Shown piece by piece: positions 1 to 64,000 of a stretch of 64,000 nt of DNA; positions within the stretch are counted from its first letter, which is position 1, and the number at the start of each line of letters is the position of its first letter. The position numbers and the translations under genes were made by a program. This DNA is from an uncultured Pseudomonadota bacterium. Lineage in GTDB: Bacteria; Pseudomonadota; Alphaproteobacteria; RF32; CAG-239. The stretch lies in contig CACWQS010000007.1 of NCBI GenBank assembly GCA_902763155.1, positions 1 through 64,000 of the forward strand. Direction: 5' to 3'. The notes below the pieces were generated by a model. It was not told where the DNA came from, did not search any database, and saw nothing but the letters and a program-made list of their open reading frames with translations.

Positions 1-1086
1 TTGGCAGAAGAAGGTGGTGCAAGCTTCACAGCTTATGATCAAATTGATAAAGCCCCTGAAGAACGCGCTCGCGGTATTACCATTTCGACAGCTCACGTAG
101 AATATGAAACAAAGAATCGTCACTATGCACACGTAGACTGCCCGGGCCACGCTGACTATGTTAAGAACATGATTACCGGTGCGGCACAAATGGATGGCGC
201 AATCTTGGTAGTTAGTGCTGCAGATGGTCCGATGCCGCAAACTCGTGAACACATTTTGCTCGCACGTCAAGTAGGCGTTCCGGCTATTGTTGTTTACATG
301 AACAAAGTTGACCAAGTAGATGATCCTGAATTGTTGGAATTGGTAGAAATGGAAATTCGTGATTTGTTAAGTTCTTACGGTTTCCCTGGTGATGAAATTC
401 CGATTATTAAAGGTTCTGCTTTGGCAGTATTGGAAGACAGCGATAAGAAGATCGGTCATGATTCGATTATTGAATTGATGGAAGCTGTAGATTCTTACAT
501 TCCGGAACCTGTTCGTCCGTTGGATCAACCTTTCTTGATGCCGATTGAAGACGTATTTTCGATTTCCGGTCGTGGTACTGTTGTAACCGGTCGTGTTGAA
601 CGTGGTGTTATTCACGTTGGTGATGAAATTGAAATTGTTGGTATTAAGCCTACTCAAAAGACAACTTGCACCGGCGTAGAAATGTTCCGCAAGCTTTTGG
701 ATGAAGGTGAAGCCGGCGATAACATTGGTGTGTTGTTGCGCGGTACCAAGCGTGAAGAAGTTGAACGCGGTCAAGTATTGGCTGCTCCAGGTTCAATTAA
801 CCCGCACACAGACTTCACCAGTGAATGCTACATTTTGACGAAGGAAGAAGGCGGTCGTCATACGCCGTTCTTCTCGAACTATCGTCCGCAATTCTATTTC
901 CGCACCACCGATATTACCGGTACGATTACTTTACCGGAAGGCACGGAAATGGTTATGCCTGGTGATAATGTCACGATTACGGTTCAATTGTTGCACCCGA
1001 TTGCGATGGACGAAGGTTTGCGCTTCGCTATTCGTGAAGGTGGTAGAACTGTTGGCGCCGGCGTTGTTTCTAAGATTCTTAAGTAA
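1..1086 (+). CDS. tuf: Elongation factor Tu, 5'-truncated by window edge
   Basis: GTPase that delivers aminoacyl-tRNA to the ribosomal A site. The 361 visible residues run in frame from base 1 and begin just after the P-loop. EF-Tu is normally about 395 residues, so about 35 N-terminal residues lie upstream, and the TTG at base 1 is not the start. Visible: the switch I/effector segment ([13 protein letters not shown]), the G3 motif DCPGH, the G4 motif NKVD, then domains 2 and 3 ending in VVSKILK. Codon use is strongly biased (GGT, CGT, GAA), as expected of a highly expressed gene. A strong terminator follows at 1225-1255. Identity is near certain. Confidence 0.98.
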
Positions 1087-1390
1087 TCTTGGACGAAAGT
1101 TCGCATAATGGTTCATTGCTTGTAATTTTTTCGCTTATGTAGCATTTTCTACACTGCGCTCAAAAATCACTTCGCACTAAACTCATTCTTCGAACTTTTG
1201 CTTGACGTAAATGTTTTGTTAAAGAAGGTTTTTCCTGTTTGGAAAAACCTTTTTCTATTAGCCTCGTTCTATTTTCCTCGTTCTCCGAGTTTGTTTTGTT
1301 GTTGGGTGCTTGTTTTTTTTCTTGAATAATTACAAAATTTATGTTAGTTAAGAAGCAATAAAATTTATTATTAACTAATTATATAAGTAT
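1087..1390. other. Intergenic region after tuf
   Basis: A 304-base gap. It holds the tuf terminator at 1225-1255 and a weak promoter-like pair (TTGAAT, 17 bases, TAGTTA) at about 1322-1350 ahead of the next gene. The stretch between the tuf stop and the terminator shows no ORF and no tRNA signature. I see nothing else in it. Confidence 0.6.
1225..1255 (+). terminator. Intrinsic terminator of tuf
   Basis: Perfect 11-bp stem AAGGTTTTTCC / GGAAAAACCTT with a 5-base loop, running into a T tract. Confidence 0.9.
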
Positions 1391-2491
1391 ATGAATATTA
1401 TTAAAAAAATTTGCCTATATTGGAAAGTATGGCGGAGAACTTTATCGATAGAGGAGTTTTCTTTTTTGGTCAATTCAGCTGAAACTTCATTGTTTTCAAA
1501 AGAAAAGACAGATGCGAAGGTGATACAAAAAATACTAAAATTCTATTTTACTCACACCGTCTTGTGTGATGATGAAATGAAAATTTTATGTAATCGACGA
1601 TATTACCAAGCACAAGAAATATGGCTTGAAACAGCCAGGCTGAAAAAGTCTTTAACCGAAGCGGAAGAAGATATGCTTGTGCGTCAGATGCCGTGGAATA
1701 CTGTAAGAATTTTTCCGCAAGCATTATCTGATCATTATTTAACCGTTTTGTTTGCCGAACGCAATCCTTACAAAATTGTAGCATATTGTCGTAAGTATTC
1801 TTTGTCGGAAAAATTTGAAAAGATTTTGCTTGAAGAGTATCAAAAAAGCTTATCTCAACCTGATCAAAAAATGACTTACCGTCGATTTACGCAATCTGAG
1901 CTCAATGGATGGGCTGAAGCTTTGGAGGTTTATCTTGATGGATATAGAATGAATAAAAAACACTTTTCTACATCAGATATTACTTTGGTGATTCTAAAAT
2001 CTAATGATAATAATTTGATTGAAAAGTTGATAAAACAATGCTCTATTGCTGATAATTTTTTACCGGACACCTGTCTTTGGTATTTGATTGAGCAAGGAAA
2101 AGAAAAAGCCTTAAGATTACTCTTATGTGAGAGTTATTTACCTGATTATTCGCTGATGTTGTTGCGTTTGGAAAAGGTTTATCCTCATCTTAAGTCTGCT
2201 CTAAGTATTTCTCGTTATCGCAGAGAAATATATCTTTTGGAGCAAAAACATAATGTTTTTCTTGGTGCTTTGAGCCTAACGCCGAGAGAATATAACATTA
2301 TCTGTAAGCATATTACAACACCGCTTGAAGATATAGAAAATTTTGAAGAAACTTACATACAACCGCTGTTAAATACGTTTAAACCATGTATGTGTGCTTA
2401 TGTAGCGTATCATTTTCCGCAACTTGCTTATTTGGCGGAGGTAACCACCAGTAAGTATGCCGAAACTTGTTTTAAAACGTATAAGCGCTAA
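1391..2491 (+). CDS. Uncharacterised helical protein, 366 aa
   Basis: I do not recognise a named family. The protein is soluble, leucine-rich and predicted mostly helical, with no signal peptide or membrane span. Its last 70 residues (LTPREYNIICK, then MCAYVAYHFPQLAYLAE) resemble the same region of the minus-strand protein at 46785-47954 (YPKEKEIMAM, then ACAAWIAWQYPKLAQTA), so the two look like divergent members of one family. The ATG at 1391 has no clear Shine-Dalgarno. A weak promoter lies at about 1322-1350, and a terminator follows at 2521-2558. It is transcribed alone, between tuf and a convergent kinase gene. Codon use is AT-rich like its neighbours. Function unknown. Confidence 0.8.
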   Translation: MNIIKKICLYWKVWRRTLSIEEFSFLVNSAETSLFSKEKTDAKVIQKILKFYFTHTVLCDDEMKILCNRRYYQAQEIWLETARLKKSLTEAEEDMLVRQMPWNTVRIFPQALSDHYLTVLFAERNPYKIVAYCRKYSLSEKFEKILLEEYQKSLSQPDQKMTYRRFTQSELNGWAEALEVYLDGYRMNKKHFSTSDITLVILKSNDNNLIEKLIKQCSIADNFLPDTCLWYLIEQGKEKALRLLLCESYLPDYSLMLLRLEKVYPHLKSALSISRYRREIYLLEQKHNVFLGALSLTPREYNIICKHITTPLEDIENFEETYIQPLLNTFKPCMCAYVAYHFPQLAYLAEVTTSKYAETCFKTYKR

Positions 2492-2520
2492 GTTTTATGA
2501 TTTTTTCACTCATCTTTTTA

Positions 2521-2558
2521 ATGACTCTGCTTTTTGAAGAAGCGGAGTCATTTTTTTA
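2521..2558 (+). terminator. Intrinsic terminator
   Basis: Stem ATGACTC / GAGTCAT, extended by GCTT/AAGC around a short loop and followed by seven T. It ends the gene at 1391-2491 and overlaps the end of the convergent kinase gene. Confidence 0.85.
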
Positions 2559-3977
2559 TTTCTGTTTAATTGGGAGATAAATCGTAAATGTCGTGCCGTT
2601 GTAGCTTGTAGAATTTACGGTCAGATTACCATGATGATGTAAGATTATTTGTTTGGCGATAGAAAGCCCCAATCCGGTGCCTTTTATCTTCATATCCTTA
2701 TGAATTTGCATACGGTAAAATTTTTCGGTTAAGCGCGCCAAATTTTCCTTATCTATTTTCGGGCCTTTATTATTAACGGCAATACTTACGGCTTTTCCGG
2801 CAGACACATTTAATCCGGCTCCGGCAGGAATTTCAGGTACAGTTTTCATCTCAATAACAATTTCGGTATTTTCAGTAGCATATTTAACGGCATTATCAAC
2901 AATATTTTGCAATATCTGATGAATCTGCTGATTATCCCCGATAATTTTAGGAATTCGGTTTTGTTCTACCATTTTGATATTCAATGAACGGTTAAATGCT
3001 TTTATTTTTAGCGCTTGAACAACATCATCAACCACTTCTGTTAAATCTACTTTATCTTTAAGCTCTTTGTTTTGTGCCATTTCCAAACGTGATAATGATA
3101 ATAAATCTTCTATTAGCGTAGACATATAATCTGTTTGTTCGCGCATAATACTTAAAAACGCCTCTCTGGCATCGCTGTCATCTTTGGCAGTGGTTTGCAA
3201 AGTTTCTATGAAACCGGAAATAACCGACAGAGGTGTACGTAGTTCATGACTTGCATTAGCTACAAAATCAGAGTGCATTTTTTCAACACTTAAAGATTTA
3301 CTGATATCATACAATGAAACTACCGCCACGGCGCGTCCTTTGGAAAACCACGGTAATTTGTTTATATGAGCGTATATCTGCAGATTATTGTGTTCCGGAG
3401 CGTGAAATACCAAACGTTCAGATGTTGATTTTCCTTTCAAAATTTTATCAACGGTTGAGATAAATATGTTGGTTGAAAATACATTATCTATACGTTTACT
3501 TACAATATCTTCCCCTAAGAAGTTTCGTGCAGCTAAATTACTACCGGTAATATTTCCTTCACCATCAAGCATCAAAATCGGGTCGGGCAGGGTATCTAGA
3601 ACGGCTGCATCCGAAACGGTTTGCGCTTCCAAAGTATCGTTTTTAGAAACCCAGAAACGATGAATAGAGTTAATGGCATTAGCCAGTTCTTGCGTATCTT
3701 TTTCCGAAAGTTGAATATCATTGATAGTATTTTGCTCCGATGTCAATGAATATACATATTTACGCAAAGCCTGCATCTCATAACTGATCGGAAATAGAGA
3801 AAACATATTGAAAATAATGATGATAATGTAGCATATAAGACTGGTCAGAGGAGTAAGAAAGTTTAATAAAGTTAATGTAAGAAAAAGCAGAGCAGAGGGG
3901 AGAGATAAAATAATTACTCTGGTTGAAAACTGTGAATCTCGGTCTATTCCCATGATAGATTTTAAATGATGTTGCAT
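2556..3977 (-). CDS. PhoR-like sensor histidine kinase
   Basis: Membrane sensor kinase of 473 residues. Two adjacent hydrophobic segments lie at about 22-65. A PAS-like domain follows (DAAVLDTLPDPILMLDGEG), then HisKA with the phospho-accepting His near residue 244 (ANASHELRTPLSVISGF), and HATPase_c with an N box (IVDNAVKYA) and G boxes (KGTGLGLSIAKQI). This order matches PhoR-type kinases of the phosphate regulon. No response regulator, pst or phoU gene is nearby, so the signal is uncertain. The start at 3977 is supported by AGAGGAA ten bases upstream. It is divergent from mutS and convergent with the gene at 1391. Kinase identity is certain; the PhoR assignment is moderate. Confidence 0.88.
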   Translation of the reverse strand: MQHHLKSIMGIDRDSQFSTRVIILSLPSALLFLTLTLLNFLTPLTSLICYIIIIIFNMFSLFPISYEMQALRKYVYSLTSEQNTINDIQLSEKDTQELANAINSIHRFWVSKNDTLEAQTVSDAAVLDTLPDPILMLDGEGNITGSNLAARNFLGEDIVSKRIDNVFSTNIFISTVDKILKGKSTSERLVFHAPEHNNLQIYAHINKLPWFSKGRAVAVVSLYDISKSLSVEKMHSDFVANASHELRTPLSVISGFIETLQTTAKDDSDAREAFLSIMREQTDYMSTLIEDLLSLSRLEMAQNKELKDKVDLTEVVDDVVQALKIKAFNRSLNIKMVEQNRIPKIIGDNQQIHQILQNIVDNAVKYATENTEIVIEMKTVPEIPAGAGLNVSAGKAVSIAVNNKGPKIDKENLARLTEKFYRMQIHKDMKIKGTGLGLSIAKQIILHHHGNLTVNSTSYNGTTFTIYLPIKQK

Positions 3978-4082
3978 AACTTTATTATTCCTCTTGGTAA
4001 AATTTGTAAAAATACTAGACTAAGCTTAAAAATATTGTAATATGTAATAAGTTTAAATAGATTTAATTTTTAGTGGCAAGAT

Positions 4083-6773
4083 ATGACGAAAGAAAACGAT
4101 TTATCTCCCGGAATGGTGCAATATTTGGCTATAAAAGAGCAATATCCGGATTATTTGCTTTTTTATCGTATGGGTGATTTTTATGAAATGTTTTTTGATG
4201 ATGCCAAAAAAGCAGCCAAGGCCTTGGATATTGCTCTCACAAAGCGGGGAAAAGCTTTTGGCGAAGATGTGCCTTTATGCGGAGTGCCGTTTCATGCCTA
4301 TGAGGGATATTTGGCCAAACTTATAAAACAGGGCTTCAAGGTTGCTATATGTGAACAGATGGAAGATCCTAAAGAGGCAAAAAAACGCGGTTCTAAATCA
4401 GTTGTTCAACGTGATGTGATACGGCTTGTTACCGGCGGAACCATTACCGAGGAAACATTACTTGATTCGCGCAAGAATAATTTTTTGCTCGGTGTGGTTA
4501 AGGTTAACAACGGTTTCGGTTTAGCTTGGGTGGATTTATCTACCGGAGTTTTTTATACTCAGGAAATCAGCGTAACGGAACAAAATGAGGCTACCGAATT
4601 GTATAGTGTGTTTTCTCGTTTACAACCTGAAGAAATTTTGGTTGCCGACAGTATCCTCGAAAAAGCGGATTTGTTCCGTTTGTTGAATGAATATCGGGAT
4701 AAGTTATCGATATTACCACAGGCACGTTTTAATTTTGACGGAGCGAAAAAACGCATCTTAGATTTTTATAACGTTAACACTTTGGAGGCTTTCGGGGCTT
4801 TCGGCAGAGCCGAAATTATGGCCGCCGGTGTGGTTTTGGACTATATTCAAACTACCCAAAAACAACAAATGCCGCATATTAGTCGTCCAATAAAGATTGT
4901 CAGTAATCAATACATGGAGATAGATGCGGCAACACAACATAATTTGGATTTAATCGAGGGTCCGAAAGGAACAAATTTATTATCGGTAATTGATCGCACA
5001 TTATCGGGTACCGGTGCGCGTATGCTTGCCAATCGCCTCATAAATCCGTTGTTGGATGTAACGGAGATAAATAAGCGACTTGATGCGATAGATTTTTTCA
5101 TGCAATATGCTGATGTGCGGGAAAATATACGAGAGATACTAAAATGTATGCCTGATGCGGAACGTTCGTTGGGGCGTTTGGGAGTGGGGCGAGGAGGACC
5201 GCGCGACCTTAAAGCTGTTTTAATCGCTTTATCATTATTACCAAAAATTCGTAAAAGTATTGAAGCATTCAGAAATGCTGACATAGTGGCAAATAATATG
5301 CCTGATGCAATCAACGAAATATTACAAAATTTCGGTGAGCATTATCAACTTATAAATACTTTGGCTACCGCTTTAAAAGATGTTGATGAAGAAGGTAATC
5401 CTTTTGTCTTACCGGCACTGGCTCGAGAAGGTGGATTTATTAAACGCGGTTTCAGCGCCAATTTTGATGCTGTGTGTGATATGCGCGATAAAGGCGGGCA
5501 AAATATCTTAGGCATGCAAGACAAATATGTAGCAGAGACCGGCATTGATAAACTTAAAATCAAATACAATAATATTATCGGCTATTTTATTGAAGTTCCG
5601 AATAATTTTACTACAAAACTGCTTGATAATCCGCGTTTTATTCATCGGCAATCGGTTTTGAATGCCACTCGTTTTACTACCGTGGAATTAACGGAGCTTG
5701 AAAATGAATGTCGTGGTGCCGCAGAGAGAGCTCTGGCCATGGAGATGCAACTGTATGATGGATTAGTGCGCGATGTTTTGTTAGCGGCAGATGATATTAT
5801 TCGTGCGGTTAATGCGGTTGCGTCATTGGACGTTGCCGCTGCTTTGGCTGATTTGGCATTGGAAAATAATTATTGTCGTCCGATTTTGGATAATGGTTTG
5901 GAATTTGAAATTACAGAAGGGCGGCATCCGATGGTTGAAGCCGCACTTAAAAAAGACGGTAATGATGTCTTTGTCAGTAATAATTGTTCGGTTAATGCCG
6001 AAAATAATCGTCTGTGGCTGATTACCGGACCGAATATGGCGGGAAAATCAACGTTTTTACGGCAAAATGCCATTATTGCCATTATGGCGCAAATGGGCTC
6101 ATACGTTCCGGCAAAGGCCGCTCATATCGGTATTGTCAATAAGGTATTTTCAAGAGTGGGGGCATCTGATGATTTATCGCGCGGGCGTTCGACATTTATG
6201 GTAGAAATGGTGGAAACTGCCTCTATTTTGAACCGTGCCGACGAACATTCTTTTGTGATTATCGATGAAATCGGGCGTGGTACGGCTACGTTTGACGGGT
6301 TGTCTATTGCTTGGGCCGTGGCGGAATATTTGCACAATGTAAATCGCTGTCGAACACTTTTTGCCACCCATTATCATGAGCTGACAAATTTAGCAGACAG
6401 GTTGCCGGCTTTGTCTTTACATTGTATGAAAATTAAAGAGTTTAATAATCAGGTAGTGTTTTTACACGAGGTGATTAAAGGCTCAGCCGATAGGTCTTAC
6501 GGTATTCATGTGGCAAATTTAGCCGGATTACCGAAAGAAGTTATCCGTCGTGCCGATCAGGTTTTGAAAAAGTTGGAAAAGGAAAATCAGCAAAATAACG
6601 CCCTAGATTTAGCCAACGAATTGCCGTTATTTGACTATCAACCGCCGATGTTTGAAGTAACGAAACCTTCGGCTGTGGAAGAGGCATTAAAGAATATCAA
6701 TCCGGATAATTTGAGCGCCCGTGAGGCATTGGATAAAATCTATGAACTGAAAGAACTATTGAAAGAAGACTAA
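4083..6773 (+). CDS. mutS: DNA mismatch repair protein MutS
   Basis: Mismatch-recognition ATPase of 896 residues, slightly longer than E. coli MutS (853). The mismatch-reading Phe-Tyr-Glu lies in RMGDFYEMF near residues 31-37. Connector, lever and clamp domains follow. The ATPase has Walker [11 protein letters not shown] near 650, then the signature [14 protein letters not shown], Walker [11 protein letters not shown] and the downstream FATHYHEL. The start at 4083 has only a weak ribosome site (GGCAAG). The gene is followed after one base by a MazG-like gene, then by priA, making a replication and repair operon. No mutL in the window. Confidence 0.98.
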
Positions 6774-6774
6774 A

Positions 6775-7179
6775 ATGAAAGTTGAAGATTTTTTTGAAGA
6801 ATATAAGCAATATGTGGCTTCCGTAACCTCTGAAACCGCTCTTAGTGATGAGTTGTTTTCCAAGCATCTTACCGAACTTTCAAAATTATTGAACGGTAAC
6901 TATGCGCGTCTTGACCATGCTATTACCGGACTTACCGGTGAAGCTGGCGAGGTGGCTGACGTGTGGAAAAAGGTTAAATATATGGGGTTGGAATATAATG
7001 CCGAAACCAGAGAAAAAATGATTAAAGAGTTGGGAGATGTGTGTTGGTATTTGATGAGTGCCGCCACAGCGCTTGACATTCCTTTTGATGAAATTATCAA
7101 TCGTAATATTGAAAAGCTCAAAGCTCGTCATCCCAATGGTTTTTCCAGTAGCTATCTGCAGCAGAAGAAAGGGGCGTAG
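6775..7179 (+). CDS. MazG-like nucleotide pyrophosphohydrolase
   Basis: A single-domain, all-alpha NTP pyrophosphohydrolase of 134 residues, predicted to hydrolyse (d)NTPs to NMP and PPi. The metal-binding pattern is visible: GEAGEVADVWKKVKY supplies the first acidic cluster and KELGDVCWYLMSAA the second. It is much shorter than the two-domain MazG of E. coli. The ATG at 6775 follows the mutS stop by one base and the stop abuts the priA start, so all three are probably translated from one message. The setting suggests nucleotide-pool cleaning alongside mismatch repair (inference). Confidence 0.85.
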   Translation: MKVEDFFEEYKQYVASVTSETALSDELFSKHLTELSKLLNGNYARLDHAITGLTGEAGEVADVWKKVKYMGLEYNAETREKMIKELGDVCWYLMSAATALDIPFDEIINRNIEKLKARHPNGFSSSYLQQKKGA

Positions 7180-9357
7180 ATGGCTGAAATTGTCGGTGTT
7201 TTGCTACCGCTTCCGTTTGATAAACCGTTTGATTATATAACTGAAACTTCGCTTAAAATCGGGCAGTTGGTGGAAGTCCCGTTTGGCAAAGAAAAGCAAA
7301 TCGGTGTGGTCTGGGAAACCAAACAAGATACTGATATTACAGCAGAAAAAATAAAAAAAATCTCAAAAATTTTTGAATTTGAACCTCTTAAAGAAAGCCT
7401 GTTACAATTTATTAAATGGGTGGCAAATTACAATATGGCGCCGTTAGGAGCGGTGTTTAAAATGGTTATCAGCGTGCGTTCGGTGTTTGAACCGTCGCCG
7501 ATGACCGTGCTTTATACCTTGTCGGGCAAAACCTTAGCTGAAGCTAAATTGAAGAATTCCGACGCCCGTTGGCATGTCATGGATTTGTTAAAGCATGCGC
7601 CTTATACCAGGCCGGAAATTGCTGCCGGAGCAGGTGTAAGTGACAGTGTGATTAAGACACTTATAGATGCCGGTGTATTGGCACCGATTTATGTGGAAAA
7701 TAAGCGCGAATTTTTAGAGCCGGTAGGAGATTTTGCTAAAGTAGAATTGATGCCGGAGCAACAAAATGCCGCAGATGTATTGTGCCAAAAGGTCGGCAGC
7801 GGTTTTTCGGTTACGCTTTTGGATGGTATAACCGGTTCCGGTAAGACTGAAGTTTATTTTGAAGCCGTGGCGAAAACGTTAGATGAAGGAAAGCAGGTAC
7901 TAATTTTGGTGCCGGAAATTTCGCTGACTTCTCAATGGTTGGAGCGCTTTCAAAAGCGGTTTGGCGTGCGTCCGGCAAGTTGGCATTCCGGTTTGAGCGC
8001 CAAAGAACGTACCGATACGTGGAAAGCCGTGATTGAAGGGCGGGTTAAGGTTTTGGTCGGTGCGCGGTCGGCACTGTTCTTGCCATATACCAATTTGGGG
8101 TTGATAGTGATTGATGAGAGTCACGACCATTCGTTCAAGCAAGAGGATGCCGTTAATTATCAAGGGCGCGATATGGCGATAGTGCGTGCCAATATTGAGC
8201 ATTTGCCGGTTATTCTTTCAACTGCAACGCCTGATTTGGAAACCATAGTTAACGTAGAAAACGGTAAGTACGACTGCGTAAAATTGCAGAGCCGCTATGC
8301 CGACGCCGAACTACCGGAAGTTAAAATTGTCGATTTGAAGAAAGACCGGCCGCAAAAAGGCGAGTGGGGTGTTTCGTGGTTGGCGCCGAGTTTGGTGCAG
8401 GCGTTGCAGAAAAATTTAGAGAAGGGGGAACAGTCGGTGCTGTTTCTTAATCGCCGCGGTTATGCACCTCTGCTTATTTGCCGCGAATGCGGGCATCGGA
8501 TGCAATGTCCGAGTTGCAGTGCGTGGCTGACAGAACACCGTGCGGCGCAAAAGTTGATGTGCCACCATTGCGGCTATGTTGATGAAATCCCGCAAGCATG
8601 TCCGCATTGTGGTTCAACCGATGGATTAACGGCTTGCGGTCCCGGGGTGGAGCGCGTGGCAGAGGAGGCGACGCACCGGTTTAAAAACGCTAAAATTGCT
8701 ATATTATCGAGTGATAATGCCGGTTCTTTTACTGCCGTTTCCGATATTATCAATAAAATGCAACGCCGCGAGATAGATATTTTGGTCGGTACGCAGATTA
8801 TCGCCAAAGGGCACCATTTCCCTGATTTGACATTGGTGGGAATTGTTGATGCTGATTTAGGCTTGATGGGAAGCGATTTAAGAGCCTCGGAACAAACGTA
8901 TCAGTTATTGAGCCAAGTAGCGGGACGAGCAGGGCGCGGCGATAAAAAAGGAACGGTAATGGTGCAAACTTTATATCCGGAAAACAATGTGTTAAAGGCG
9001 CTTCTTAACGGCGATAGAAATACATTTTTAAATTTAGAAAAATCGAGTCGGCAAATGCTGCATTATCCGCCATACGGAAAATTGGCGGCGATTATCATTT
9101 CCGGTGCTAATCAGGTGCAGACGGGGCAGGTGGCGGCGGCTTTCGGTAAAACTGCGCCGCAGACGAATGATATTGAGGTTTTAGGTCCGGCACCGGCTCC
9201 GTTGTTTTTGTTGCGTGACAAATATCGCTATCGTCTGATGCTGAAAACTTCGCGCAATATAAATATTCAGCAAGTGTTGGCTAAATGGCGGCAAATGGTG
9301 CGTGTGCCGTCAACGGTGAAAGTGGAAATTGATATCGATCCGTATTCTTTTATGTAA
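7180..9357 (+). CDS. priA: Primosomal protein N' (replication restart helicase PriA)
   Basis: A 3'-to-5' superfamily 2 helicase that reloads the replisome at stalled forks. The 725 residues show an N-terminal DNA-binding domain, Walker A GITGSGKTEVYF near 216-227, the DEAH-type box IDESHDHSFKQED near 310, and a zinc-binding insert with paired cysteines (CRECGHRMQCPSCSAW, then CHHCGYVDEIPQACPHCGS). The C-terminal helicase motifs include GTQIIAKGHHFPDLTLVG and QVAGRAGRG. The start follows AAAGGGG and directly abuts the upstream MazG-like gene. No terminator is evident before the next promoter at 9377. Confidence 0.97.
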   Translation: MAEIVGVLLPLPFDKPFDYITETSLKIGQLVEVPFGKEKQIGVVWETKQDTDITAEKIKKISKIFEFEPLKESLLQFIKWVANYNMAPLGAVFKMVISVRSVFEPSPMTVLYTLSGKTLAEAKLKNSDARWHVMDLLKHAPYTRPEIAAGAGVSDSVIKTLIDAGVLAPIYVENKREFLEPVGDFAKVELMPEQQNAADVLCQKVGSGFSVTLLDGITGSGKTEVYFEAVAKTLDEGKQVLILVPEISLTSQWLERFQKRFGVRPASWHSGLSAKERTDTWKAVIEGRVKVLVGARSALFLPYTNLGLIVIDESHDHSFKQEDAVNYQGRDMAIVRANIEHLPVILSTATPDLETIVNVENGKYDCVKLQSRYADAELPEVKIVDLKKDRPQKGEWGVSWLAPSLVQALQKNLEKGEQSVLFLNRRGYAPLLICRECGHRMQCPSCSAWLTEHRAAQKLMCHHCGYVDEIPQACPHCGSTDGLTACGPGVERVAEEATHRFKNAKIAILSSDNAGSFTAVSDIINKMQRREIDILVGTQIIAKGHHFPDLTLVGIVDADLGLMGSDLRASEQTYQLLSQVAGRAGRGDKKGTVMVQTLYPENNVLKALLNGDRNTFLNLEKSSRQMLHYPPYGKLAAIIISGANQVQTGQVAAAFGKTAPQTNDIEVLGPAPAPLFLLRDKYRYRLMLKTSRNINIQQVLAKWRQMVRVPSTVKVEIDIDPYSFM

Positions 9358-9376
9358 AAAACTTACAAAAAACCAC

Positions 9377-9405
9377 TTGACAAAATGGGAAATTTTTGCT
9401 AATTT
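9377..9405 (+). promoter_or_regulatory. Sigma70-type promoter
   Basis: TTGACA at 9377-9382, a 17-base spacer, TAATTT at 9400-9405. Transcription would begin near 9412. It is the perfect -35 element closest to the folded RNA that follows. Confidence 0.75.
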
Positions 9406-9411
9406 GGACTT

Positions 9412-9659
9412 AAGCAAGGTGAAAAGACTTGCCCGAGGTGTGGAAACCTCTTTGAGAGCGTCAATGCAAGACGTTAAATTTTGCAGGCCCGATGGTTATC
9501 TTTATGTGATGATCGGTGGGCGGCAAAATAAGCCGTTTTACAAAGACATCATATAAATATTCTAGACAAATATATGGCTGTTTAGGCCAATATGTCGCAC
9601 TATTCTCTCAAATAGTTTCCAACCGCCGGTCGCTTTTCATTAAGCGACTAGTTTTTTTT
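9412..9659 (+). ncRNA. Candidate structured RNA or cis-regulatory leader, family unknown
   Basis: About 248 nt between a good promoter and an intrinsic terminator. Hairpins read by eye in order: GCAAG/CTTGC at about 9413-9431; GAGG/CCTC at about 9435-9450; CGTC/GACG at about 9459-9473; a long arm ATTTTGC/GCAAAAT enclosing CCGAT/ATCGG at about 9478-9530; an imperfect GACA/TGTC arm at about 9566-9598; ACTATT/AATAGT at about 9599-9616; then the terminator. It does not match the core sequences I know for RNase P RNA, tmRNA, 4.5S RNA or common riboswitches. The terminator ends 12 bases before the Shine-Dalgarno of the next gene, so it may be an attenuating leader or an independent small RNA. Confidence 0.55.
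9629..9659 (+). terminator. Intrinsic terminator between RNA and ORF
   Basis: Stem GTCGCTT / AAGCGAC with a 6-base loop, followed within three bases by eight T. It lies just upstream of the AAAGGAG ribosome site of the next gene, an unusual place for an ordinary terminator. Confidence 0.85.
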
Positions 9660-9684
9660 GTTTATGGCGAAAAGGAGAACGACG

Positions 9685-11379
9685 ATGAGTAGAGAAGAAG
9701 ATAGAGAAACTTTGGAAAAGTTTTTTAATTGTGTCAGAGAGCAGAATTATCAAGATATTGAAGAAGCATATAAAGCCGTATGCAAAATGCCGGAATGTTA
9801 TAGTCCTGATGCTCAATATCACACCTATGGAAAAGCTTACTATATAGATGAAAGAATTTATCCAACCGAAAATAATGTAGATTTTCATCCGTATATTAAA
9901 GGTTATTATGATATGGCAGTTACAGAACAGATGAGTTGGGGAATAGAAGTTTCAAGAGACTTAAAAAGGATAAAAAAGTATAATGATTCAGCCGAGTTTG
10001 ATGGAACTCGTGAATTAGTATTCTTTTTGAATAATTATCGCTATCTTAAAGATACATTAGAAAAACAGGGAAAAGAAATTTTCAGACCGGATACTTTTGA
10101 TAAATATCCGTTTTTGGAAGATTATGTTAAAGGAATTTTCCGAGATGATTATGATAGTGTTACGCAAGATGCTGCACAATGCAAAACAATACCAGAATTA
10201 GTTAAAAACAAAGATGCGGTAAATAATTATTGTAATAGAGGTATCTTTGTATATAACCCAACAGAATATTGGGATAATATAGAAAAAAGGTATGAAGAAT
10301 GGGGAAAACAAAAATGGCGTGAAATATATACGGAGGCTGAAAATGAAACTTTCAAACAAGGAAATATAGCTACGCTTTCAGACGAAGAAAAGAAATTTAT
10401 ATTAGAAAATACCGAAAACGCAGATAGAGCTATTGCAGTTGGCAAAACAGTGAGTAATGAAGTTCTGGATAATTGGGATAATCCGGTTTTAAAGGCAGAA
10501 ATTCTTTTTGCAAGAGCGGAAAAACCGGAAAAACTTTCAGATGAAGATAAAGAATTTATATTAAAATGGAGTGAGTCAGATAAAACCCTTGAGGCTGTTG
10601 CTAAGGTGTATGATTTTAAAGCACAATCCGGTGAAAAACTAAAGGTATTACTTCGTTGTGTTGAGCATAAAGAAATTCGTAAAGATATTGCCAAAGAATA
10701 TATAGACTCGTGCAAGGGGGATGTTGCTTACAGTTTTCCGATTTCTCGAGTTTTTACCAAAGAAGAATTTGAGCAAGCAGTTGAAGATTATAAAATCACG
10801 CAATATCGTCGTGAAAACGAGAAGTTGAGTGCTGAAAATACGCAATTAAAAGAAGAACATAAAAACGTAGAAAAAGCAAAAACAGAACTTGCCGATGAGC
10901 AGACGAAATTTCAGCGTTATGTTAATGACAAAAGCGCAGAACTTAAAGCTAAAAGTGAGCAGCTTGGTTTTCAAAAAGATATTCCGGTTGTTTGTTTAGG
11001 CTCGCAAAAAGAGGTTGATTCTTTTGCTCCTGAGCGCAAAAAAGAACTTTTCGCCAAGATGAAAGAGGAAATGTTGAAAAACCCGAATTTAAGGGAAGGG
11101 CATTTGGTCGGAATGTGTAAAATTTATGTTTCCGAAACCAATACACCGGAACAGAAAGCCGAGTATTTTGAAGGTTTGCACGAAGTTCGTAAATCTGGAA
11201 CAACTAATGCCGAAAAACGCGAAATGGCGCGCACTTTTGGCCGCGTTTTAGAGCGCAATCAGGAATTAGCCAAAGACGAAGCACTAAAAGGTTTGGCTAA
11301 GATAGATTACAGCGCCGTTGGATATACACCAACAAAACGCGGCTTTAGTAAAAACAGTAAAAGTGATTTAGAAAAATAA
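9685..11379 (+). CDS. Uncharacterised coiled-coil protein, 564 aa
   Basis: I do not recognise a family. The protein is hydrophilic and cytosolic by appearance, with no signal peptide or membrane span. The N-terminal 200 residues are rich in Tyr, Asp and Phe. A repeated phrase, LSDEEKKFILENTE and LSDEDKEFILKWSE, is spaced about 60 residues apart near 238 and 298. A coiled coil occupies about 375-430 (ENEKLSAENTQLKEEHKNVE). The C-terminus is basic and Ser/Lys-rich. The start at 9685 is chosen because AAAGGAG lies nine bases upstream; the earlier in-frame ATG at 9664 has no ribosome site. It is transcribed alone, directly behind the structured RNA and terminator at 9412-9659. Function unknown. 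Confidence 0.8.
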   Translation: MSREEDRETLEKFFNCVREQNYQDIEEAYKAVCKMPECYSPDAQYHTYGKAYYIDERIYPTENNVDFHPYIKGYYDMAVTEQMSWGIEVSRDLKRIKKYNDSAEFDGTRELVFFLNNYRYLKDTLEKQGKEIFRPDTFDKYPFLEDYVKGIFRDDYDSVTQDAAQCKTIPELVKNKDAVNNYCNRGIFVYNPTEYWDNIEKRYEEWGKQKWREIYTEAENETFKQGNIATLSDEEKKFILENTENADRAIAVGKTVSNEVLDNWDNPVLKAEILFARAEKPEKLSDEDKEFILKWSESDKTLEAVAKVYDFKAQSGEKLKVLLRCVEHKEIRKDIAKEYIDSCKGDVAYSFPISRVFTKEEFEQAVEDYKITQYRRENEKLSAENTQLKEEHKNVEKAKTELADEQTKFQRYVNDKSAELKAKSEQLGFQKDIPVVCLGSQKEVDSFAPERKKELFAKMKEEMLKNPNLREGHLVGMCKIYVSETNTPEQKAEYFEGLHEVRKSGTTNAEKREMARTFGRVLERNQELAKDEALKGLAKIDYSAVGYTPTKRGFSKNSKSDLEK

Positions 11380-11395
11380 AAACTTAAATTCCAGC

Positions 11396-11430
11396 AAAAG
11401 CGCATGGGTTGTATAATCGGTGCGTTTTTG
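11396..11430 (+). terminator. Probable intrinsic terminator
   Basis: Imperfect stem AAAAGCGCA / TGCGTTTTT with one bulged G, T-rich downstream, just after the gene ending at 11379. Confidence 0.5.
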
Positions 11431-11603
11431 TTTTATATGTTTTTTTATCGCGATACATCTCAAATTCTTAAAAACTTATAACTAATCATAAAATTTCTAA
11501 ACGGGGATTTAGATAATGATATTTGTCGCATAATGTATATTATGTATAGTTACATACATGTGAAAACTTAATTTAGTTCATTATTGCTCAAAATATCATG
11601 CAG

Positions 11604-13187
11604 TTAAATCAGCGATGCGTTAATAAGTTGGCGCGTATATTGTTGCTGCGGATTTTCAAAAATTTGCTTTACATTACCAACTTCTACAACAACGCCGTTT
11701 TGCATAACTATAACTCTGTGAGAAATTGCTTTAACAGCGCTCATATCATGAGAAATAAAAATATATGATAACTCATATTTTTTTTGCAAACATTTTAGTA
11801 ACTCAACAATTTGTGCTTGTACCGTTACATCTAAGGCTGACGTAGGTTCATCTAATAATACAATTTGTGGGCGCAAAATCAAAGCTCTGGCTAAAGCAAT
11901 ACGTTGACGTTGACCGCCGGAAAACTCATGCGGATACTTATTTAAAACCTCTGGTGATAATTCAACATCTTGTAAAATCTGCAAAATTTTCTGTTCTTTT
12001 TCTTCATTTGTCATATTTTTGTAATGCACATTTAAGCCTTCACCTATGATATCGCGCACATTCATGCGCGGATTAAGTGAATTGTAAGGATCTTGAAAAA
12101 CAATTTGTATATCTTTATTAAATAGTTTATTTTCTTGAAATATATTATTGTTTTTAATGTATATTTTTCCTTTGTGTTTTATAAGATTAACTAAAGACAT
12201 CGCTAGTGTGGTTTTACCGGAGCCGGACTCGCCTACTATACCTAAAGTTTCTGCTTTCCCCAGCTCTAAAGATATGTTATTTACGGCCTTTAATTCTTTA
12301 ATTACCCTACCCCAAAAATTCTTCTTTTGTGGAAATGTTACTTCAATATTTTCGGCTTTTAATATAATATCTTCGTGTTTTTTATTATTTGTATTCAATA
12401 ACAAAGAAGATGATATTAACTTTTTAGTATAATCATCTTGAGGGCGATTGAAAATCTCATCTGCCGAACCATATTCAACGATTTTTCCCTGATACATAAC
12501 TGCTATATTATCAGCTATATGGCGAACCAAACGCAAATTATGGCTGATAAAAATGATGCTCATATTCAACTTTTGTTTCAACTCAAGTAGCAAATTGATA
12601 ATTTGCTCTTGTATTGTTACATCTAAAGCAGTTGTCGGTTCATCGGCAATCAAGATGCTGGGGTTATTGGCAATTGCCATGGCAATCATCACTCTTTGCC
12701 GCTGACCGCCGGAAAGTTCAAACGGAAAAGCATTTATCTTTTGCTCCGGATTAGGAATTTTCACGGCTTCAAGCAATTCAATTGTTCTTTTTTTAACTTC
12801 TGCGGCTGACATTTTTTGATGTAATGTGATACTTTCGGCAATTTGTTTACCGATTTTATGCAATGGATTGAGCGATGACATCGGTTCTTGAAAAATAAAA
12901 GCAATTTTATTGCCGCGAATATGGCGGAAATTTTCGTTATCTAAACCTATAAGTTCTTGATTTTCAAATATAATTGAAGATTCTTTGCTATGAGATGCTT
13001 TAGGATATGGCAACAGTCCGAGTATGGATAATGCAGTAACCGATTTACCGGAACCGGATTCACCGACAATACCTAATATTTCACCTTGACTTAAACATAA
13101 ATTAGCATCGATAACGGCTTGAAAATGTGTATTATTTTCTCTCTCAAATTTAACTGATAAATGTTTTATTTCCAATAGATTATTCAT
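11604..13187 (-). CDS. yejF: Oligopeptide ABC importer, fused double ATPase (YejF type)
   Basis: Two complete ABC ATPase domains in one chain of 527 residues, as in YejF, which energises import of oligopeptides and microcin C. Each half has Walker A (GESGSGKS, then GESGSGKT), a signature (LSGGQRQR, then FSGGQRQR), Walker B (ILIADEPT, then VLLDEPT) and an H loop (FISHN, FISHD). The ATG at 13187 overlaps the upstream yejE stop as TGATG, implying translational coupling; an in-frame TTG one codon earlier is less likely. The binding protein YejA and second permease YejB are absent here. It is the last gene of a long minus-strand run. Confidence 0.92.
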   Translation of the reverse strand: MNNLLEIKHLSVKFERENNTHFQAVIDANLCLSQGEILGIVGESGSGKSVTALSILGLLPYPKASHSKESSIIFENQELIGLDNENFRHIRGNKIAFIFQEPMSSLNPLHKIGKQIAESITLHQKMSAAEVKKRTIELLEAVKIPNPEQKINAFPFELSGGQRQRVMIAMAIANNPSILIADEPTTALDVTIQEQIINLLLELKQKLNMSIIFISHNLRLVRHIADNIAVMYQGKIVEYGSADEIFNRPQDDYTKKLISSSLLLNTNNKKHEDIILKAENIEVTFPQKKNFWGRVIKELKAVNNISLELGKAETLGIVGESGSGKTTLAMSLVNLIKHKGKIYIKNNNIFQENKLFNKDIQIVFQDPYNSLNPRMNVRDIIGEGLNVHYKNMTNEEKEQKILQILQDVELSPEVLNKYPHEFSGGQRQRIALARALILRPQIVLLDEPTSALDVTVQAQIVELLKCLQKKYELSYIFISHDMSAVKAISHRVIVMQNGVVVEVGNVKQIFENPQQQYTRQLINASLI

Positions 13188-14200
13188 CAATTATTTTTCC
13201 TCGTATCAAGAGCATCACGGACCCCCTCGCCTATAAAAATCAGCATTGAAAGCAAACCGGAAAGGACAATAAAAATACTTATTCCAATCCATGGAGCTTG
13301 CAAATTATCTTTACCTTGCCGCACCAAATCTCCCAACGATGGATAATCTTCCGACAGTCCCAAACCTAAAAAATCCAGTGCACTAAGAGAGGTTATAGCT
13401 TCTGCCATAATAAAGGGAATAAATGTAACCGAAGTAACCAAAGCATTCGGTAAAATATGCCGGAACATAATCCGTAAATTCCCTACTCCCATCACTTGTG
13501 CTGCTTTAACATATTCAAAATTACGCAATCGTAAAAATTCGGCTCTCACCATACCTGTTAGGCCGGTCCACGAAAATAACAATAAAATTACCAGTAAACT
13601 CCAAAATGTCGGTAAAAATACACTGGCAATGATAATGAGAATAAACATTTGCGGCAGAGAATCCCATATTTCAATGACACGTTGTAATATTAAATCGGTT
13701 TTACCGCCAAAATATCCCTGCACTGCTCCGATGATAATACCTATAACCGAAGAAATTGCAGTTAGCAAAAAGGCAAATATTACTGATAATCTGATACCAT
13801 ATAGTATGCGTGCCAAGATATCGCGTCCGGATTCATCCGTCCCGAGAATATGTTGTGAATCCGGAGCAGACGGAGTTGCTTGAGCCAGCTCATAATCTAC
13901 CGTATTAAAAGAATACGGTATGAATGGCATTATCATCCACCCGTTTTGTTTTATATTTTGCTGAATTACAATATCTTTATAATTAGCTTCAGTTGGAAAG
14001 TCTCCGCCGAATGATTCGTCACTATAACTTTGGAATATCGGAAAACAATAATTATTTTTATATTTTATTATCAATGGTTTATCGTTGGCAATTAATTCAG
14101 AAAATAATGAAAACACGAAGACTAAGGTAAAAATAACCAAAGCCCAGAAAGCACGCTTATTTTTTCTAAATTTTGCAATTTTTTCCCGATTGACAATCAT
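13187..14200 (-). CDS. yejE: Oligopeptide ABC importer permease YejE
   Basis: Inner-membrane permease of 337 residues from the DppC/OppC family. One N-terminal span (about 18-38) is followed by the long YejE-type periplasmic segment, then GTDESGRDILARILYGIRLS. A five-span permease core follows, with the ATPase-contact EAA-like loop EYVKAAQVMGVGNLRIMFRH. The 50-70 residue insert before GTDESGRD distinguishes YejE from ordinary OppC. It starts three bases after the upstream stop and overlaps yejF. Its usual partner YejB is not in the window, so it needs a distant partner or forms an unusual homomeric pore (inference). Confidence 0.92.
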   Translation of the reverse strand: MIVNREKIAKFRKNKRAFWALVIFTLVFVFSLFSELIANDKPLIIKYKNNYCFPIFQSYSDESFGGDFPTEANYKDIVIQQNIKQNGWMIMPFIPYSFNTVDYELAQATPSAPDSQHILGTDESGRDILARILYGIRLSVIFAFLLTAISSVIGIIIGAVQGYFGGKTDLILQRVIEIWDSLPQMFILIIIASVFLPTFWSLLVILLLFSWTGLTGMVRAEFLRLRNFEYVKAAQVMGVGNLRIMFRHILPNALVTSVTFIPFIMAEAITSLSALDFLGLGLSEDYPSLGDLVRQGKDNLQAPWIGISIFIVLSGLLSMLIFIGEGVRDALDTRKNN

Positions 14201-14202
14201 TT

Positions 14203-16194
14203 TTATTCTACAATATTTCCCTGCAATTTTGCTTCATCATCAATAAAGTTTAGATCATCTATACCGAAATCTTCCTCAGAAATTTCTTCATCTTCAAATT
14301 CTGTATTTTGTTTCTTAAAGATATCTGCCTCATCTTCCGGTAAAGAGGTATTGATTTTCAACCATTCTGCGTACCATTTGGTAAATTTTTCCGAATGATC
14401 AATATCAGCCCCACTACTGAGGTAATATAACTTTCTGCGTAATGCCTCATACAAACTGCCATGAATATCGAGTTTTTTGGGCTCACATTGTTCCTTAGGG
14501 TGGAATAAATATTGAGATAAAATATTGTTAGTCGGGCAAAATCCCATGTTTACTTCAGCTTTTTTCTGATGTTTATCATGTATTGCCATACCTACCAGTC
14601 TGTTCGCCATGAAATTATCAATAAAATCTTGATATTTATAGTTTTGGAAGTTATTAACTCCGGAAGTTCCTTGTATAACCATTACGGTATCGTCCCATAA
14701 ATTTTTTTCTCTTAATTTATCAATAAACTCTTCTAATTTACCATATAAACAGCGAGTTTGTTGCAAATAGGCTGTTTGACGTTGCTCGGTATAATCTGTC
14801 TTTATCCAAGGCAGATTAGCCATATCCAACCATTCTTCTTGCGGTTTCAAACGGCAATACTCATCATATATATACATATTCGACGGAATATCGGCAAAAA
14901 CAAAATATGCCTGTCTTCCACTATCTTTTAGAATATCATCAAACAATATATCAAAAGTTTTGATAGAATTAACCACATACAAATTATTATAATCTACGCC
15001 TACCATCGGCACTCTGTCGGCATCAATTACCGATGCTAATGTGTGGTAAATTGACGACATATTAGTCAATAGATGCATACTCGAAAGCCACTCTACCATC
15101 AAAATTTTGGTCTTTTCCCAAGTAGATAAAGACATTGAGTAAATGTTGGTTGGTTGATTAATCTTTTCAATACAACGTGTTACATTAATTTTATGATTAA
15201 CATGACACATATCAAAATCACGTGATTTATAGGCTGAAATCTGAAATTTATTCTTTTTGAAAATATCATATAGTTGATTATCTTTCAAATAAATATATTC
15301 AGTGCGTAAATTACGAAAACGCCAATATTCCGACAAAATCCGCGTCTTTAATAAATGTTCACTGCTATGTTTATTCGACATTGGATTAAAACTGATAACC
15401 ATATTGCTTAAGTATTCATGTTCCGGAGTGTATGCTTGAGGATAATTAGTAAACCCATTTTTCTGATAAAATCCTTGAATTAAGTGTTTAGTATACTGTG
15501 CATCGGAAAATTTTAAGCCATTTAAGTAAGAATATGATACCAGATTAGGAAACATAAAATATATAAATCGTTTATTACCATTTTGACGTATTGTTTGCGA
15601 ATTATGCGATTCCACAAATTCGTGCGGCTCTGTATGACGCATATAAGTAACATAAACATCAGCAAATAAAATAATTGCAGCCAATGTTAATAGCCCTTTA
15701 AATAATATTTTGTCTTGAGCAAAAATGGCAAACACAATCGCAGCTAAGACAATACCTACAACGATATAAGTCGAAACGTTGTAAGAACCAAGATTTATAG
15801 TTTGTTGCATCTGCGAAAATTGATTAAACATCGCATATACAAAACCAAATGTAATAAACGAAGCAAAGGCATATTTAGTTATGGAATGTTTGTTTAATAA
15901 CCAAACAATTATCGAAACAACAGGCACTAAGCATAACAAGCTTAACAATACTTCCGGAATAGGTAAAACAGAATTATGAAAAACCTCTACGTTACCGGAA
16001 CCGGCAAATAAAATAAAATCCGTTGCCAGCAAACTTAGGCAAAAGATTATAATGAATATACTTTCAATTCCTCGATAATCCTTAAACTTTTTTTCCAGTT
16101 TTTGACCTTTCCGCGAAAAACGCCCGTCATAGTCGTGACTTAATGGTGATACGGCTCTCGAATTATCGGTTTTGTTCAAGTCATCCAAAAACAT
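14203..16194 (-). CDS. Sulfatase-fold membrane protein, probably catalytically degenerate
   Basis: A 663-residue protein with about five N-terminal membrane spans (about 45-65, 80-100, 105-125, 140-158, 165-182) and a large soluble domain. It resembles alkaline-phosphatase-superfamily phosphoglycerol or phosphoethanolamine transferases. The order of elements is kept: a buried strand (FIYFMFPNLVSY), an ADIPSNMYIYDEYC segment where active members carry a His-Pro motif, and VMVIQGTSGV where active members have a G-D-H-G metal site. The D-H pair is replaced by T-S, and the Glu normally ending the first strand is missing. The C-terminal 50 residues are acidic. It begins one base after gatB and ends two bases before yejE. 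Probably not an active transferase; perhaps structural or regulatory. Confidence 0.7.
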   Translation of the reverse strand: MFLDDLNKTDNSRAVSPLSHDYDGRFSRKGQKLEKKFKDYRGIESIFIIIFCLSLLATDFILFAGSGNVEVFHNSVLPIPEVLLSLLCLVPVVSIIVWLLNKHSITKYAFASFITFGFVYAMFNQFSQMQQTINLGSYNVSTYIVVGIVLAAIVFAIFAQDKILFKGLLTLAAIILFADVYVTYMRHTEPHEFVESHNSQTIRQNGNKRFIYFMFPNLVSYSYLNGLKFSDAQYTKHLIQGFYQKNGFTNYPQAYTPEHEYLSNMVISFNPMSNKHSSEHLLKTRILSEYWRFRNLRTEYIYLKDNQLYDIFKKNKFQISAYKSRDFDMCHVNHKINVTRCIEKINQPTNIYSMSLSTWEKTKILMVEWLSSMHLLTNMSSIYHTLASVIDADRVPMVGVDYNNLYVVNSIKTFDILFDDILKDSGRQAYFVFADIPSNMYIYDEYCRLKPQEEWLDMANLPWIKTDYTEQRQTAYLQQTRCLYGKLEEFIDKLREKNLWDDTVMVIQGTSGVNNFQNYKYQDFIDNFMANRLVGMAIHDKHQKKAEVNMGFCPTNNILSQYLFHPKEQCEPKKLDIHGSLYEALRRKLYYLSSGADIDHSEKFTKWYAEWLKINTSLPEDEADIFKKQNTEFEDEEISEEDFGIDDLNFIDDEAKLQGNIVE

Positions 16195-16195
16195 C

Positions 16196-17656
16196 TTATT
16201 GTTCCAGTTTTTCTTTTACCAATTTATTAACCATTGCCGGATTTGCTTTACCTTGCGACTGTTTAATCACTTGTCCCACAAACCAACCGGCCAAATTTGT
16301 TTTGCCGTTTTTATAAGCGGCAACATTATCCGGATTAGATGCAATAACTTCTTCAACCAATGCTTCAATGGCACCGCTGTCTGTTACTTGTTTTAAGCCT
16401 TTTTCTTCAACTATTTTTTCCGGATTTTCTCCGGTTTCGCTCATAATTTCAAATACATCTTTGGCAATTTTACCGGAGATTACTTCTTTAGAAATAAGTT
16501 CCACCAAGCGACCGAGATTTTCAGCTGAAATCGGACTTTGAGAGATATCCAAACGCTTTTTATTAAGCATGGCAAAAAAGTCGCTCATCATCCAGTTCGC
16601 CACTTTTTTGGCATCATGACCGGCGGCGGCTTTTTCAAAATAATCGGCAATTTCTTTATTTTCGCAAAGCACCATCGCATCATAGGCCGTCAGTCCCATT
16701 GTTTCAACAAATCGTTGTTTTTTGGCATCAGGTAACTCAATCATCTCTGCTTTAACACCGTTAATATATTCATCAGACAACACCAACGGCGGTAAATCCG
16801 GCTCCGGAAAATACCGATAATCGTGTGCAAATTCCTTTTTACGCATCACTTTCGTTTGTCCGCTGGTAGGATCGAATTGGCGTGTTTCCTGTTCAACAGT
16901 TCCGCCGTTTTCATAAACCTCAATATGTCTTTTAGCTTCATTTTCAATAGCTTGCATTACAAACTTAACGCTGTTAACGTTCTTCATTTCGCAACGCGTG
17001 CGCAATTCGCTTGAGCCATAAGGACGCACCGAAACATTAACGTCGCAACGCATTGAACCTTCGTCCATATTACCATCGCAAGTTCCTAAATAACGCAAAA
17101 TCGAACGTAATTTACGCAAAAATGCTCCGGCTTCTTCCGGTGATCTGAAATCAGGCTTGGTGACAATTTCCATTAAGCCTACCCCTGCCCTATTTAAGTC
17201 AATATAGCTTTTGGTCGGGCTTAAATCGTGAATTGATTTTCCGGCATCTTGCTCAATATGCATACGTTCTATACCGATTGTTTTGCTTGTTCCGTCACTT
17301 AAATCAATTTTAACTTCCCCTTCTCCTACTATCGGGTAACGAAATTGAGTAATTTGATAATCGGTCGGCATATCGGCGTAGAAGTAGTTTTTGCGCGAAA
17401 ATTCAGAATATTTATTTATTTTGGCATTAAGCCCTAAACCGGTTTTGACTGCTTGATGCACACATTCTTTGTTTATAACCGGCAACATTCCCGGCATTCC
17501 GGCATCAACGAACGAAACATTGGTATTAGGATCATCACCGAACTCTGTCGAAGCACCGCTGAAAATTTTAGATTTGGAAATAATCTGACAATGAATTTCC
17601 AGTCCGACAACCACTTCCCATTTTCCTTTGGCGGTTTCAATAATATACTCAGCCAT
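16196..17656 (-). CDS. gatB: Asp/Glu-tRNA amidotransferase subunit B
   Basis: GatB binds misacylated Glu-tRNA(Gln) or Asp-tRNA(Asn), activates the side chain and receives ammonia from GatA. The 486-residue product shows the cradle domain ([31 protein letters not shown]), the central [14 protein letters not shown] motif and a C-terminal helical tail domain ([24 protein letters not shown]). The start at 17656 is preferred because AAGGAAG lies six bases upstream; an ATG eight codons earlier falls inside gatA and has no ribosome site. It follows gatA by one base in the order gatC-gatA-gatB. Confidence 0.97.
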
Positions 17657-17657
17657 T

Positions 17658-19118
17658 TTACTTCCTTTCAAACTTTGCATCGGCTTCTAATTTTGCCGCT
17701 ACATTGAAAATTGTGCCTTCGTCAAACGGTTTTCCTATTAGTTGCATACCGAGCGGTAAACCGTTTTGCGCCAAACCAATCGGCAAACTCATTGCCGGTA
17801 ATCCGGCTAAATTTATCGAAACCGTAAATACGTCGTTTAAATACATATTTATAGGATTTTGAAGCATACTTTCATCGCCTATCGGAAAAGCCGTAATCGG
17901 TGATGTCGGGGTTAGAATTATATCACATTGTTTGAATGCTTCCATAAAATCATTATAAATCAGTCGGCGCATTTTTTGGGCTTTGAGGTAATAGGCGTCA
18001 TAATAACCGGCAGAAAGAACGTATGTTCCTATCATAATACGGCGTTTAACTTCTTTTCCGAAACCTTCGGTGCGGCTTCTGATATATAGTTCATCTAAAT
18101 GTTCGCCTTTAGCATCAGCGCGGTATCCGTAACGAATACCGTCATAACGCGCTAAGTTTGAAGATGCTTCCGCCGGTGCTAAAACATAATAGGTGGCAAG
18201 TGCATATTTAGTATGCGGCAACGATATTTCTTTTATTATTGCACCGCGTGCTTTGAGCATCTCAGCAGCTTTATCCCAATATGCCGCCACTTCGGCATTT
18301 AAACCTTCCGGTCGATATTCTTTAGGTAGTCCAATGACCAAACCTTTAATATCTTCTGCTAAAAAACTCGTATAATCAGGAACCGGTAAATTGCAAGATG
18401 TCGAATCTTTGTCATCAAATCCGGCCATAGAGTTTAATAACAACGCACAATCGCGCACATCTTGAGCAATAGGTCCCGCTTGGTCTAAAGAAGACGCAAA
18501 TGCCACAATACCATAACGCGAGCAACGTCCGTATGTCGGTTTAATACCGGTTACACCGCAAAATGCCGCCGGTTCGCGGATAGAACCGCCGGTATCGGTG
18601 CCGGTAGAGGCCGCACACAAATGCGCTGCCACAGCCGCAGCCGAACCGCCGGAAGAACCGCCCGGTACCAAATCTTTGTCTTTACTCCAAGGGTTTATAA
18701 CCGGCCCGAAATAGCTGGTTTCATTACTGCCGCCCATGGCAAATTCATCTAAGTTTAATTTACCTAAAAATACGGCACCGTCATCAAGCAGATGTTGAGT
18801 TACCGTAGATTCATACGGTGGAATAAAATTATCTAAAATATGTGATGCCGCTGTGGTACGAATATCTTTGGTGCAAAATAAATCCTTAATACCAAGCGGC
18901 AAACCTTCTAATGAACGTGCCGTACCATTGGCATAACGCTTGTCGGCTTCCCTAGCCTGTTCCAATGCTTTTTCGCCACATTCGGTAATATAAGCGTTAT
19001 ATTTACGCCCGTTCTCCATATTATGTAAATAGGCCTCTGTTAACTCTACCGAAGTAAATTCTTTTTTCTTTAACCCGTCCAATGCTTCCGCAGCAGTCAA
19101 TTTTGTAATATCACTCAT
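17658..19118 (-). CDS. gatA: Asp/Glu-tRNA amidotransferase subunit A
   Basis: Glutaminase subunit of 486 residues from the amidase-signature family; it releases ammonia from Gln and channels it to GatB. The catalytic Lys-cisSer-Ser triad is visible: the Lys in [13 protein letters not shown] near 79 and the serines in the Gly-Ser-rich signature ([15 protein letters not shown], then [16 protein letters not shown]). GGAG nine bases before the ATG supports the start. It lies between gatC (six bases away) and gatB (one base away), so the three subunits can be made from one message. Confidence 0.97.
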
Positions 19119-19124
19119 CTTGTC

Positions 19125-19412
19125 TTACTCCACTACTTTAGGAACAGCAAAATAATCATATTCTGTAGCCGGTGCATTTTTCAAAACTGCATCTTTACAA
19201 TGTCCGGCTGTTACCTCATCTTCACGCATTCTTAGCGGCATATCGTTTACCGCAATCAATGGCTCAACATCGTCGGTATTGATTTCATTTAGTTCTTCAA
19301 TCCATGTCAAAATTTTATTAAATTCTTCCTTTGTGGCATCAATCTTATCACTTTCAACCCGCAAACGCGATAGAAAGGCTATTCTTCTGACTGTTTCATT
19401 ATCTATGGCCAT
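19125..19412 (-). CDS. gatC: Asp/Glu-tRNA amidotransferase subunit C
   Basis: Small belt subunit of 95 residues, the usual length, that wraps GatA and stabilises the GatAB interface. The typical N-terminus (DNETVRRIAFLSRLRV), the central LTWIEELNEINTDDVEPL and the MPLRMREDEV segment are all present. GAGGAT precedes the ATG. It sits directly upstream of gatA and 17 bases after sppA. Confidence 0.95.
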   Translation of the reverse strand: MAIDNETVRRIAFLSRLRVESDKIDATKEEFNKILTWIEELNEINTDDVEPLIAVNDMPLRMREDEVTAGHCKDAVLKNAPATEYDYFAVPKVVE

Positions 19413-19429
19413 TTTATATCCTCTTTTTC

Positions 19430-21178
19430 TTACATCTTTATCATAAACGCTGGTAACACTGTATCATATTGCAACCGTTTGAAAAGTTTTAAATAGCGAA
19501 TATCAACACCGCTGTGCATAAGCAACTTTCTTTCTTTTACTTGTCCCGCGAGCAATAATTCACTGATTTTTTCACTGAAAGTTTTGGAACGTGGATATTC
19601 TGCCAAAATAAATTTTGCATCTTCGCTCAAACCGGCTGCTTTTCTGGCACTCTCAATCGCTTCAGCATATCCGCCCATCATATCGACCAAGCCTACTTCA
19701 AAGGCTTGCCATCCGAGCCAAACTCGACCACGGGCAATATCATTGATATTTCTCTTTAAATGTCTGTTTTCTACTACTTTTTGTGTAAAATCGTCATAAA
19801 TTTCATCCAACGAAGCATTAAATAAACGTTTTTCTTCTGCTGAAAACGGTTTATTAACACTTAAAATATCAGCATTTTGCCCGATTTTGATTTCCGCCCA
19901 ATTAACTCCGATTTTTTGCCACATTTGTTGTAATGAAACTTTACCGCCCAAAACACCGATAGAACCGGTAATTGTTGTCGGTTCGGCAATTATCTTATCT
20001 CCGGCTAAAGCAATATAATAGCCACCTGATGCCGCATACCCGCTCATCGAAATAATAATCGGTATGTGTTTTTCTATTTTCAAATTTTTCAGAGCATTAT
20101 ATATTTCATCAGAAGCATTATAATCGCCGCCAGGACTGTCAATTCGCACAATAATAGCCTTCAAATTAGGTAAATCGGCTATTTCGGCAATATCTGAAGC
20201 CACGCTTTTACTGCCTATTACAATTTCTCCGTCAAATTCATTGGAGCTTTCGCCCTTATCTATTACTCCGCTTAAAGTCAAATATGCTATAACCGGTAAA
20301 TCTCCTTCGTGAGTTTTTATAGCCTGAGCATAATCTTCTACGGCAATATAATTCTCAACATTTTCTTTTTGTAAATTCTTTTCTAATTCAGGTAAATACA
20401 TTATGCCGTCAATCAGTCCCAATTCTACCCCTTTTTCCGCAGAAAAAGGAGCCTGATTAACCAATTTTTTTACCTCTTTTAATTGTCTGTTTTGTTCAAT
20501 TCCGCTGATTAAAACATCAGACAGCCCTTGCGCCAGATTATTCATATCTTTCCGGTATGATGCCGACATATTTTTATCGGTGAGCGACATCATTGCCGTT
20601 TTATATTCGTATCTTGCAAAAAACTCCGGTTCTATTCCCAACTTATCCAAAAGCGAACGCACAAAAGGAACTTCTATCGCAATACCTGTCAGACCGATGG
20701 TGGTATGTGGTTGCATATATATTTTATCAAAAAAAGTAGCTAAATAATATTCACGATTACCCTGCCCCAGAGGTCCGAAGCCTTGTGAGAAAACATAAGC
20801 CTTTTTGCCATGACCGCGAAAATAGGCAACAGCTCTTGCTATATCTTGAACTTGAGCAAGCTCCAAATCGGTGGTATCAAGCCGTGCTACTAAGGCTTTA
20901 ATATGGTTATCATGTGCCGCTAATTCTATACTTTGGATAATTTTTGAGAGTTTAATACTCGATTCTTCGGTAATTTCAGATAATAAGCTATCATCTTCTG
21001 CTTCGGTAATATGGTGCGAAAAATCAATAGTCAAAGCACTATTATCCGGCACATATACACCGCCGCGATTATATAAATTAACAATTACCGCTCCAATACC
21101 GATTATAAGGACAATTCCACCTAAAATGGCACAAAATGATTTTATAAACTTCCAGATTTTCTGCTTTAATTTTTTCAT
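19430..21178 (-). CDS. sppA: Signal peptide peptidase SppA, long (67K) type
   Basis: Inner-membrane serine protease of 582 residues that degrades cleaved signal peptides. One N-terminal anchor (about 13-34) precedes two tandem ClpP-like domains. The general-base Lys is in ARYEYKTAMMSLTDKNMS in the first domain. The nucleophile Ser is in SGYAASGGYYIALAGDKI in the second, followed by TTITGSIGVLGG. The Ser/Lys arrangement split across two domains matches E. coli SppA rather than the short SppA36 form. It lies between plsC and gatC. Confidence 0.93.
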   Translation of the reverse strand: MKKLKQKIWKFIKSFCAILGGIVLIIGIGAVIVNLYNRGGVYVPDNSALTIDFSHHITEAEDDSLLSEITEESSIKLSKIIQSIELAAHDNHIKALVARLDTTDLELAQVQDIARAVAYFRGHGKKAYVFSQGFGPLGQGNREYYLATFFDKIYMQPHTTIGLTGIAIEVPFVRSLLDKLGIEPEFFARYEYKTAMMSLTDKNMSASYRKDMNNLAQGLSDVLISGIEQNRQLKEVKKLVNQAPFSAEKGVELGLIDGIMYLPELEKNLQKENVENYIAVEDYAQAIKTHEGDLPVIAYLTLSGVIDKGESSNEFDGEIVIGSKSVASDIAEIADLPNLKAIIVRIDSPGGDYNASDEIYNALKNLKIEKHIPIIISMSGYAASGGYYIALAGDKIIAEPTTITGSIGVLGGKVSLQQMWQKIGVNWAEIKIGQNADILSVNKPFSAEEKRLFNASLDEIYDDFTQKVVENRHLKRNINDIARGRVWLGWQAFEVGLVDMMGGYAEAIESARKAAGLSEDAKFILAEYPRSKTFSEKISELLLAGQVKERKLLMHSGVDIRYLKLFKRLQYDTVLPAFMIKM

Positions 21179-21188
21179 TGCTTTTATA

Positions 21189-21950
21189 CTAATCTTTTTT
21201 TGCTAAAAATTTTGCCACATAAGGATATTTTTCCACGGTTTCCGCATTTAATTCGGCACATTTTGTTTCAATAGCTGTTTCCAGTTCCTGCATAAATTGC
21301 TCTTTGGTTTTGCCTTTGGCGCTTATTGCCGGTAAAAACTCAAATACTGCAGTCCCCGGATAACGCAAGAAAGAATTTTTTGCCCAGAAAAAGCCGGTGT
21401 TAATCGCCACCGGAATCACCGGTAAATCCAAATTTTCCGCCAAAAACATAATCCCTGATTTATACCCTTTGGTCGTTCCCGGCTGACAACGGGTTCCTTC
21501 CGGAAAAATTACCACCGGACGGCCGGTATCGGTGCGTTTTTTCACCTCAGATAACATATGCTTCATAGCCGCCGCCCCGCCTTTGCGATTAACCGGAATC
21601 ATACCATAAAAATATTGCGCCCAACCGAAAAACGGCATATAAACCAGTTCTTTTTTCAAAATATAGGTGGTTGTAGGCACAAACTGAGTAAATGAATATG
21701 TTTCCAGAGCCGATTCGTGTTTGCAGGCATAAATGGCATTTTGCGGCAGTATATTTTCTTTACCCCTCACATCAAATTTAATACCGGCAAACAAATGAAC
21801 CCAATACAGAGCTATCGGCATTACAATTTTATCCCAGTAATAAATAGAACATTTGCGCGGTAAGAGTGCCACCGGAAGTTGGATAATACAACCAACCATC
21901 AGAGTTCCGAAATATAATCCGTTAGCTAATAAAGATCGAATATATAACAT
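21189..21950 (-). CDS. plsC: 1-acyl-sn-glycerol-3-phosphate acyltransferase
   Basis: Membrane acyltransferase of 253 residues that makes phosphatidic acid from lysophosphatidic acid. An N-terminal hydrophobic segment (about 8-30) is followed by the acyltransferase boxes: CKHESALETYSF, a variant of HX4D with Glu in the last position, then PVNRKGG, the phosphate-binding FPEGTRCQPG, and VIPVAINTGFFW. The Glu variant is seen in some alphaproteobacterial PlsC proteins. GGAG lies seven bases before the ATG, and it starts one base after the upstream gene. Confidence 0.93.
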   Translation of the reverse strand: MLYIRSLLANGLYFGTLMVGCIIQLPVALLPRKCSIYYWDKIVMPIALYWVHLFAGIKFDVRGKENILPQNAIYACKHESALETYSFTQFVPTTTYILKKELVYMPFFGWAQYFYGMIPVNRKGGAAAMKHMLSEVKKRTDTGRPVVIFPEGTRCQPGTTKGYKSGIMFLAENLDLPVIPVAINTGFFWAKNSFLRYPGTAVFEFLPAISAKGKTKEQFMQELETAIETKCAELNAETVEKYPYVAKFLAKKD

Positions 21951-21951
21951 A

Positions 21952-22545
21952 TTATTTCTCCAGTAATTGCAAGCGACGATGATTAAGATAAGTATATAAA
22001 AACTTATTATATTCCGCCGCTAAAAGTTTGAAGGTTGAAAAAGAATGCCACCATTTTTTTATAATTTTTTCTGAATAAACCGGATGTGCTATTACTTTAA
22101 CCGGTAAGCTGTAAACCGACAATTCTTCCAGCGCTCGCGGCAGATGATAATTAGAAGTTACCAGATGTAAAGAATGCACATCATTTTGAGTAATCCAATC
22201 GACAATTTCTGCCGCATTACCTATGGTATCGGTTGCATTATAACCCAAATATATTTTATGCGAATCGTTAATTTTTATTTTTGATTTTTTTTCAATTTCT
22301 TGCAATGATGTTTTTTTAGAAACTCCGGAAATAAATAATTTATCACCGATACCATTGTTTAGAAGAGAAATCCCCTCCTCAATACGATGTCTTCCTCCAG
22401 TTAAAACCACAATGGCATCAGTTCTATCTTTTGAAATTTGGTAAGAATCGATTTGCCGCACAAAAAAAACAAACCCCAAGCACCAAAGTAACATGGCACT
22501 AAAGATAGAAGAAAACAGTAATAATATTGTTTTTTTTACCTGCAT
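21952..22545 (-). CDS. YdcF/SanA-family (DUF218) membrane protein
   Basis: Protein of 197 residues with one N-terminal membrane anchor (about 6-28) and a periplasmic DUF218 domain. The conserved nucleotide-fold pattern is visible: DAIVVLTGGRHRIEEGISLL, DKLFISGV, then NAAEIVDWI and LVTSNYHLPRALEEL. Members of the family (YdcF, SanA, ElyC) have been tied to envelope homeostasis, but the biochemical activity is poorly defined. It lies between ftsX and plsC with one-base spacings, so it is probably co-expressed with them. Confidence 0.85.
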   Translation of the reverse strand: MQVKKTILLLFSSIFSAMLLWCLGFVFFVRQIDSYQISKDRTDAIVVLTGGRHRIEEGISLLNNGIGDKLFISGVSKKTSLQEIEKKSKIKINDSHKIYLGYNATDTIGNAAEIVDWITQNDVHSLHLVTSNYHLPRALEELSVYSLPVKVIAHPVYSEKIIKKWWHSFSTFKLLAAEYNKFLYTYLNHRRLQLLEK

Positions 22546-22546
22546 C

Positions 22547-23461
22547 TTAAACCATTTTCTCCAACGATTTTCGCACTGTCCAATATGAAGTTAGCATAGC
22601 GTAAAACAGAGAAAACAACGGAGTAAGCATAATCAGTGTCCATGCATAATTAGACAGACTGGCACCGTTTAGAAGTCCGCTACCGGTTGACATACCATAA
22701 CGCCCCACCAAAAGAATACACGGCACTGCTGCCAATAACCCGATAATACCGGAGAAAAATCCTATTTTAGCATAGTCTATGGCATATAACTTGGCGATAA
22801 ATCTATCCTTAGCCCCGATAATGTGCAGAATTTCAATCGACTCGAAATTTATATTTAAACTGGTGCGCGCCGAATAATATATGGAAAATGCGCAAATTGC
22901 CACCACCATCAGCAAAATTGCCAAAGCAATTGTTTTCAATGAGGTGGCAAATTTTATCAATCGATTAAGCCATAAACGGTGATTATCAATTGAAGCATTC
23001 GGAGTTAATTGTTTCAAACCGCGAGTAATTTCATCATAGTTGAGCTCGGCATCAGGTTTTAAGCGCACGTCTAAAAGTTGCGGAATCGGTAAAGTTGACA
23101 TATCAACCTTTGTACCTATCCATGGCGTCATCAATTTTTTAATGGCTTGCTCATCTAAAGTTCGCACTTCGGCAACTCCTGATACTTTTTCAATAAACTG
23201 TTCCACTTTATGCAGTTGCTCTTGCGTTTTAGTTTTATCTATATGTTTATCGGCGTTTTCTATCGGCGAAATTTGCACGGTTATTGAACCGGTAATATCT
23301 TTTTCCCAACTACCGGCCATTGAACTGATAGACATAAAAATCGCCAACACAACCACAAACAAATACATATATATGGAAGTCAAAACATACATGAAGACAG
23401 ATGTATCATTATCTTCAGCCGGAATCTCGTGTTTTTGTCCCATTAATAAATCTCTGCGCAT
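22547..23461 (-). CDS. ftsX: Cell division protein FtsX
   Basis: Polytopic membrane partner of FtsE, 304 residues. FtsEX at the division septum couples ATP hydrolysis to activation of cell-wall hydrolases. One N-terminal span (about 25-48), a periplasmic domain of about 110 residues, then three more spans (about 175-195, 222-245, 270-292) match the family. AGGAG precedes the ATG at 23461. It follows ftsE by nine bases. Confidence 0.93.
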   Translation of the reverse strand: MRRDLLMGQKHEIPAEDNDTSVFMYVLTSIYMYLFVVVLAIFMSISSMAGSWEKDITGSITVQISPIENADKHIDKTKTQEQLHKVEQFIEKVSGVAEVRTLDEQAIKKLMTPWIGTKVDMSTLPIPQLLDVRLKPDAELNYDEITRGLKQLTPNASIDNHRLWLNRLIKFATSLKTIALAILLMVVAICAFSIYYSARTSLNINFESIEILHIIGAKDRFIAKLYAIDYAKIGFFSGIIGLLAAVPCILLVGRYGMSTGSGLLNGASLSNYAWTLIMLTPLFSLFYAMLTSYWTVRKSLEKMV

Positions 23462-23470
23462 AATTTTCTC

Positions 23471-24169
23471 CTATATATGTTGCAATGCCGGATAAAGTTT
23501 TGCCGAGCCATCGTGTAAATGAATTCGCGGATAGTTATATGTAGACGTTAGTTGTTCATTATGGGTAGCAATAATAATCGTTGTTCCGACCTTATTAAGT
23601 TCTACAAACAGACGCATCAATTTATTGGCAATTTCCGAATCTACGCTACCGGTAGGCTCGTCGGCAAACAAAATATCCGGACGATTTATTACAGCTCTGG
23701 CTATGGCAACACGTTGTTTTTCACCACCGGAAAGAGTACTGCATTTTTTGTAAATACTTTTATGTAACTCTACCCATTGCAAAAGCTCCACTACACGACG
23801 GTAAATTTCTTTTTCGTTCATACCTCGCACCCGCAAAGGTAAAGCAATGTTGTCATACACACTCATATTTTCCAGCAAACGGAAATCTTGAAACACCACG
23901 CCGATACGTTGACGCATTTCAGCTAATGTATCACGGTTCGAAAAATTGATATTTTGCCCGAATACCTTTAAAATTCCTTTACTTGGTCGTTTGACCAAAT
24001 ACAGCATACTAAGAAGTGTGGTTTTACCGGAACCGCTTCGTCCGGTAATAAAAGTGAACGAACCGTTGTCCAGTGATAATTGCACATTACTTAAAACATC
24101 AGTTCCGTCATATCCCACGGCAACATTTTGCATATCAATAATTGCCTGTGTATTTGTTGTTTCCGTCAT
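23471..24169 (-). CDS. ftsE: Cell division ATP-binding protein FtsE
   Basis: ABC ATPase of 232 residues. Walker A GRSGSGKTTLLSML, Q loop VFQDFRLLENM, signature [14 protein letters not shown], Walker B ILFADEPTGSVD and switch His IIATHN are all visible. The start at 24169 is chosen over an in-frame ATG nine codons upstream because AAAGGAG lies six to seven bases before it. It is the first gene of the minus-strand run and is divergent from the zinc-ribbon gene at 24287, so the promoters of both must lie in 24170-24286. Confidence 0.94.
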   Translation of the reverse strand: MTETTNTQAIIDMQNVAVGYDGTDVLSNVQLSLDNGSFTFITGRSGSGKTTLLSMLYLVKRPSKGILKVFGQNINFSNRDTLAEMRQRIGVVFQDFRLLENMSVYDNIALPLRVRGMNEKEIYRRVVELLQWVELHKSIYKKCSTLSGGEKQRVAIARAVINRPDILFADEPTGSVDSEIANKLMRLFVELNKVGTTIIIATHNEQLTSTYNYPRIHLHDGSAKLYPALQHI

Positions 24170-24286
24170 AAAAAAACTCCTTTGCTTTCTTGGCATATAC
24201 GTTACAACAATAATCTATTTAATAAAATACTTTTTTTAATTGCTTCTGCATAATTTTGGAATATAGTGTAAAAAAAAGAGGTTAAG

Positions 24287-25060
24287 ATGTTAATAAGTTG
24301 TCCTAAATGTGTTGCCGTGTATAATATTGCGGCTGATAAAATACCGGAACAAGGCCGTCGTTTCAAATGTGTGGAATGCGGTAATGTGTGGACGGTATAT
24401 CCAAGAGATGTTTCCGATATCGAGCCGGAAAATAAGATTAAAGCACAAAAGATTTTACAAAATGAAAACGATATGAAGGAAATGTTTCATCGTTTATCTA
24501 AAGATACCGACAACTTATTCGCAGGTAATGAGGAAATAGTTTACAGTAAAAGCATGAATTCTGCTCAAGATAAATTAACAGAGCCTATAGATATTGCTAA
24601 GCGGAAAATACAGGTTCTATTCTCTCCTTTTTTATTAAACGGATTCATTTTATTTTTCATCGCTATTTTTACCGTGTTCATCGGTTATTTTAACAGATAT
24701 GAAATTGTCCGTTTTGCACCGGCGATGGAAAGCTTTTACAATAATCTGAATTTGAATAGTGTTTATTCCGCTCGTAACGTGATATTCGACCAGCTTGATG
24801 TTAAGCCGGTTAAACATGGCATGAAGCATTTTGTGGAAATATCCGGTCGGTTGTATAATCAGGGACCGTATAAAGCCAAATTGCTGCCGATTGTTGCCCG
24901 TTTGGAAACAAATACCGGCGAGATGATGGTCACTGCAACAAAATTACCGTCAATAAAAGACCTTCCACCACGGATGAGTGCGATGTTTTTTATGATATTG
25001 GAAAATAAAACCGCTGAGGCTAAAATTATTCGTTTATCTTTTGCCGAAAACGGTAAATAA
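24287..25060 (+). CDS. MJ0042-type zinc-ribbon membrane protein
   Basis: A 257-residue protein with an N-terminal zinc ribbon of two CxxC pairs (ISCPKCVAVYNI, then RFKCVECGNVW). A linker of about 75 residues and a single membrane span (about 113-133) lead to an extracytoplasmic DUF3426-like domain containing SGRLYNQGPYKAKL. Such proteins are common beside ftsE in alphaproteobacteria, but their role is unknown. GAGG precedes the ATG. It is followed by the yqeY-like gene and dnaG, probably as one transcript. Confidence 0.85.
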   Translation: MLISCPKCVAVYNIAADKIPEQGRRFKCVECGNVWTVYPRDVSDIEPENKIKAQKILQNENDMKEMFHRLSKDTDNLFAGNEEIVYSKSMNSAQDKLTEPIDIAKRKIQVLFSPFLLNGFILFFIAIFTVFIGYFNRYEIVRFAPAMESFYNNLNLNSVYSARNVIFDQLDVKPVKHGMKHFVEISGRLYNQGPYKAKLLPIVARLETNTGEMMVTATKLPSIKDLPPRMSAMFFMILENKTAEAKIIRLSFAENGK

Positions 25061-25082
25061 CCTAAATAATATGGAGATAAAA

Positions 25083-25535
25083 ATGTTAAGAGATGATTTG
25101 CAAAACAGTTTAAAAGAAGCAATGAAACAAAGAGATACCAAAACCGTCAATGCCGTGCGATTGATTATTGCCGGTCAGAAGGAAAAGGATGTTGAAGCAC
25201 GCGGTAAAGGTAGAGAAAAAGCCGATGATACCGAGCTTTTAGCCATGATGCAAACCATGATTAAACAACGTAACGAATCTATTCGTATTTATACCGAAGG
25301 CAATCGTGCCGATTTGGCAACTAAAGAGCAAGATGAAATTGATGTTATCTCTCGCTTTTTACCGAAGCAAATGAGTGCCGAAGAAATAAATGCCGCCATC
25401 AAAGAAGCCATTAGTGCCACAGGTGCCGCCGGTATTAAAGATATGGGAAAAGTTATGGGAGCCTTAAAAACGAAATATACCGGTCAGATGGATTTTGGTG
25501 CGGCTTCCGGCATTATCAAACAACTTCTGGGATAG
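25083..25535 (+). CDS. GatB/YqeY domain protein
   Basis: A 150-residue stand-alone version of the GatB tail domain (MLRDDLQNSLKEAMKQRDTK, then ISRFLPKQMSAEEINAAI and GAAGIKDMGKVMGALKTKY). It is thought to contact tRNA, but its role is not established. The start at 25083 is set by GGAG seven bases upstream; an earlier in-frame ATG lies inside the previous gene. It sits 15 bases before dnaG, a common alphaproteobacterial arrangement. Confidence 0.9.
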   Translation: MLRDDLQNSLKEAMKQRDTKTVNAVRLIIAGQKEKDVEARGKGREKADDTELLAMMQTMIKQRNESIRIYTEGNRADLATKEQDEIDVISRFLPKQMSAEEINAAIKEAISATGAAGIKDMGKVMGALKTKYTGQMDFGAASGIIKQLLG

Positions 25536-25550
25536 TTTTAAGCATCTAAG

Positions 25551-27383
25551 ATGACGGATGATTTACAAAAATTTTTAGATGAATTAAGAAGTCGGCTTTC
25601 GATTGTCGATATTATCGGTCAAAAGGTAAAATTGACCAAACGAGGGCGAGAATATATTGGTTTGTGCCCGTTTCACCATGAAAAGACTCCGTCATTTACC
25701 ATTAACGAAAGCAAAGGTTTTTACCATTGTTTCGGTTGCGGTGCGCATGGAGATATTATACGCTTTTTGATGGAGGCTGAAGGATTGCCGTTTATGGAAG
25801 CGGTTAAAAAATTGGCGGATAAGGCCAATTTGCCGATGCCGGTATTTTCCAAAGAAAGCCAAGAACAAAGCCAAAAACGTAAATCTCTGTATGAAATAAT
25901 GGATATGGCGGCGGCATTTTTTGAAAAGAATCTAAAGATGCCGATTGGTGCCTACGGATTGCGCTATTTTAAGGAGAAACGCGGTTTAAGTGATGATATT
26001 ATCCAAAAATTTCGTTTGGGGTATGCGCCCAACAATAACGGCTTAAAAGCCCTACTCCTTTCCAAAGGCGTTTCCGAGCAAGATATGGCGGAATTGGGGC
26101 TGATTGCGATACCTGAGGATAAAAACCGTCAGTCACACGATTTTTTCCGCGAACGAGTGATGATTCCGATTATGGATAAACAAGGCAATGTGATTGCCTT
26201 CGGTGGTCGCATAATGGACAACAGTCAACCCAAATATCTTAATTCACCGGAAACTCCGATTTTTAATAAACGCCGTATCCTTTATAATATGACGCATGCT
26301 CGCGAATCGGCTTACCAGAATAAGCGACTGATTATTTGCGAAGGGTATATGGATGTTATCGCGCTTGACAGCTTCGGCTTTAATTATGCGGTAGCACCGC
26401 TCGGAACGGCATTGACCGAAGAACAAATCTTAGAAGCATGGAAAGTTTGTCCTAACCCGATTTTATGTTTTGACGGCGACGGAGCCGGTATTAAAGCGGC
26501 GATTCGTTCTATTGACAGAGTGTTACCGATTTTGCGTGCCGGATATTCGGTCAGTTATATCTTTTTGAAAGAAAAGAAGGATCCGGACGAACTGTTGCAC
26601 ACCTTAGGACCGGCGGTATTTGAGCAATATTTACAACGCGCTAAACCTTTGGTTGATATTCTGTGGCACAAATGCAAAATGAACAAAGATACTTCAACAC
26701 CAGAACAAAAAGCTCTGATAGAAAAAGAGGTTTATGAGGAAGTCGGTAAAATCAAAGATGCACAAATTCGCAGTTATTATGCTCAAGAAATGAAACAACG
26801 CATATATTATACCTTCGGCAAGGGCGCGCAGATTAAAAAGCAACAAAATGAGCAAAGTGGAACCAATGCAAATGTTTCGCAGCCGACTAAGCGTTTCGGC
26901 TCTCAAACTTCAACCGGTTATAATTTGGTTAAAAAGCCTCCGTTATCTGATTTGGATTTGCGTAATGTTGTTGCGGCATTGATTTTGTATCCGGAATTAA
27001 TCAGCAAATATGAAGAGCGCTTATCGTCATTTGAAATAGGTAATTCGCAAATGGCGAAGATTTTAACGGATATTATCGAAATCAATCAGGAAGATGGGCA
27101 TCTTGACAGTGATATATTGCTTGAAAAAATTAAGTTAAATTTTACCGGCGAAATCGGTGATTTGTGGGAGCTGAATATGTATCGCCAACAAAAACTGAGC
27201 ATGCAGGATTTAAATACTCAAATCAACAGCTGTTTAATTGCCATTCAACTTAAACAAATTGATGCCGACATCAAAGAATGTATGACTTCAATGCAGAATA
27301 ATCCGGCAGATTTGGAAGAAATCAATACTCGATACCAACAACTGGTTAAAGAACGCAATGCTCTTATTTTGGCACAAGAATAA
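25551..27383 (+). CDS. dnaG: DNA primase
   Basis: Synthesises RNA primers at the replication fork, 610 residues. The N-terminal CHC2 zinc ribbon (CPFHHEKTPSF, then GFYHCFGCGAHGD) is followed by the TOPRIM core with IICEGYMDVIAL, GTALTEEQ and CFDGDGAG (catalytic acidic residues). The C-terminal third is the DnaB-binding region. Unlike the classic rpsU-dnaG-rpoD cluster, rpoD lies over 4 kb downstream behind an inserted minus-strand block. It converges with the ABC permease gene with only four bases between the stops, and no terminator is visible. Confidence 0.96.
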   Translation: MTDDLQKFLDELRSRLSIVDIIGQKVKLTKRGREYIGLCPFHHEKTPSFTINESKGFYHCFGCGAHGDIIRFLMEAEGLPFMEAVKKLADKANLPMPVFSKESQEQSQKRKSLYEIMDMAAAFFEKNLKMPIGAYGLRYFKEKRGLSDDIIQKFRLGYAPNNNGLKALLLSKGVSEQDMAELGLIAIPEDKNRQSHDFFRERVMIPIMDKQGNVIAFGGRIMDNSQPKYLNSPETPIFNKRRILYNMTHARESAYQNKRLIICEGYMDVIALDSFGFNYAVAPLGTALTEEQILEAWKVCPNPILCFDGDGAGIKAAIRSIDRVLPILRAGYSVSYIFLKEKKDPDELLHTLGPAVFEQYLQRAKPLVDILWHKCKMNKDTSTPEQKALIEKEVYEEVGKIKDAQIRSYYAQEMKQRIYYTFGKGAQIKKQQNEQSGTNANVSQPTKRFGSQTSTGYNLVKKPPLSDLDLRNVVAALILYPELISKYEERLSSFEIGNSQMAKILTDIIEINQEDGHLDSDILLEKIKLNFTGEIGDLWELNMYRQQKLSMQDLNTQINSCLIAIQLKQIDADIKECMTSMQNNPADLEEINTRYQQLVKERNALILAQE

Positions 27384-27387
27384 ATAG

Positions 27388-28617
27388 TTATTCATATCTC
27401 AGCGCATTTATCGGATTTAATAATGACGCTTTATAAGCGGGGAAAAAGCCGAATAGCAAACCGACAATACCGGAAAAGCTAAACGGTAGCAATACATAAA
27501 ATGTCGATAATACTGCCGAAATAGAAGAAAAAAGCGGCAAAATAAGAGTGCCGATAATCCCTATGGCTACTCCGATTAAACCGCCGATAAGCGATAAAAT
27601 CAGCGCCTCCATCAAAAATTGCCACCGAATATCCCACCGCTTGGCGCCAATAGCCATTCGAATACCGATTTCTCTTGTTCGCTCGGTAACCGAAACCAAC
27701 ATAATGTTCATAATTCCGATACCACCGACAAGAAGTGAAATAGAGGCAATTGAACCGAGCAAAATTGTCATAATCTGCGTTGAAGATTGCATCATCTCCA
27801 TAAACTGCGTCAAATTCATAATAGAAAAATCATCTTCCTTATTCAGCCCTAAATTATGACGCTGGCGCAACAGAGCAGAAATTTCTTCTTGTGAAGTATA
27901 TGTATCTTCTGCCCGATAGGCCTGAAGCATAATCATATTAACCATATCCGGAAATTGAGTACCCGAAAGTTTTTTCTGCACGGTAGAAAGCGGCAAATAT
28001 ATCATATCATCTTGGTCTTGTCCAGGACCGCTTTGTCCTCGTGCCGGTAAAGCGCCGATAACGGTAAATGGAATTCCTTTAACCCGTATGGTTTTACCCA
28101 AAGGATCAATATCTCCAAACAGTTGTTTAACCACGGTTTGTCCTAAAATAGCCACTTTGTTGGCATTTTTCAAATCAGCTTCAGAAAACAAACGTCCGTA
28201 TGACAAATCCCATTCTTTAATTTCAAAATAGCGATTATCGGTGCCGATTATATTAGTAGCCCAGTTGGTATTACCATAAACAATTTGCCCGCTGTCATTA
28301 ACCACCGGTGCGGCGAGATGAATAGCCGCTACTTTTTCTTCAATGGCATTGGCATCGCCGTTTTTTAATGTCGGTTGCGAGCCGTGCCCCATGCGTGCAC
28401 CTCCGGAAGTGCTTGAGCCTGAGCGAATCATAATTAAATTAGTTCCCATTGAACGCATTTCGTTTTGCAGCGAAATTTGCGCCCCGTTACCGATGGATAG
28501 CATCACAATTACCGCCGCAACGCCGATAATAATTCCCAAACTGGTTAATACCGAGCGCATTTTATTGGCTTTGATAGCGCGTAAGGCAATTTTAGTTATG
28601 GTTCTTAATTCTATCAT
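27388..28617 (-). CDS. MacB-like ABC transporter permease
   Basis: Membrane subunit of 409 residues from the MacB/FtsX family. One N-terminal span (about 20-42), a large periplasmic domain (about 50-275) and three C-terminal spans (about 285-310, 335-360, 368-390), with TERTREIGIRMAIGAKRWDI after the second span. In E. coli MacB the ATPase is fused to this permease; here the two are separate genes. The start overlaps the ATPase stop as ATGA. With the adaptor and ATPase it should form a tripartite exporter, perhaps for a peptide, lipid or drug; substrate unknown. Confidence 0.88.
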   Translation of the reverse strand: MIELRTITKIALRAIKANKMRSVLTSLGIIIGVAAVIVMLSIGNGAQISLQNEMRSMGTNLIMIRSGSSTSGGARMGHGSQPTLKNGDANAIEEKVAAIHLAAPVVNDSGQIVYGNTNWATNIIGTDNRYFEIKEWDLSYGRLFSEADLKNANKVAILGQTVVKQLFGDIDPLGKTIRVKGIPFTVIGALPARGQSGPGQDQDDMIYLPLSTVQKKLSGTQFPDMVNMIMLQAYRAEDTYTSQEEISALLRQRHNLGLNKEDDFSIMNLTQFMEMMQSSTQIMTILLGSIASISLLVGGIGIMNIMLVSVTERTREIGIRMAIGAKRWDIRWQFLMEALILSLIGGLIGVAIGIIGTLILPLFSSISAVLSTFYVLLPFSFSGIVGLLFGFFPAYKASLLNPINALRYE

Positions 28618-29321
28618 TTACCTACTCTTTTCTTATTTAATGTATCGCTATGAATCTCTCCATCGACGATTTTTATAATTCTATCAGCATAAAGGGCGAT
28701 ATCTTCTTCGTGCGTTACCAAGATAATGGTGCGATTAAGTTCTTTATTCAATCGAGTAAAAAGCTCCATAATTTCCACACTCATCTTGGTATCCAAGTTA
28801 CCGGTCGGCTCATCAGCAAAAATAATCGGCGCATCGTTGACGATGGCACGAGCGATCGCCACGCGCTGTTGTTGTCCGCCGGAAAGTTGATTCGGTTGGT
28901 GATGCATACGCTCTTTCAATCCGACATCGGTCAACGCTTTAATAGCTTTTTTGCGTCGCGTTTTATCATCTAAGCCGGAATAAACCATCGGCAATTCCAC
29001 ATTTTCGAGTGCCGAAGTGCGCGAAAGCAAATTAAACCCCTGAAATACGAAACCTATTTTGCGATTGCGAATTTCCGCCAAGGCATCTGCATCAAGATTT
29101 TCGACATTTTTCCCGTCTAAAACATACTCGCCGTTTGTCGGAGTATCTAAGCAACCCAAAATATTCATTAAAGTAGACTTACCGGAACCTGAGGGGCCCA
29201 TAATCGCCACAAATTCACCGGATTTTATTTCTAAATCTATCCCTTTTAAAATTTCCAAATCAAAACCATCAAGCGGGTAACTCTTATGAATGTTTTTGAG
29301 TTTAATCAAAATTTCGGTCAT
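28614..29321 (-). CDS. MacB/LolD-type ABC transporter ATPase
   Basis: ATPase of 235 residues. Walker [17 protein letters not shown] loop VFQGFNLL, signature [14 protein letters not shown], Walker [13 protein letters not shown] and H loop LVTHEE are visible. Its ATG overlaps the adaptor stop as TAATG, and its stop overlaps the permease start as ATGA, so the three proteins are translationally linked. It powers the MacA-like/permease exporter. Confidence 0.93.
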
Positions 29322-30547
29322 TAGCGCGGCATCCTTAATCTGGTTTGACGTTCTTTTCCAGTATTACCGGTTTTGGCAACAATAACTTTATTCCCCTCGC
29401 CCAATTCATCGGAGATAATCTGGGTAAAATTATCATTGCTGATTCCGGTTTTTACGGAAATACGTTGCGGCTTACCATCTCTTAAAATCCATATACCTCG
29501 ATCGGAATAACGCTTGTTATTGTCACCGTCTTCCATGTAAAAACGCAAAGATTGGTTCGGTGCCAAAAGCACATTTTTTTCATCGGCGGTAATAATTTCG
29601 ACATTAGCCGTCATCCCCGGTTTGAGTTTCATATCGCTATTATCAATTTCGATTACCACCATGTAAGTTACCACGTTTGAGGTTGTAATAGCTTCGTTAC
29701 GAACTTGCACCACATATCCGTAAAAATATTCATCGGCATAACTATCTACCGTAAAACGCACGGTTTGCCCATCTTTGACTTTGGCTATATCGGCTTCGGC
29801 TACGGTGGCTTCAATTTGCATCTTGGTTAAATCTTCTGCAACCGAGAACAACTCTGGGGTTGAAAAACTGGCGGCAACCGTTTGCCCTACTTCAACTGCT
29901 TTAGAAATAACGATGCCATTTACCGGCGATTTAATCTCGGTGTATGAAAGTTCGGTTAAGGCTGAATTAAGTGCAGCTTGAGCCTGTTTAACCTGTGCTT
30001 GATCCAGTTGTAACTGCGCCAAGGCGTTATCATAATCGCGCTCGGCGGCTTCCAAATCTTTAACCGCCGAATATTTTGAGGCATTAAGTTTACTTATTCT
30101 ATCAAGCGCTTTTTTATAATATTTAATATTATTTTCTTCCACAGCGACCTGCGCTTTAGCAATTTCGAGCGCAGCCTCGCGTTGAGCCACGTTAGCTTTG
30201 GCATTATCTTGATCTATCAGCGCCAAAAGCTGTCCTTCTTTAACTTCTGAGTTATAGTCAACGTAAATTTCGGCAATACGTCCCGATGCTTGTGTACCGA
30301 TTGAAACGATTGAAAGCGGATTTATGGTACCGGAAGCGGTAATAACTTCAGTAATATTACCAATGGTAAGCGGCTGAGTTTTATATGTTTTGGCACTACT
30401 GTTTCCTAACAATAAACTGCCGCACCAAGCCAGAAGTGCTATCCCCGCTACTATAATGAGCCATTGCTTGCGATTCAATTCACGCCATTTAATATTTTTA
30501 ACTTTTTCATATAACATCTTAATTTTATTAAAAAATTTTTGTTTCAT
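29321..30547 (-). CDS. MacA-like periplasmic adaptor (membrane fusion) protein
   Basis: A 408-residue adaptor linking the inner-membrane ABC transporter to an outer-membrane channel. One N-terminal anchor (about 27-46), a lipoyl half-motif (ASGTINPLSIVSIGTQASGR), a long helical hairpin (about 105-190), the second lipoyl half (IKSPVNGIVISKAVEVGQTV), then beta-barrel and membrane-proximal domains. The start at 30547 is chosen because GGAG lies nine bases upstream; the ORF extends 18 codons further without support. No TolC gene in the window. It is divergent from smpB. Confidence 0.9.
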   Translation of the reverse strand: MKQKFFNKIKMLYEKVKNIKWRELNRKQWLIIVAGIALLAWCGSLLLGNSSAKTYKTQPLTIGNITEVITASGTINPLSIVSIGTQASGRIAEIYVDYNSEVKEGQLLALIDQDNAKANVAQREAALEIAKAQVAVEENNIKYYKKALDRISKLNASKYSAVKDLEAAERDYDNALAQLQLDQAQVKQAQAALNSALTELSYTEIKSPVNGIVISKAVEVGQTVAASFSTPELFSVAEDLTKMQIEATVAEADIAKVKDGQTVRFTVDSYADEYFYGYVVQVRNEAITTSNVVTYMVVIEIDNSDMKLKPGMTANVEIITADEKNVLLAPNQSLRFYMEDGDNNKRYSDRGIWILRDGKPQRISVKTGISNDNFTQIISDELGEGNKVIVAKTGNTGKERQTRLRMPR

Positions 30548-30669
30548 CGCTTTATTCTCCAACTCTTCTTTATCGCTTAATATAAATATATTTAATTCCA
30601 ATGTCCAGCGATATTAAAAATTATTTATACTTTGAGGTATGTATAATTTTTTGAATTTAGATTCAAATC

Positions 30670-30698
30670 TTGACAATTACCGACAAATAGCGTATATA
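30670..30698 (+). promoter_or_regulatory. smpB promoter
   Basis: TTGACA at 30670-30675, a 17-base spacer, TATATA at 30693-30698, only 22 bases before the smpB ATG. Confidence 0.8.
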
Positions 30699-30720
30699 AA
30701 TGCTCTGGAAGGCAAGAAAA

Positions 30721-31200
30721 ATGGCACAAAAGAATAAAAAATCTGATTTTATTTCCACCGGTTTGGTCGCCCCAAACCGACGTGCTCGTTTTGACTATAC
30801 TATTAACGAAACTTTTGAAGCCGGCCTTATTTTAACCGGAACCGAAGTAAAATCTCTGCGCCTAGGACATGCTAATATTAACGACGCCTACGGTATTATC
30901 GAAAAAGATGAGCTCTACATGAGCAATATGTTTATTGCCGCTTATGATAATCAAGGTTATGCCAGCCATGCCGAACGTCGCAATCGCAAACTCTTGTTGC
31001 ATCATCGAGAAATTGTAAAAATTATCAATGCACTTAATCGCAAAGGTTCAACCTTGGTTGCGATAAAGCTGTATTTTGACAAACGCGGGCGTGCCAAGTT
31101 GGAAATAGGTCTCGGTACCGGTAAAAAACTCTATGACAAGCGTGAAACGATGAAAGAACGGGATTGGAATCGCGAAAAAGCCCGTATTATGGCACACTAA
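30721..31200 (+). CDS. smpB: SsrA-binding protein SmpB
   Basis: Binds tmRNA and delivers it to stalled ribosomes for trans-translation. 159 residues, the usual length. Conserved phrases: FDYTINETFEAGLILTGTEV, KSLRLGHANINDAY, RRNRKLLLHHREI, and LYFDKRGRAKLEIGLGTGKK followed by a basic tail with DKRETMKERDWNREKAR. The start at 30721 follows GGAAGG; the ORF opens seven codons earlier without support. No tmRNA gene was found in the window. Confidence 0.97.
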   Translation: MAQKNKKSDFISTGLVAPNRRARFDYTINETFEAGLILTGTEVKSLRLGHANINDAYGIIEKDELYMSNMFIAAYDNQGYASHAERRNRKLLLHHREIVKIINALNRKGSTLVAIKLYFDKRGRAKLEIGLGTGKKLYDKRETMKERDWNREKARIMAH

Positions 31201-31204
31201 ACCA

Positions 31205-31426
31205 CTATGAGTGCAACTTCTTTTCAACTTTTGCCACTTCATGATTGGTCTTTTCAAAATGATCAATTTCGTGGTGATAATGATTAACCACGTGGTAAAG
31301 TTTGTGCCAAAAGCCCTGCTCTACGCTAACAACCGTCCCCCATACCGCCATAACAAACATTATAATGGTTACAATACTTTCGGCTATATCAAGAGTTTCT
31401 TTTATGTCATATTTTTTCTTTTTCAT
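31205..31426 (-). CDS. Possible small membrane protein, 73 aa
   Basis: A short ORF with a lysine-rich start (MKKKKYDIKETLDIAES), one predicted membrane span (about 17-40) and a His/Glu-rich tail (HKLYHVVNHYHHEIDHFEK). The charge pattern is protein-like. However, no Shine-Dalgarno or clear promoter was found, and a plus-strand ORF overlaps it. It would converge with smpB, with stop codons four bases apart. No family recognised. Confidence 0.4.
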   Translation of the reverse strand: MKKKKYDIKETLDIAESIVTIIMFVMAVWGTVVSVEQGFWHKLYHVVNHYHHEIDHFEKTNHEVAKVEKKLHS

Positions 31427-31503
31427 AGGGCTTAGATAGTTCTATGTGAAATATATTCAACCTCTACAATTGTATATTTTTGCAAATAATATATATTTAA
31501 CTA

Positions 31504-31532
31504 TTGACAATTTATATAAATGTCACTAAATT
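31504..31532 (+). promoter_or_regulatory. rpoD promoter
   Basis: TTGACA at 31504-31509, a 17-base spacer, TAAATT at 31527-31532, about 60 bases before the rpoD ATG. It has the form expected of a housekeeping-sigma promoter, allowing autoregulation. Confidence 0.75.
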
Positions 31533-31595
31533 AACCGCGCTAGCAAAGTATAGCCACTAAAAAGGCTACATAAAAATCGATTTTTAAGGAACGTT

Positions 31596-33692
31596 ATGGC
31601 TGAGAAAAATAATCAAGACGTATATGACAATAATGCCGATTCTGCCACAGTTGATGCTGGGGCTTCTGCTTTGCGTCATTTATTAGCTAAGGGCAAAAAA
31701 CTCGGATATATTACCATGGAGGAACTCAACAAAGTTCTACCTTCAGAAAAACTCTCATCTGAAAAAATAGAAGATGTAATGTCTAGTATTTCCGATATGG
31801 GAATAAATATCATCTCTGATGCCGATATTGATACCGAAGATGAAGAAAATGCCGATAATGGTGATTATGACTACGAGCAAGATGATACTGAAGATGAGGA
31901 AGTTGGTAATATTGACTCAAAGGATATCGGACATTCTGATGATCCGGTAAGAATGTATCTTAAAGAAATGGGATTGGTCGAACTGCTCTCGCGTGAAGGT
32001 GAAATAGCTATTTCAAAGCGCATTGAGGCCGGAAAAACCGTAATGATTGGCGGTTTGTGCGAAAGTCCGATGACCATTAAAGCTATTGCCGGTTGGCGCG
32101 ATGAGCTGCAAAACGGCACTATGCAACTGCGCGATATTGTCGATTTGGAAATGATGTTTGGAGGCGATTCCGATGCTATCGAATTTGAAGATGAAAGCGA
32201 TAACACCGGAGTTGATTATTTGGAAAAAGTTACCAAGGAACTCAATGAAAAAAATCTTGACGATATCGATGATGATTTGGAAAATGACATTGATATAGAA
32301 AACGATGTTACCGACAATATTGATGAAGAAGATGAAGATGAACAGCTTGATACATTAAACGATGAAGGGGAAGAATCTTCAGAAAATGAAGATGAAGACG
32401 ATGTTGATGGCGGTTCTCGCAATACAACATCTATAACAGCGATGGAAAACGCTTTATTGCCGCAGGTTTTGGAAACACTTAATAAAATTTCCAGTTATTA
32501 TGATAATTTGAAAAAGATTCAAAGTCAGCGTATGGCATCATTTCTTTCTGGGCGTAAAGTGATTGCCGCTACCGAACGCCGTTATTTGAATTTGAAAAAA
32601 GAACTGGTTGAACTTATGAGTTCCATCAGCTTAAACAGTGCTAAAGTAGAACAACTGGTCGAACAATTAAATGATATGAATAATCGGCTGATGAGCCAAG
32701 AAGGAAAACTTCTGCGCTACGCTCTTTCGTGCAAGATTAAACGTGAAGACTTTTTGGAAGCTTATCAAAAATCGGAATTGGATCCGACTTGGCTTGATAA
32801 AATTTCAATGAAAAAAGATAAACATTGGGCGTCTTTTGTTGAAAAATATAAAGATGAAATTATCGAAATTCGTCAGAATGTAGCACAAATGGCGCAAGAA
32901 TGCGGATTGCCTATCAGTGAATATCGCAAAATGGTTGATACCATTAAAAAAGGTGAACGTGAAGCAGAACGCGCTAAAAAGGAAATGATTGAAGCAAACC
33001 TCCGTTTGGTAATCTCAATTGCGAAAAAATATACCAATCGCGGTATGCAGTTCTTGGATTTAATTCAAGAAGGCAATATCGGCTTAATGAAAGCTGTTGA
33101 TAAATTTGAATATCGCCGCGGTTATAAGTTTTCAACCTATGCCACATGGTGGATACGTCAGGCCATTACCCGCTCTATTGCCGATCAGGCACGCACCATT
33201 CGTATTCCGGTTCACATGATAGAAACCATCAACAAACTGGTGCGCACTTCTCGACAAATGCTTTCGGAAATGGGACGTGAACCGGTGCCGGAAGAATTGG
33301 CAAAACGGCTTTCGATGCCGCTTGAAAAAATCCGCAAAGTTATGAAAATTGCCAAAGAACCGGTTAGCTTGGAAGCTCCGGTGGGAGATGAAGAAGATTC
33401 TTCTTTGGGTGATTTTATTGCGGACGAGAGTGTATTGCAGCCTTTAGATATGGCTATTCATTCTAATTTGAAAGAAACTTGCACACGTATCTTATCTTCG
33501 TTGCAACCGCGTGAGGAACGTGTTTTACGTATGCGTTTCGGCATTGGTATGAATACGGATCATACATTGGAAGAGGTGGGTAAGCAATTTAATGTTACTC
33601 GTGAACGTATTCGTCAAATTGAAGCGAAGGCTCTGCGTAAATTAAAGCACCCTAGCCGCTCACGAAAGTTACGTTCTTTCTTGGATCAATAA
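31596..33692 (+). CDS. rpoD: RNA polymerase primary sigma factor RpoD
   Basis: Housekeeping sigma70 of 698 residues. Region 1.1 at the N-terminus and region 1.2 ([20 protein letters not shown]) are followed by a long non-conserved region. It contains a striking acidic stretch at about 210-270, almost all Asp and Glu. Regions 2-4 are complete: [20 protein letters not shown], the -10-binding [18 protein letters not shown], and the -35-binding helix [20 protein letters not shown]. It has its own promoter and a terminator, separate from dnaG. Confidence 0.97.
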
Positions 33693-33699
33693 AAAAATA

Positions 33700-33730
33700 A
33701 AACGCCGGCAAATAAAGTCGGCGTTTTTTA
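33700..33730 (+). terminator. rpoD terminator
   Basis: Stem AACGCCG / CGGCGTT with an 11-base loop, followed by six T. The A tract on the other side could make it work for the convergent ankyrin gene as well. Confidence 0.9.
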
Positions 33731-33749
33731 CTTTATAAGTAAAGCTAAA

Positions 33750-34373
33750 TTAACGTTTCAATGCTGCTTTAACTTCATCATCGGTTGCATATTCAAAAAC
33801 CGATTTACCATTATAATCACGAGCTTTTTTGCTGGCACCGGCGGTAATCAGCAAAGAAACCACATCCGGATTCCGATTAAGTGCCGCAGCATACATCAAT
33901 GCCGTGCGACCATTATTATCTATAGCATTGATATCGGCACCATATTGTAAAATCATTTTAACCACTTTTGCCGATGCATCAGTGCGGCAAATATTCATCA
34001 ATAATGTTCGCCCTTTTTGATCGCGAGAGTTAATATCGTTACCGGAATTATAACTTTCGTTTGGTGTTTGAGAAACCTCCCCAAATGCCGATAGTAAATT
34101 TTGTGCTAATGAACCTAAATCAGCACTTTGTCCTTGCTCACCGCCAAACATATTTAACAGTGTACCTAAACCACCTGAATTATTCCCGTTTTCTGTCGGA
34201 GCATTTGCCGATGATGACTTTAAGAAACTTACGCCGATATTTTGCATAGCATAATTAACTGCTTTTTGAGTTAATTCATGGCGATGTTGATAAGCGTAAT
34301 AAGAACCTCCGGCAGCCGCCAACAACAAAATGATCATAAAAATACCTAAACCTATCAAAATTTTCTTCATCAT
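33750..34373 (-). CDS. Ankyrin-repeat protein with N-terminal anchor
   Basis: A 207-residue protein. An uncleaved signal or membrane anchor (about 5-27) is followed by a low-complexity Gly/Asn/Ser linker and a C-terminal set of ankyrin repeats: DINSRDQKGRTLLMNICRTD, GADINAIDNNGRTALMYAAA, then GASKKARDYNGKSVFEYA. About three repeats are clear. It is probably a periplasmic or membrane-tethered binding protein; partner unknown. AAGGAG seven bases before the ATG supports the start. It is convergent with rpoD and downstream of thrS, which has its own terminator. Confidence 0.85.
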   Translation of the reverse strand: MMKKILIGLGIFMIILLLAAAGGSYYAYQHRHELTQKAVNYAMQNIGVSFLKSSSANAPTENGNNSGGLGTLLNMFGGEQGQSADLGSLAQNLLSAFGEVSQTPNESYNSGNDINSRDQKGRTLLMNICRTDASAKVVKMILQYGADINAIDNNGRTALMYAAALNRNPDVVSLLITAGASKKARDYNGKSVFEYATDDEVKAALKR

Positions 34374-34551
34374 AGATTATCTCCTTTTTTTCCCGTGCCA
34401 ACACCGTTTGATAGTTCTACATATCAGGTACTGATAATTCCTACTTTATCTTCAAATCTGTTGTGTATCTAGTCCTTCAACTACTTTATGGTCATATCTC
34501 GACTTTCGTCAAGCATTATTGCTTTATAATCCTCAACCGTCTTTTTATTAT

Positions 34552-34588
34552 CAAAAACAGCCCGCACTTTCATCAAGAGCGGGCCTTT
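34552..34588 (-). terminator. thrS terminator
   Basis: Read on the minus strand: GCCCGC, a 13-base loop, GCGGGC, then TGTTTTT. Confidence 0.85.
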
Positions 34589-34609
34589 TATCTTCAATTA
34601 TTGCTTGAG

Positions 34610-36541
34610 TTATTCGAAACGATGCGGCATTTCCGCTTCTTTTTGCATTTGCTTTACAAACTCATCAAGCGACATCGTTTCTTGTTTTTCGCTACCTAAA
34701 CGGCGAATGGTTACAGTACGATTTTCCTTTTCTTTAGCACCAACAACCACAATTACCGGTATTTTTGATAGCGAATGTTCGCGCACTTTATAGTTAATCT
34801 TTTCGTTACGCAAATCAGTATCGGCATTTAAGCCCGCTTTTTTCAAAGTTTCAGCCACTTCGGTTGCATAGCCGTCAAACTCGCTCACAATCGGCGCCAC
34901 CATAGCTTGAACCGGTGATAACCAAAGCGGCAATTTACCGGCATGATGTTCAATCAAAATACCCAAAAAGCGTTCAATCGAACCGAACAATGCACGGTGC
35001 AACATTACCGGCTGATGCTTTTCTCCGTCTTCGCCGATATATGAAATATCAAAACGTTGCGGTAAGTTCATATCTACTTGAATGGTTCCACATTGCCATT
35101 CACGGCCGATGGCATCGCGTAAGATAAATTCCAGTTTCGGACCATAGAATGCCCCTTCGCCCGGATTGATTTCGTATTCATAACCATGTTTTTCCAAAGC
35201 GTGCGCCAACGAATTTTCGCACAAATCCCAAATTTCATCAGAACCGATACGATATATGCTATCCGGTCTGGTTGAAAGATAAATTTTCACTTTATCGAAG
35301 CCGAAATCTTTATAAATATCGAAAATCAGCTTCATTGTGCGAATACATTCTTCTTCCATTTGCTCCGGTGTGCAGAAAATATGCGCATCATCTTGGGTAA
35401 ATTCGCGTACCCGCATCAATCCCATCAGCGAACCGGAAGCTTCATAACGATTAACTTTACCAAATTCGGCCATGCGGAGCGGCAAATCACGATAAGACTT
35501 AACACCTTGTTTATAGACAAGCAATCCACCTGGGCAATTCATCGGTTTAACGCAGAACATACTGCCGTCTTCCATTTGTCCCGAGTAGTTATGCGCACCG
35601 TATTTATCCCAGTGACCCGAAGTCTCCCATAAAACGCGATTCATAATGCGTGGCGTTTCAATTTCAATATACCCGTTATGTTCTTGACGATTACGCATAT
35701 ATTCTATCAATTTGCGATAGATACGGAAACCTTTGTCATGCCAAAAAACCGCTCCCGGAGCATAATCCGGCTCAAAATGGAACAAATCCATTTCTTTACC
35801 AAGCTTACGATGGTCACGCTTTGCCGCTTCTTCCATCATGGTAATATAAGCGTCCAAATCTTTTTTGTTAGCCCATGCCGTTGCATAAATACGTTGCAAC
35901 ATTTCGTTGTTAGCATCTCCGCGCCAATACGCCCCTGCCACTTTCATCAATTTAAATGCATCACCAACTTTACTTGTTGACGGCACATGCGGACCGCGGC
36001 ATAAATCGGTATAATTTCCTTGACGATAAAGCGTAATTGTTTCATCTTCCGGCAAATCTTCAATAATTTGAACCTTGTAGCTTTCCCCCTTATCTTTAAA
36101 GAATTTGATTGCCTCATTGCGCGGCATAACGATTCGCTCGATTTTTTCATCGCGCTTTACGATTTCATGCATTTTTGCTTCAATTTTCACAAAATCTTCA
36201 GTCGTAAACGGTTCTTTGCGTGCAAAATCGTAATAGAAACCATTTTCGATAGCCGGACCGATAGTCACTTGCGTATCCGGCCAAAGTTCTTGAACAGCCT
36301 CGGCCATAATATGGGCACAAGAGTGACGCAAAATGTGTAAACCGTCAGCGTCTTTGGCGGTGATGATAGTGAGTGTAGAATCGGTTGTTATAGGGGTTGT
36401 TAAATCTTGCAATGTATCATTGACTTTGACTGCCAATGCCGCTTTTGCTAATCCTGAACTGATTTTCTCGGCAATTTCCAAACCGGAAACACCGTCTTTT
36501 TCTTCCATAATACTGCCATCAGGCAATTTAATTTTAACCAT
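34610..36541 (-). CDS. thrS: Threonyl-tRNA synthetase
   Basis: Class II synthetase of 643 residues, the usual length. The TGS domain (MVKIKLPDGSIMEEKDGVSG) is followed by the editing domain (HILRHSCAHIMAEAVQELWP) and the catalytic core with the zinc-binding MNCPGGLLVYK, AEFGKVNRYEASGSL (motif 2 region), EFTQDDAHIFC and motif 3 (RALFGSIERFLGILIEH). The anticodon-binding domain ends the protein. The glycosyltransferase gene lies 17 bases upstream on the same strand, so the two may share a transcript. No T-box or structured leader is visible. Confidence 0.97.
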   Translation of the reverse strand: MVKIKLPDGSIMEEKDGVSGLEIAEKISSGLAKAALAVKVNDTLQDLTTPITTDSTLTIITAKDADGLHILRHSCAHIMAEAVQELWPDTQVTIGPAIENGFYYDFARKEPFTTEDFVKIEAKMHEIVKRDEKIERIVMPRNEAIKFFKDKGESYKVQIIEDLPEDETITLYRQGNYTDLCRGPHVPSTSKVGDAFKLMKVAGAYWRGDANNEMLQRIYATAWANKKDLDAYITMMEEAAKRDHRKLGKEMDLFHFEPDYAPGAVFWHDKGFRIYRKLIEYMRNRQEHNGYIEIETPRIMNRVLWETSGHWDKYGAHNYSGQMEDGSMFCVKPMNCPGGLLVYKQGVKSYRDLPLRMAEFGKVNRYEASGSLMGLMRVREFTQDDAHIFCTPEQMEEECIRTMKLIFDIYKDFGFDKVKIYLSTRPDSIYRIGSDEIWDLCENSLAHALEKHGYEYEINPGEGAFYGPKLEFILRDAIGREWQCGTIQVDMNLPQRFDISYIGEDGEKHQPVMLHRALFGSIERFLGILIEHHAGKLPLWLSPVQAMVAPIVSEFDGYATEVAETLKKAGLNADTDLRNEKINYKVREHSLSKIPVIVVVGAKEKENRTVTIRRLGSEKQETMSLDEFVKQMQKEAEMPHRFE

Positions 36542-36558
36542 TTTTTTCTACCTTTTCA

Positions 36559-37722
36559 CTATTTGTTTTTGTTATTTTGATTCATGAGTTCCTCATAAAC
36601 CTTGATTGTTTTATCACACATTATTTGTTTTGTAAAATGTTCTTTTACATTTTTTATCGCTGCTGCGCCGATTTTTTCTTTTTCATCTTTGGAAAGATGC
36701 AACGCCCAGCGTATGGCAGCCGCTAAATCGTCGGCATTTCCGCTTTCAAATAGCTTACCGGTCACGCCGTCAATCACCGTTTCTTTCGAACCGCCGATGT
36801 TAGAAGCTACCACAATCCGTCCCATAGCTTGCCCTTCGATGGCAATTCGTCCGAATGCTTCCGGTTCTATTGAGGTGGAAAGCACAACCTCCGAAAGCAT
36901 CATTGCTGCCGGAACATCACTCACATGGCGAATGAAGGTATATCTGTCGCTCATTCCATATTCTTCTATCATTTGTCGCAATTCTTCGGTATATTTCACC
37001 CTACCCTGATCATCTCCAATTAAAAGACAATGAAAATCTTCATCTTTAATCTTACTTAAAGCAGTAGCGAGCAATTTCTGTCCTTTCCAATTAGTCAGAC
37101 GCCCAATCAGCGTGACTAGAGGTTTATCCTCCGGAATATTAAATTCTTCCATAAGTTTAATCATCCGCTCGGCGGTTGTGGTTTCCACATTAAAATTTTC
37201 CATATTAACACAGCGCGAAATCAAGCGAATTTTACTCTCATCCGTACCGTAATTTTTGATTATATGCTCCTTAATATGATTAGAAATGGCAATTACCCGC
37301 TCACCGAATGTCATGACCTTGTTATAAATCTTTTTAATTCCCCAAGGTCCTAACCCATAAGTTCCATGAAAGGTGGTCATATAATGCACACCGCAACGTT
37401 TGGCTGCCCAATAGGCACTCCATGCCGGAGCTCTCGAACGTGCATGCACAATGGTTACGCCATAGTCTTTAATAATTTTAGACAGACGCCAAGAGTTAAT
37501 ATATAATTTGAAAATATTTTTCGTTTTAAGCGGTAATGTAAAATGCTTAACCTTCATACGTTCCAAGTTAAAAGCCATACGCCCACCGGCTGAAGCTACA
37601 TAATTTTCAATGCCTCGTTTTTGCAGTTCCGATGCAATTTCTATGGTGCCAAGCTCAACCCCTCCTTGATTAAGCTCCGGTAAAACTTGCAACACCACCA
37701 TTTTCTTTTCTTTATTTTCCAT
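36559..37722 (-). CDS. Glycosyltransferase family 4
   Basis: GT-B fold glycosyltransferase of 387 residues, likely retaining. An N-terminal acceptor domain with LPELNQGGVELGTIEIASEL and VHARSRAPAWSAYWAA precedes the donor-binding domain with TLIGRLTNWKGQKLLATAL and the EX7E-type motif (EPEAFGRIAIEGQAMGRIVV, then SNIGGSKETV). Such enzymes build lipopolysaccharide or capsule; the acceptor here is unknown. GAGG precedes the ATG. It is divergent from the GT2 gene at 37887. Confidence 0.9.
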   Translation of the reverse strand: MENKEKKMVVLQVLPELNQGGVELGTIEIASELQKRGIENYVASAGGRMAFNLERMKVKHFTLPLKTKNIFKLYINSWRLSKIIKDYGVTIVHARSRAPAWSAYWAAKRCGVHYMTTFHGTYGLGPWGIKKIYNKVMTFGERVIAISNHIKEHIIKNYGTDESKIRLISRCVNMENFNVETTTAERMIKLMEEFNIPEDKPLVTLIGRLTNWKGQKLLATALSKIKDEDFHCLLIGDDQGRVKYTEELRQMIEEYGMSDRYTFIRHVSDVPAAMMLSEVVLSTSIEPEAFGRIAIEGQAMGRIVVASNIGGSKETVIDGVTGKLFESGNADDLAAAIRWALHLSKDEKEKIGAAAIKNVKEHFTKQIMCDKTIKVYEELMNQNNKNK

Positions 37723-37886
37723 TTTGACCTCAAAATATGTTCAAATTTAAGCGCATTTTATCTTATTTATGAGCTTTTTTCAAAGTTTGAGGAGTGGTTA
37801 TGCACAAGTCCAATGAACATAAACATTTACATCATCAATAATACGTGTTACTCAAAATCAAAATATCATAAAAAAGGAAATTAAAT

Positions 37887-38873
37887 ATGTCAAAACCTGC
37901 TATCAGTATAATTATACCTATATATAATGTTGAAAAGTTTTTACCGCAGACTCTGTCCAGTGTGCAAAACCAGACATTTACCAATTTTGAAGCAATTTGT
38001 GTTAATGACGGCAGTCCCGATAATAGTTTGGATATAATAAAACAATTTATGAAAAATGATTCTCGTTTTAAACTGATAGATCAACCTAACAGCGGAGTTT
38101 CAGTAGCCAGAAATGCCGGAATAAGAATGGCTGCAGGTAACTATATTATGTTTTTAGACGGCGATGACTATTTGCATCCTCAAGCTATGGAATTTGCTTA
38201 TAATACAATTGAAAAATCTAATGTAGATATTTGTAATTTTGGTTATGAAGAAGTCAATGAAGATGAAAAAACAGAATTTCCACTTTTAATACCTTATGAT
38301 TATAGAATTCTTCCCGATGTTTTTTTGAAATATTTGAAAAGAGAATTTTCCCCTGTCGTAATGGTTTGGAACAAAATTTATAAAGCCAAGTTTGTAAAAC
38401 AAACTCCATTTAAACCATATCACCCAGGAGAAGATGATGTTTGGACGTTTGAAATATTAGCAAAAATTAAAAAATTTGCTACTTTTGAAAATAAACTGGT
38501 CTATTACGTGCAAAATTCAAAATCTGTTATGCACCGAATATCTGAAGAAAGACTTATAAGCAATTACGTAGCTTATACATGCGAAATATCTGCTTCAACT
38601 AAACAAATGATTGAAAGTGAAAAATATGCTGACTTGCGTGATAATTTAATCCATTTCCTTAACGATTGTCATCGTGAAGTATTTAAGAACCTTATTTTGA
38701 AGCCATTAAAACTGAAGATGGATATTAATATTATTAAGAATAATTTTACCAAATACCAACAATACATCAACTTGCATCAAGAGTATCTCAAACCCCTGAA
38801 GTTTAAGCGTCGCTTAACTATTTGGCTTTTGCGACAAAAATATTATACGCTTGCGCAATTGCTGACAAAATGA
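37887..38873 (+). CDS. Glycosyltransferase family 2
   Basis: GT-A fold glycosyltransferase of 328 residues. The N-terminal half is a canonical GT2 domain: SIIIPIYNVEKFLPQTLSSV, CVNDGSPDNSLDII (nucleotide binding), VSVARNAGIRMAAGNYIMF, and the DxD motif in FLDGDDYLHP. The C-terminal half is less conserved and helical. AAGGAAATT precedes the ATG. It converges with the GT32-like gene with two bases between the ends. Probably acts in surface polysaccharide assembly. Confidence 0.92.
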   Translation: MSKPAISIIIPIYNVEKFLPQTLSSVQNQTFTNFEAICVNDGSPDNSLDIIKQFMKNDSRFKLIDQPNSGVSVARNAGIRMAAGNYIMFLDGDDYLHPQAMEFAYNTIEKSNVDICNFGYEEVNEDEKTEFPLLIPYDYRILPDVFLKYLKREFSPVVMVWNKIYKAKFVKQTPFKPYHPGEDDVWTFEILAKIKKFATFENKLVYYVQNSKSVMHRISEERLISNYVAYTCEISASTKQMIESEKYADLRDNLIHFLNDCHREVFKNLILKPLKLKMDINIIKNNFTKYQQYINLHQEYLKPLKFKRRLTIWLLRQKYYTLAQLLTK

Positions 38874-38875
38874 TA

Positions 38876-39805
38876 TCAGTTTATTTTGCAAATGGTTTTT
38901 AGGACAGGAATTCCAAACAAATAATATTTTTTACTACCTGTTTTTTGTCGAACTTTCCAAAACGGAATATGTTTAAATAGTCTGATGTCGGTGACAATGT
39001 TTTTATTTTTGTCGGATATCTTAGTAAAAACAGGCACGCCACAAATGCAAACTTCATGAGTGTTAGTATAATATTTTGCTATTGGTAAAAGATTAAACAA
39101 ACACACAGATTTAAACGCATGATATTGCTGCTGTTCCAGTTCTTGCGGAGTATATTTATGTTTGTTCTCCAAGAAAAACAGAACGTCAGGTTTCACCCAG
39201 CTGGCATTCCACCAATGGATTGTATGGGTATTTTCTTTTATACATTCCGGAGTGAATGTTTCTTTATTATCAGCAAAAGGATTAAACGGATAAAAATATT
39301 CCGGTGCATATAATTTAACATCCGAATACTGATTTCTACTATATAATTCAGTCATAATAGTCGGGATAGTATATAACGGACTTTTAAAAATCTCATTATG
39401 ATAAAAATCAAGCATATCTTTCATAAATTTATGATATTTAACGCATCCCATAACAGCACCGTTAAAACACTTTTCATCTTCATATCCGGCAAAAAAATTA
39501 TCATTCAATAATGAAGATATATCCTTAACCACTGTAATATCCGTATCAAAATAGACACCTCCGTGTTCATATAGAGCTTGGCAGCGAACGTAATCTGCCA
39601 CATAAGCCCACATCTTGCGATCATACACCATTTTGAACCACAAACACTCTTTGTAAGCTTTGGAAAAATCAAAATAAGATGAATGCTCATTTAGTTCTAT
39701 TATTTCATAACCCGGTAATTTTTCACGCCAATTTTGAATGCATATATTTACCATTGACGGCTTTTTTCCACCAAACCATACATAAAAAATCCGCTTTGGT
39801 ATCAT
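38876..39805 (-). CDS. Glycosyltransferase, GT32/capsular-type with DXD motif
   Basis: A 309-residue enzyme resembling the glycosyltransferase sugar-binding (DXD) family. The N-terminus IPKRIFYVWFGGKKP is typical, as is the segment ADYVRCQALYEHGGVYFDTD with its DTD metal site, followed by CFNGAVMGC and HWWNASW. GAGG precedes the ATG. It lies between the GT2 gene and the autotransporter. No acceptor is evident; lipopolysaccharide, capsule or a surface protein are all possible. Confidence 0.88.
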   Translation of the reverse strand: MIPKRIFYVWFGGKKPSMVNICIQNWREKLPGYEIIELNEHSSYFDFSKAYKECLWFKMVYDRKMWAYVADYVRCQALYEHGGVYFDTDITVVKDISSLLNDNFFAGYEDEKCFNGAVMGCVKYHKFMKDMLDFYHNEIFKSPLYTIPTIMTELYSRNQYSDVKLYAPEYFYPFNPFADNKETFTPECIKENTHTIHWWNASWVKPDVLFFLENKHKYTPQELEQQQYHAFKSVCLFNLLPIAKYYTNTHEVCICGVPVFTKISDKNKNIVTDIRLFKHIPFWKVRQKTGSKKYYLFGIPVLKTICKIN

Positions 39806-39981
39806 AATCAGTGCCTCTTAACATAGTCAAACAGTTTTTTATTATACTATGTTGTATTTTTTGTTATGTAAATAATAATCTTTTCAATATCCCTTACAAA
39901 AAACCACCAACCTACCCTTTAAAATATGTAATTCGGTTATATATGAGTTTGCGTAACAATCATAGAAAAAGGAATAACAAT

Positions 39982-42900
39982 ATGTTGAAATATAGTAAAT
40001 CTGCATTAGGACTATTAAATAATCAGTATCGCAGCATTTTGAAAAAATGTATGTTGTTGAATTTGGGATTATTTGCGCTTTCTCTGCCGGCAAAAGCCGA
40101 AATTTCGGAAATTACGGCAGATAATTTAAATACTTTGACTTCACCTAAAGTAGAATGGGAAGGACCGCAAACCGATATACCATTAACCGAATCTTTTATT
40201 GTGGTAGACCAAGAAGGTTCTGAACAATTTTATATTTACGATTATACCAACGTTGATGATTATGAAGAAACATCAACTAATGTGGACGGCGATTTTACCG
40301 AAGAAGATGTTACGGGTAAAGTATTTACCGGCTATGAAGCCCAAAATGGCGAATATGGCGCCATCTATATAGCCGAAACAAACACCAACGCTACCGATAT
40401 TACCTCTGATTTTGTTAAAAACAGTGTGGCCGCAACAACAAATGTCAGCGGTGCTTCTATTTTCAATCAGGGAATTGTCGGAGATATCACCGGCGACTTT
40501 GTCGGCAATACGGTTGATGTTGAAACCGAAATTTTAACTGCCGGCGGCGCAGCAATACGTAACTATGAAACTGCCGGTAATGTTATCGGTAATTTTGTTG
40601 ATAACGGCGCTTCGGCTCCCGAAGGATTAGCCTTTGGCGGCGCTATTTTAAACCTCAGTAACAATATTACCCACGCCGTTGTCACAGATGGTACAAATAC
40701 TGTTTTAGGCAATATAGAAGGTAACTTTATCGGCAATACGGTTGAAGACAGCGAACTTGTTGCCGGCGGTGCTATTCTAAACGCGGCAAATGTGGCTGAA
40801 ACTGACGTTTCTATCGGTGATATTACCGGTGATTTTGTCGCCAATTATGCCTTAACCAACGGCACAGCCTTAGGTGGCGCAATTGCTAATATTGTTGATT
40901 CAACCATGGAAACCGCGACAACTTCAATCAGTACCATAACGGGTGATTTTATCGATAATAATGTTGAGGGTGATGTAAATGCTTTCGGTGGCGCTGTTTA
41001 TAATGCTCTTGGCGGCACAAACACAAACGCTGTTGCTTCCATTGAAGCTCTTGACGGAAATTTCACACAAAACTATGCTCGGTCATCAAACGGCGATGCC
41101 TTAGGCGGTGCTGTGTATAATGCCAATCCGGTTAATACAACACCTTTAGAAACACCATTTAACCCTGTTGCAAATACTTCAACCGGAAGCTCTGCAATTA
41201 TTGATTCTATCAGTGGTAACTTCACCGACAACTATGTGGAAGCAAACAGCGGTGACGCTTTTGGTGGCGCTATTTATAACGAAGCTTATGAAGCAAGCGA
41301 GGCAGATACGGCTGTTATTTCTTCCGTAAGCGGCGAATTTAGCGGCAACTATGCCATGTCTGAAGATGGTAATGCTGCCGGCGGTGCCATTTATAATACC
41401 GGCACCATAGGTGAAGCTGTTGAACCTGTTGCCGATGCAGAATCCGTTGCCGGCATTGTTAATTCTTCATTTATGGAAAACTATGCTAAATCAACCGGCG
41501 GAACGGCATTCGGCGGGGCTATCGCTACCAGCCAAAATCTGACGCTAACGGCTCAAGACGGCTTTGAATCGGTTATCAGCGGCAACTATGTTGAAGATGG
41601 TAACGGTGAGCGCGAAGAAGCGATTACAGCCTTCAAACTGGCTGAAACAGATGAAGCACCAACTTTGACATTTACGGCTTTAAGCGATGGTAATTTCACC
41701 ATAGATGATAAAATTACCGGTATTGAAGGATATAAGGTCGTCTTTAACGGTGATGAAACAGGTATTGTTAATTTGAACAACACCATTGCCACCAACTATG
41801 CGTTGACAAATGGTAATATTGAATACACCGGCGACCAAATGGGCGTTGATGTCAATGTTGAAAACGTTACCTTGAAGCTTGGGGATGTTGAAGCTCTGAC
41901 TGCCAACAATTTAACCTTAAATAATGCGACTTTAGATGTTATTAACGACACCATTGACGACATTGTTCTCGGTTCAATCAACACGACAGACGGTGCAACC
42001 GGTAATTTAGCCATAGATATTGACTTGGAGCAAAATGTTGCCGATACATTCACTGTTTCATCTGCAAGCGCCGGAACATATAACTTCAAAGATATGAACG
42101 TTCTCGGTCTGCCAACCGAAGAAGGTGCTTTTGAGGTAGAAATTTTCAAAGCAACTGAAGCTGCATCTTTAACCGATTTGGTAATGAATACCTATGACGC
42201 CATCTACAGTAACATGGATCAAATTATCTTAGAGCAAGGAACCGGTGATAAAATAGGTTATTTGCTTTATGACTATACCAAAGGCGAACACACCTTAAAT
42301 GATGCGGTTGCGTTTGAAGAAGGTGACAGACAATATAATATGAACACCGACGAAGATGTGGCCGAAGATTTAGGTGTTATGGGCGGCGAAAACTCGACTT
42401 TAGCCATCAATGGTAACGGATACGCTATCAACGGTAATGGTTTTGAGGGTATTACCGTTGGCGATGGCCAAACATTGGAATTGAACAACATTCAAGACAT
42501 GAATGGTTTTGATCCGGCGGCTGTTGCCATTGAAGAAGGAGGAACCGCCAGCATTGCCGACAGCACATTCAGTGATAACTATTCTGATGTTGTTAATGAC
42601 GGCACTTTGAATTTGAGCGGTAACAACGTTTTCAATGATGGTATTGAAGGCGACGGAACAATGCTCATCAGCGACGGCACTTCAACATTCAATGCCGATG
42701 TTGACCAAAGCATCATCATTGTCGGTAACGAACAAACACCGCAAGCCAAAGCAACCGATTCGATTATGGATATCGGCACAAATATGGTAACCGCTGATGA
42801 CATCAGCTTTATCAACGGCTCAACTTTAGCCTTAACGGTTAACAGTGCTGAAGAATATGGTTCGGTGATTGCTCAAAATATTACAGTTGAAACCGGAGCA

Positions 42901-44184
42901 AAATTACAAGCCACATTGGCACAAGGTATTATTCAAACTCAACCGGTTACATTGCAATTATTGAGCGCTGAAAATACCGACTTCAATAACTTTACAGATA
43001 GTTTTGACAACCAAATGTATAAGTTTGAAAAAGTTGATAAAAACGGTGCTTACAAAATTTCATTGGCTAAAACAGCGGCTCAGGTTTCTGCTGAAAACGG
43101 CGGCACACAAAATAACCAAAACACAGCAGCTGCATGGGCAGACGGCGGTTTGTTTGCCAATGCCGGAGAACAGGCTCTTGCCAACAAAATTTCGGCAACA
43201 GCACAAAATAATCCGAAAGAGCTGAATGCTAATCTGACTGCTTTGGCGCCAAATGATGCACCGGTTGTTCAAAACACCACGGTTGTTTTACAAAATCACT
43301 TATATGAAGCTGTTGGCACTCACTTACGGGAAGAAAGCTTAGGCCGTCGTAACGGCGGACGTTCTTCGGGCGATATGTATGCCGATAAAGAGCTGTGGAT
43401 TGCCGGCTACATGGGGCATAACAAGTTGCAAAACCATGGCGGCCACTACGGATTTAAGGGTGATACATACGGTGCTGTGATTGGTATGGACGGCAAAATT
43501 TCGCCGCACTCCAAACTCGGTATCGGTTACCAATACGACTATACAAAGGTTGATGCCTTCAACCGCGACACAAAAGTTGATACGCACACCGGTTTCTTGT
43601 ATGGTGAATATAAACCAAGCCAATGGTTTATGAATGGAGTTGCCTCTTACGGCTATTCAACTTATAAAGATAAAAAGTCGGCATTCGGCGGGCGTTATCA
43701 TGGCAAATATCATGCAGATTTATACGGTTTGCAAGGTTTGGTCGGATATGAACATGTTGGCCAATATATGAATGTGACGCCGCAAATGGGCTTAAGATAC
43801 AGCTATATCAAACGTCACGGCTATGTTGACGGCGCCGGTCAGGATATTTCCGGCAAAAATATGGATATCTTCACAGGTATTGCCGGTTTGAAGTTCAGTA
43901 AAGACCTTTATTACAATATGAACTGCAACGTGATGCGTCCGGAATTGTATTTGGGGTTAAGCTACGACTTTGTCAGCGACCATGATGCGGCTGTTGTCGG
44001 CTTGGGTAACGGTTCAACCTACGTTATTAACGGCAAACGTTTAGACCGTATGGGCTATGACGTTGGCGCCGGTATCACCACCGAGCTCAATGACCATTGG
44101 AATATGAATATCGGTTACATGGGTAATTTCCGTGATCGTTATCAAAACCATTCCGGCACCATTGGCCTGAGCTACGCTTTTTAA
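39982..44184 (+). CDS. Repeat-rich autotransporter (type Va)
   Basis: A 1,400-residue self-exported surface protein. A signal peptide of the extended type ends near LSLPAKAE (about residue 37). The passenger at about 145-515 holds roughly nine degenerate units of about 40 residues, each built on GDF..N followed by AxGGAI(Y)N, which predicts a beta-helix. A second, less regular beta-rich region follows to about 1050. The C-terminal barrel (about 1135-1400) begins near ELWIAGYMGHNKL and ends in an aromatic-terminated strand (IGLSYAF), the Bam recognition signal. The start at 39982 is set by AAAGGAA seven bases upstream; the ORF extends 57 codons upstream without support. The passenger is acidic and rich in Asn, Asp and Thr. 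Function probably adhesion (inference). Confidence 0.9.
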   Translation: MLKYSKSALGLLNNQYRSILKKCMLLNLGLFALSLPAKAEISEITADNLNTLTSPKVEWEGPQTDIPLTESFIVVDQEGSEQFYIYDYTNVDDYEETSTNVDGDFTEEDVTGKVFTGYEAQNGEYGAIYIAETNTNATDITSDFVKNSVAATTNVSGASIFNQGIVGDITGDFVGNTVDVETEILTAGGAAIRNYETAGNVIGNFVDNGASAPEGLAFGGAILNLSNNITHAVVTDGTNTVLGNIEGNFIGNTVEDSELVAGGAILNAANVAETDVSIGDITGDFVANYALTNGTALGGAIANIVDSTMETATTSISTITGDFIDNNVEGDVNAFGGAVYNALGGTNTNAVASIEALDGNFTQNYARSSNGDALGGAVYNANPVNTTPLETPFNPVANTSTGSSAIIDSISGNFTDNYVEANSGDAFGGAIYNEAYEASEADTAVISSVSGEFSGNYAMSEDGNAAGGAIYNTGTIGEAVEPVADAESVAGIVNSSFMENYAKSTGGTAFGGAIATSQNLTLTAQDGFESVISGNYVEDGNGEREEAITAFKLAETDEAPTLTFTALSDGNFTIDDKITGIEGYKVVFNGDETGIVNLNNTIATNYALTNGNIEYTGDQMGVDVNVENVTLKLGDVEALTANNLTLNNATLDVINDTIDDIVLGSINTTDGATGNLAIDIDLEQNVADTFTVSSASAGTYNFKDMNVLGLPTEEGAFEVEIFKATEAASLTDLVMNTYDAIYSNMDQIILEQGTGDKIGYLLYDYTKGEHTLNDAVAFEEGDRQYNMNTDEDVAEDLGVMGGENSTLAINGNGYAINGNGFEGITVGDGQTLELNNIQDMNGFDPAAVAIEEGGTASIADSTFSDNYSDVVNDGTLNLSGNNVFNDGIEGDGTMLISDGTSTFNADVDQSIIIVGNEQTPQAKATDSIMDIGTNMVTADDISFINGSTLALTVNSAEEYGSVIAQNITVETGAKLQATLAQGIIQTQPVTLQLLSAENTDFNNFTDSFDNQMYKFEKVDKNGAYKISLAKTAAQVSAENGGTQNNQNTAAAWADGGLFANAGEQALANKISATAQNNPKELNANLTALAPNDAPVVQNTTVVLQNHLYEAVGTHLREESLGRRNGGRSSGDMYADKELWIAGYMGHNKLQNHGGHYGFKGDTYGAVIGMDGKISPHSKLGIGYQYDYTKVDAFNRDTKVDTHTGFLYGEYKPSQWFMNGVASYGYSTYKDKKSAFGGRYHGKYHADLYGLQGLVGYEHVGQYMNVTPQMGLRYSYIKRHGYVDGAGQDISGKNMDIFTGIAGLKFSKDLYYNMNCNVMRPELYLGLSYDFVSDHDAAVVGLGNGSTYVINGKRLDRMGYDVGAGITTELNDHWNMNIGYMGNFRDRYQNHSGTIGLSYAF
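40420..41530 (+). repeat. Tandem coding repeats in autotransporter passenger
   Basis: About nine degenerate units of roughly 120 bases, each encoding a pair of phrases such as GDITGDFVGN and AGGAIxN. Units differ in linker length and are diverged at the DNA level, so this is a protein-level repeat rather than a slippage-prone DNA repeat. Confidence 0.8.
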
Positions 44185-44225
44185 GCACATACATATTATT
44201 ATAAAATAAACCTGTTAGAACAAAG

Positions 44226-44259
44226 ATACCGGTTGGATTATCCCAGCCGGTATTTTTTC
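44226..44259 (+). terminator. Autotransporter terminator
   Basis: Stem ATACCGG / CCGGTAT with a 14-base loop and a run of six T. Confidence 0.85.
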
Positions 44260-44288
44260 TTGACAACTTCTATCGGTAAAAATATCCT
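44260..44288 (+). promoter_or_regulatory. Promoter of the exonuclease gene
   Basis: TTGACA at 44260-44265, a 17-base spacer, TATCCT at 44283-44288. It begins directly after the T tract of the preceding terminator. Confidence 0.7.
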
Positions 44289-44311
44289 TGCCTTAATAAA
44301 AGGAGTAAATA

Positions 44312-44887
44312 ATGAATTTTGTAATTTATGATACCGAATATACCACTTGGGAGGGCGCGATGGCGCGCCATTGGTATGGCAAAGATGAATATAAGGAAAT
44401 TATCCAAATCGGTGCGCTTAAAATCAGCTATCCGGAATTTAAAGTGGTGGATAGCCTCTCGCTTTTCATTAAGCCGCAAAAAAATCCCATTCTCTCCGAC
44501 TATTGCAAAAATTTAACCGGAATTACTCAACAAGATGTTGATAACGGATTATCATTTGAACAAGGCTTAAAGCGTTTTCTTGATTTTGTCGGCGATAACT
44601 TGGTCGGTTCTTACGGCAACGATTGTTGTGTTATGGCAGAAAATACCGCACTGATTAAGGCAAATCCCCTCACCTTATATGGAGCAAATTTCATCAATTT
44701 ACGCTTTTGGATTAACCGCTTCAATCCGGCTACTTCCGGTATAAATTCCGGTCATTTATGGCACTTGGTTCCTGAGCCGCATATTTTTGAGCATACTCGT
44801 GAACACGATGCATTATGCGATTGTTACTCTATTGCTGAAATGCTACATTATATACACGACCAAAAGCACCCGCTTCCGTTTATATAG
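44312..44887 (+). CDS. DEDDh-family 3'-5' exonuclease
   Basis: A 191-residue DnaQ-like nuclease domain. The first acidic pair is in FVIYDTEYTTWEG, the second conserved region in NLTGITQQDVDNGLSFEQGL, and the final His-Asp in REHDALCDCYSIAEML. This gives the DEDDh two-metal active site. It is shorter than DnaQ and has no other domain, so it is a stand-alone exonuclease, possibly of oligoribonuclease or DNA-repair type; substrate unknown. AAGGAG precedes the ATG. It converges with the gene at 44893 with five bases between the ends. Confidence 0.82.
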   Translation: MNFVIYDTEYTTWEGAMARHWYGKDEYKEIIQIGALKISYPEFKVVDSLSLFIKPQKNPILSDYCKNLTGITQQDVDNGLSFEQGLKRFLDFVGDNLVGSYGNDCCVMAENTALIKANPLTLYGANFINLRFWINRFNPATSGINSGHLWHLVPEPHIFEHTREHDALCDCYSIAEMLHYIHDQKHPLPFI

Positions 44888-44892
44888 TTCGA

Positions 44893-45252
44893 TTATTTTC
44901 CGCTTTTCCTGTGTAACTGGCTACGTACCGTTTGTACGTAGTTATAATTGCGAAAAGAATCATACGCGTGATCAAAACTATCGGAGCCGTAAATATAAAA
45001 CACCTTATTTGCCAGTCCTTTGATTGCTGTCTCTATTGTTTCAAATGCTTGATTAAACTCTTCATCAAAATTATTATTGCGCTTGCGTTTTTGCATAATA
45101 TCATGATACGCGCCAATTGCTTCTATGGTTTTATTGGCATAATCTCCGGCATTTTTTTGTGCAAAAAAGTGCATCAGTTTGACCGTTGTCTGGTAAAAAC
45201 ATTTGTTAACTAAAATATTTCGCTGCTTCTGATTATTACCGTCAACAATCAT
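44893..45252 (-). CDS. Small helical protein of unknown function in the mla operon
   Basis: A 119-residue ORF, mostly helical, rich in Asn, Lys and aromatic residues, with no signal peptide. No family recognised. It lies 22 bases after mlaC on the same strand. A perfect Shine-Dalgarno (AAGGAGGT) lies between, but 17 bases separate GGAGG from the ATG at 45252. The codon at ideal spacing is an in-frame ATC three codons earlier (45261). Either the ATG is used at poor spacing or the start is non-canonical. The Shine-Dalgarno itself supports a real gene here. Confidence 0.6.
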   Translation of the reverse strand: MIVDGNNQKQRNILVNKCFYQTTVKLMHFFAQKNAGDYANKTIEAIGAYHDIMQKRKRNNNFDEEFNQAFETIETAIKGLANKVFYIYGSDSFDHAYDSFRNYNYVQTVRSQLHRKSGK

Positions 45253-45274
45253 AAAACCGATGTTGGTTACCTCC

Positions 45275-45871
45275 TTACTTTAATTTTGCCTTCAAATCGG
45301 CAATTAAACCATCTATACCTTTTGGCGATTTTTGAATATATCCGGTATATTCGCTACGCGCCGTTTGCGCCAGACTGACATTTTCGATAATAATATCGAC
45401 AACCCGCATTTTGCCATTGGTATCTTTAACACGCCACTTAACCGAAGCAGGTGCTCCTTCCGGCATCGGTACCTGTGTATTTACAAAAATCTGATCCGCC
45501 GATTTAGAAGTTTCCGTTCCCAAAAATTCAAAATGCTTACCTTTAAATTCATCAAAACGCGCAGACCAAGTCTGAATGTTAAGCTTACGATATACATCAA
45601 TAAAATCTTGGCGTTGCGTCGGTGTGGCCGTGCGCCAATAGCGCCCTAACACAAACTTACCGATAAAATCCAAATCCAAATCTTCATTAAAAAGCTTGGT
45701 AAAACGTGCTTTTTTCTCAGTTTCAGAAACATTGGAATTTATCAGTTGTTCAATGCCTTCCTGTGTCAAATTCTTCACAAAATTTTTGGCTTTTGTTGCA
45801 TCAACCGCCGCTTCTGCTGTTGCATTCCATGCCAACAACCCCGAAAACAAAATCGCCCAAAATTTTTTCAT
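45275..45871 (-). CDS. mlaC: MlaC, periplasmic phospholipid shuttle
   Basis: Carries phospholipid between the outer-membrane MlaA complex and the inner-membrane MlaFEDB transporter. The 198-residue product has a signal peptide ending near WNATAEA, then the MlaC/Ttg2D domain: FVKNLTQEGIEQLINSN, FIGKFVLGRYWRTATPTQ and VDIIIENVSLAQTARSEY. The start at 45871 is set by AAGGGATAG; the ORF extends further upstream into mlaA without support. The mlaA gene is directly upstream. The inner-membrane mlaD/E/F genes are not in the window. Confidence 0.92.
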   Translation of the reverse strand: MKKFWAILFSGLLAWNATAEAAVDATKAKNFVKNLTQEGIEQLINSNVSETEKKARFTKLFNEDLDLDFIGKFVLGRYWRTATPTQRQDFIDVYRKLNIQTWSARFDEFKGKHFEFLGTETSKSADQIFVNTQVPMPEGAPASVKWRVKDTNGKMRVVDIIIENVSLAQTARSEYTGYIQKSPKGIDGLIADLKAKLK

Positions 45872-45887
45872 CTCTATCCCTTTCTTG

Positions 45888-46655
45888 CTAATAATCTTCG
45901 TCATCATCAAAATCAAAATCATAGCTCGCCGGTGCATCTGCAGCATCTTTATCGGCGCATACATTAAGTTTCAGTCGATTTTGAATAAATGCCGATTTAA
46001 TCGTGCCATAAACATCAACCGAACTTGAAGTTAAGTCATCCAAAAATTCCAGATTTTCTTCGCGTAAACTCACAAATCCAAGAGCCGTTAGGCCGTAATA
46101 AAAGCTATACCGCTCCCAATCTTCGCTAAAGGTTGCATAATATTTACCCCAATAAATCGGATCTGCTAGCGCATCACCCACCATACCAACCGTATTACGT
46201 GGAGTTGATGGGCCGAAAAACGGCAACACAATGAACGGACCGTCAGGAACGCACCATTTAGCTAACGTTTCATCTAAACCTGTTCTGCTTTTCTTTAGTC
46301 CCCAACCGTTTGCAACATCAAAGGTACCCAATAATCCTAGCGTGCTATTCACGGCAAAACGTCCGACCGAATTTCCGCTTTCAGCTAAATTTCCTTGTAG
46401 GGTATGGTTAATTGCCGATGCCGGCTCGCGCAAATTAGAAAAGAAATTACGCACCCGCTCACGAATAAACGGCGTCGTAACAGCTCGATACCCCTTTGCT
46501 AAAGGCTTCATAATATAATCATCAAGCGTAGTATTTATATCATACATGGTGCGATTATAGCTCTCTAATGCCGAATCATTATCATCAGCCCGAGCCGTTC
46601 CGCCCCAAAACATACTAACGGCAATCAGAAAACATATTACATTTATTTTTTTCAT
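45888..46655 (-). CDS. mlaA: MlaA (VacJ), outer-membrane phospholipid-removal protein
   Basis: MlaA extracts mislocalised phospholipid from the outer leaflet and hands it to MlaC. The family pattern is clear: ALESYNRTMYDINTTLDDYI, REPASAINHTLQGNLAESG, NSTLGLLGTFDVANGWGL and GPFIVLPFFGPSTPRNTVG. The signal peptide ends FWGGTARADD and lacks the lipobox Cys of classical MlaA lipoproteins, so this one looks like a signal-peptidase-I substrate. The C-terminus is acidic. Start is 46655 or 46661 (both ATG, near AAAGAG). A promoter lies at 46680-46708, and mlaC follows after 16 bases. Confidence 0.92.
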   Translation of the reverse strand: MKKINVICFLIAVSMFWGGTARADDNDSALESYNRTMYDINTTLDDYIMKPLAKGYRAVTTPFIRERVRNFFSNLREPASAINHTLQGNLAESGNSVGRFAVNSTLGLLGTFDVANGWGLKKSRTGLDETLAKWCVPDGPFIVLPFFGPSTPRNTVGMVGDALADPIYWGKYYATFSEDWERYSFYYGLTALGFVSLREENLEFLDDLTSSSVDVYGTIKSAFIQNRLKLNVCADKDAADAPASYDFDFDDDEDY

Positions 46656-46679
46656 CTTCATCTCTTTCAATTGCCCTAT

Positions 46680-46708
46680 AATATATAGCCAAATCTTTTA
46701 TAAATCAA
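46680..46708 (-). promoter_or_regulatory. mlaA promoter
   Basis: Minus strand: TTGATT at 46708-46703, a 17-base spacer, TATATT at 46685-46680. It lies between the upstream terminator and the mlaA start. Confidence 0.7.
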
Positions 46709-46732
46709 TCGAAAAAATGCTTTTTTGCCAAC

Positions 46733-46763
46733 AAAAAAGCAGGGATTTTTACTTTCCCTGCCT
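46733..46763 (-). terminator. Intrinsic terminator
   Basis: Minus strand: GCAGGGA, a 9-base loop, TCCCTGC, then TTTTTT. It insulates the gene at 46785-47954 from mlaA. Confidence 0.88.
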
Positions 46764-46784
46764 TTTGTGTTCCGATATTTTACT

Positions 46785-47954
46785 TCAGAACAAAGTATCA
46801 TTGGTACGCATACGACTAAACATATCACTCTGGTGGATATTGTCGATGATGCGACGCATAAACTGGTTGATACCGTTTTGTGCGGTTTGCGCCAGCTTAG
46901 GATATTGCCAAGCAATCCACGCTGCACAAGCAGGAGTAACAAGCCCTTTTTCAAGTTCCGGAACAATCTTTTCCATCACCAGATTGCGACGCTCATCATC
47001 TTTTTGCATAGCCATAATCTCTTTTTCCTTAGGATAGAGATACGGCTCGTCATAGAAGCTGAACAGACCAAAACCATATTGGCTCAATGTGTTAAGCACA
47101 TTCTGTCTGGTCTGCGAAATTGTCAACATCGCCTTAACATGAATATCCAAGCTGCTATGCTGAAATTTCTCAACCAGAGCCTCGTTTTCAATGCAACTCA
47201 AAGACAGGAACTGCTTGAGCAAATCGGCCGAACGTCCTTTCCTACGAGAAGCATTATCAATCAGTACCTCTATTGCCACATCACGCAGAGAGGGCTTCAT
47301 CATCGTGCTTTTCAAGATCAGTCTTTCCTGCACATCTTCGCAATTCGGCAGCTCAAACAACAGCTGTTGGGCATCCATCTTAATGAAAGCCTTGTTCGGA
47401 TGAGCCTCCACATAACGGCAGGCCATGGCATGCAATTCCTGACCTATACCGTTTTGCACGGAGTTTTGCGAAAGAATGCCGATAAATCTGCGCTCAGCTG
47501 CCAATGAAAGGGCAAATTTCTGCAAGTAAGCATCTTTTTGCGTTTTACTGCCATCATCCAACAACTTTTCCTCATACTTTGATGAGAGTTGCTTGGTCAA
47601 ATACCCGATTCTGGTTGACGAGAGCTTCAAGATAGCCTTTTGTTCATAGTCTTCCCAGGCAAGAGCACGCTTACCCACACTCTCAAGATAAAGGATTGTG
47701 GTTGCTTTATTTTCCATAACTTTCCCAAATAAGGATTTGTTTGGAACGTAACTACCAAACCAGAATCTTAACACTCGGCTGAGATACGATTTTGGGAAAG
47801 CCCCCCTTCTGAAGCCGCTCAAATTCCACTTCGGCGTTCTGTCGCAATACAGCTCATAAGAGTTGAACATCTCGACCAGTTTCTCTACTTGCTCTTGGTT
47901 CATCTTTCCAAAGATCACCAGGCACATAAAGTACCAAAATTTAATTGTTCCCAT
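46785..47954 (-). CDS. Uncharacterised helical protein, 389 aa
   Basis: No named family recognised. A hydrophobic N-terminal 15 residues (IKFWYFMCLVIFG) precedes a helical, Lys/Leu-rich body. The C-terminal region (YPKEKEIMAM, then ACAAWIAWQYPKLAQTA) resembles that of the protein at 1391-2491. Codon use differs from the neighbours, with many CTG, AAG and AGG codons. The ATG at 47954 has no Shine-Dalgarno; translation could instead begin at the Met 17 codons later. It has its own promoter (47999-48026) and terminator (46733-46763), and is divergent from the gene at 48122. Probably acquired by transfer; function unknown. Confidence 0.75.
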   Translation of the reverse strand: MGTIKFWYFMCLVIFGKMNQEQVEKLVEMFNSYELYCDRTPKWNLSGFRRGAFPKSYLSRVLRFWFGSYVPNKSLFGKVMENKATTILYLESVGKRALAWEDYEQKAILKLSSTRIGYLTKQLSSKYEEKLLDDGSKTQKDAYLQKFALSLAAERRFIGILSQNSVQNGIGQELHAMACRYVEAHPNKAFIKMDAQQLLFELPNCEDVQERLILKSTMMKPSLRDVAIEVLIDNASRRKGRSADLLKQFLSLSCIENEALVEKFQHSSLDIHVKAMLTISQTRQNVLNTLSQYGFGLFSFYDEPYLYPKEKEIMAMQKDDERRNLVMEKIVPELEKGLVTPACAAWIAWQYPKLAQTAQNGINQFMRRIIDNIHQSDMFSRMRTNDTLF

Positions 47955-47998
47955 AATTCTTGATTTTTAAATGTTATTAATAATATAAATTTGTCTTT

Positions 47999-48026
47999 AT
48001 GATACACGTTCTAAAAAATTTGTCAA
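47999..48026 (-). promoter_or_regulatory. Promoter of the 389-residue gene
   Basis: Minus strand: TTGACA at 48026-48021, a 16-base spacer, TATCAT at 48004-47999. It lies back-to-back with the promoter at 48053-48081. Confidence 0.7.
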
Positions 48027-48052
48027 GTTTTTTATTAAAAAAATATTCACTC

Positions 48053-48081
48053 TTGACAAAAATAAAAAATCTGTTACTATA
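48053..48081 (+). promoter_or_regulatory. Promoter of the DUF1566-like gene
   Basis: TTGACA at 48053-48058, a 17-base spacer, ACTATA at 48076-48081, about 40 bases before the ATG. Confidence 0.65.
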
Positions 48082-48121
48082 AAATCCAATAAAAAGATTA
48101 TTAACATAAAAACTTACATAT

Positions 48122-49051
48122 ATGGAAAAAATTAACACTATGATGATTTGGCCGGTGCAAAAGCCCTGCCAGATTGCGTATCGTGACCCGTTAACGGGCG
48201 TGTTATGGCTTCGACCATACATAGATTTGCGCCTCAAGAGTAAAATCTGGGGTATATGTATTAACGGTGCTGTGTTTAAGTTGACACACGAACCGGACGC
48301 TAAATGGGATACCGCTACAAATTATACCGACGAAAAAAGTAAAGCTAAAATGCCGCAAACGACGGATTTAGATGCTGTTTTTCCCTATGTTGCCGATTTT
48401 AATCGTGTGGTTGGCGAGCTGAACAAACATCGCATTTCTGCCGAATCATGGCGCCAAGGCTTTTACTGGAGTGGGGAAAATGATGGCGACAATGCTGTAG
48501 TTATGGATATGGGAAGCGGTAAGGTTGAACTTCTGCCCAAACGGATTCCCAATGTCTATACCCGTCTGGTCAGTTATCGAATTATCAATAAACCGATTAA
48601 CACCGGTGCCACATTGGCTTATTGGCGTAACGGTCGCATTGAAGTTTCGCTTGATTTACATCTTGATTGCCTGCATCAGCTCTGGGGAATCCAAACTTGT
48701 AATAAGAACATCTTTTGTAAATTGACCGATGAGCCTCAGATGTATGATTGGAATGCCGGTATGCAACTTGCCAAAGAGCAAAGCACCGATACCGTTAAGC
48801 TAATATTACCCAGTGCCGAAAATATGCTTGAGGTTGAAAAATATTACCAGAGCAACAACGACACACTGGCGATTATTGCAGCTTATGGCATTAAGGTTGA
48901 TTTGTTCGACAAACGCAAATGGGGGTATCTGACTTCTACCGAATACGGCGAAGGGCATTTTATAACCCACTACCACGAGATGATAGCAAAAAACAAACCG
49001 TGTAAATGTCGTTTATTTGCTCAGCCACGCAAAAATCCGGTAGTGTTCTGA
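48122..49051 (+). CDS. Protein with two tandem DUF1566-like domains
   Basis: A 309-residue protein with no signal peptide. Two halves share landmarks: WGICINGAVFKLTHEPDAKW against WGIQTCNKNIFCKLTDEP, each followed by an Asp/Trp segment. The first half then has the motif row of DUF1566-type domains: LDAVFPYVADFNRVV, FYWSGENDGDNAVVMDMGSG and a closing YTRLVSYR. The second half ends with YLTSTEYGEG and KCRLFA. In the known family these fold like C-type lectin or sulfatase-modifying modules; a binding role is an inference. No Shine-Dalgarno is visible. It is divergent from the 389-residue gene and followed by a terminator. Confidence 0.7.
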   Translation: MEKINTMMIWPVQKPCQIAYRDPLTGVLWLRPYIDLRLKSKIWGICINGAVFKLTHEPDAKWDTATNYTDEKSKAKMPQTTDLDAVFPYVADFNRVVGELNKHRISAESWRQGFYWSGENDGDNAVVMDMGSGKVELLPKRIPNVYTRLVSYRIINKPINTGATLAYWRNGRIEVSLDLHLDCLHQLWGIQTCNKNIFCKLTDEPQMYDWNAGMQLAKEQSTDTVKLILPSAENMLEVEKYYQSNNDTLAIIAAYGIKVDLFDKRKWGYLTSTEYGEGHFITHYHEMIAKNKPCKCRLFAQPRKNPVVF

Positions 49052-49059
49052 TTTTTTAT

Positions 49060-49100
49060 AAAGAGAGTCTCAAAAAACTTGTTGTTTTTGGGGCTCTTTT
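49060..49100 (+). terminator. Intrinsic terminator
   Basis: An imperfect stem: AAAGAG and CAAAAAAC on the left pair with GTTTTTG and CTCTTT on the right, leading into a T run. It closes the cassette at 46733-49100. Confidence 0.7.
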
Positions 49101-49131
49101 TGTTTATATTGCCTTTCATAAGGAGAAAAAG

Positions 49132-50349
49132 ATGCAATTAAGCGCCAAATATCAAGCCGTTTTGGAAATAATGCAAAAAGTGTGGCAAGACCAATATCCT
49201 GCCGACAATATAATCAAAGAGTATTTACGTGCGCGCAAATATATCGGTTCAAAAGACCGTAAGTTTATAGTTAATACCGTTTGGGATATTATCCGCCATC
49301 GCAGTCGGCTTGAATTTGACTGCGGTTGTTGCGAACCGCGAATGTTACTTTTGGCTTATCTGCAACAAAAAGGGGAAGATTTAGATATAGTTGCCGATGA
49401 TTCTACTTACGGTCTGAAAAGCCTTGATAAGACCGAAAAACAAGCGTTACAACATCTGCGTGAAGATGTTTATCCGCCGGAGATTGAACATGAATGTCCA
49501 AAATGGCTGTTTGAAAAAATCAATAATCCCATGTTGGTTGAAACTTTAAATACTACGGCACCGGCAGATATACGTGCCAATTTCATCAGCCGTGATGAGG
49601 CTAAAAATAAGCTGCAAAAAGAAGGCCTATTCTTTTCGCTTTCACCTTATTCACCATACGGATTACGCTCAGCAGAACGTATCAACTTACAAAACTGCAT
49701 TGCTTACCAAAACGGTGAAATTGAAGTGCAAGACGAAGCATCGCAACTGGGGGCTATATTATGTGATGTGCGTGCCGAACACCGCATCATTGATTATTGT
49801 TGCGGAGGTGGCGGTAAAAGTCTGCTTTTGGGCGCTATTTTGAATAACAAAGGCACAATTTTGGCGCACGATAAAAATCTTAAGCGCATGGAAGGATTAG
49901 CCGAGCGCGCTAAGCGTTTAGGCATTAAAAACATAAAACAAATTGAAAAATTGCAACCAAACGACAAATTTGAGCGTTTTATCATTGATGCACCATGCTC
50001 CGGCAGTGGTACATGGCGCCGTTCTCCAGATGCCAAATATCGCTTAACACCGAAGCAACTGAAAGCCATTGAGCAAGCGCAAGAAGAAATCTTAGATATT
50101 GCCGTTAAACATCTGGCACCAACAGGTCGTATTGTTTATATGACATGCTCGGTTTTGCCGGAAGAAAACGAACAACGTATAGAAGCATTTTTGCAAAAAT
50201 ATCCGCATTTTGAAACGGTTAACATGGAAAAATTGTGGGAACGTAAATTGGAACTTCCTTACCCGCTGACAGAAACCCGTTGGCTTAAATGTTCACCGCT
50301 TTCCACTAACACCGATGGCTTTTTTGTCTGCGTTTTACAACACCGTTAA
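49132..50349 (+). CDS. RsmB-like rRNA cytosine-5 methyltransferase
   Basis: A SAM-dependent RNA m5C methyltransferase of 405 residues from the RsmB/NOP2 family. The N-terminus (about 1-130) is a diverged NusB-like domain. The Rossmann core has motif I IDYCCGGGGKSLLLG, and both catalytic cysteines: DAPCSGSGTWRRSPD (motif IV) and YMTCSVLPEENEQRI (motif VI). EVQDEASQLGAIL precedes motif I as usual. The start at 49132 is set by AAGGAG; the ORF opens upstream inside the previous terminator without support. It converges with tcdA, overlapping by four bases at the ends. Confidence 0.92.
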   Translation: MQLSAKYQAVLEIMQKVWQDQYPADNIIKEYLRARKYIGSKDRKFIVNTVWDIIRHRSRLEFDCGCCEPRMLLLAYLQQKGEDLDIVADDSTYGLKSLDKTEKQALQHLREDVYPPEIEHECPKWLFEKINNPMLVETLNTTAPADIRANFISRDEAKNKLQKEGLFFSLSPYSPYGLRSAERINLQNCIAYQNGEIEVQDEASQLGAILCDVRAEHRIIDYCCGGGGKSLLLGAILNNKGTILAHDKNLKRMEGLAERAKRLGIKNIKQIEKLQPNDKFERFIIDAPCSGSGTWRRSPDAKYRLTPKQLKAIEQAQEEILDIAVKHLAPTGRIVYMTCSVLPEENEQRIEAFLQKYPHFETVNMEKLWERKLELPYPLTETRWLKCSPLSTNTDGFFVCVLQHR

Positions 50350-51056
50350 TTTTTTTGCAGTAAATCTCTGATTACTTCTCCGGCGATTAATAACCCCATT
50401 ACTGACGGAACGAAAGATATACTCCCCGGAGTTTGTCTTTTTCCGTTATTCGCTTCACACATTTGCGGCTTTAGTGCCGGTTCGGTTGAATAAGCCACCT
50501 TTACATGACTAATTCCGCGTTGCCGCAATTCTTTACGCATTACCTTGGCCAACGGACAAGTATGGGTTTTACTAATATCGGTAATTTCGAGTTTGCTTGC
50601 ATCCAGTTTATTACCGGCTCCCATGGCACTGATAATCGAAACTCCGGCCTCGACGGCCTGCTCTATAAGTGAAATTTTACCGGCAACTGTATCAATGGCA
50701 TCTATCACATAATCGTATTCTTTAAAATTAAATTGTTCTTTATTTTCATGAAGATAAAATATTTTGTTAATTTTTAACTTTATATTAGGATTAATGTCTT
50801 TGATCCGCTTTGCCGCTATCTCAACCTTGGGTTGACCGATAGTGGAATGCAAAGCAATAATCTGCCGATTGATATTGCTTATATCAACCATATCATCATC
50901 AACTAAATCCAATGCTCCGATCCCTGCCCGCGCCAACGCTTCAACCGCATATCCGCCGACTCCGCCGATACCGAAAACCGCCACACGGGCTTTTTGCAAT
51001 TTTTCCAATCCTTCTGAGCCAATCAGCATCTCAGTGCGTGAAAATTGCTTATTCAT
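50346..51056 (-). CDS. tcdA: tRNA threonylcarbamoyladenosine dehydratase TcdA
   Basis: E1-like ATP-dependent enzyme of 236 residues that cyclises t6A37 to ct6A in tRNA. The nucleotide-binding loop VFGIGGVGGYAVEALARAGI, the LVDDDMVDISNINRQI segment and DYVIDAIDTVAGKISLI are typical. The C-terminal STEPALKP segment distinguishes TcdA from ThiF and MoeB, and there is no C-terminal zinc-binding Cys set. AAAGGAG nine bases upstream supports the start. It is the last gene of the run endA-like, DMT, tcdA. Confidence 0.93.
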   Translation of the reverse strand: MNKQFSRTEMLIGSEGLEKLQKARVAVFGIGGVGGYAVEALARAGIGALDLVDDDMVDISNINRQIIALHSTIGQPKVEIAAKRIKDINPNIKLKINKIFYLHENKEQFNFKEYDYVIDAIDTVAGKISLIEQAVEAGVSIISAMGAGNKLDASKLEITDISKTHTCPLAKVMRKELRQRGISHVKVAYSTEPALKPQMCEANNGKRQTPGSISFVPSVMGLLIAGEVIRDLLQKN

Positions 51057-51072
51057 ACTATCTTACTCCTTT

Positions 51073-51957
51073 CTAACGTTCCAATAGAACCAAAGCAACA
51101 GCGCAAATAAGCAATAATATTGCTTTTTTGCGCTCTATTATCCGAAATTTTGTGCCTTTGCCGTATTTTTCCAATATTTTTCCAATAAGCATAATCCAAA
51201 TTATGTATAAATACAAGGTTGCGGTTACAAATGCCGGATTACTGACTTGAAACATGGCAAAATTTTTGCTGGCCATTGAACCGACAAGTAAGGCAATAAG
51301 AGGCATATATTTAAGATTTTTTATAACACATAAATCCTTTATTTTATTATTATTTTTCATATAGATAAGCAAATTTATCACCGCTACCACCACTCCGGTG
51401 ATTAGAATATAATAATAACTGGCATACGGCACAAGTTCGGCTGAAACATAGCTCATACATTGTTTGTTGATAATATCACATAATGCCGCTACAAAAAAAT
51501 ATGGTAACAGATACTGAATCAGCTTTTTACTGCGATGTGAAGATTTAATTGAGGCTGTAGCATAAATAATCCCGCAAAATGCGACAATTATCGCAAAAAA
51601 TCGCCATAATTCATCAACATAGAGCATTATATTATAGGGCTTTAAAATAAGCCACATCACAAAAACAACACCAATCCCCAACGGATACAATGAAGAAACA
51701 GCCTCTGCTCCCCATACGTGCATAGCTCTGAAATTGCGATAATCAATATAAGCAATCACCAATCCTTGTAGCACACAGAAAGCATAAAACTGCCACGATG
51801 GAATCATGGTTATAAAAGGCAAAAACGGTAATAGAAGCAAAACCGGAGCAAATCCCCTGTAAAACATAAAAACATTCGGGGTTAATTTTGCTATTTGATT
51901 ACCGAAATAATAAGCGCAAACGAAAAAGCTGGAAATTATAACATAGATAAACCACAT
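51073..51957 (-). CDS. DMT-superfamily (EamA-like) transporter
   Basis: A 294-residue polytopic membrane protein with about ten predicted spans arranged as two five-helix halves, as in drug/metabolite transporters. The second half begins near YLLPYFFVAALCDIINKQ. Short basic loops (SIKSSHRSKK, RIIERKK) suggest cytosolic faces. Substrate unknown. GAGGG precedes the ATG, and it starts three bases after the endonuclease gene. Confidence 0.8.
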   Translation of the reverse strand: MWFIYVIISSFFVCAYYFGNQIAKLTPNVFMFYRGFAPVLLLLPFLPFITMIPSWQFYAFCVLQGLVIAYIDYRNFRAMHVWGAEAVSSLYPLGIGVVFVMWLILKPYNIMLYVDELWRFFAIIVAFCGIIYATASIKSSHRSKKLIQYLLPYFFVAALCDIINKQCMSYVSAELVPYASYYYILITGVVVAVINLLIYMKNNNKIKDLCVIKNLKYMPLIALLVGSMASKNFAMFQVSNPAFVTATLYLYIIWIMLIGKILEKYGKGTKFRIIERKKAILLLICAVALVLLER

Positions 51958-51960
51958 ATT

Positions 51961-52806
51961 CTAACCCTCATACCACCCTTTTCCCTCACATTGCGGCTTA
52001 ACAATTCCGTTAGCATTTCCTTGCAATTTTTCAATACGATAAGCGCGTACACACTCCCATTTCGTAATCGGATATTTTTTATTCCACGCGTTCAAAACAC
52101 CACGCATCGGCTCGCCGATACGATAACGCGGATAAGTGCTTTGCATATATAAATAAGTTCGAGCAATCAACCCCTTCATATTGTCAGGCGGTTCAACCTT
52201 ATTGCGCGAGATTTTCATTTGGCAAGTACCGAAAGTTACCGGTATGCCCGTATCAAACTGTGTCATATTGAAATGAGCGCGCAAAAAATTCACCGCCCCA
52301 ATGCTCGGATAAAGGTTATACATATCGGTGTACATATAGCGAAATTCTTCGCTTTGCTGCTCGGCACATTTACGCCCTTTATACCTTTTTCCCCCATCGA
52401 AAGTACAGTTCTTATGCCCGTTTGACCATTCGGTGAACGTTTTACCGAAGTTTTGTGCCGGCACGATGTGTTCCCACTCCATACGCTCGGCTTTACGTTG
52501 TAACTCCTCTGCCGAAACATTGTCATAGAGCGTAAAATCAACCTTGCGCAGATTGGGAAGTTTAAACCCTTTCGGTAATTTAATCTTTTTGCGAGAGTTC
52601 CAAGTAACACCACAATACAAAGTTTGTTTATGGTCAAAATATATATTATCCAGCATTTCTTTTTTGACGGCATAAAAAGACTGACTATGGCGATTTCCCT
52701 GTACTGTTGTTTTCGGTGCGACATTATCGTCAAACGGTCGCCAACCGAATGCTGCAATTATTACTGTTATTAAGCAAATTACCGAAATAAAAAATAACTT
52801 TTTCAT
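51961..52806 (-). CDS. Endonuclease I family nuclease (EndA/NucM)
   Basis: A secreted or periplasmic nuclease of 281 residues. An N-terminal signal or anchor (about 3-21) is followed by the beta-beta-alpha-metal motif EWEHIVPAQNFGK, the segment DMYNLYPSIGAVNFLRAHFN and KGLIARTYLYMQSTYP, all typical of endonuclease I. Several cysteines (LYCGV, KNCTF, GRKCAE, GTCQMK) could form disulfides. The start at 52806 is set by AGGAT; the ORF extends 14 codons further. It may degrade extracellular DNA for nutrients (inference). Confidence 0.9.
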   Translation of the reverse strand: MKKLFFISVICLITVIIAAFGWRPFDDNVAPKTTVQGNRHSQSFYAVKKEMLDNIYFDHKQTLYCGVTWNSRKKIKLPKGFKLPNLRKVDFTLYDNVSAEELQRKAERMEWEHIVPAQNFGKTFTEWSNGHKNCTFDGGKRYKGRKCAEQQSEEFRYMYTDMYNLYPSIGAVNFLRAHFNMTQFDTGIPVTFGTCQMKISRNKVEPPDNMKGLIARTYLYMQSTYPRYRIGEPMRGVLNAWNKKYPITKWECVRAYRIEKLQGNANGIVKPQCEGKGWYEG

Positions 52807-52870
52807 CTGTTTTATATCCTGTTTTTTTATAAATTTATCGTAAAACAAAAAAGAGAATTGTCAATAAAAT

Positions 52871-52903
52871 ATAAAAAAAATAACCGCTCGTCTTGTGAGC
52901 GGT
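52871..52903 (-). terminator. Intrinsic terminator of the lipoprotein operon
   Basis: Minus strand: ACCGCTC, a 7-base loop, GAGCGGT, then TATTTTTTTT. Confidence 0.88.
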
Positions 52904-52933
52904 ATTAAATGATTAAATTATTTACTAACTAAA

Positions 52934-53359
52934 TTATTTTTGATTATCAATTGGTGTCATATTCATTAGAGCATCGTCTTGTTCTAAATAATACATATCA
53001 CCGCTTATCGGGTCAATAATCAGCAAACCGATAAGACCGCCAAAAATAATATTTGCCCAATACCAACCGCTTATATGATAATCAATACGTGTTTGATAAT
53101 CTTCATAGCCGTCCTTATGCGCATAAACTGTATAGTATTGAGGGTTAAAGTAACCATCATCAGAAGTTTTTAGGTTAATGGTTGTCGGAGTCTGTCCTTC
53201 AAAAACAGTAAGACCGTTTCTATCTATAATTTTAATATCTACATTAGCAGGACTTGCATTTAGTGTTATCGGCTCCATATTATCACGCATAATGGTTGCG
53301 CAACCGAAAATCATTGGTAAAATGCCTATAACAGCACATAACATAAATATCTTTTTCAT
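52934..53359 (-). CDS. Small lipoprotein with internal hydrophobic segment
   Basis: A 141-residue lipoprotein with signal peptide and lipobox MIFGCATIM, so Cys20 should be lipidated. The middle part is a beta-rich PEGA-like region (DIKIIDRNGLTVFEGQTPTT). A later hydrophobic run, NIIFGGLIGLLIIDPISGDM, is typical of a widespread uncharacterised bacterial and phage lipoprotein type. Function unknown. AAGGAC precedes the ATG. It follows the DUF2846-like gene by four bases and is the last gene before a strong terminator. Confidence 0.82.
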   Translation of the reverse strand: MKKIFMLCAVIGILPMIFGCATIMRDNMEPITLNASPANVDIKIIDRNGLTVFEGQTPTTINLKTSDDGYFNPQYYTVYAHKDGYEDYQTRIDYHISGWYWANIIFGGLIGLLIIDPISGDMYYLEQDDALMNMTPIDNQK

Positions 53360-53363
53360 CTTA

Positions 53364-53780
53364 CTAGTCCTTTTGAATAAGTTTACATTCTTTGATTTCT
53401 GATAAAGCGCGACTTTGGTCAGAAACCAACTTAATATTATAACGTCCAGAAATAGCCCCCCAATTTACACCGGAAGAAACATAATATTCTTTTCCTGCTT
53501 GTGCATCTACAGTAATAGATTCTGTATTTTCTATACTTTCAACAGTGTAAGTATGTTTTCCGGCAGATGTGTGGTGCGGATAATAGCCGCCATTATACAT
53601 TGTAATGATTGTGTTACCATTTTCTTGCACGTCTGGAGACATTCCGCCACCAACATATTTCCACGGGCGGTAAAAATACACGATTGCTTCCTCTGAATTT
53701 GGTTGTTGCGGAGAGAATTGTTCCCCTAAACTGGCACACGAACAAAGTGCAAATACACATAAAATCAGATATTTTTTCAT
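53364..53780 (-). CDS. DUF2846-like lipoprotein
   Basis: A 138-residue lipoprotein. The signal peptide ends in FALCSCASLG; Cys15 of the SC pair is the likely lipidation site. The mature part resembles DUF2846: EEAIVYFYRPWKYVGGG near the start, then an AGKHTYTVESIENTE segment and AQAGKEYYVSSGV. Function unknown. AAGGAT supports the start at 53780; the ORF extends 48 codons upstream into the previous gene without support. It lies downstream of the barrel gene, with a terminator-like hairpin at 53811-53839 in between. Confidence 0.82.
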   Translation of the reverse strand: MKKYLILCVFALCSCASLGEQFSPQQPNSEEAIVYFYRPWKYVGGGMSPDVQENGNTIITMYNGGYYPHHTSAGKHTYTVESIENTESITVDAQAGKEYYVSSGVNWGAISGRYNIKLVSDQSRALSEIKECKLIQKD

Positions 53781-53810
53781 CTCACTAATCCTTTTTTTTC
53801 TTTTCCTTTT

Positions 53811-53839
53811 TAAAAGGCTCAATAACTTGGTATTGAGCC
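53811..53839 (-). terminator. Intercistronic terminator-like hairpin
   Basis: Minus strand: GGCTCAATA, a 6-base loop, TATTGAGCC, then TTTTA. The stem is perfect over nine base pairs but the T run is only four. It may lower expression of the two downstream lipoproteins relative to the barrel protein, or protect the upstream mRNA from 3' decay. Confidence 0.75.
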
Positions 53840-53868
53840 CCAAGTCAAAAGGAATATCGTTATAAAAA

Positions 53869-54441
53869 TTAGAAATTATAGCGAACGCCAACTGTTGCTT
53901 CGCCAATGTAATCAATATAGTCATTATCTATATGATGATAACGGAACATTCCGCGAATTGACCACTTGTCATTGATGTTATATTGTGTGCCTAAACCAGC
54001 ACGAAAAGCAGTTTTATTAAGAATTTCATGTACTTCCCATTTATCATATTTTCCAGCTTTTATATCAAAGCTATAATGACCTACACCGGCAATAGCAAAT
54101 AAATCGAGTTTTGTATTGAGGGGAATATAACCAACAGCATCAAGACCAACGGAACTATATGACAAATCGCCTATTTTATAACCATGTGCTTTTAAATCTA
54201 CTTCCGAAGATCCTTGTGAAGAAACTTCTAAACCAAAATATTGATTAAATTTTACGCCTAAATTTAAATTGGCAATAAGAAACGCTTCTGAATGGCTCTC
54301 TCCCAGTAATTTATTTACCTTATTATTATATTCAATTCGTGATGCACCTAAATCCATTCCAATATAAGGTTTAATTCCCTCTGCATTTGCTTGAGCTGTA
54401 AATAAGCAGGCTACACCTGTAAGTAATAGATATTTTTTCAT
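53869..54441 (-). CDS. Outer-membrane beta-barrel protein, 190 aa
   Basis: A small barrel of the OMP_b-brl type. The signal peptide ends at ACLFTAQANAEG. Alternating strands follow, for example GIKPYIGMDLGASRIEYN, AFLIANLNLGVKFNQYFGLE and KLDLFAIAGVGHYSFDI. The last strand (GEATVGVRYNF) ends in Phe, the Bam signal. About eight strands fit 170 mature residues. AAGGAT precedes the ATG. The gene is preceded by a structured leader with a terminator that ends 26 bases before the ATG, so it is probably regulated at the RNA level. Confidence 0.85.
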   Translation of the reverse strand: MKKYLLLTGVACLFTAQANAEGIKPYIGMDLGASRIEYNNKVNKLLGESHSEAFLIANLNLGVKFNQYFGLEVSSQGSSEVDLKAHGYKIGDLSYSSVGLDAVGYIPLNTKLDLFAIAGVGHYSFDIKAGKYDKWEVHEILNKTAFRAGLGTQYNINDKWSIRGMFRYHHIDNDYIDYIGEATVGVRYNF

Positions 54442-54466
54442 TTGTTTTCCATCCTTTTAAAAGTTC

Positions 54467-54494
54467 AAAAAAATACCCGCTTTTCTTTAGCGGG
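54467..54494 (-). terminator. Leader terminator upstream of the barrel gene
   Basis: Minus strand: CCCGCT, a 7-base loop, AGCGGG, then TATTTTTTT. It ends about 26 bases before the ATG at 54441. Its 5' arm overlaps a segment that can pair with an upstream part of the leader. Confidence 0.88.
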
Positions 54495-54686
54495 CGGATG
54501 TTCGAAAACCGTCAATGATCAAGTAAAAACCGGCTCGGCTTATTTGGCCGGATAGCCTTATTCAGCCGACATCCGTCCAAAAAGAACAGAAGTCGGCATA
54601 TATATTTAAGTCGCATATGCACACACGACTACTTGATTATTAGTAGGGTTTTCGACGCCCTAAGTATGTCTTTTCCATACCTACTA
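54467..54686 (-). ncRNA. Candidate cloverleaf-like leader RNA with alternative terminator pairing
   Basis: About 220 nt on the minus strand before the barrel gene. A 5' helix pairs 54686-54680 with 54647-54641 (7 bp) and encloses a small GTATG/CATAC hairpin. A 7-bp helix ATCAAGT/ACTTGAT (54637-54631 with 54524-54518) closes a junction with three hairpins: AGTCG/CGACT (54630-54609), GCCGAC/GTCGGC (54597-54565) and CCGGC/GCCGG (54551-54530). The segment at 54578-54569 (GGACGGATGT) can also pair with 54501-54492 (ACATCCGCCC), blocking the terminator arm. I cannot assign it to any RNA family I know. Confidence 0.6.
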
Positions 54687-54691
54687 GCTAG

Positions 54692-54719
54692 GTTATATGA
54701 AATTGAAACAAAAGTAAAG
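54692..54719 (-). promoter_or_regulatory. Probable promoter of the leader RNA
   Basis: Minus strand: CTTTAC at 54719-54714, a 16-base spacer, TATAAC at 54697-54692. The -35 is weak. It is placed correctly between the gyrA terminator and the folded leader. Confidence 0.5.
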
Positions 54720-54726
54720 AACTATT

Positions 54727-54759
54727 TTAAAAACGCCTCACTTTTTATGTAAGGCGTTT
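54727..54759 (-). terminator. gyrA terminator
   Basis: Minus strand: AAACGCCTT pairs with GAGGCGTTT across a short AT-rich loop, followed by a T run. Confidence 0.85.
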
Positions 54760-54783
54760 AAATTTTGTTGATTTCGAAATAAC

Positions 54784-57585
54784 TTAAGCATCAACTTCGT
54801 CTGTTTTCGGCTCGGCAATCACTTCATCTGCCATTATTTCGGCTGCCTCAATCTCGGTATCGGTTTCCTCATCTATTTCCTCATCAGTGCCTTCATCAGC
54901 ATCGAGTTTGGTTACCGAAACCACTTTCTCATCATCGGCGGTGCGGAACAAAATCACGCCTTGCGTCTTGCGTCCGGCAATACGAATGTCATCTACCGGC
55001 ATTCTGATTAACTTACCGCCGTCGGTTACCATCATGATTTCCTTATCTTCTTCTATCGGGAATGAACTGACAACTTCCTTATTACGCGGCGACATTTCCA
55101 TATTGGCAATACCTTGACCGCCACGACCGGTTACACGATATTCATACGACGACGAACGTTTACCATAGCCGGTTACCGTTACGGTGAGCAAAAATTCCTC
55201 CAACTCTTGCATTTGGGTAAATTTTTCCGGCGTTAATAAGTTCAACAAGCCGGTCTGATCAGCCGTCATGCAACTGATTTCGCCGGTTTCGGCATCAACC
55301 TTCTTCATGGCGCTTGAAATGCGGAGATACTCATCACGCTCATCGGCATTAGCGCTAATATGCTTTAAGATAGACATGGAAATTACTTCATCTCCCTTGG
55401 CGAGTTTAATGCCGCGCACGCCGGTTGAATTACGTCCGACAAACACACGCAAATCGGCCACTGGGAAGCGAATACACTTACCCAAGCGCGTTGCCAACAT
55501 AATATCGTTATTATTATCGCACAGTGCCACATTGACCAGTTTGTCGCCATCATCAAGCTTCATGGCTATTTTACCGTTAGCTTGAACGCGAACAAAATCC
55601 ATCAAGCTGTTGCGGCGGATATTTCCGGTTGCCGTGGCAAAAGCAATCGACAACCCTTTGCACTCCTCTTCATTTTCCGGCAACTTCATAATTGCAGTAA
55701 TGTTTTCGCCGTTTTCCAGAGGAAGCAGGTTAATAAACGGCTTACCCTTAGAGGTCGGTGAACCGAGCGGCAACTTATAAACCTTCATCTTATAAACAAT
55801 ACCGCGGCTCGAGAAGAACAACACCGGTGTATGTGTGCTTGCCACAAACAGACGGGTAACAAAATCTTCTTCCTTCGTAGTCATGCCCGATTTACCCTTA
55901 CCGCCACGTTTTTGTGCCTTATAAGCATTAAGCGGTACACGTTTGATATAACCTTCTTCGGTAACCGTAACCACCATTTCTTCACGCTGAATCAGCGATT
56001 CAATATCTTGGTTAAACTCGATATCTTCAATTTGGGTTAAACGCGGAGTAGCATATTCATCTTTAACAGCAACCAATTCATCACGCATAATACCATAAAG
56101 TTTCTCACGGCTGGATAAAATCGAAAGATATTCTTTAATATCATCACCTAAAGCCACCAATTCATCGTGAATTTTATCACGTTCCAAACCGGTCAAGCGT
56201 TGCAATTTCAAATCCAATATCGCTTTGGCTTGGTCTTCGGAAAGTTGATACATACCGTTTTCAACCTTATGATCCGGTTCATCAATCAAATCTACCCATG
56301 AAGCAATACTACCGGCCGGCCACGGATTAGCTGTCAGGCGATCACGTGCATCTTGCGGTGTAGGAGCGGTTTTAATCAACTCAATTACCGGATCCAGATT
56401 TTCTACCGCTATTGCCAAACCAACCAATACATGCGCTCTGTCACGTGCTTTATTTAAGCGATATACCGTGCGACGACGGATAACTTCTTCACGAAATTCG
56501 ATAAAGGTCGAAATAATGTCGCGCAAATTCATCATCATCGGGCGCCCGCCGTTAATGGCGAGCATATTCATCCCAAAACTGGTTTGCAGCTCGGTGTATT
56601 TGTAAAGCTGGTTCAAAATTACTTCGGCTTGGAAGTCGCGCTTAATTTCGATGACGATACGCACACCTTGACGATCCGACTCATCACGGATATCGGAAAT
56701 ACCTTCAATGCGTTTATCTTTGACCAATTCAGCAATATGCGCCACCAAATTGGCTTTATTAACCTGATAAGGCACTTCATGAACAATAATGGCTTCTTTA
56801 TCCTTACGAATTTCTTCAATAGAGCATTTTGAGCGCATCATTACCGAACCGCGACCGGTTAAATATGCCTGACGCGCCCCGCCGTAACCTAAAATCAGTC
56901 CGCCGGTCGGAAAATCCGGTCCCGGAACAATTTTAATTAAATCTTCAATAGAAATTTCCGGATTATCAATATAGGCACAGCAGGCATCAATTACCTCGCC
57001 TAAATTGTGTGGCGGAATATTGGTCGCCATACCAACGGCAATACCGTTACCGCCATTAACCAATAAATTCGGAAAACGTGCCGGTAAAACGGTAGGCTCT
57101 TGTAATGATTCATCATAGTTCGGCATAAAGTCAACGGTATCTTCGTCCAAGTTATCGGTCAAGCAGGTGGCAACCTTAGCTAATCTTGCCTCTGTATAAC
57201 GCATAGCAGCGGCACCGTCACCATCCATCGAACCGAAGTTACCCTGCCCGTCAACCAAAGTTAAGCGCATTGAAAACGGTTGCGCCATACGCACCATAGC
57301 TTCATAAATTGAGCTGTCGCCGTGCGGGTGATATTTACCCATAACATCACCGACAATACGTGCCGATTTACGGTAAGGCTTGGTGTTATCATAGCCATTC
57401 TCAAACATTCCGTAAATAATGCGTCGATGCACAGGTTTCATACCATCTCTGGCATCAGGTAATGCACGCGAAACAATCACGCTCATGGCATAATCCAAAT
57501 AGCTGCGGCGCATTTCTTCAGAAATCATGGTCGGGGCAATATTATCGGTTTTAACAACTTCGGTTGTTGCAATTTCTTCAGTCAC
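54784..57585 (-). CDS. gyrA: DNA gyrase subunit A
   Basis: Breakage-reunion subunit of the gyrase that introduces negative supercoils, 933 residues. The quinolone-binding segment [20 protein letters not shown] has Ser at the E. coli 83 equivalent and Glu at the 87 equivalent. The catalytic Tyr is in the AMRYTEARL motif. C-terminal pinwheel blades include the GyrA box region ([12 protein letters not shown]). An acidic tail of about 45 residues follows. The start is GTG at 57585, with AGAGG seven bases upstream, and a promoter (57604-57631) leaves only a very short leader. A terminator follows. Confidence 0.97.
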
Positions 57586-57603
57586 TTTATACCTCTTCTT
57601 TAT

Positions 57604-57631
57604 ATTATATAAAACTAACTGAATATAGCAA
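57604..57631 (-). promoter_or_regulatory. gyrA promoter
   Basis: Minus strand: TTGCTA at 57631-57626, a 16-base spacer, TATAAT at 57609-57604. Transcription would begin about 12 bases before the GTG. Confidence 0.6.
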
Positions 57632-57682
57632 TTATGCCCGCAAATAAAAAGTTTTTTTTAACTGTTATCCACTTGTAAAAAT

Positions 57683-57928
57683 TTACTGAACAATTTGAGA
57701 TATGTTTTCTTTGGTTTCTTCTTCAACAGTTTTAATTTCATCATCAGTTTTTTGCATAAAATTTTCATAAGCATCATGCATCATTTGTTGCGCACTAACA
57801 GTAATTTTTTGTGCCGAACTTTGTAATGATTGTTCTACATTAGTACCGTCCGAAAACAGGTTTTTCAAAAAATAAAACAACGCCACCACAATAAAAATAT
57901 AAATTGCATATCTAACCACTGTCCACAT
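57683..57928 (-). CDS. Small membrane-anchored protein, 81 aa
   Basis: One N-terminal membrane span (about 5-24, YAIYIFIVVALFYFLKNLF) is followed by a helical, Gln- and Glu-rich tail probably able to form a coiled coil. No family recognised. AAAGGAG eight bases before the ATG supports a real gene. It lies upstream of gyrA on the same strand, about 50 bases before the gyrA promoter. Confidence 0.7.
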   Translation of the reverse strand: MWTVVRYAIYIFIVVALFYFLKNLFSDGTNVEQSLQSSAQKITVSAQQMMHDAYENFMQKTDDEIKTVEEETKENISQIVQ

Positions 57929-58036
57929 CTTTTTTTCTCCTTTTATGAAAAATAAAATAAATCCTCTGATAAATTTTTCAATTAACTTATTGTATTAAGA
58001 GTTAATTATTTTTTGTCATTTTTTAGAAAAAAATGC

Positions 58037-58064
58037 TTGATTTTTTGTATAAATTTAATATAAT
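58037..58064 (+). promoter_or_regulatory. Promoter of the lipoprotein/OMP pair
   Basis: TTGATT at 58037-58042, a 16-base spacer, perfect TATAAT at 58059-58064. It leaves a leader of about 125 bases before the ATG at 58197, with no Shine-Dalgarno. Confidence 0.65.
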
Positions 58065-58196
58065 TGTAAGTGATTATAGATAATTTATATAATAATGATG
58101 CCTATTATTAGTGGTGAAAAATCTTTGACATAATTCATGGATGACATTGCGAAATTGGCATTATATTTGTTTGCAAATTTTAAAATTTCAAAAAAT

Positions 58197-58781
58197 ATGA
58201 CTAAAAAAATGTTTTTCTTGCTCTGTGCGGCGATAGCTGTGCTGTTGGCAAGCGCTTTGTCATCCTGCGAAAAGGATTCTTATCAAAAAAGTCCAATCAC
58301 GGAAAAGTTTTTCAAGATTGTTGATGAAACACACATCAACACTTATGATCAACTGGAAATTCTGTGTACAGCAAACAAAGAAGTGTCTTTTGAAATTCGG
58401 GTCCAAGACGACCAATATGCAATAGACACTCTGTATATTGCTGAAGGTGAAGATATGGACCGGAATTTTATGTACGGTTCATATGAGGACGATGCCGTTT
58501 TCGAGGATGAAAATATTTTATTTTCATTCAAATATCGTGATGCAGATGACGTTGTTAAAAACAGTGTCCGTGTTATCGGAATGTTGCAAAAATCACAAAG
58601 CAGCACCGCGGAAGATCCCGACTACTTACTTTGCAAGAGTGATGTTGTGCTGAAAGCAACTATTCAACCTATGGAGATGATAGGCAACAGAAAAATTGCC
58701 AAAGTCCTCTATGAACTGAAATGTGATAACATTGTGTTAGCCTCCGCAACACAGAATTTTCTTGTAATTAAGTATAAATAG
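58197..58781 (+). CDS. Bacteroidota-like lipoprotein
   Basis: A 194-residue lipoprotein. The signal peptide MTKKMFFLLCAAIAVLLASA ends in the lipobox ALSSC, followed by EKDS. An acidic stretch right after the lipid Cys is typical of Bacteroidota surface lipoproteins and uncommon in proteobacteria. The mature part is acidic and beta-rich. No family recognised. The start at 58197 is chosen because it begins the signal peptide; the ORF opens 20 codons earlier. No Shine-Dalgarno. It lies four bases before the OMP-like gene, so the two are probably one transcript. Confidence 0.78.
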   Translation: MTKKMFFLLCAAIAVLLASALSSCEKDSYQKSPITEKFFKIVDETHINTYDQLEILCTANKEVSFEIRVQDDQYAIDTLYIAEGEDMDRNFMYGSYEDDAVFEDENILFSFKYRDADDVVKNSVRVIGMLQKSQSSTAEDPDYLLCKSDVVLKATIQPMEMIGNRKIAKVLYELKCDNIVLASATQNFLVIKYK

Positions 58782-58785
58782 CAAT

Positions 58786-60477
58786 ATGAAAAAGATAATA
58801 TTCACCATTGCGGTAATGCTGGCAACAATTATGCAGGCACAAACCTGTAAAATTTCGTCGGCAAACGGTCAAAAAACTGTCCGAATTTCAGTTAATCTCG
58901 ACAGTTTGGAAGGCAAAACATTTGTAACCATCATTAACAACATTAAAGACAGTGTTGTCTTAAATATGTCATTGGATGAAGAAAATACCAATGTTCTGCC
59001 GATTACCGAAATGACTTGTGAAGACAGTAGCAAGGTAAATACCGCACAAAACATTAAAGAATTTAAACCTATCAAAGAAGAACAAGCTATTTTCTCTGAC
59101 AGCGCAGAAGTTGCTTCCACGGCAGAAATGCCACAAGACAGCTCTATTACCGGAGGTGTGTTGAACGCACTCGGGTTAGCTGAAGTCGGCAACCTTATTG
59201 GCGCACTCACCAACACCAACGGTGAGGAAGTTGATAAAATGGTGACGAAGGCACTCGTCGACGTCACTGTTGTCGATTCAACCAAATATATTCCGCAATA
59301 TCCAAAACGGAAATGGAAACGGTTAAAGAATTATACTTCTTATACAAGGTTGAGTTTGTCAGGTATTTTCGGCCAAGATTTCGGAGATGATAACGACGAT
59401 AAAGCTGAAGAAATTGATGCTGACGATTATGGAACCGACACGGAAAACAACAAAAATTTTGGCGGCAGTGCCGAAATTTCGCAAGTTTTCTTAAAAGGTA
59501 GCCATGATTCTGATGGTAAGTTTATTCCAAATCCTCTGAATTTTGCATGGTCTGTTGGCGTATTGTTTGCTATGGATCACCAAAAAGATTATGGCTGGAG
59601 TTGGGATGTTATGGCTAAATTCGGTATCCAAGCGGGTAAAGGTCTAACACTGGGGGCTGATGTTCTCCTTGGCGGCGGCGGTACCAAATATACTATCTAT
59701 TCAACCAATCGGGTTGACTATCGTGTGGTTTTCCATGACCAATGGTGTCTGAAAGCCGGACTTCAAGGTTGGATAAGTATGAATGATGATGGAACAACAT
59801 CTACTCGATTATTCGCAAGAATAGTTAAGTCATTTGAACCATCATCAATACATAACACGCCAACCGCTCCCGGTTGGGAAACTACGTATGTCGATTTTGA
59901 TGATGGCAGTTGGCAGGTAGGTTTTGCTGTCGATTACAAATTCGGTTTTAAGCCGAAGCTTGAAGACAATCGACTGTTAGCTTCCGTGTCAACCGGTTAT
60001 AATCTATTCGGCGCAGATAAGGGACCGGTAATGCTTTATGAGTTGGAGAAAGTTACCCAAATATCGCCAATGCTGAGATTTATGTATGGCCTTGGATATG
60101 AACAATCTTTGTCAGGTGAGCAGTTACAAAGCTTTACTTTGGGTGGAGGTTGGCTGTTCAAACTTAAACCGAAACAGAAGTTCTCTTATTTGGCAAAAGT
60201 TTTTGCCGGTTTAGGAGAATATATGGTGGATAAAAACTGTCAGTCTGCGGATAAAGATTTCAAAATGGCAGACACGAAAGTTCGCCAGCTTTGTCCAAAG
60301 ATTGGTGTGCACCTGGGTATAGCCTACCAGAACAAGTGTAGCACATTCACTCTGGGGTTGAGAGGGGCTTTTCATAAAGGTCTTGACACCGAATACGAAG
60401 GATACGAAACCGCTGAAACCTCTAATCTCTCCGGTTTTGAACTGACACCGATGCTAGGGTACAGCCTCAATTTCTAA
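58786..60477 (+). CDS. Bacteroidota-like secreted or outer-membrane protein, 563 aa
   Basis: A signal peptide (MKKIIFTIAVMLATIMQAQT) is followed by a Ser/Thr-rich N-terminal part (about 20-200) and a C-terminal region (about 225-563) with many beta-strand-like aromatic/glycine segments: AWSVGVLFAMDHQKDYGWSW, GLTLGADVLLGGGGTKY, FTLGLRGAFHKGL. It ends LTPMLGYSLNF, consistent with an outer-membrane barrel. The MQAQ signal-peptide end recalls Bacteroidota proteins. No Shine-Dalgarno. Arginine codons include more CGG, CGA and AGA than in neighbouring genes. Probably acquired with the lipoprotein gene. Function unknown. Confidence 0.78.
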   Translation: MKKIIFTIAVMLATIMQAQTCKISSANGQKTVRISVNLDSLEGKTFVTIINNIKDSVVLNMSLDEENTNVLPITEMTCEDSSKVNTAQNIKEFKPIKEEQAIFSDSAEVASTAEMPQDSSITGGVLNALGLAEVGNLIGALTNTNGEEVDKMVTKALVDVTVVDSTKYIPQYPKRKWKRLKNYTSYTRLSLSGIFGQDFGDDNDDKAEEIDADDYGTDTENNKNFGGSAEISQVFLKGSHDSDGKFIPNPLNFAWSVGVLFAMDHQKDYGWSWDVMAKFGIQAGKGLTLGADVLLGGGGTKYTIYSTNRVDYRVVFHDQWCLKAGLQGWISMNDDGTTSTRLFARIVKSFEPSSIHNTPTAPGWETTYVDFDDGSWQVGFAVDYKFGFKPKLEDNRLLASVSTGYNLFGADKGPVMLYELEKVTQISPMLRFMYGLGYEQSLSGEQLQSFTLGGGWLFKLKPKQKFSYLAKVFAGLGEYMVDKNCQSADKDFKMADTKVRQLCPKIGVHLGIAYQNKCSTFTLGLRGAFHKGLDTEYEGYETAETSNLSGFELTPMLGYSLNF

Positions 60478-60518
60478 AATAAAAGAAGGCTCCGTTTTAC
60501 GGAGCCTTCTTTTATTTT
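60476..60518. terminator. Bidirectional terminator, 17-bp perfect stem
   Basis: The inverted repeat runs from 60478-60494 to 60500-60516 with a 5-base loop. The GC core (GGCTCCG/CGGAGCC) is flanked by A and T tracts on both sides, so it serves both convergent genes. Confidence 0.92.
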
Positions 60519-61991
60519 TTACTTTATTTCTTTGCCATAAAGCAACCAATCATATACTTTAGATGATTTGCGCACACCGATATTCATTTCATCGACTGTC
60601 ATTTTCTCTTCGGTCAATGTGGCAAGGTTGCTAAACAACGAAGTCCCTAGCCCCAGACGGTGTCCGCTTATTTTGGCACCCATACTTTCAATAATCGTCG
60701 GATAAATATCAAACGGTGTAAATACTCTATTTTTTTCAGCAATTGCCGAAACCGCGCTGTTAATAAAAATATTCAGCGTTCGACGTTTCATCTCCGGTTC
60801 AAACTCACCGCGCATCATCTGATGGTCGCCAAGCAGAACAACCGTGCTGTTTGCATAAAACGGCTGTTGCTTCAGCCATTCAACAAATTGACCAATTTGA
60901 AAGTCGGAACACGACACCACATTTTTAAAATTCTTTTCGGTGCTATATTTATAACCGCAAACATCGCCTGAAAATTCCTGCGAACCAAAATGCGTATCAA
61001 GCGTCATCATTGTAAAAACAAAAGGTTTATTTTCTTGAGACAAACGATTTAGTTCATCTTTTGCCTGTGCAAACAATTCTTTATCCGGGATACTTCTGCT
61101 TTTTTCTTTATAAGACAATTTGCGTCCTTGTTCTCGAGCATAATACAAAGTATCTAACAAACGCTGATTTTTATGAGTTTCAACAAAATGATTTAATCCG
61201 GCAAATTTACCGTTTGATCCCACCAAAAAACTCTCGTTATACCCTTCTTCTGCCAAAACATCATACAAGCACCAAGCATTCGGATAGAAATCTCCCTTAG
61301 GACGAATCAGATTAACCTCTTTTATCGGTAATTGAATCGGAGCTCCGCAAGTTTTAGCAAACAAAGCGGCTTGCGTCCACTGAGTTCCATCGATTGCAAA
61401 TTCCCCACCCAAATATTCACTATCGCTAAAACTGATATTTTCTTGAGCTAACTTATGCAATTGCGGTATTAAATCGTCCTGATAATAATTATGTTCCGGC
61501 GTTTGAGCAAAAGTTGCTTCCATACTTTCCATAAATATCAAAATCAAATTACGCTTTTTATGAGGAAAGCTGACTTCTGCGTTTTGCGGCATCACATAGT
61601 ATTGTTCGTAAAAATTAGACAGTTCCCTCTTGTATGAACGATATGTTATCATAGCCCACACATTCATGCGCCAACAATAATAAGCCACGCAAAAAACAAA
61701 CCATACCAAACATAAAACCCAGCGATATTCATATATTTTGGTTCTGATACGCTCTATGGACGACCATTTCAGCCGATATTTTCCGGAAAACAAAAGCCAA
61801 AGCACCAAAACAACAATAGTTCCGGTCATCACCGTATTTTGTAAATAACTTAAAATCAGTCTGATTTCCGAATGAAACGGCATATTTAAATGAAACATTA
61901 TTTGTTCATAAGTAACCGGACCAAATTTGCGAATAATCCAATTTGCTGAGGCAAAGAGCACATAACCGCAAAATATAATCAACAAAGGCAT
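60519..61991 (-). CDS. OpgB/LtaS-like phosphoglycerol transferase
   Basis: Sulfatase-fold membrane enzyme of 490 residues, predicted to transfer phosphoglycerol (or phosphoethanolamine) from phospholipid to a periplasmic glycan. Three or four N-terminal spans are seen, with FGPVTYEQIMFHL, a phrase typical of OpgB, in the loop after the first. The active site looks intact: metal-ligand Glu in LILIFMESMEATF near 154, candidate nucleophile Thr in DGTQWTQAAL, a His in MTLDTHFGSQEF, and Asp-His in VVLLGDHQMMRG near 387. The N-terminus is shorter than in E. coli OpgB. AAGGAT precedes the ATG. Confidence 0.85.
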   Translation of the reverse strand: MPLLIIFCGYVLFASANWIIRKFGPVTYEQIMFHLNMPFHSEIRLILSYLQNTVMTGTIVVLVLWLLFSGKYRLKWSSIERIRTKIYEYRWVLCLVWFVFCVAYYCWRMNVWAMITYRSYKRELSNFYEQYYVMPQNAEVSFPHKKRNLILIFMESMEATFAQTPEHNYYQDDLIPQLHKLAQENISFSDSEYLGGEFAIDGTQWTQAALFAKTCGAPIQLPIKEVNLIRPKGDFYPNAWCLYDVLAEEGYNESFLVGSNGKFAGLNHFVETHKNQRLLDTLYYAREQGRKLSYKEKSRSIPDKELFAQAKDELNRLSQENKPFVFTMMTLDTHFGSQEFSGDVCGYKYSTEKNFKNVVSCSDFQIGQFVEWLKQQPFYANSTVVLLGDHQMMRGEFEPEMKRRTLNIFINSAVSAIAEKNRVFTPFDIYPTIIESMGAKISGHRLGLGTSLFSNLATLTEEKMTVDEMNIGVRKSSKVYDWLLYGKEIK

Positions 61992-62074
61992 GGTTTTATC
62001 CTTAAAATTCTCAAGTTAAGAATATTTATAATAATGTAATAATATTTTCGCAAGTAATTTTATTGGTTTTATAC

Positions 62075-62791
62075 ATGAACTTTATATCCGCAATTCATCC
62101 ACAAAGTATTATTTTTATGCTTGAGATTACTTCAGGTATGGATTATGCCTGTATTAAAGGTAATAAAAATTTTAACGAGGCAAAATTGCAAAATACTCGA
62201 AAATCTTTACAAAAAGAAATAATCCGAAAAGCTGTTCATTTGAGTTCGCTCTGGATGCCGGCTGTAATTTATATTTTACCGCAACCGATTGTTGTTTATT
62301 TGTTTGCGTTTCTACTTATTTTCGACTTTATTTTCGAATATGGTTACCATAAACGATATCGGTGGGCACGCAAAACATTTGGTACATTGTTTTATAAAAC
62401 ACTACGCAACAAAGAAATACTTGACAGAAAGTTTCATCCTACAGGCTCAATATATGTATTGACAGCGGCACTTATTTGCTCATACTTTTTCGATAAGTAC
62501 GCGGCAATTATAGGGCTGACGGTAATGTTGGTAGCGGACAGTGCTGCGGCGTTGGTCGGTAAGGCCTTCGGCAGGATTAAAATATACAAAAACAAAACTA
62601 TTGAAGGCACATTGGCATTTTTCTTTTCTGCGATTTTGGTTAATATACTTCTAAGTCCTCTGCATCCTTTCGGAATATATAGTATTCTTGCTTGCAGCGC
62701 AGCAACTTTGGCCGAACTGTTTGAAGATAAAATTAAAATAGATGACAATCTTTCTATTCCTCTGCTGACTGCCGGTATTTTAAGTTTGTAA
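62075..62791 (+). CDS. SEC59/VTE5-like CTP-dependent lipid kinase family protein
   Basis: Membrane protein of about 238 residues with roughly six spans. The family marks are RKAVHLSSLWMP near the first span and the CTP-binding type motif ADSAAALVGKAFGRIKIYKN followed by KTIEGTLAFF. Relatives phosphorylate dolichol, phytol or diacylglycerol; the substrate here is unknown. The start is uncertain: no Shine-Dalgarno precedes the ATG at 62075, while the ATG at 62138 has a CAGG just upstream. It is divergent from the OpgB-like gene and 12 bases before tag. Confidence 0.8.
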   Translation: MNFISAIHPQSIIFMLEITSGMDYACIKGNKNFNEAKLQNTRKSLQKEIIRKAVHLSSLWMPAVIYILPQPIVVYLFAFLLIFDFIFEYGYHKRYRWARKTFGTLFYKTLRNKEILDRKFHPTGSIYVLTAALICSYFFDKYAAIIGLTVMLVADSAAALVGKAFGRIKIYKNKTIEGTLAFFFSAILVNILLSPLHPFGIYSILACSAATLAELFEDKIKIDDNLSIPLLTAGILSL

Positions 62792-62803
62792 AAGGAATGT
62801 TTT

Positions 62804-63430
62804 ATGGCATATTGTAATTGGGGTAACACCTCGGAAGTAAATCAAAAATATCATGACGAAGAATGGGGAATACCGGTATATGATGACCGCAAACAATTTG
62901 AATTTTTGATGTTGGAAGTTTTGCAGTGCGGGCTGAGTTGGAATATCATTATCAATAAGCGAGAGATTTTCCGACGTTGTTTTGATAACTTTAATTATGA
63001 TAAAATTTCCGCTTACACAAATCATGATATAGCAAAGATTATGGCTTTTGAAGGTATGATTAAGAGTCCGCGCAAAATTACGGCAATTATTCATAATGCA
63101 CAATGTTTTCAAAAAATACGCCAAGAATTCGGTAGCTTTTGCAATTATTTATGGGGATATTCCGATGGTAAAACGATTATTTATGATAAACATGGTGATG
63201 GTTATATTCCGGTCAGTAACGGGCTGTCTGATATTATCAGTAAAGATTTAAAAAAACGCGGATTTAAATATTTAGGCACAATAACTATATATTCTCATCT
63301 GCAAGCTGCCGGTATTATCAATGACCACGGCTCTGATTGTCCGCGTTATAAATTTATTTGCACACATTATCCAATGGTGCAAAAGCACCGCGACAAAGAA
63401 AAAAATGTGCAAAATTTCAGCAATAAATAA
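62804..63430 (+). CDS. tag: DNA-3-methyladenine glycosylase I
   Basis: Base-excision enzyme of 208 residues that removes 3-methyladenine. The family pattern is clear: CNWGNTSEVNQKYHDEEWGIP with zinc ligands Cys4 and His17, the pocket segment LEVLQCGLSWNIIINKRE, and SKDLKKRGFKYLGTITIYSHLQA followed by GIINDH. The C-terminal zinc ligands lie in the CPRYKFICTHYP region. It has a 20-residue basic tail. AAAGGAATG precedes the ATG. Likely co-transcribed with the lipid-kinase-like gene and the nitroreductase. Confidence 0.95.
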   Translation: MAYCNWGNTSEVNQKYHDEEWGIPVYDDRKQFEFLMLEVLQCGLSWNIIINKREIFRRCFDNFNYDKISAYTNHDIAKIMAFEGMIKSPRKITAIIHNAQCFQKIRQEFGSFCNYLWGYSDGKTIIYDKHGDGYIPVSNGLSDIISKDLKKRGFKYLGTITIYSHLQAAGIINDHGSDCPRYKFICTHYPMVQKHRDKEKNVQNFSNK

Positions 63431-63442
63431 AGGGAGAAAAAA

Positions 63443-63970
63443 ATGAACGAAGTTATAAATGCTATCAAATCACGTCGCAGTATTCGCCGATTTAATCCTG
63501 ATATGGTGGAAGAAGGAAAAATTGAACAGATTGTTGAGGCTGGACTCTATGCGGCAAGTGGTATGAATAAACAAGCGACCAAAATCATTGTTATTAAAAA
63601 TAAGCATTTTCGTGATAAATTATCTGCTGTTAATGCTAAAATTATGGGACAAAATGATGGTATGGATCCGTTTTACGGTGCCCCTGTTGTATTAATCGTC
63701 TTAGCTGATAAAAATTGGTTCACCGGCATTTATGACGGATCATTGGTAATGGGTAATTTGATGCTGGCGGCACATTCTCTCGGTCTGGGCAGTTGTTGGA
63801 TACATCGCGCTAAAGAAGAATTTGAAATGCCGGAATATAAAGAATTTCTAAAGTCTTTAGGTATTGAAGGTAATTGGGAAGGTATCGGACATTGTATTTT
63901 AGGTTATGCAGCGGATGGAGAACCTATGCCTGCACCACGCAAAGAAGATCGCGTATATTATATCGATTAA
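63443..63970 (+). CDS. Nitroreductase-family FMN oxidoreductase
   Basis: A 175-residue FMN-dependent NAD(P)H oxidoreductase. The N-terminal IKSRRSIRRFNPDMV contributes the FMN phosphate site. AGLYAASGMNKQATKIIVI, the GAPVVLIVLADKNW segment and LAAHSLGLGSCWIHRAKEEF are typical. It ends in the family's GYAADGEPMPAPRKEDRVYY. No heme or Fe-S motif. AAGGGAG precedes the ATG. Physiological substrate unknown. Confidence 0.92.
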   Translation: MNEVINAIKSRRSIRRFNPDMVEEGKIEQIVEAGLYAASGMNKQATKIIVIKNKHFRDKLSAVNAKIMGQNDGMDPFYGAPVVLIVLADKNWFTGIYDGSLVMGNLMLAAHSLGLGSCWIHRAKEEFEMPEYKEFLKSLGIEGNWEGIGHCILGYAADGEPMPAPRKEDRVYYID

Positions 63971-64000
63971 ATAAAGCCTAATATCCGTAGCGTTTTTTTA

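Follow-up and report, generated by a model that had tools for sequence, protein, structure and literature searches.

C4 is known as the immunity RNA of two phages infecting E. coli. The unit to which it belongs controls the antirepressor operon of phage P1, with C4 acting as a repressor. The phage P1 record annotates the segments a1, b1, c4, a2 and b2, and the locus matches the Rfam models c4-a1b1 and C4 as well as isrK (35 bits), the isrK-like match lying between a1/b1 and c4. No terminator is annotated in this unit before icd. C4 is cut by RNase P at a GGW motif and acts in trans, its b' segment blocking an RBS, and the Group 1 sRNAs of Acinetobacter baumannii include many C4-like RNAs per genome, reported to be processed at GGW (PMC5320573). 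IsrK, from the Salmonella prophage Gifsy-1, is a terminated sRNA that activates in trans and whose read-through mRNA is translated via alternative folds (PMC4825925). sRNA-Xcc1 (RF02221) is described as a trans-acting sRNA (PMC2996969, PMC12444791).

The window, i.e. the whole stretch of 64,000 nucleotides that was analysed, carries a structured leader on the minus strand between gyrA (end at 54784) and a gene encoding an outer-membrane beta-barrel protein. A promoter-like site, a folded RNA of about 220 nt, an intrinsic terminator and a Shine-Dalgarno (SD) sequence follow one another; these four parts, already named in the preliminary description, were all recovered (Table 1). The minimum free energy (MFE) of the 253-nt stretch is -84.6 kcal/mol, against -56.9 +/- 4.3 kcal/mol for shuffled sequences (z -6.5, 0/200), which rules out a chance fold as the source of the structure. 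The helix that had been seen by eye to close a junction with three hairpins corresponds to the MFE fold, in which 54637-54630 pairs with 54525-54518 and encloses three hairpins. The long-range pairing of GGACGGATGT with ACATCCGCCC does extend over 9 of 10 positions, as had been claimed. As judged by eye, the hairpin H0 varies in sequence among the listed copies.

Table 1. Elements of the leader and of the three-gene unit that follows it (positions in the window).
Feature	Position	Strand	Remarks
Promoter-like site	54690..54718	-	-35 TTTACT (54718-54713), 17 nt, -10 TAACCT (54695-54690); read from the sequence
5' hairpin H0 (GTATG..CATAC)	54664..54680	-	At the probable transcript start; MFE fold
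Hairpin H1 (AGGG/CCCT)	54645..54661	-	Loop and 3' side hold a1
a1, TCGAAAACC	54655-54647	-	Complementary to a'
b1, ATCAAGTA	54630..54637	-	5' strand of the copy-specific closing helix
Hairpin H3 (AGTCG..CGACTT)	54608..54630	-	Compensatory changes
Strand x (GCCGAC)	54592..54597	-	Partner of y in the precursor fold (hairpin H4)
Helix P1, 5' strand, GGACGGATGT	54569..54578	-	Begins with GGA, fits the GGW motif
Strand y (TCGGCT)	54564..54569	-	Partner of x (H4) or z (P2)
Strand z (AGCCGA)	54535..54540	-	3' side of P2
b', TACTTGAT	54518..54525	-	In the P3 loop; partner of b1
a', GGTTTTCGA	54502..54510	-	Partner of a1
Helix P1, 3' strand, ACATCCGCCC	54492..54501	-	Its ACATCC is also complementary to the SD
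Intrinsic terminator	54467..54495	-	Stem 54495-54475, T-run 54473-54467
Shine-Dalgarno GGATGG, a2-like	54449..54454	-	Also given as 54454-54450; in the read-through MFE fold, its GGATG is the partner of CATCC
Outer-membrane beta-barrel protein, 190 aa (OMP_b-brl)	53869..54441	-	ATG at 54441; Pfam PF13505, E 3.5e-17
DUF2846 lipoprotein, second gene of the unit	53364..53924	-	Listed ORF; the actual start is probably further downstream
Small lipoprotein, third gene, before endA	52934..53359	-	By eye like the RNA-led proteins of L117, L120 and L121

The order and topology of these elements are those of phage P1/P7 C4 (RF01695; c4-a1b1, RF03163; clan CL00128). Both systems comprise, in the same order, a hairpin, an a1 hairpin, b1, a spacer hairpin, the core and a target (a putative one in the window) at the downstream RBS, H0 being the counterpart of the first c4-a1b1 hairpin of phage P1. 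The core consists of the closing helix P1, P2, P3 with b' in its loop, and a' placed before the 3' strand of P1; a check of the phage P1 sequence found b' before a' there as in the window. The complementarities a1:a' and b1:b' are also common to both, and the GGA at the base of P1 in the window copy (54578) fits the GGW motif. The window family, i.e. the window locus and its relatives, differs from C4 in its sequence, in the terminator located between the core and the gene, in an SD matched by a' together with ACAUCC, in copy number (up to 55 per genome) and in the envelope and defence genes that it leads instead of icd/ant. It also seems to lack b2, one of the contacts that define C4. Many C4-like RNAs in a single genome are a feature shared with the A. 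baumannii Group 1 sRNAs; these belong to another lineage, and the available part of their source reports neither a link to surface genes nor a terminator-led leader. The family resembles IsrK (RF01394) in having a terminator after a small RNA and a read-through mRNA, and differs from it in that the window has no sequence or model match to IsrK, whose target is orf45/anrP.

In the Rfam scan, no family attained its gathering score, whether in the window or in 20 further loci. The preliminary description had seen no motifs of the TPP, cobalamin, SAM, FMN or c-di-GMP riboswitch classes; no riboswitch model was found in the window, either at threshold or among the weak matches. C4 scored 14.7 bits in the window (gathering score 45), and isrK matched neither the window nor any of the 20 loci in the scan at threshold. 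Scores for Rfam membership are not reached, and the window family probably works like C4, of which it would probably be a diverged relative.

The C4-type contacts recur across the family. In 76 distinct parsable copies that entered permutation tests, a1 and b1 lie upstream and are complementary to a' and b', respectively (0/5000 permutations for each). The longest contiguous Watson-Crick run between b1 and b' has a mean of 9.9 bp within a copy against 4.1 bp between copies, and the corresponding values for a1:a' are 7.9 and 5.5 bp; these permutations leave some relatedness between copies in, as descent is not modelled and many copies from one genome (G011) are recent duplicates. The sequences of b1 and b' vary greatly among copies yet agree within each copy. 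Because RNAalifold, when applied to the MAFFT alignment, merged helices belonging to the two states, the pairings were tested singly, a1:a', H3 and H4 being scored on this structure-free alignment. a1:a' covaries at 3 pairs (98% of cells paired) and H3 has compensatory changes at 4 of 6 pairs (96.5% of cells paired). For a1:a', H3 and H4 together, 93.9% of cells are paired, and double-changed cells number 53, compared with 16.5 in shuffled alignments and 3-15 in slid controls. Strand x is complementary to y in 69/76 copies, and the TCAGC variants of y come with matching x and z, i.e. the three strands covary. P2 is paired in 97% of cells and compensated at three of its five pairs.

Helix P1 is nearly invariant inside the window family, and 19 of the 29 aligned copies retain its A-C mismatch. 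The P1 sequences of distant members, among them a paralogue from the same genome (L079), are quite different but still complementary over their full length (8-10 pairs of 8-10), so the helix can be considered real. The long-range pairing of the preliminary description is this helix and is upheld by these compensating changes; a1:a', H3 and H4 show more covariation than the shuffled and slid controls. The fold of the trimmed RNA (see below), the covariation of P2 and the compensation in P1 thus delineate a core of three stems that places b' in the loop of P3 and a' just ahead of the 3' strand of P1, as in C4. The family also displays compact conserved loops, NAAUAAGGC and AAUAAGCCGAGCCG. In a distinct subfamily (L116, L152, L163), the strands of P1 carry GGGTGGATG; the small gene led by L116 encodes a protein similar to the one encoded behind L029.

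Among weak Rfam matches, sRNA-Xcc1 is the best over this part of the window (24.4 bits, gathering score 53). Another copy, L011, scores 33.6 bits (E 2e-4) and the own-genome paralogue L079 37.9 bits, and no window-family copy tested reaches the gathering score. In all three, the P1-P2-P3 core aligns with model positions 1-87 of 87, and in L011 the P1 helix of sRNA-Xcc1 falls exactly on the long-range pairing. L079 (G000:C4:16279-16422) is Xcc1-like, with a T-run directly after P1 and no close gene behind. A search across the phylum found sRNA-Xcc1 in 58 of 398 genomes, some having up to nine copies. In 30 of these loci, two segments are complementary to the P3 loop, one upstream (b1) and one between the core and the gene (b2); in 26 of the 30, a' likewise has a match on either side, a1 upstream and a2 downstream (0/5000 for each). 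The sampled genes behind sRNA-Xcc1 encode Bro-N, KilA-N, P22_AR_N, Rha and SymE proteins. In L166-L195, which are loci from Pseudomonadota genomes, sRNA-Xcc1 behaves as the core of a C4-type unit with the layout of phage P1, its a2 and b2 being located at the SDs of genes for antirepressor-like and SymE proteins. Upstream of one such unit, in G622, a c4-2 RNA was detected under its gathering score (RF02944, 34.8 bits; L175:2890-2958, minus strand). A literature search, with most subscription papers outside its reach, found no paper joining sRNA-Xcc1 to C4-type targets.

The P1-P2-P3 core and the a1/b1 and a'/b' segments are thus common to sRNA-Xcc1 and the window family, a2/b2 being found in the Xcc1 loci. 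A terminator is present in 84 of 98 window-family copies versus one of 25 sRNA-Xcc1 loci, and antirepressor and SymE genes lie behind the latter versus surface genes behind the former. Judging from the sequences compared, the window family has gained a terminator and lost b2.

Two further copies were detected in the same genome (1.47 Mb) by DNA search, making three strong copies in total, and half of 38 related genomes gave matches in such a search. A covariance model (R1), built from 29 aligned copies (alignment A1) and used for genome searches, found copies in 25 of the 26 genomes of the genus, the maximum being 55 copies in G011, and in 123 of the 153 genomes of the order (16 of its 17 genera). 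Across the class, 18 of 385 genomes were positive, scattered over other alphaproteobacterial families. Named records with the core pattern, Azospirillum sp. CAG:239 among them, almost all belong to uncultured Alphaproteobacteria of the gut or rumen. The exact core pattern had no match in viral contigs, and a phage-borne mobile element was rejected on this ground. Promoters, terminators and start codons were counted in 98 located copies. Promoter-like -35/17/-10 sites precede 82 of them, against 14.7 expected from shuffled upstream DNA, the -10 box mostly ending 22-30 nt ahead of the core; a terminator lies by rule 3' of the core in 84; and 93 are followed by a start codon on the same strand, at a median of 51 nt past the core (5-95% range, 42-60 nt). 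This is a large, previously unrecognised RNA family, located mostly ahead of variable surface and defence genes.

The genes led by the window family include those for a family 8 glycosyltransferase, a Stealth capsule-type phosphotransferase, an EcoRI-type methylase, an Mrr nuclease, a sialyltransferase-like GT29 protein, an autotransporter, PEGA and TRL proteins and lipoproteins, and BspA-like LRR proteins are found behind leaders in G011. They have no metabolic theme. The sampled genes are envelope, defence and other genes, and control of a phage antirepressor was not encountered among them. In G011, a 1.5-Mb genome, many copies (L082-L112) lie ahead of secreted proteins, the two tested being of the BspA-type LRR. 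In at least two further species (G004 and G002), the RNA also precedes related barrel genes, and a relative of the DUF2846 lipoprotein gene is, as seen by eye, led directly by the RNA in G003 (L011). In five genomes (G017, G018, G002, G009, G038), endA directly follows gyrA; here, the RNA and three genes intervene, and the whole unit was therefore gained here or lost there. The region after gyrA (52849-54783 in the window; L298-L315) is variable in the genus, being empty in several species and holding other insertions elsewhere. In G020, a barrel gene follows gyrA without the RNA.

The leader can adopt alternative folds. The MFE fold of the full leader is a self-paired state (a1:a', b1:b', x:y) at -88.2 kcal/mol, versus -64.1 kcal/mol with P1 forced, a cost of about 24 kcal/mol. 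In the RNA trimmed at its 5' end to start at the GGA (54578), P1 (in a 7-bp version), P2 and P3 fold together with the terminator. The preliminary description had proposed that a hairpin, the long-range pairing and the terminator could not all form at once. The hairpin (54597-54564) and P1 are indeed mutually exclusive; P1 overlaps the terminator by only 2-3 bp and coexists with it in the trimmed RNA, so that P1 is not a plain antiterminator and the data are better read otherwise than as a simple choice between terminator and antiterminator. What stands of the proposed riboswitch or attenuator is a leader located in cis, with exclusive folds and co-varying alternative strands; a ligand-binding riboswitch is not supported.

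A contact with the SD is suggested by several observations. In the MFE fold of the read-through RNA, CAUCC of the leader is paired to GGAUG of the SD. Of 93 RNA-led genes, 48 have GGATGT in their SD, versus none of the 41 other long ORFs of the window; G011 duplicates are not independent, but some 20 copies outside G011 also have the motif, as judged by eye. The segment a' plus ACAUCC is complementary to many downstream SD regions and covaries with them: it fits its own SD region better than those of other copies (1/10000 permutations; 26/10000 for the variable part alone). In the window copy, the match is limited to GGATG. An action of b' on its own RBS region, as in Xcc1, was rejected for the window family, its match being non-significant (477/3000 permutations).

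Taken as a whole, the element is likely an antisense control leader of the C4 type in the service of a cellular envelope gene, and its lifecycle could be viewed as follows. The upstream promoter would drive synthesis of a leader with two complementary halves, the 5' one comprising a1, b1 and x and the 3' one a', b' and y. The nascent RNA would first adopt the self-paired state, and the majority of transcripts would end at the terminator; those reading through would have their SD GGAUG paired to the CAUCC of the leader. Once the 5' half is removed, possibly by RNase P at the GGA (54578) as in C4, or bound in trans, the RNA would take the C4 form (P1, P2, P3), leaving a' and b' exposed. This form would be an antisense RNA acting on a1/b1 of new transcripts, and may also target its own SD region and those of sister genes that carry GGAUGUU. 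Processing by RNase P, action of the trimmed core in trans and repression by default would follow by analogy with C4. Activation is also conceivable, given the precedent of IsrK (PMC4825925). The evidence is comparative throughout; the arrangement and pairings of the leader suggest that it regulates the gene behind it.

Some of the same observations would fit a purely cis-acting, bistable attenuator, the C4-like core never acting in trans and the leader setting its own read-through and SD access through co-transcriptional folding or a bound protein. Every copy has a private b1/b' pair, the read-through RNA in its MFE fold engages its own SD with CAUCC, and b2 is absent. However, C4, the closest relative of known function, acts in trans after cleavage by RNase P (PMC5320573), the window copy has a GGA processing motif, and self-complementary decoys such as a1 and b1 are difficult to explain without a partner in trans, which makes this reading rather unlikely. 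An activating unit similar to IsrK, in which the short terminated RNA would open the SD of the read-through mRNA in trans, is of comparably low probability. It has the precedent of the same arrangement of terminated sRNA and read-through mRNA with trans activation (PMC4825925), the leader between a1/b1 and c4 of phage P1 matches the isrK model, and competition for CAUCC would free the paired SD of the window; nevertheless, the scan at threshold of the window and 20 loci gave no isrK match, and C4 itself represses.

A metabolite-binding transcriptional riboswitch of an unknown class, as proposed in the preliminary description, is very improbable: the compact conserved loops, the terminator and the downstream gene would suit it, whereas the conserved a1-b1-b'-a' order is that of the C4 system, the led genes share no metabolic theme, and P1 and the terminator are compatible in the trimmed RNA. 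Hardly any credence can be given to a stand-alone trans-acting sRNA with its own terminator, lying beside genes by chance. The promoter, the terminator and the sRNA-Xcc1 match are what such an sRNA would have, but the narrow spacing to a same-strand start codon in 93/98 copies leads to its rejection, and the complementarity between the RNA and the SD regions also speaks against it.

A large, terminator-bearing, probable relative of C4 is present in most genomes of a gut bacterial order, and the genes that it leads face phages and hosts. Rfam's sRNA-Xcc1 has been regarded as an independent trans-acting sRNA from plant pathogens. C4-type a1/b1/a2/b2 targets surround it, and antirepressor and SymE genes follow directly; it thereby gets a concrete and testable mechanism, and families kept apart by Rfam are joined. 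More speculatively, and with little confidence at this stage, a phage immunity RNA may have been domesticated in gut Alphaproteobacteria as a genome-wide control of the variable surface and defence repertoire, a network of RNAs picking which surface proteins are expressed. If so, dozens of leaders per genome would combine a common anti-SD (ACAUCC) with a private b1/b' barcode, so that each copy could recognise itself while all compete for the common site.
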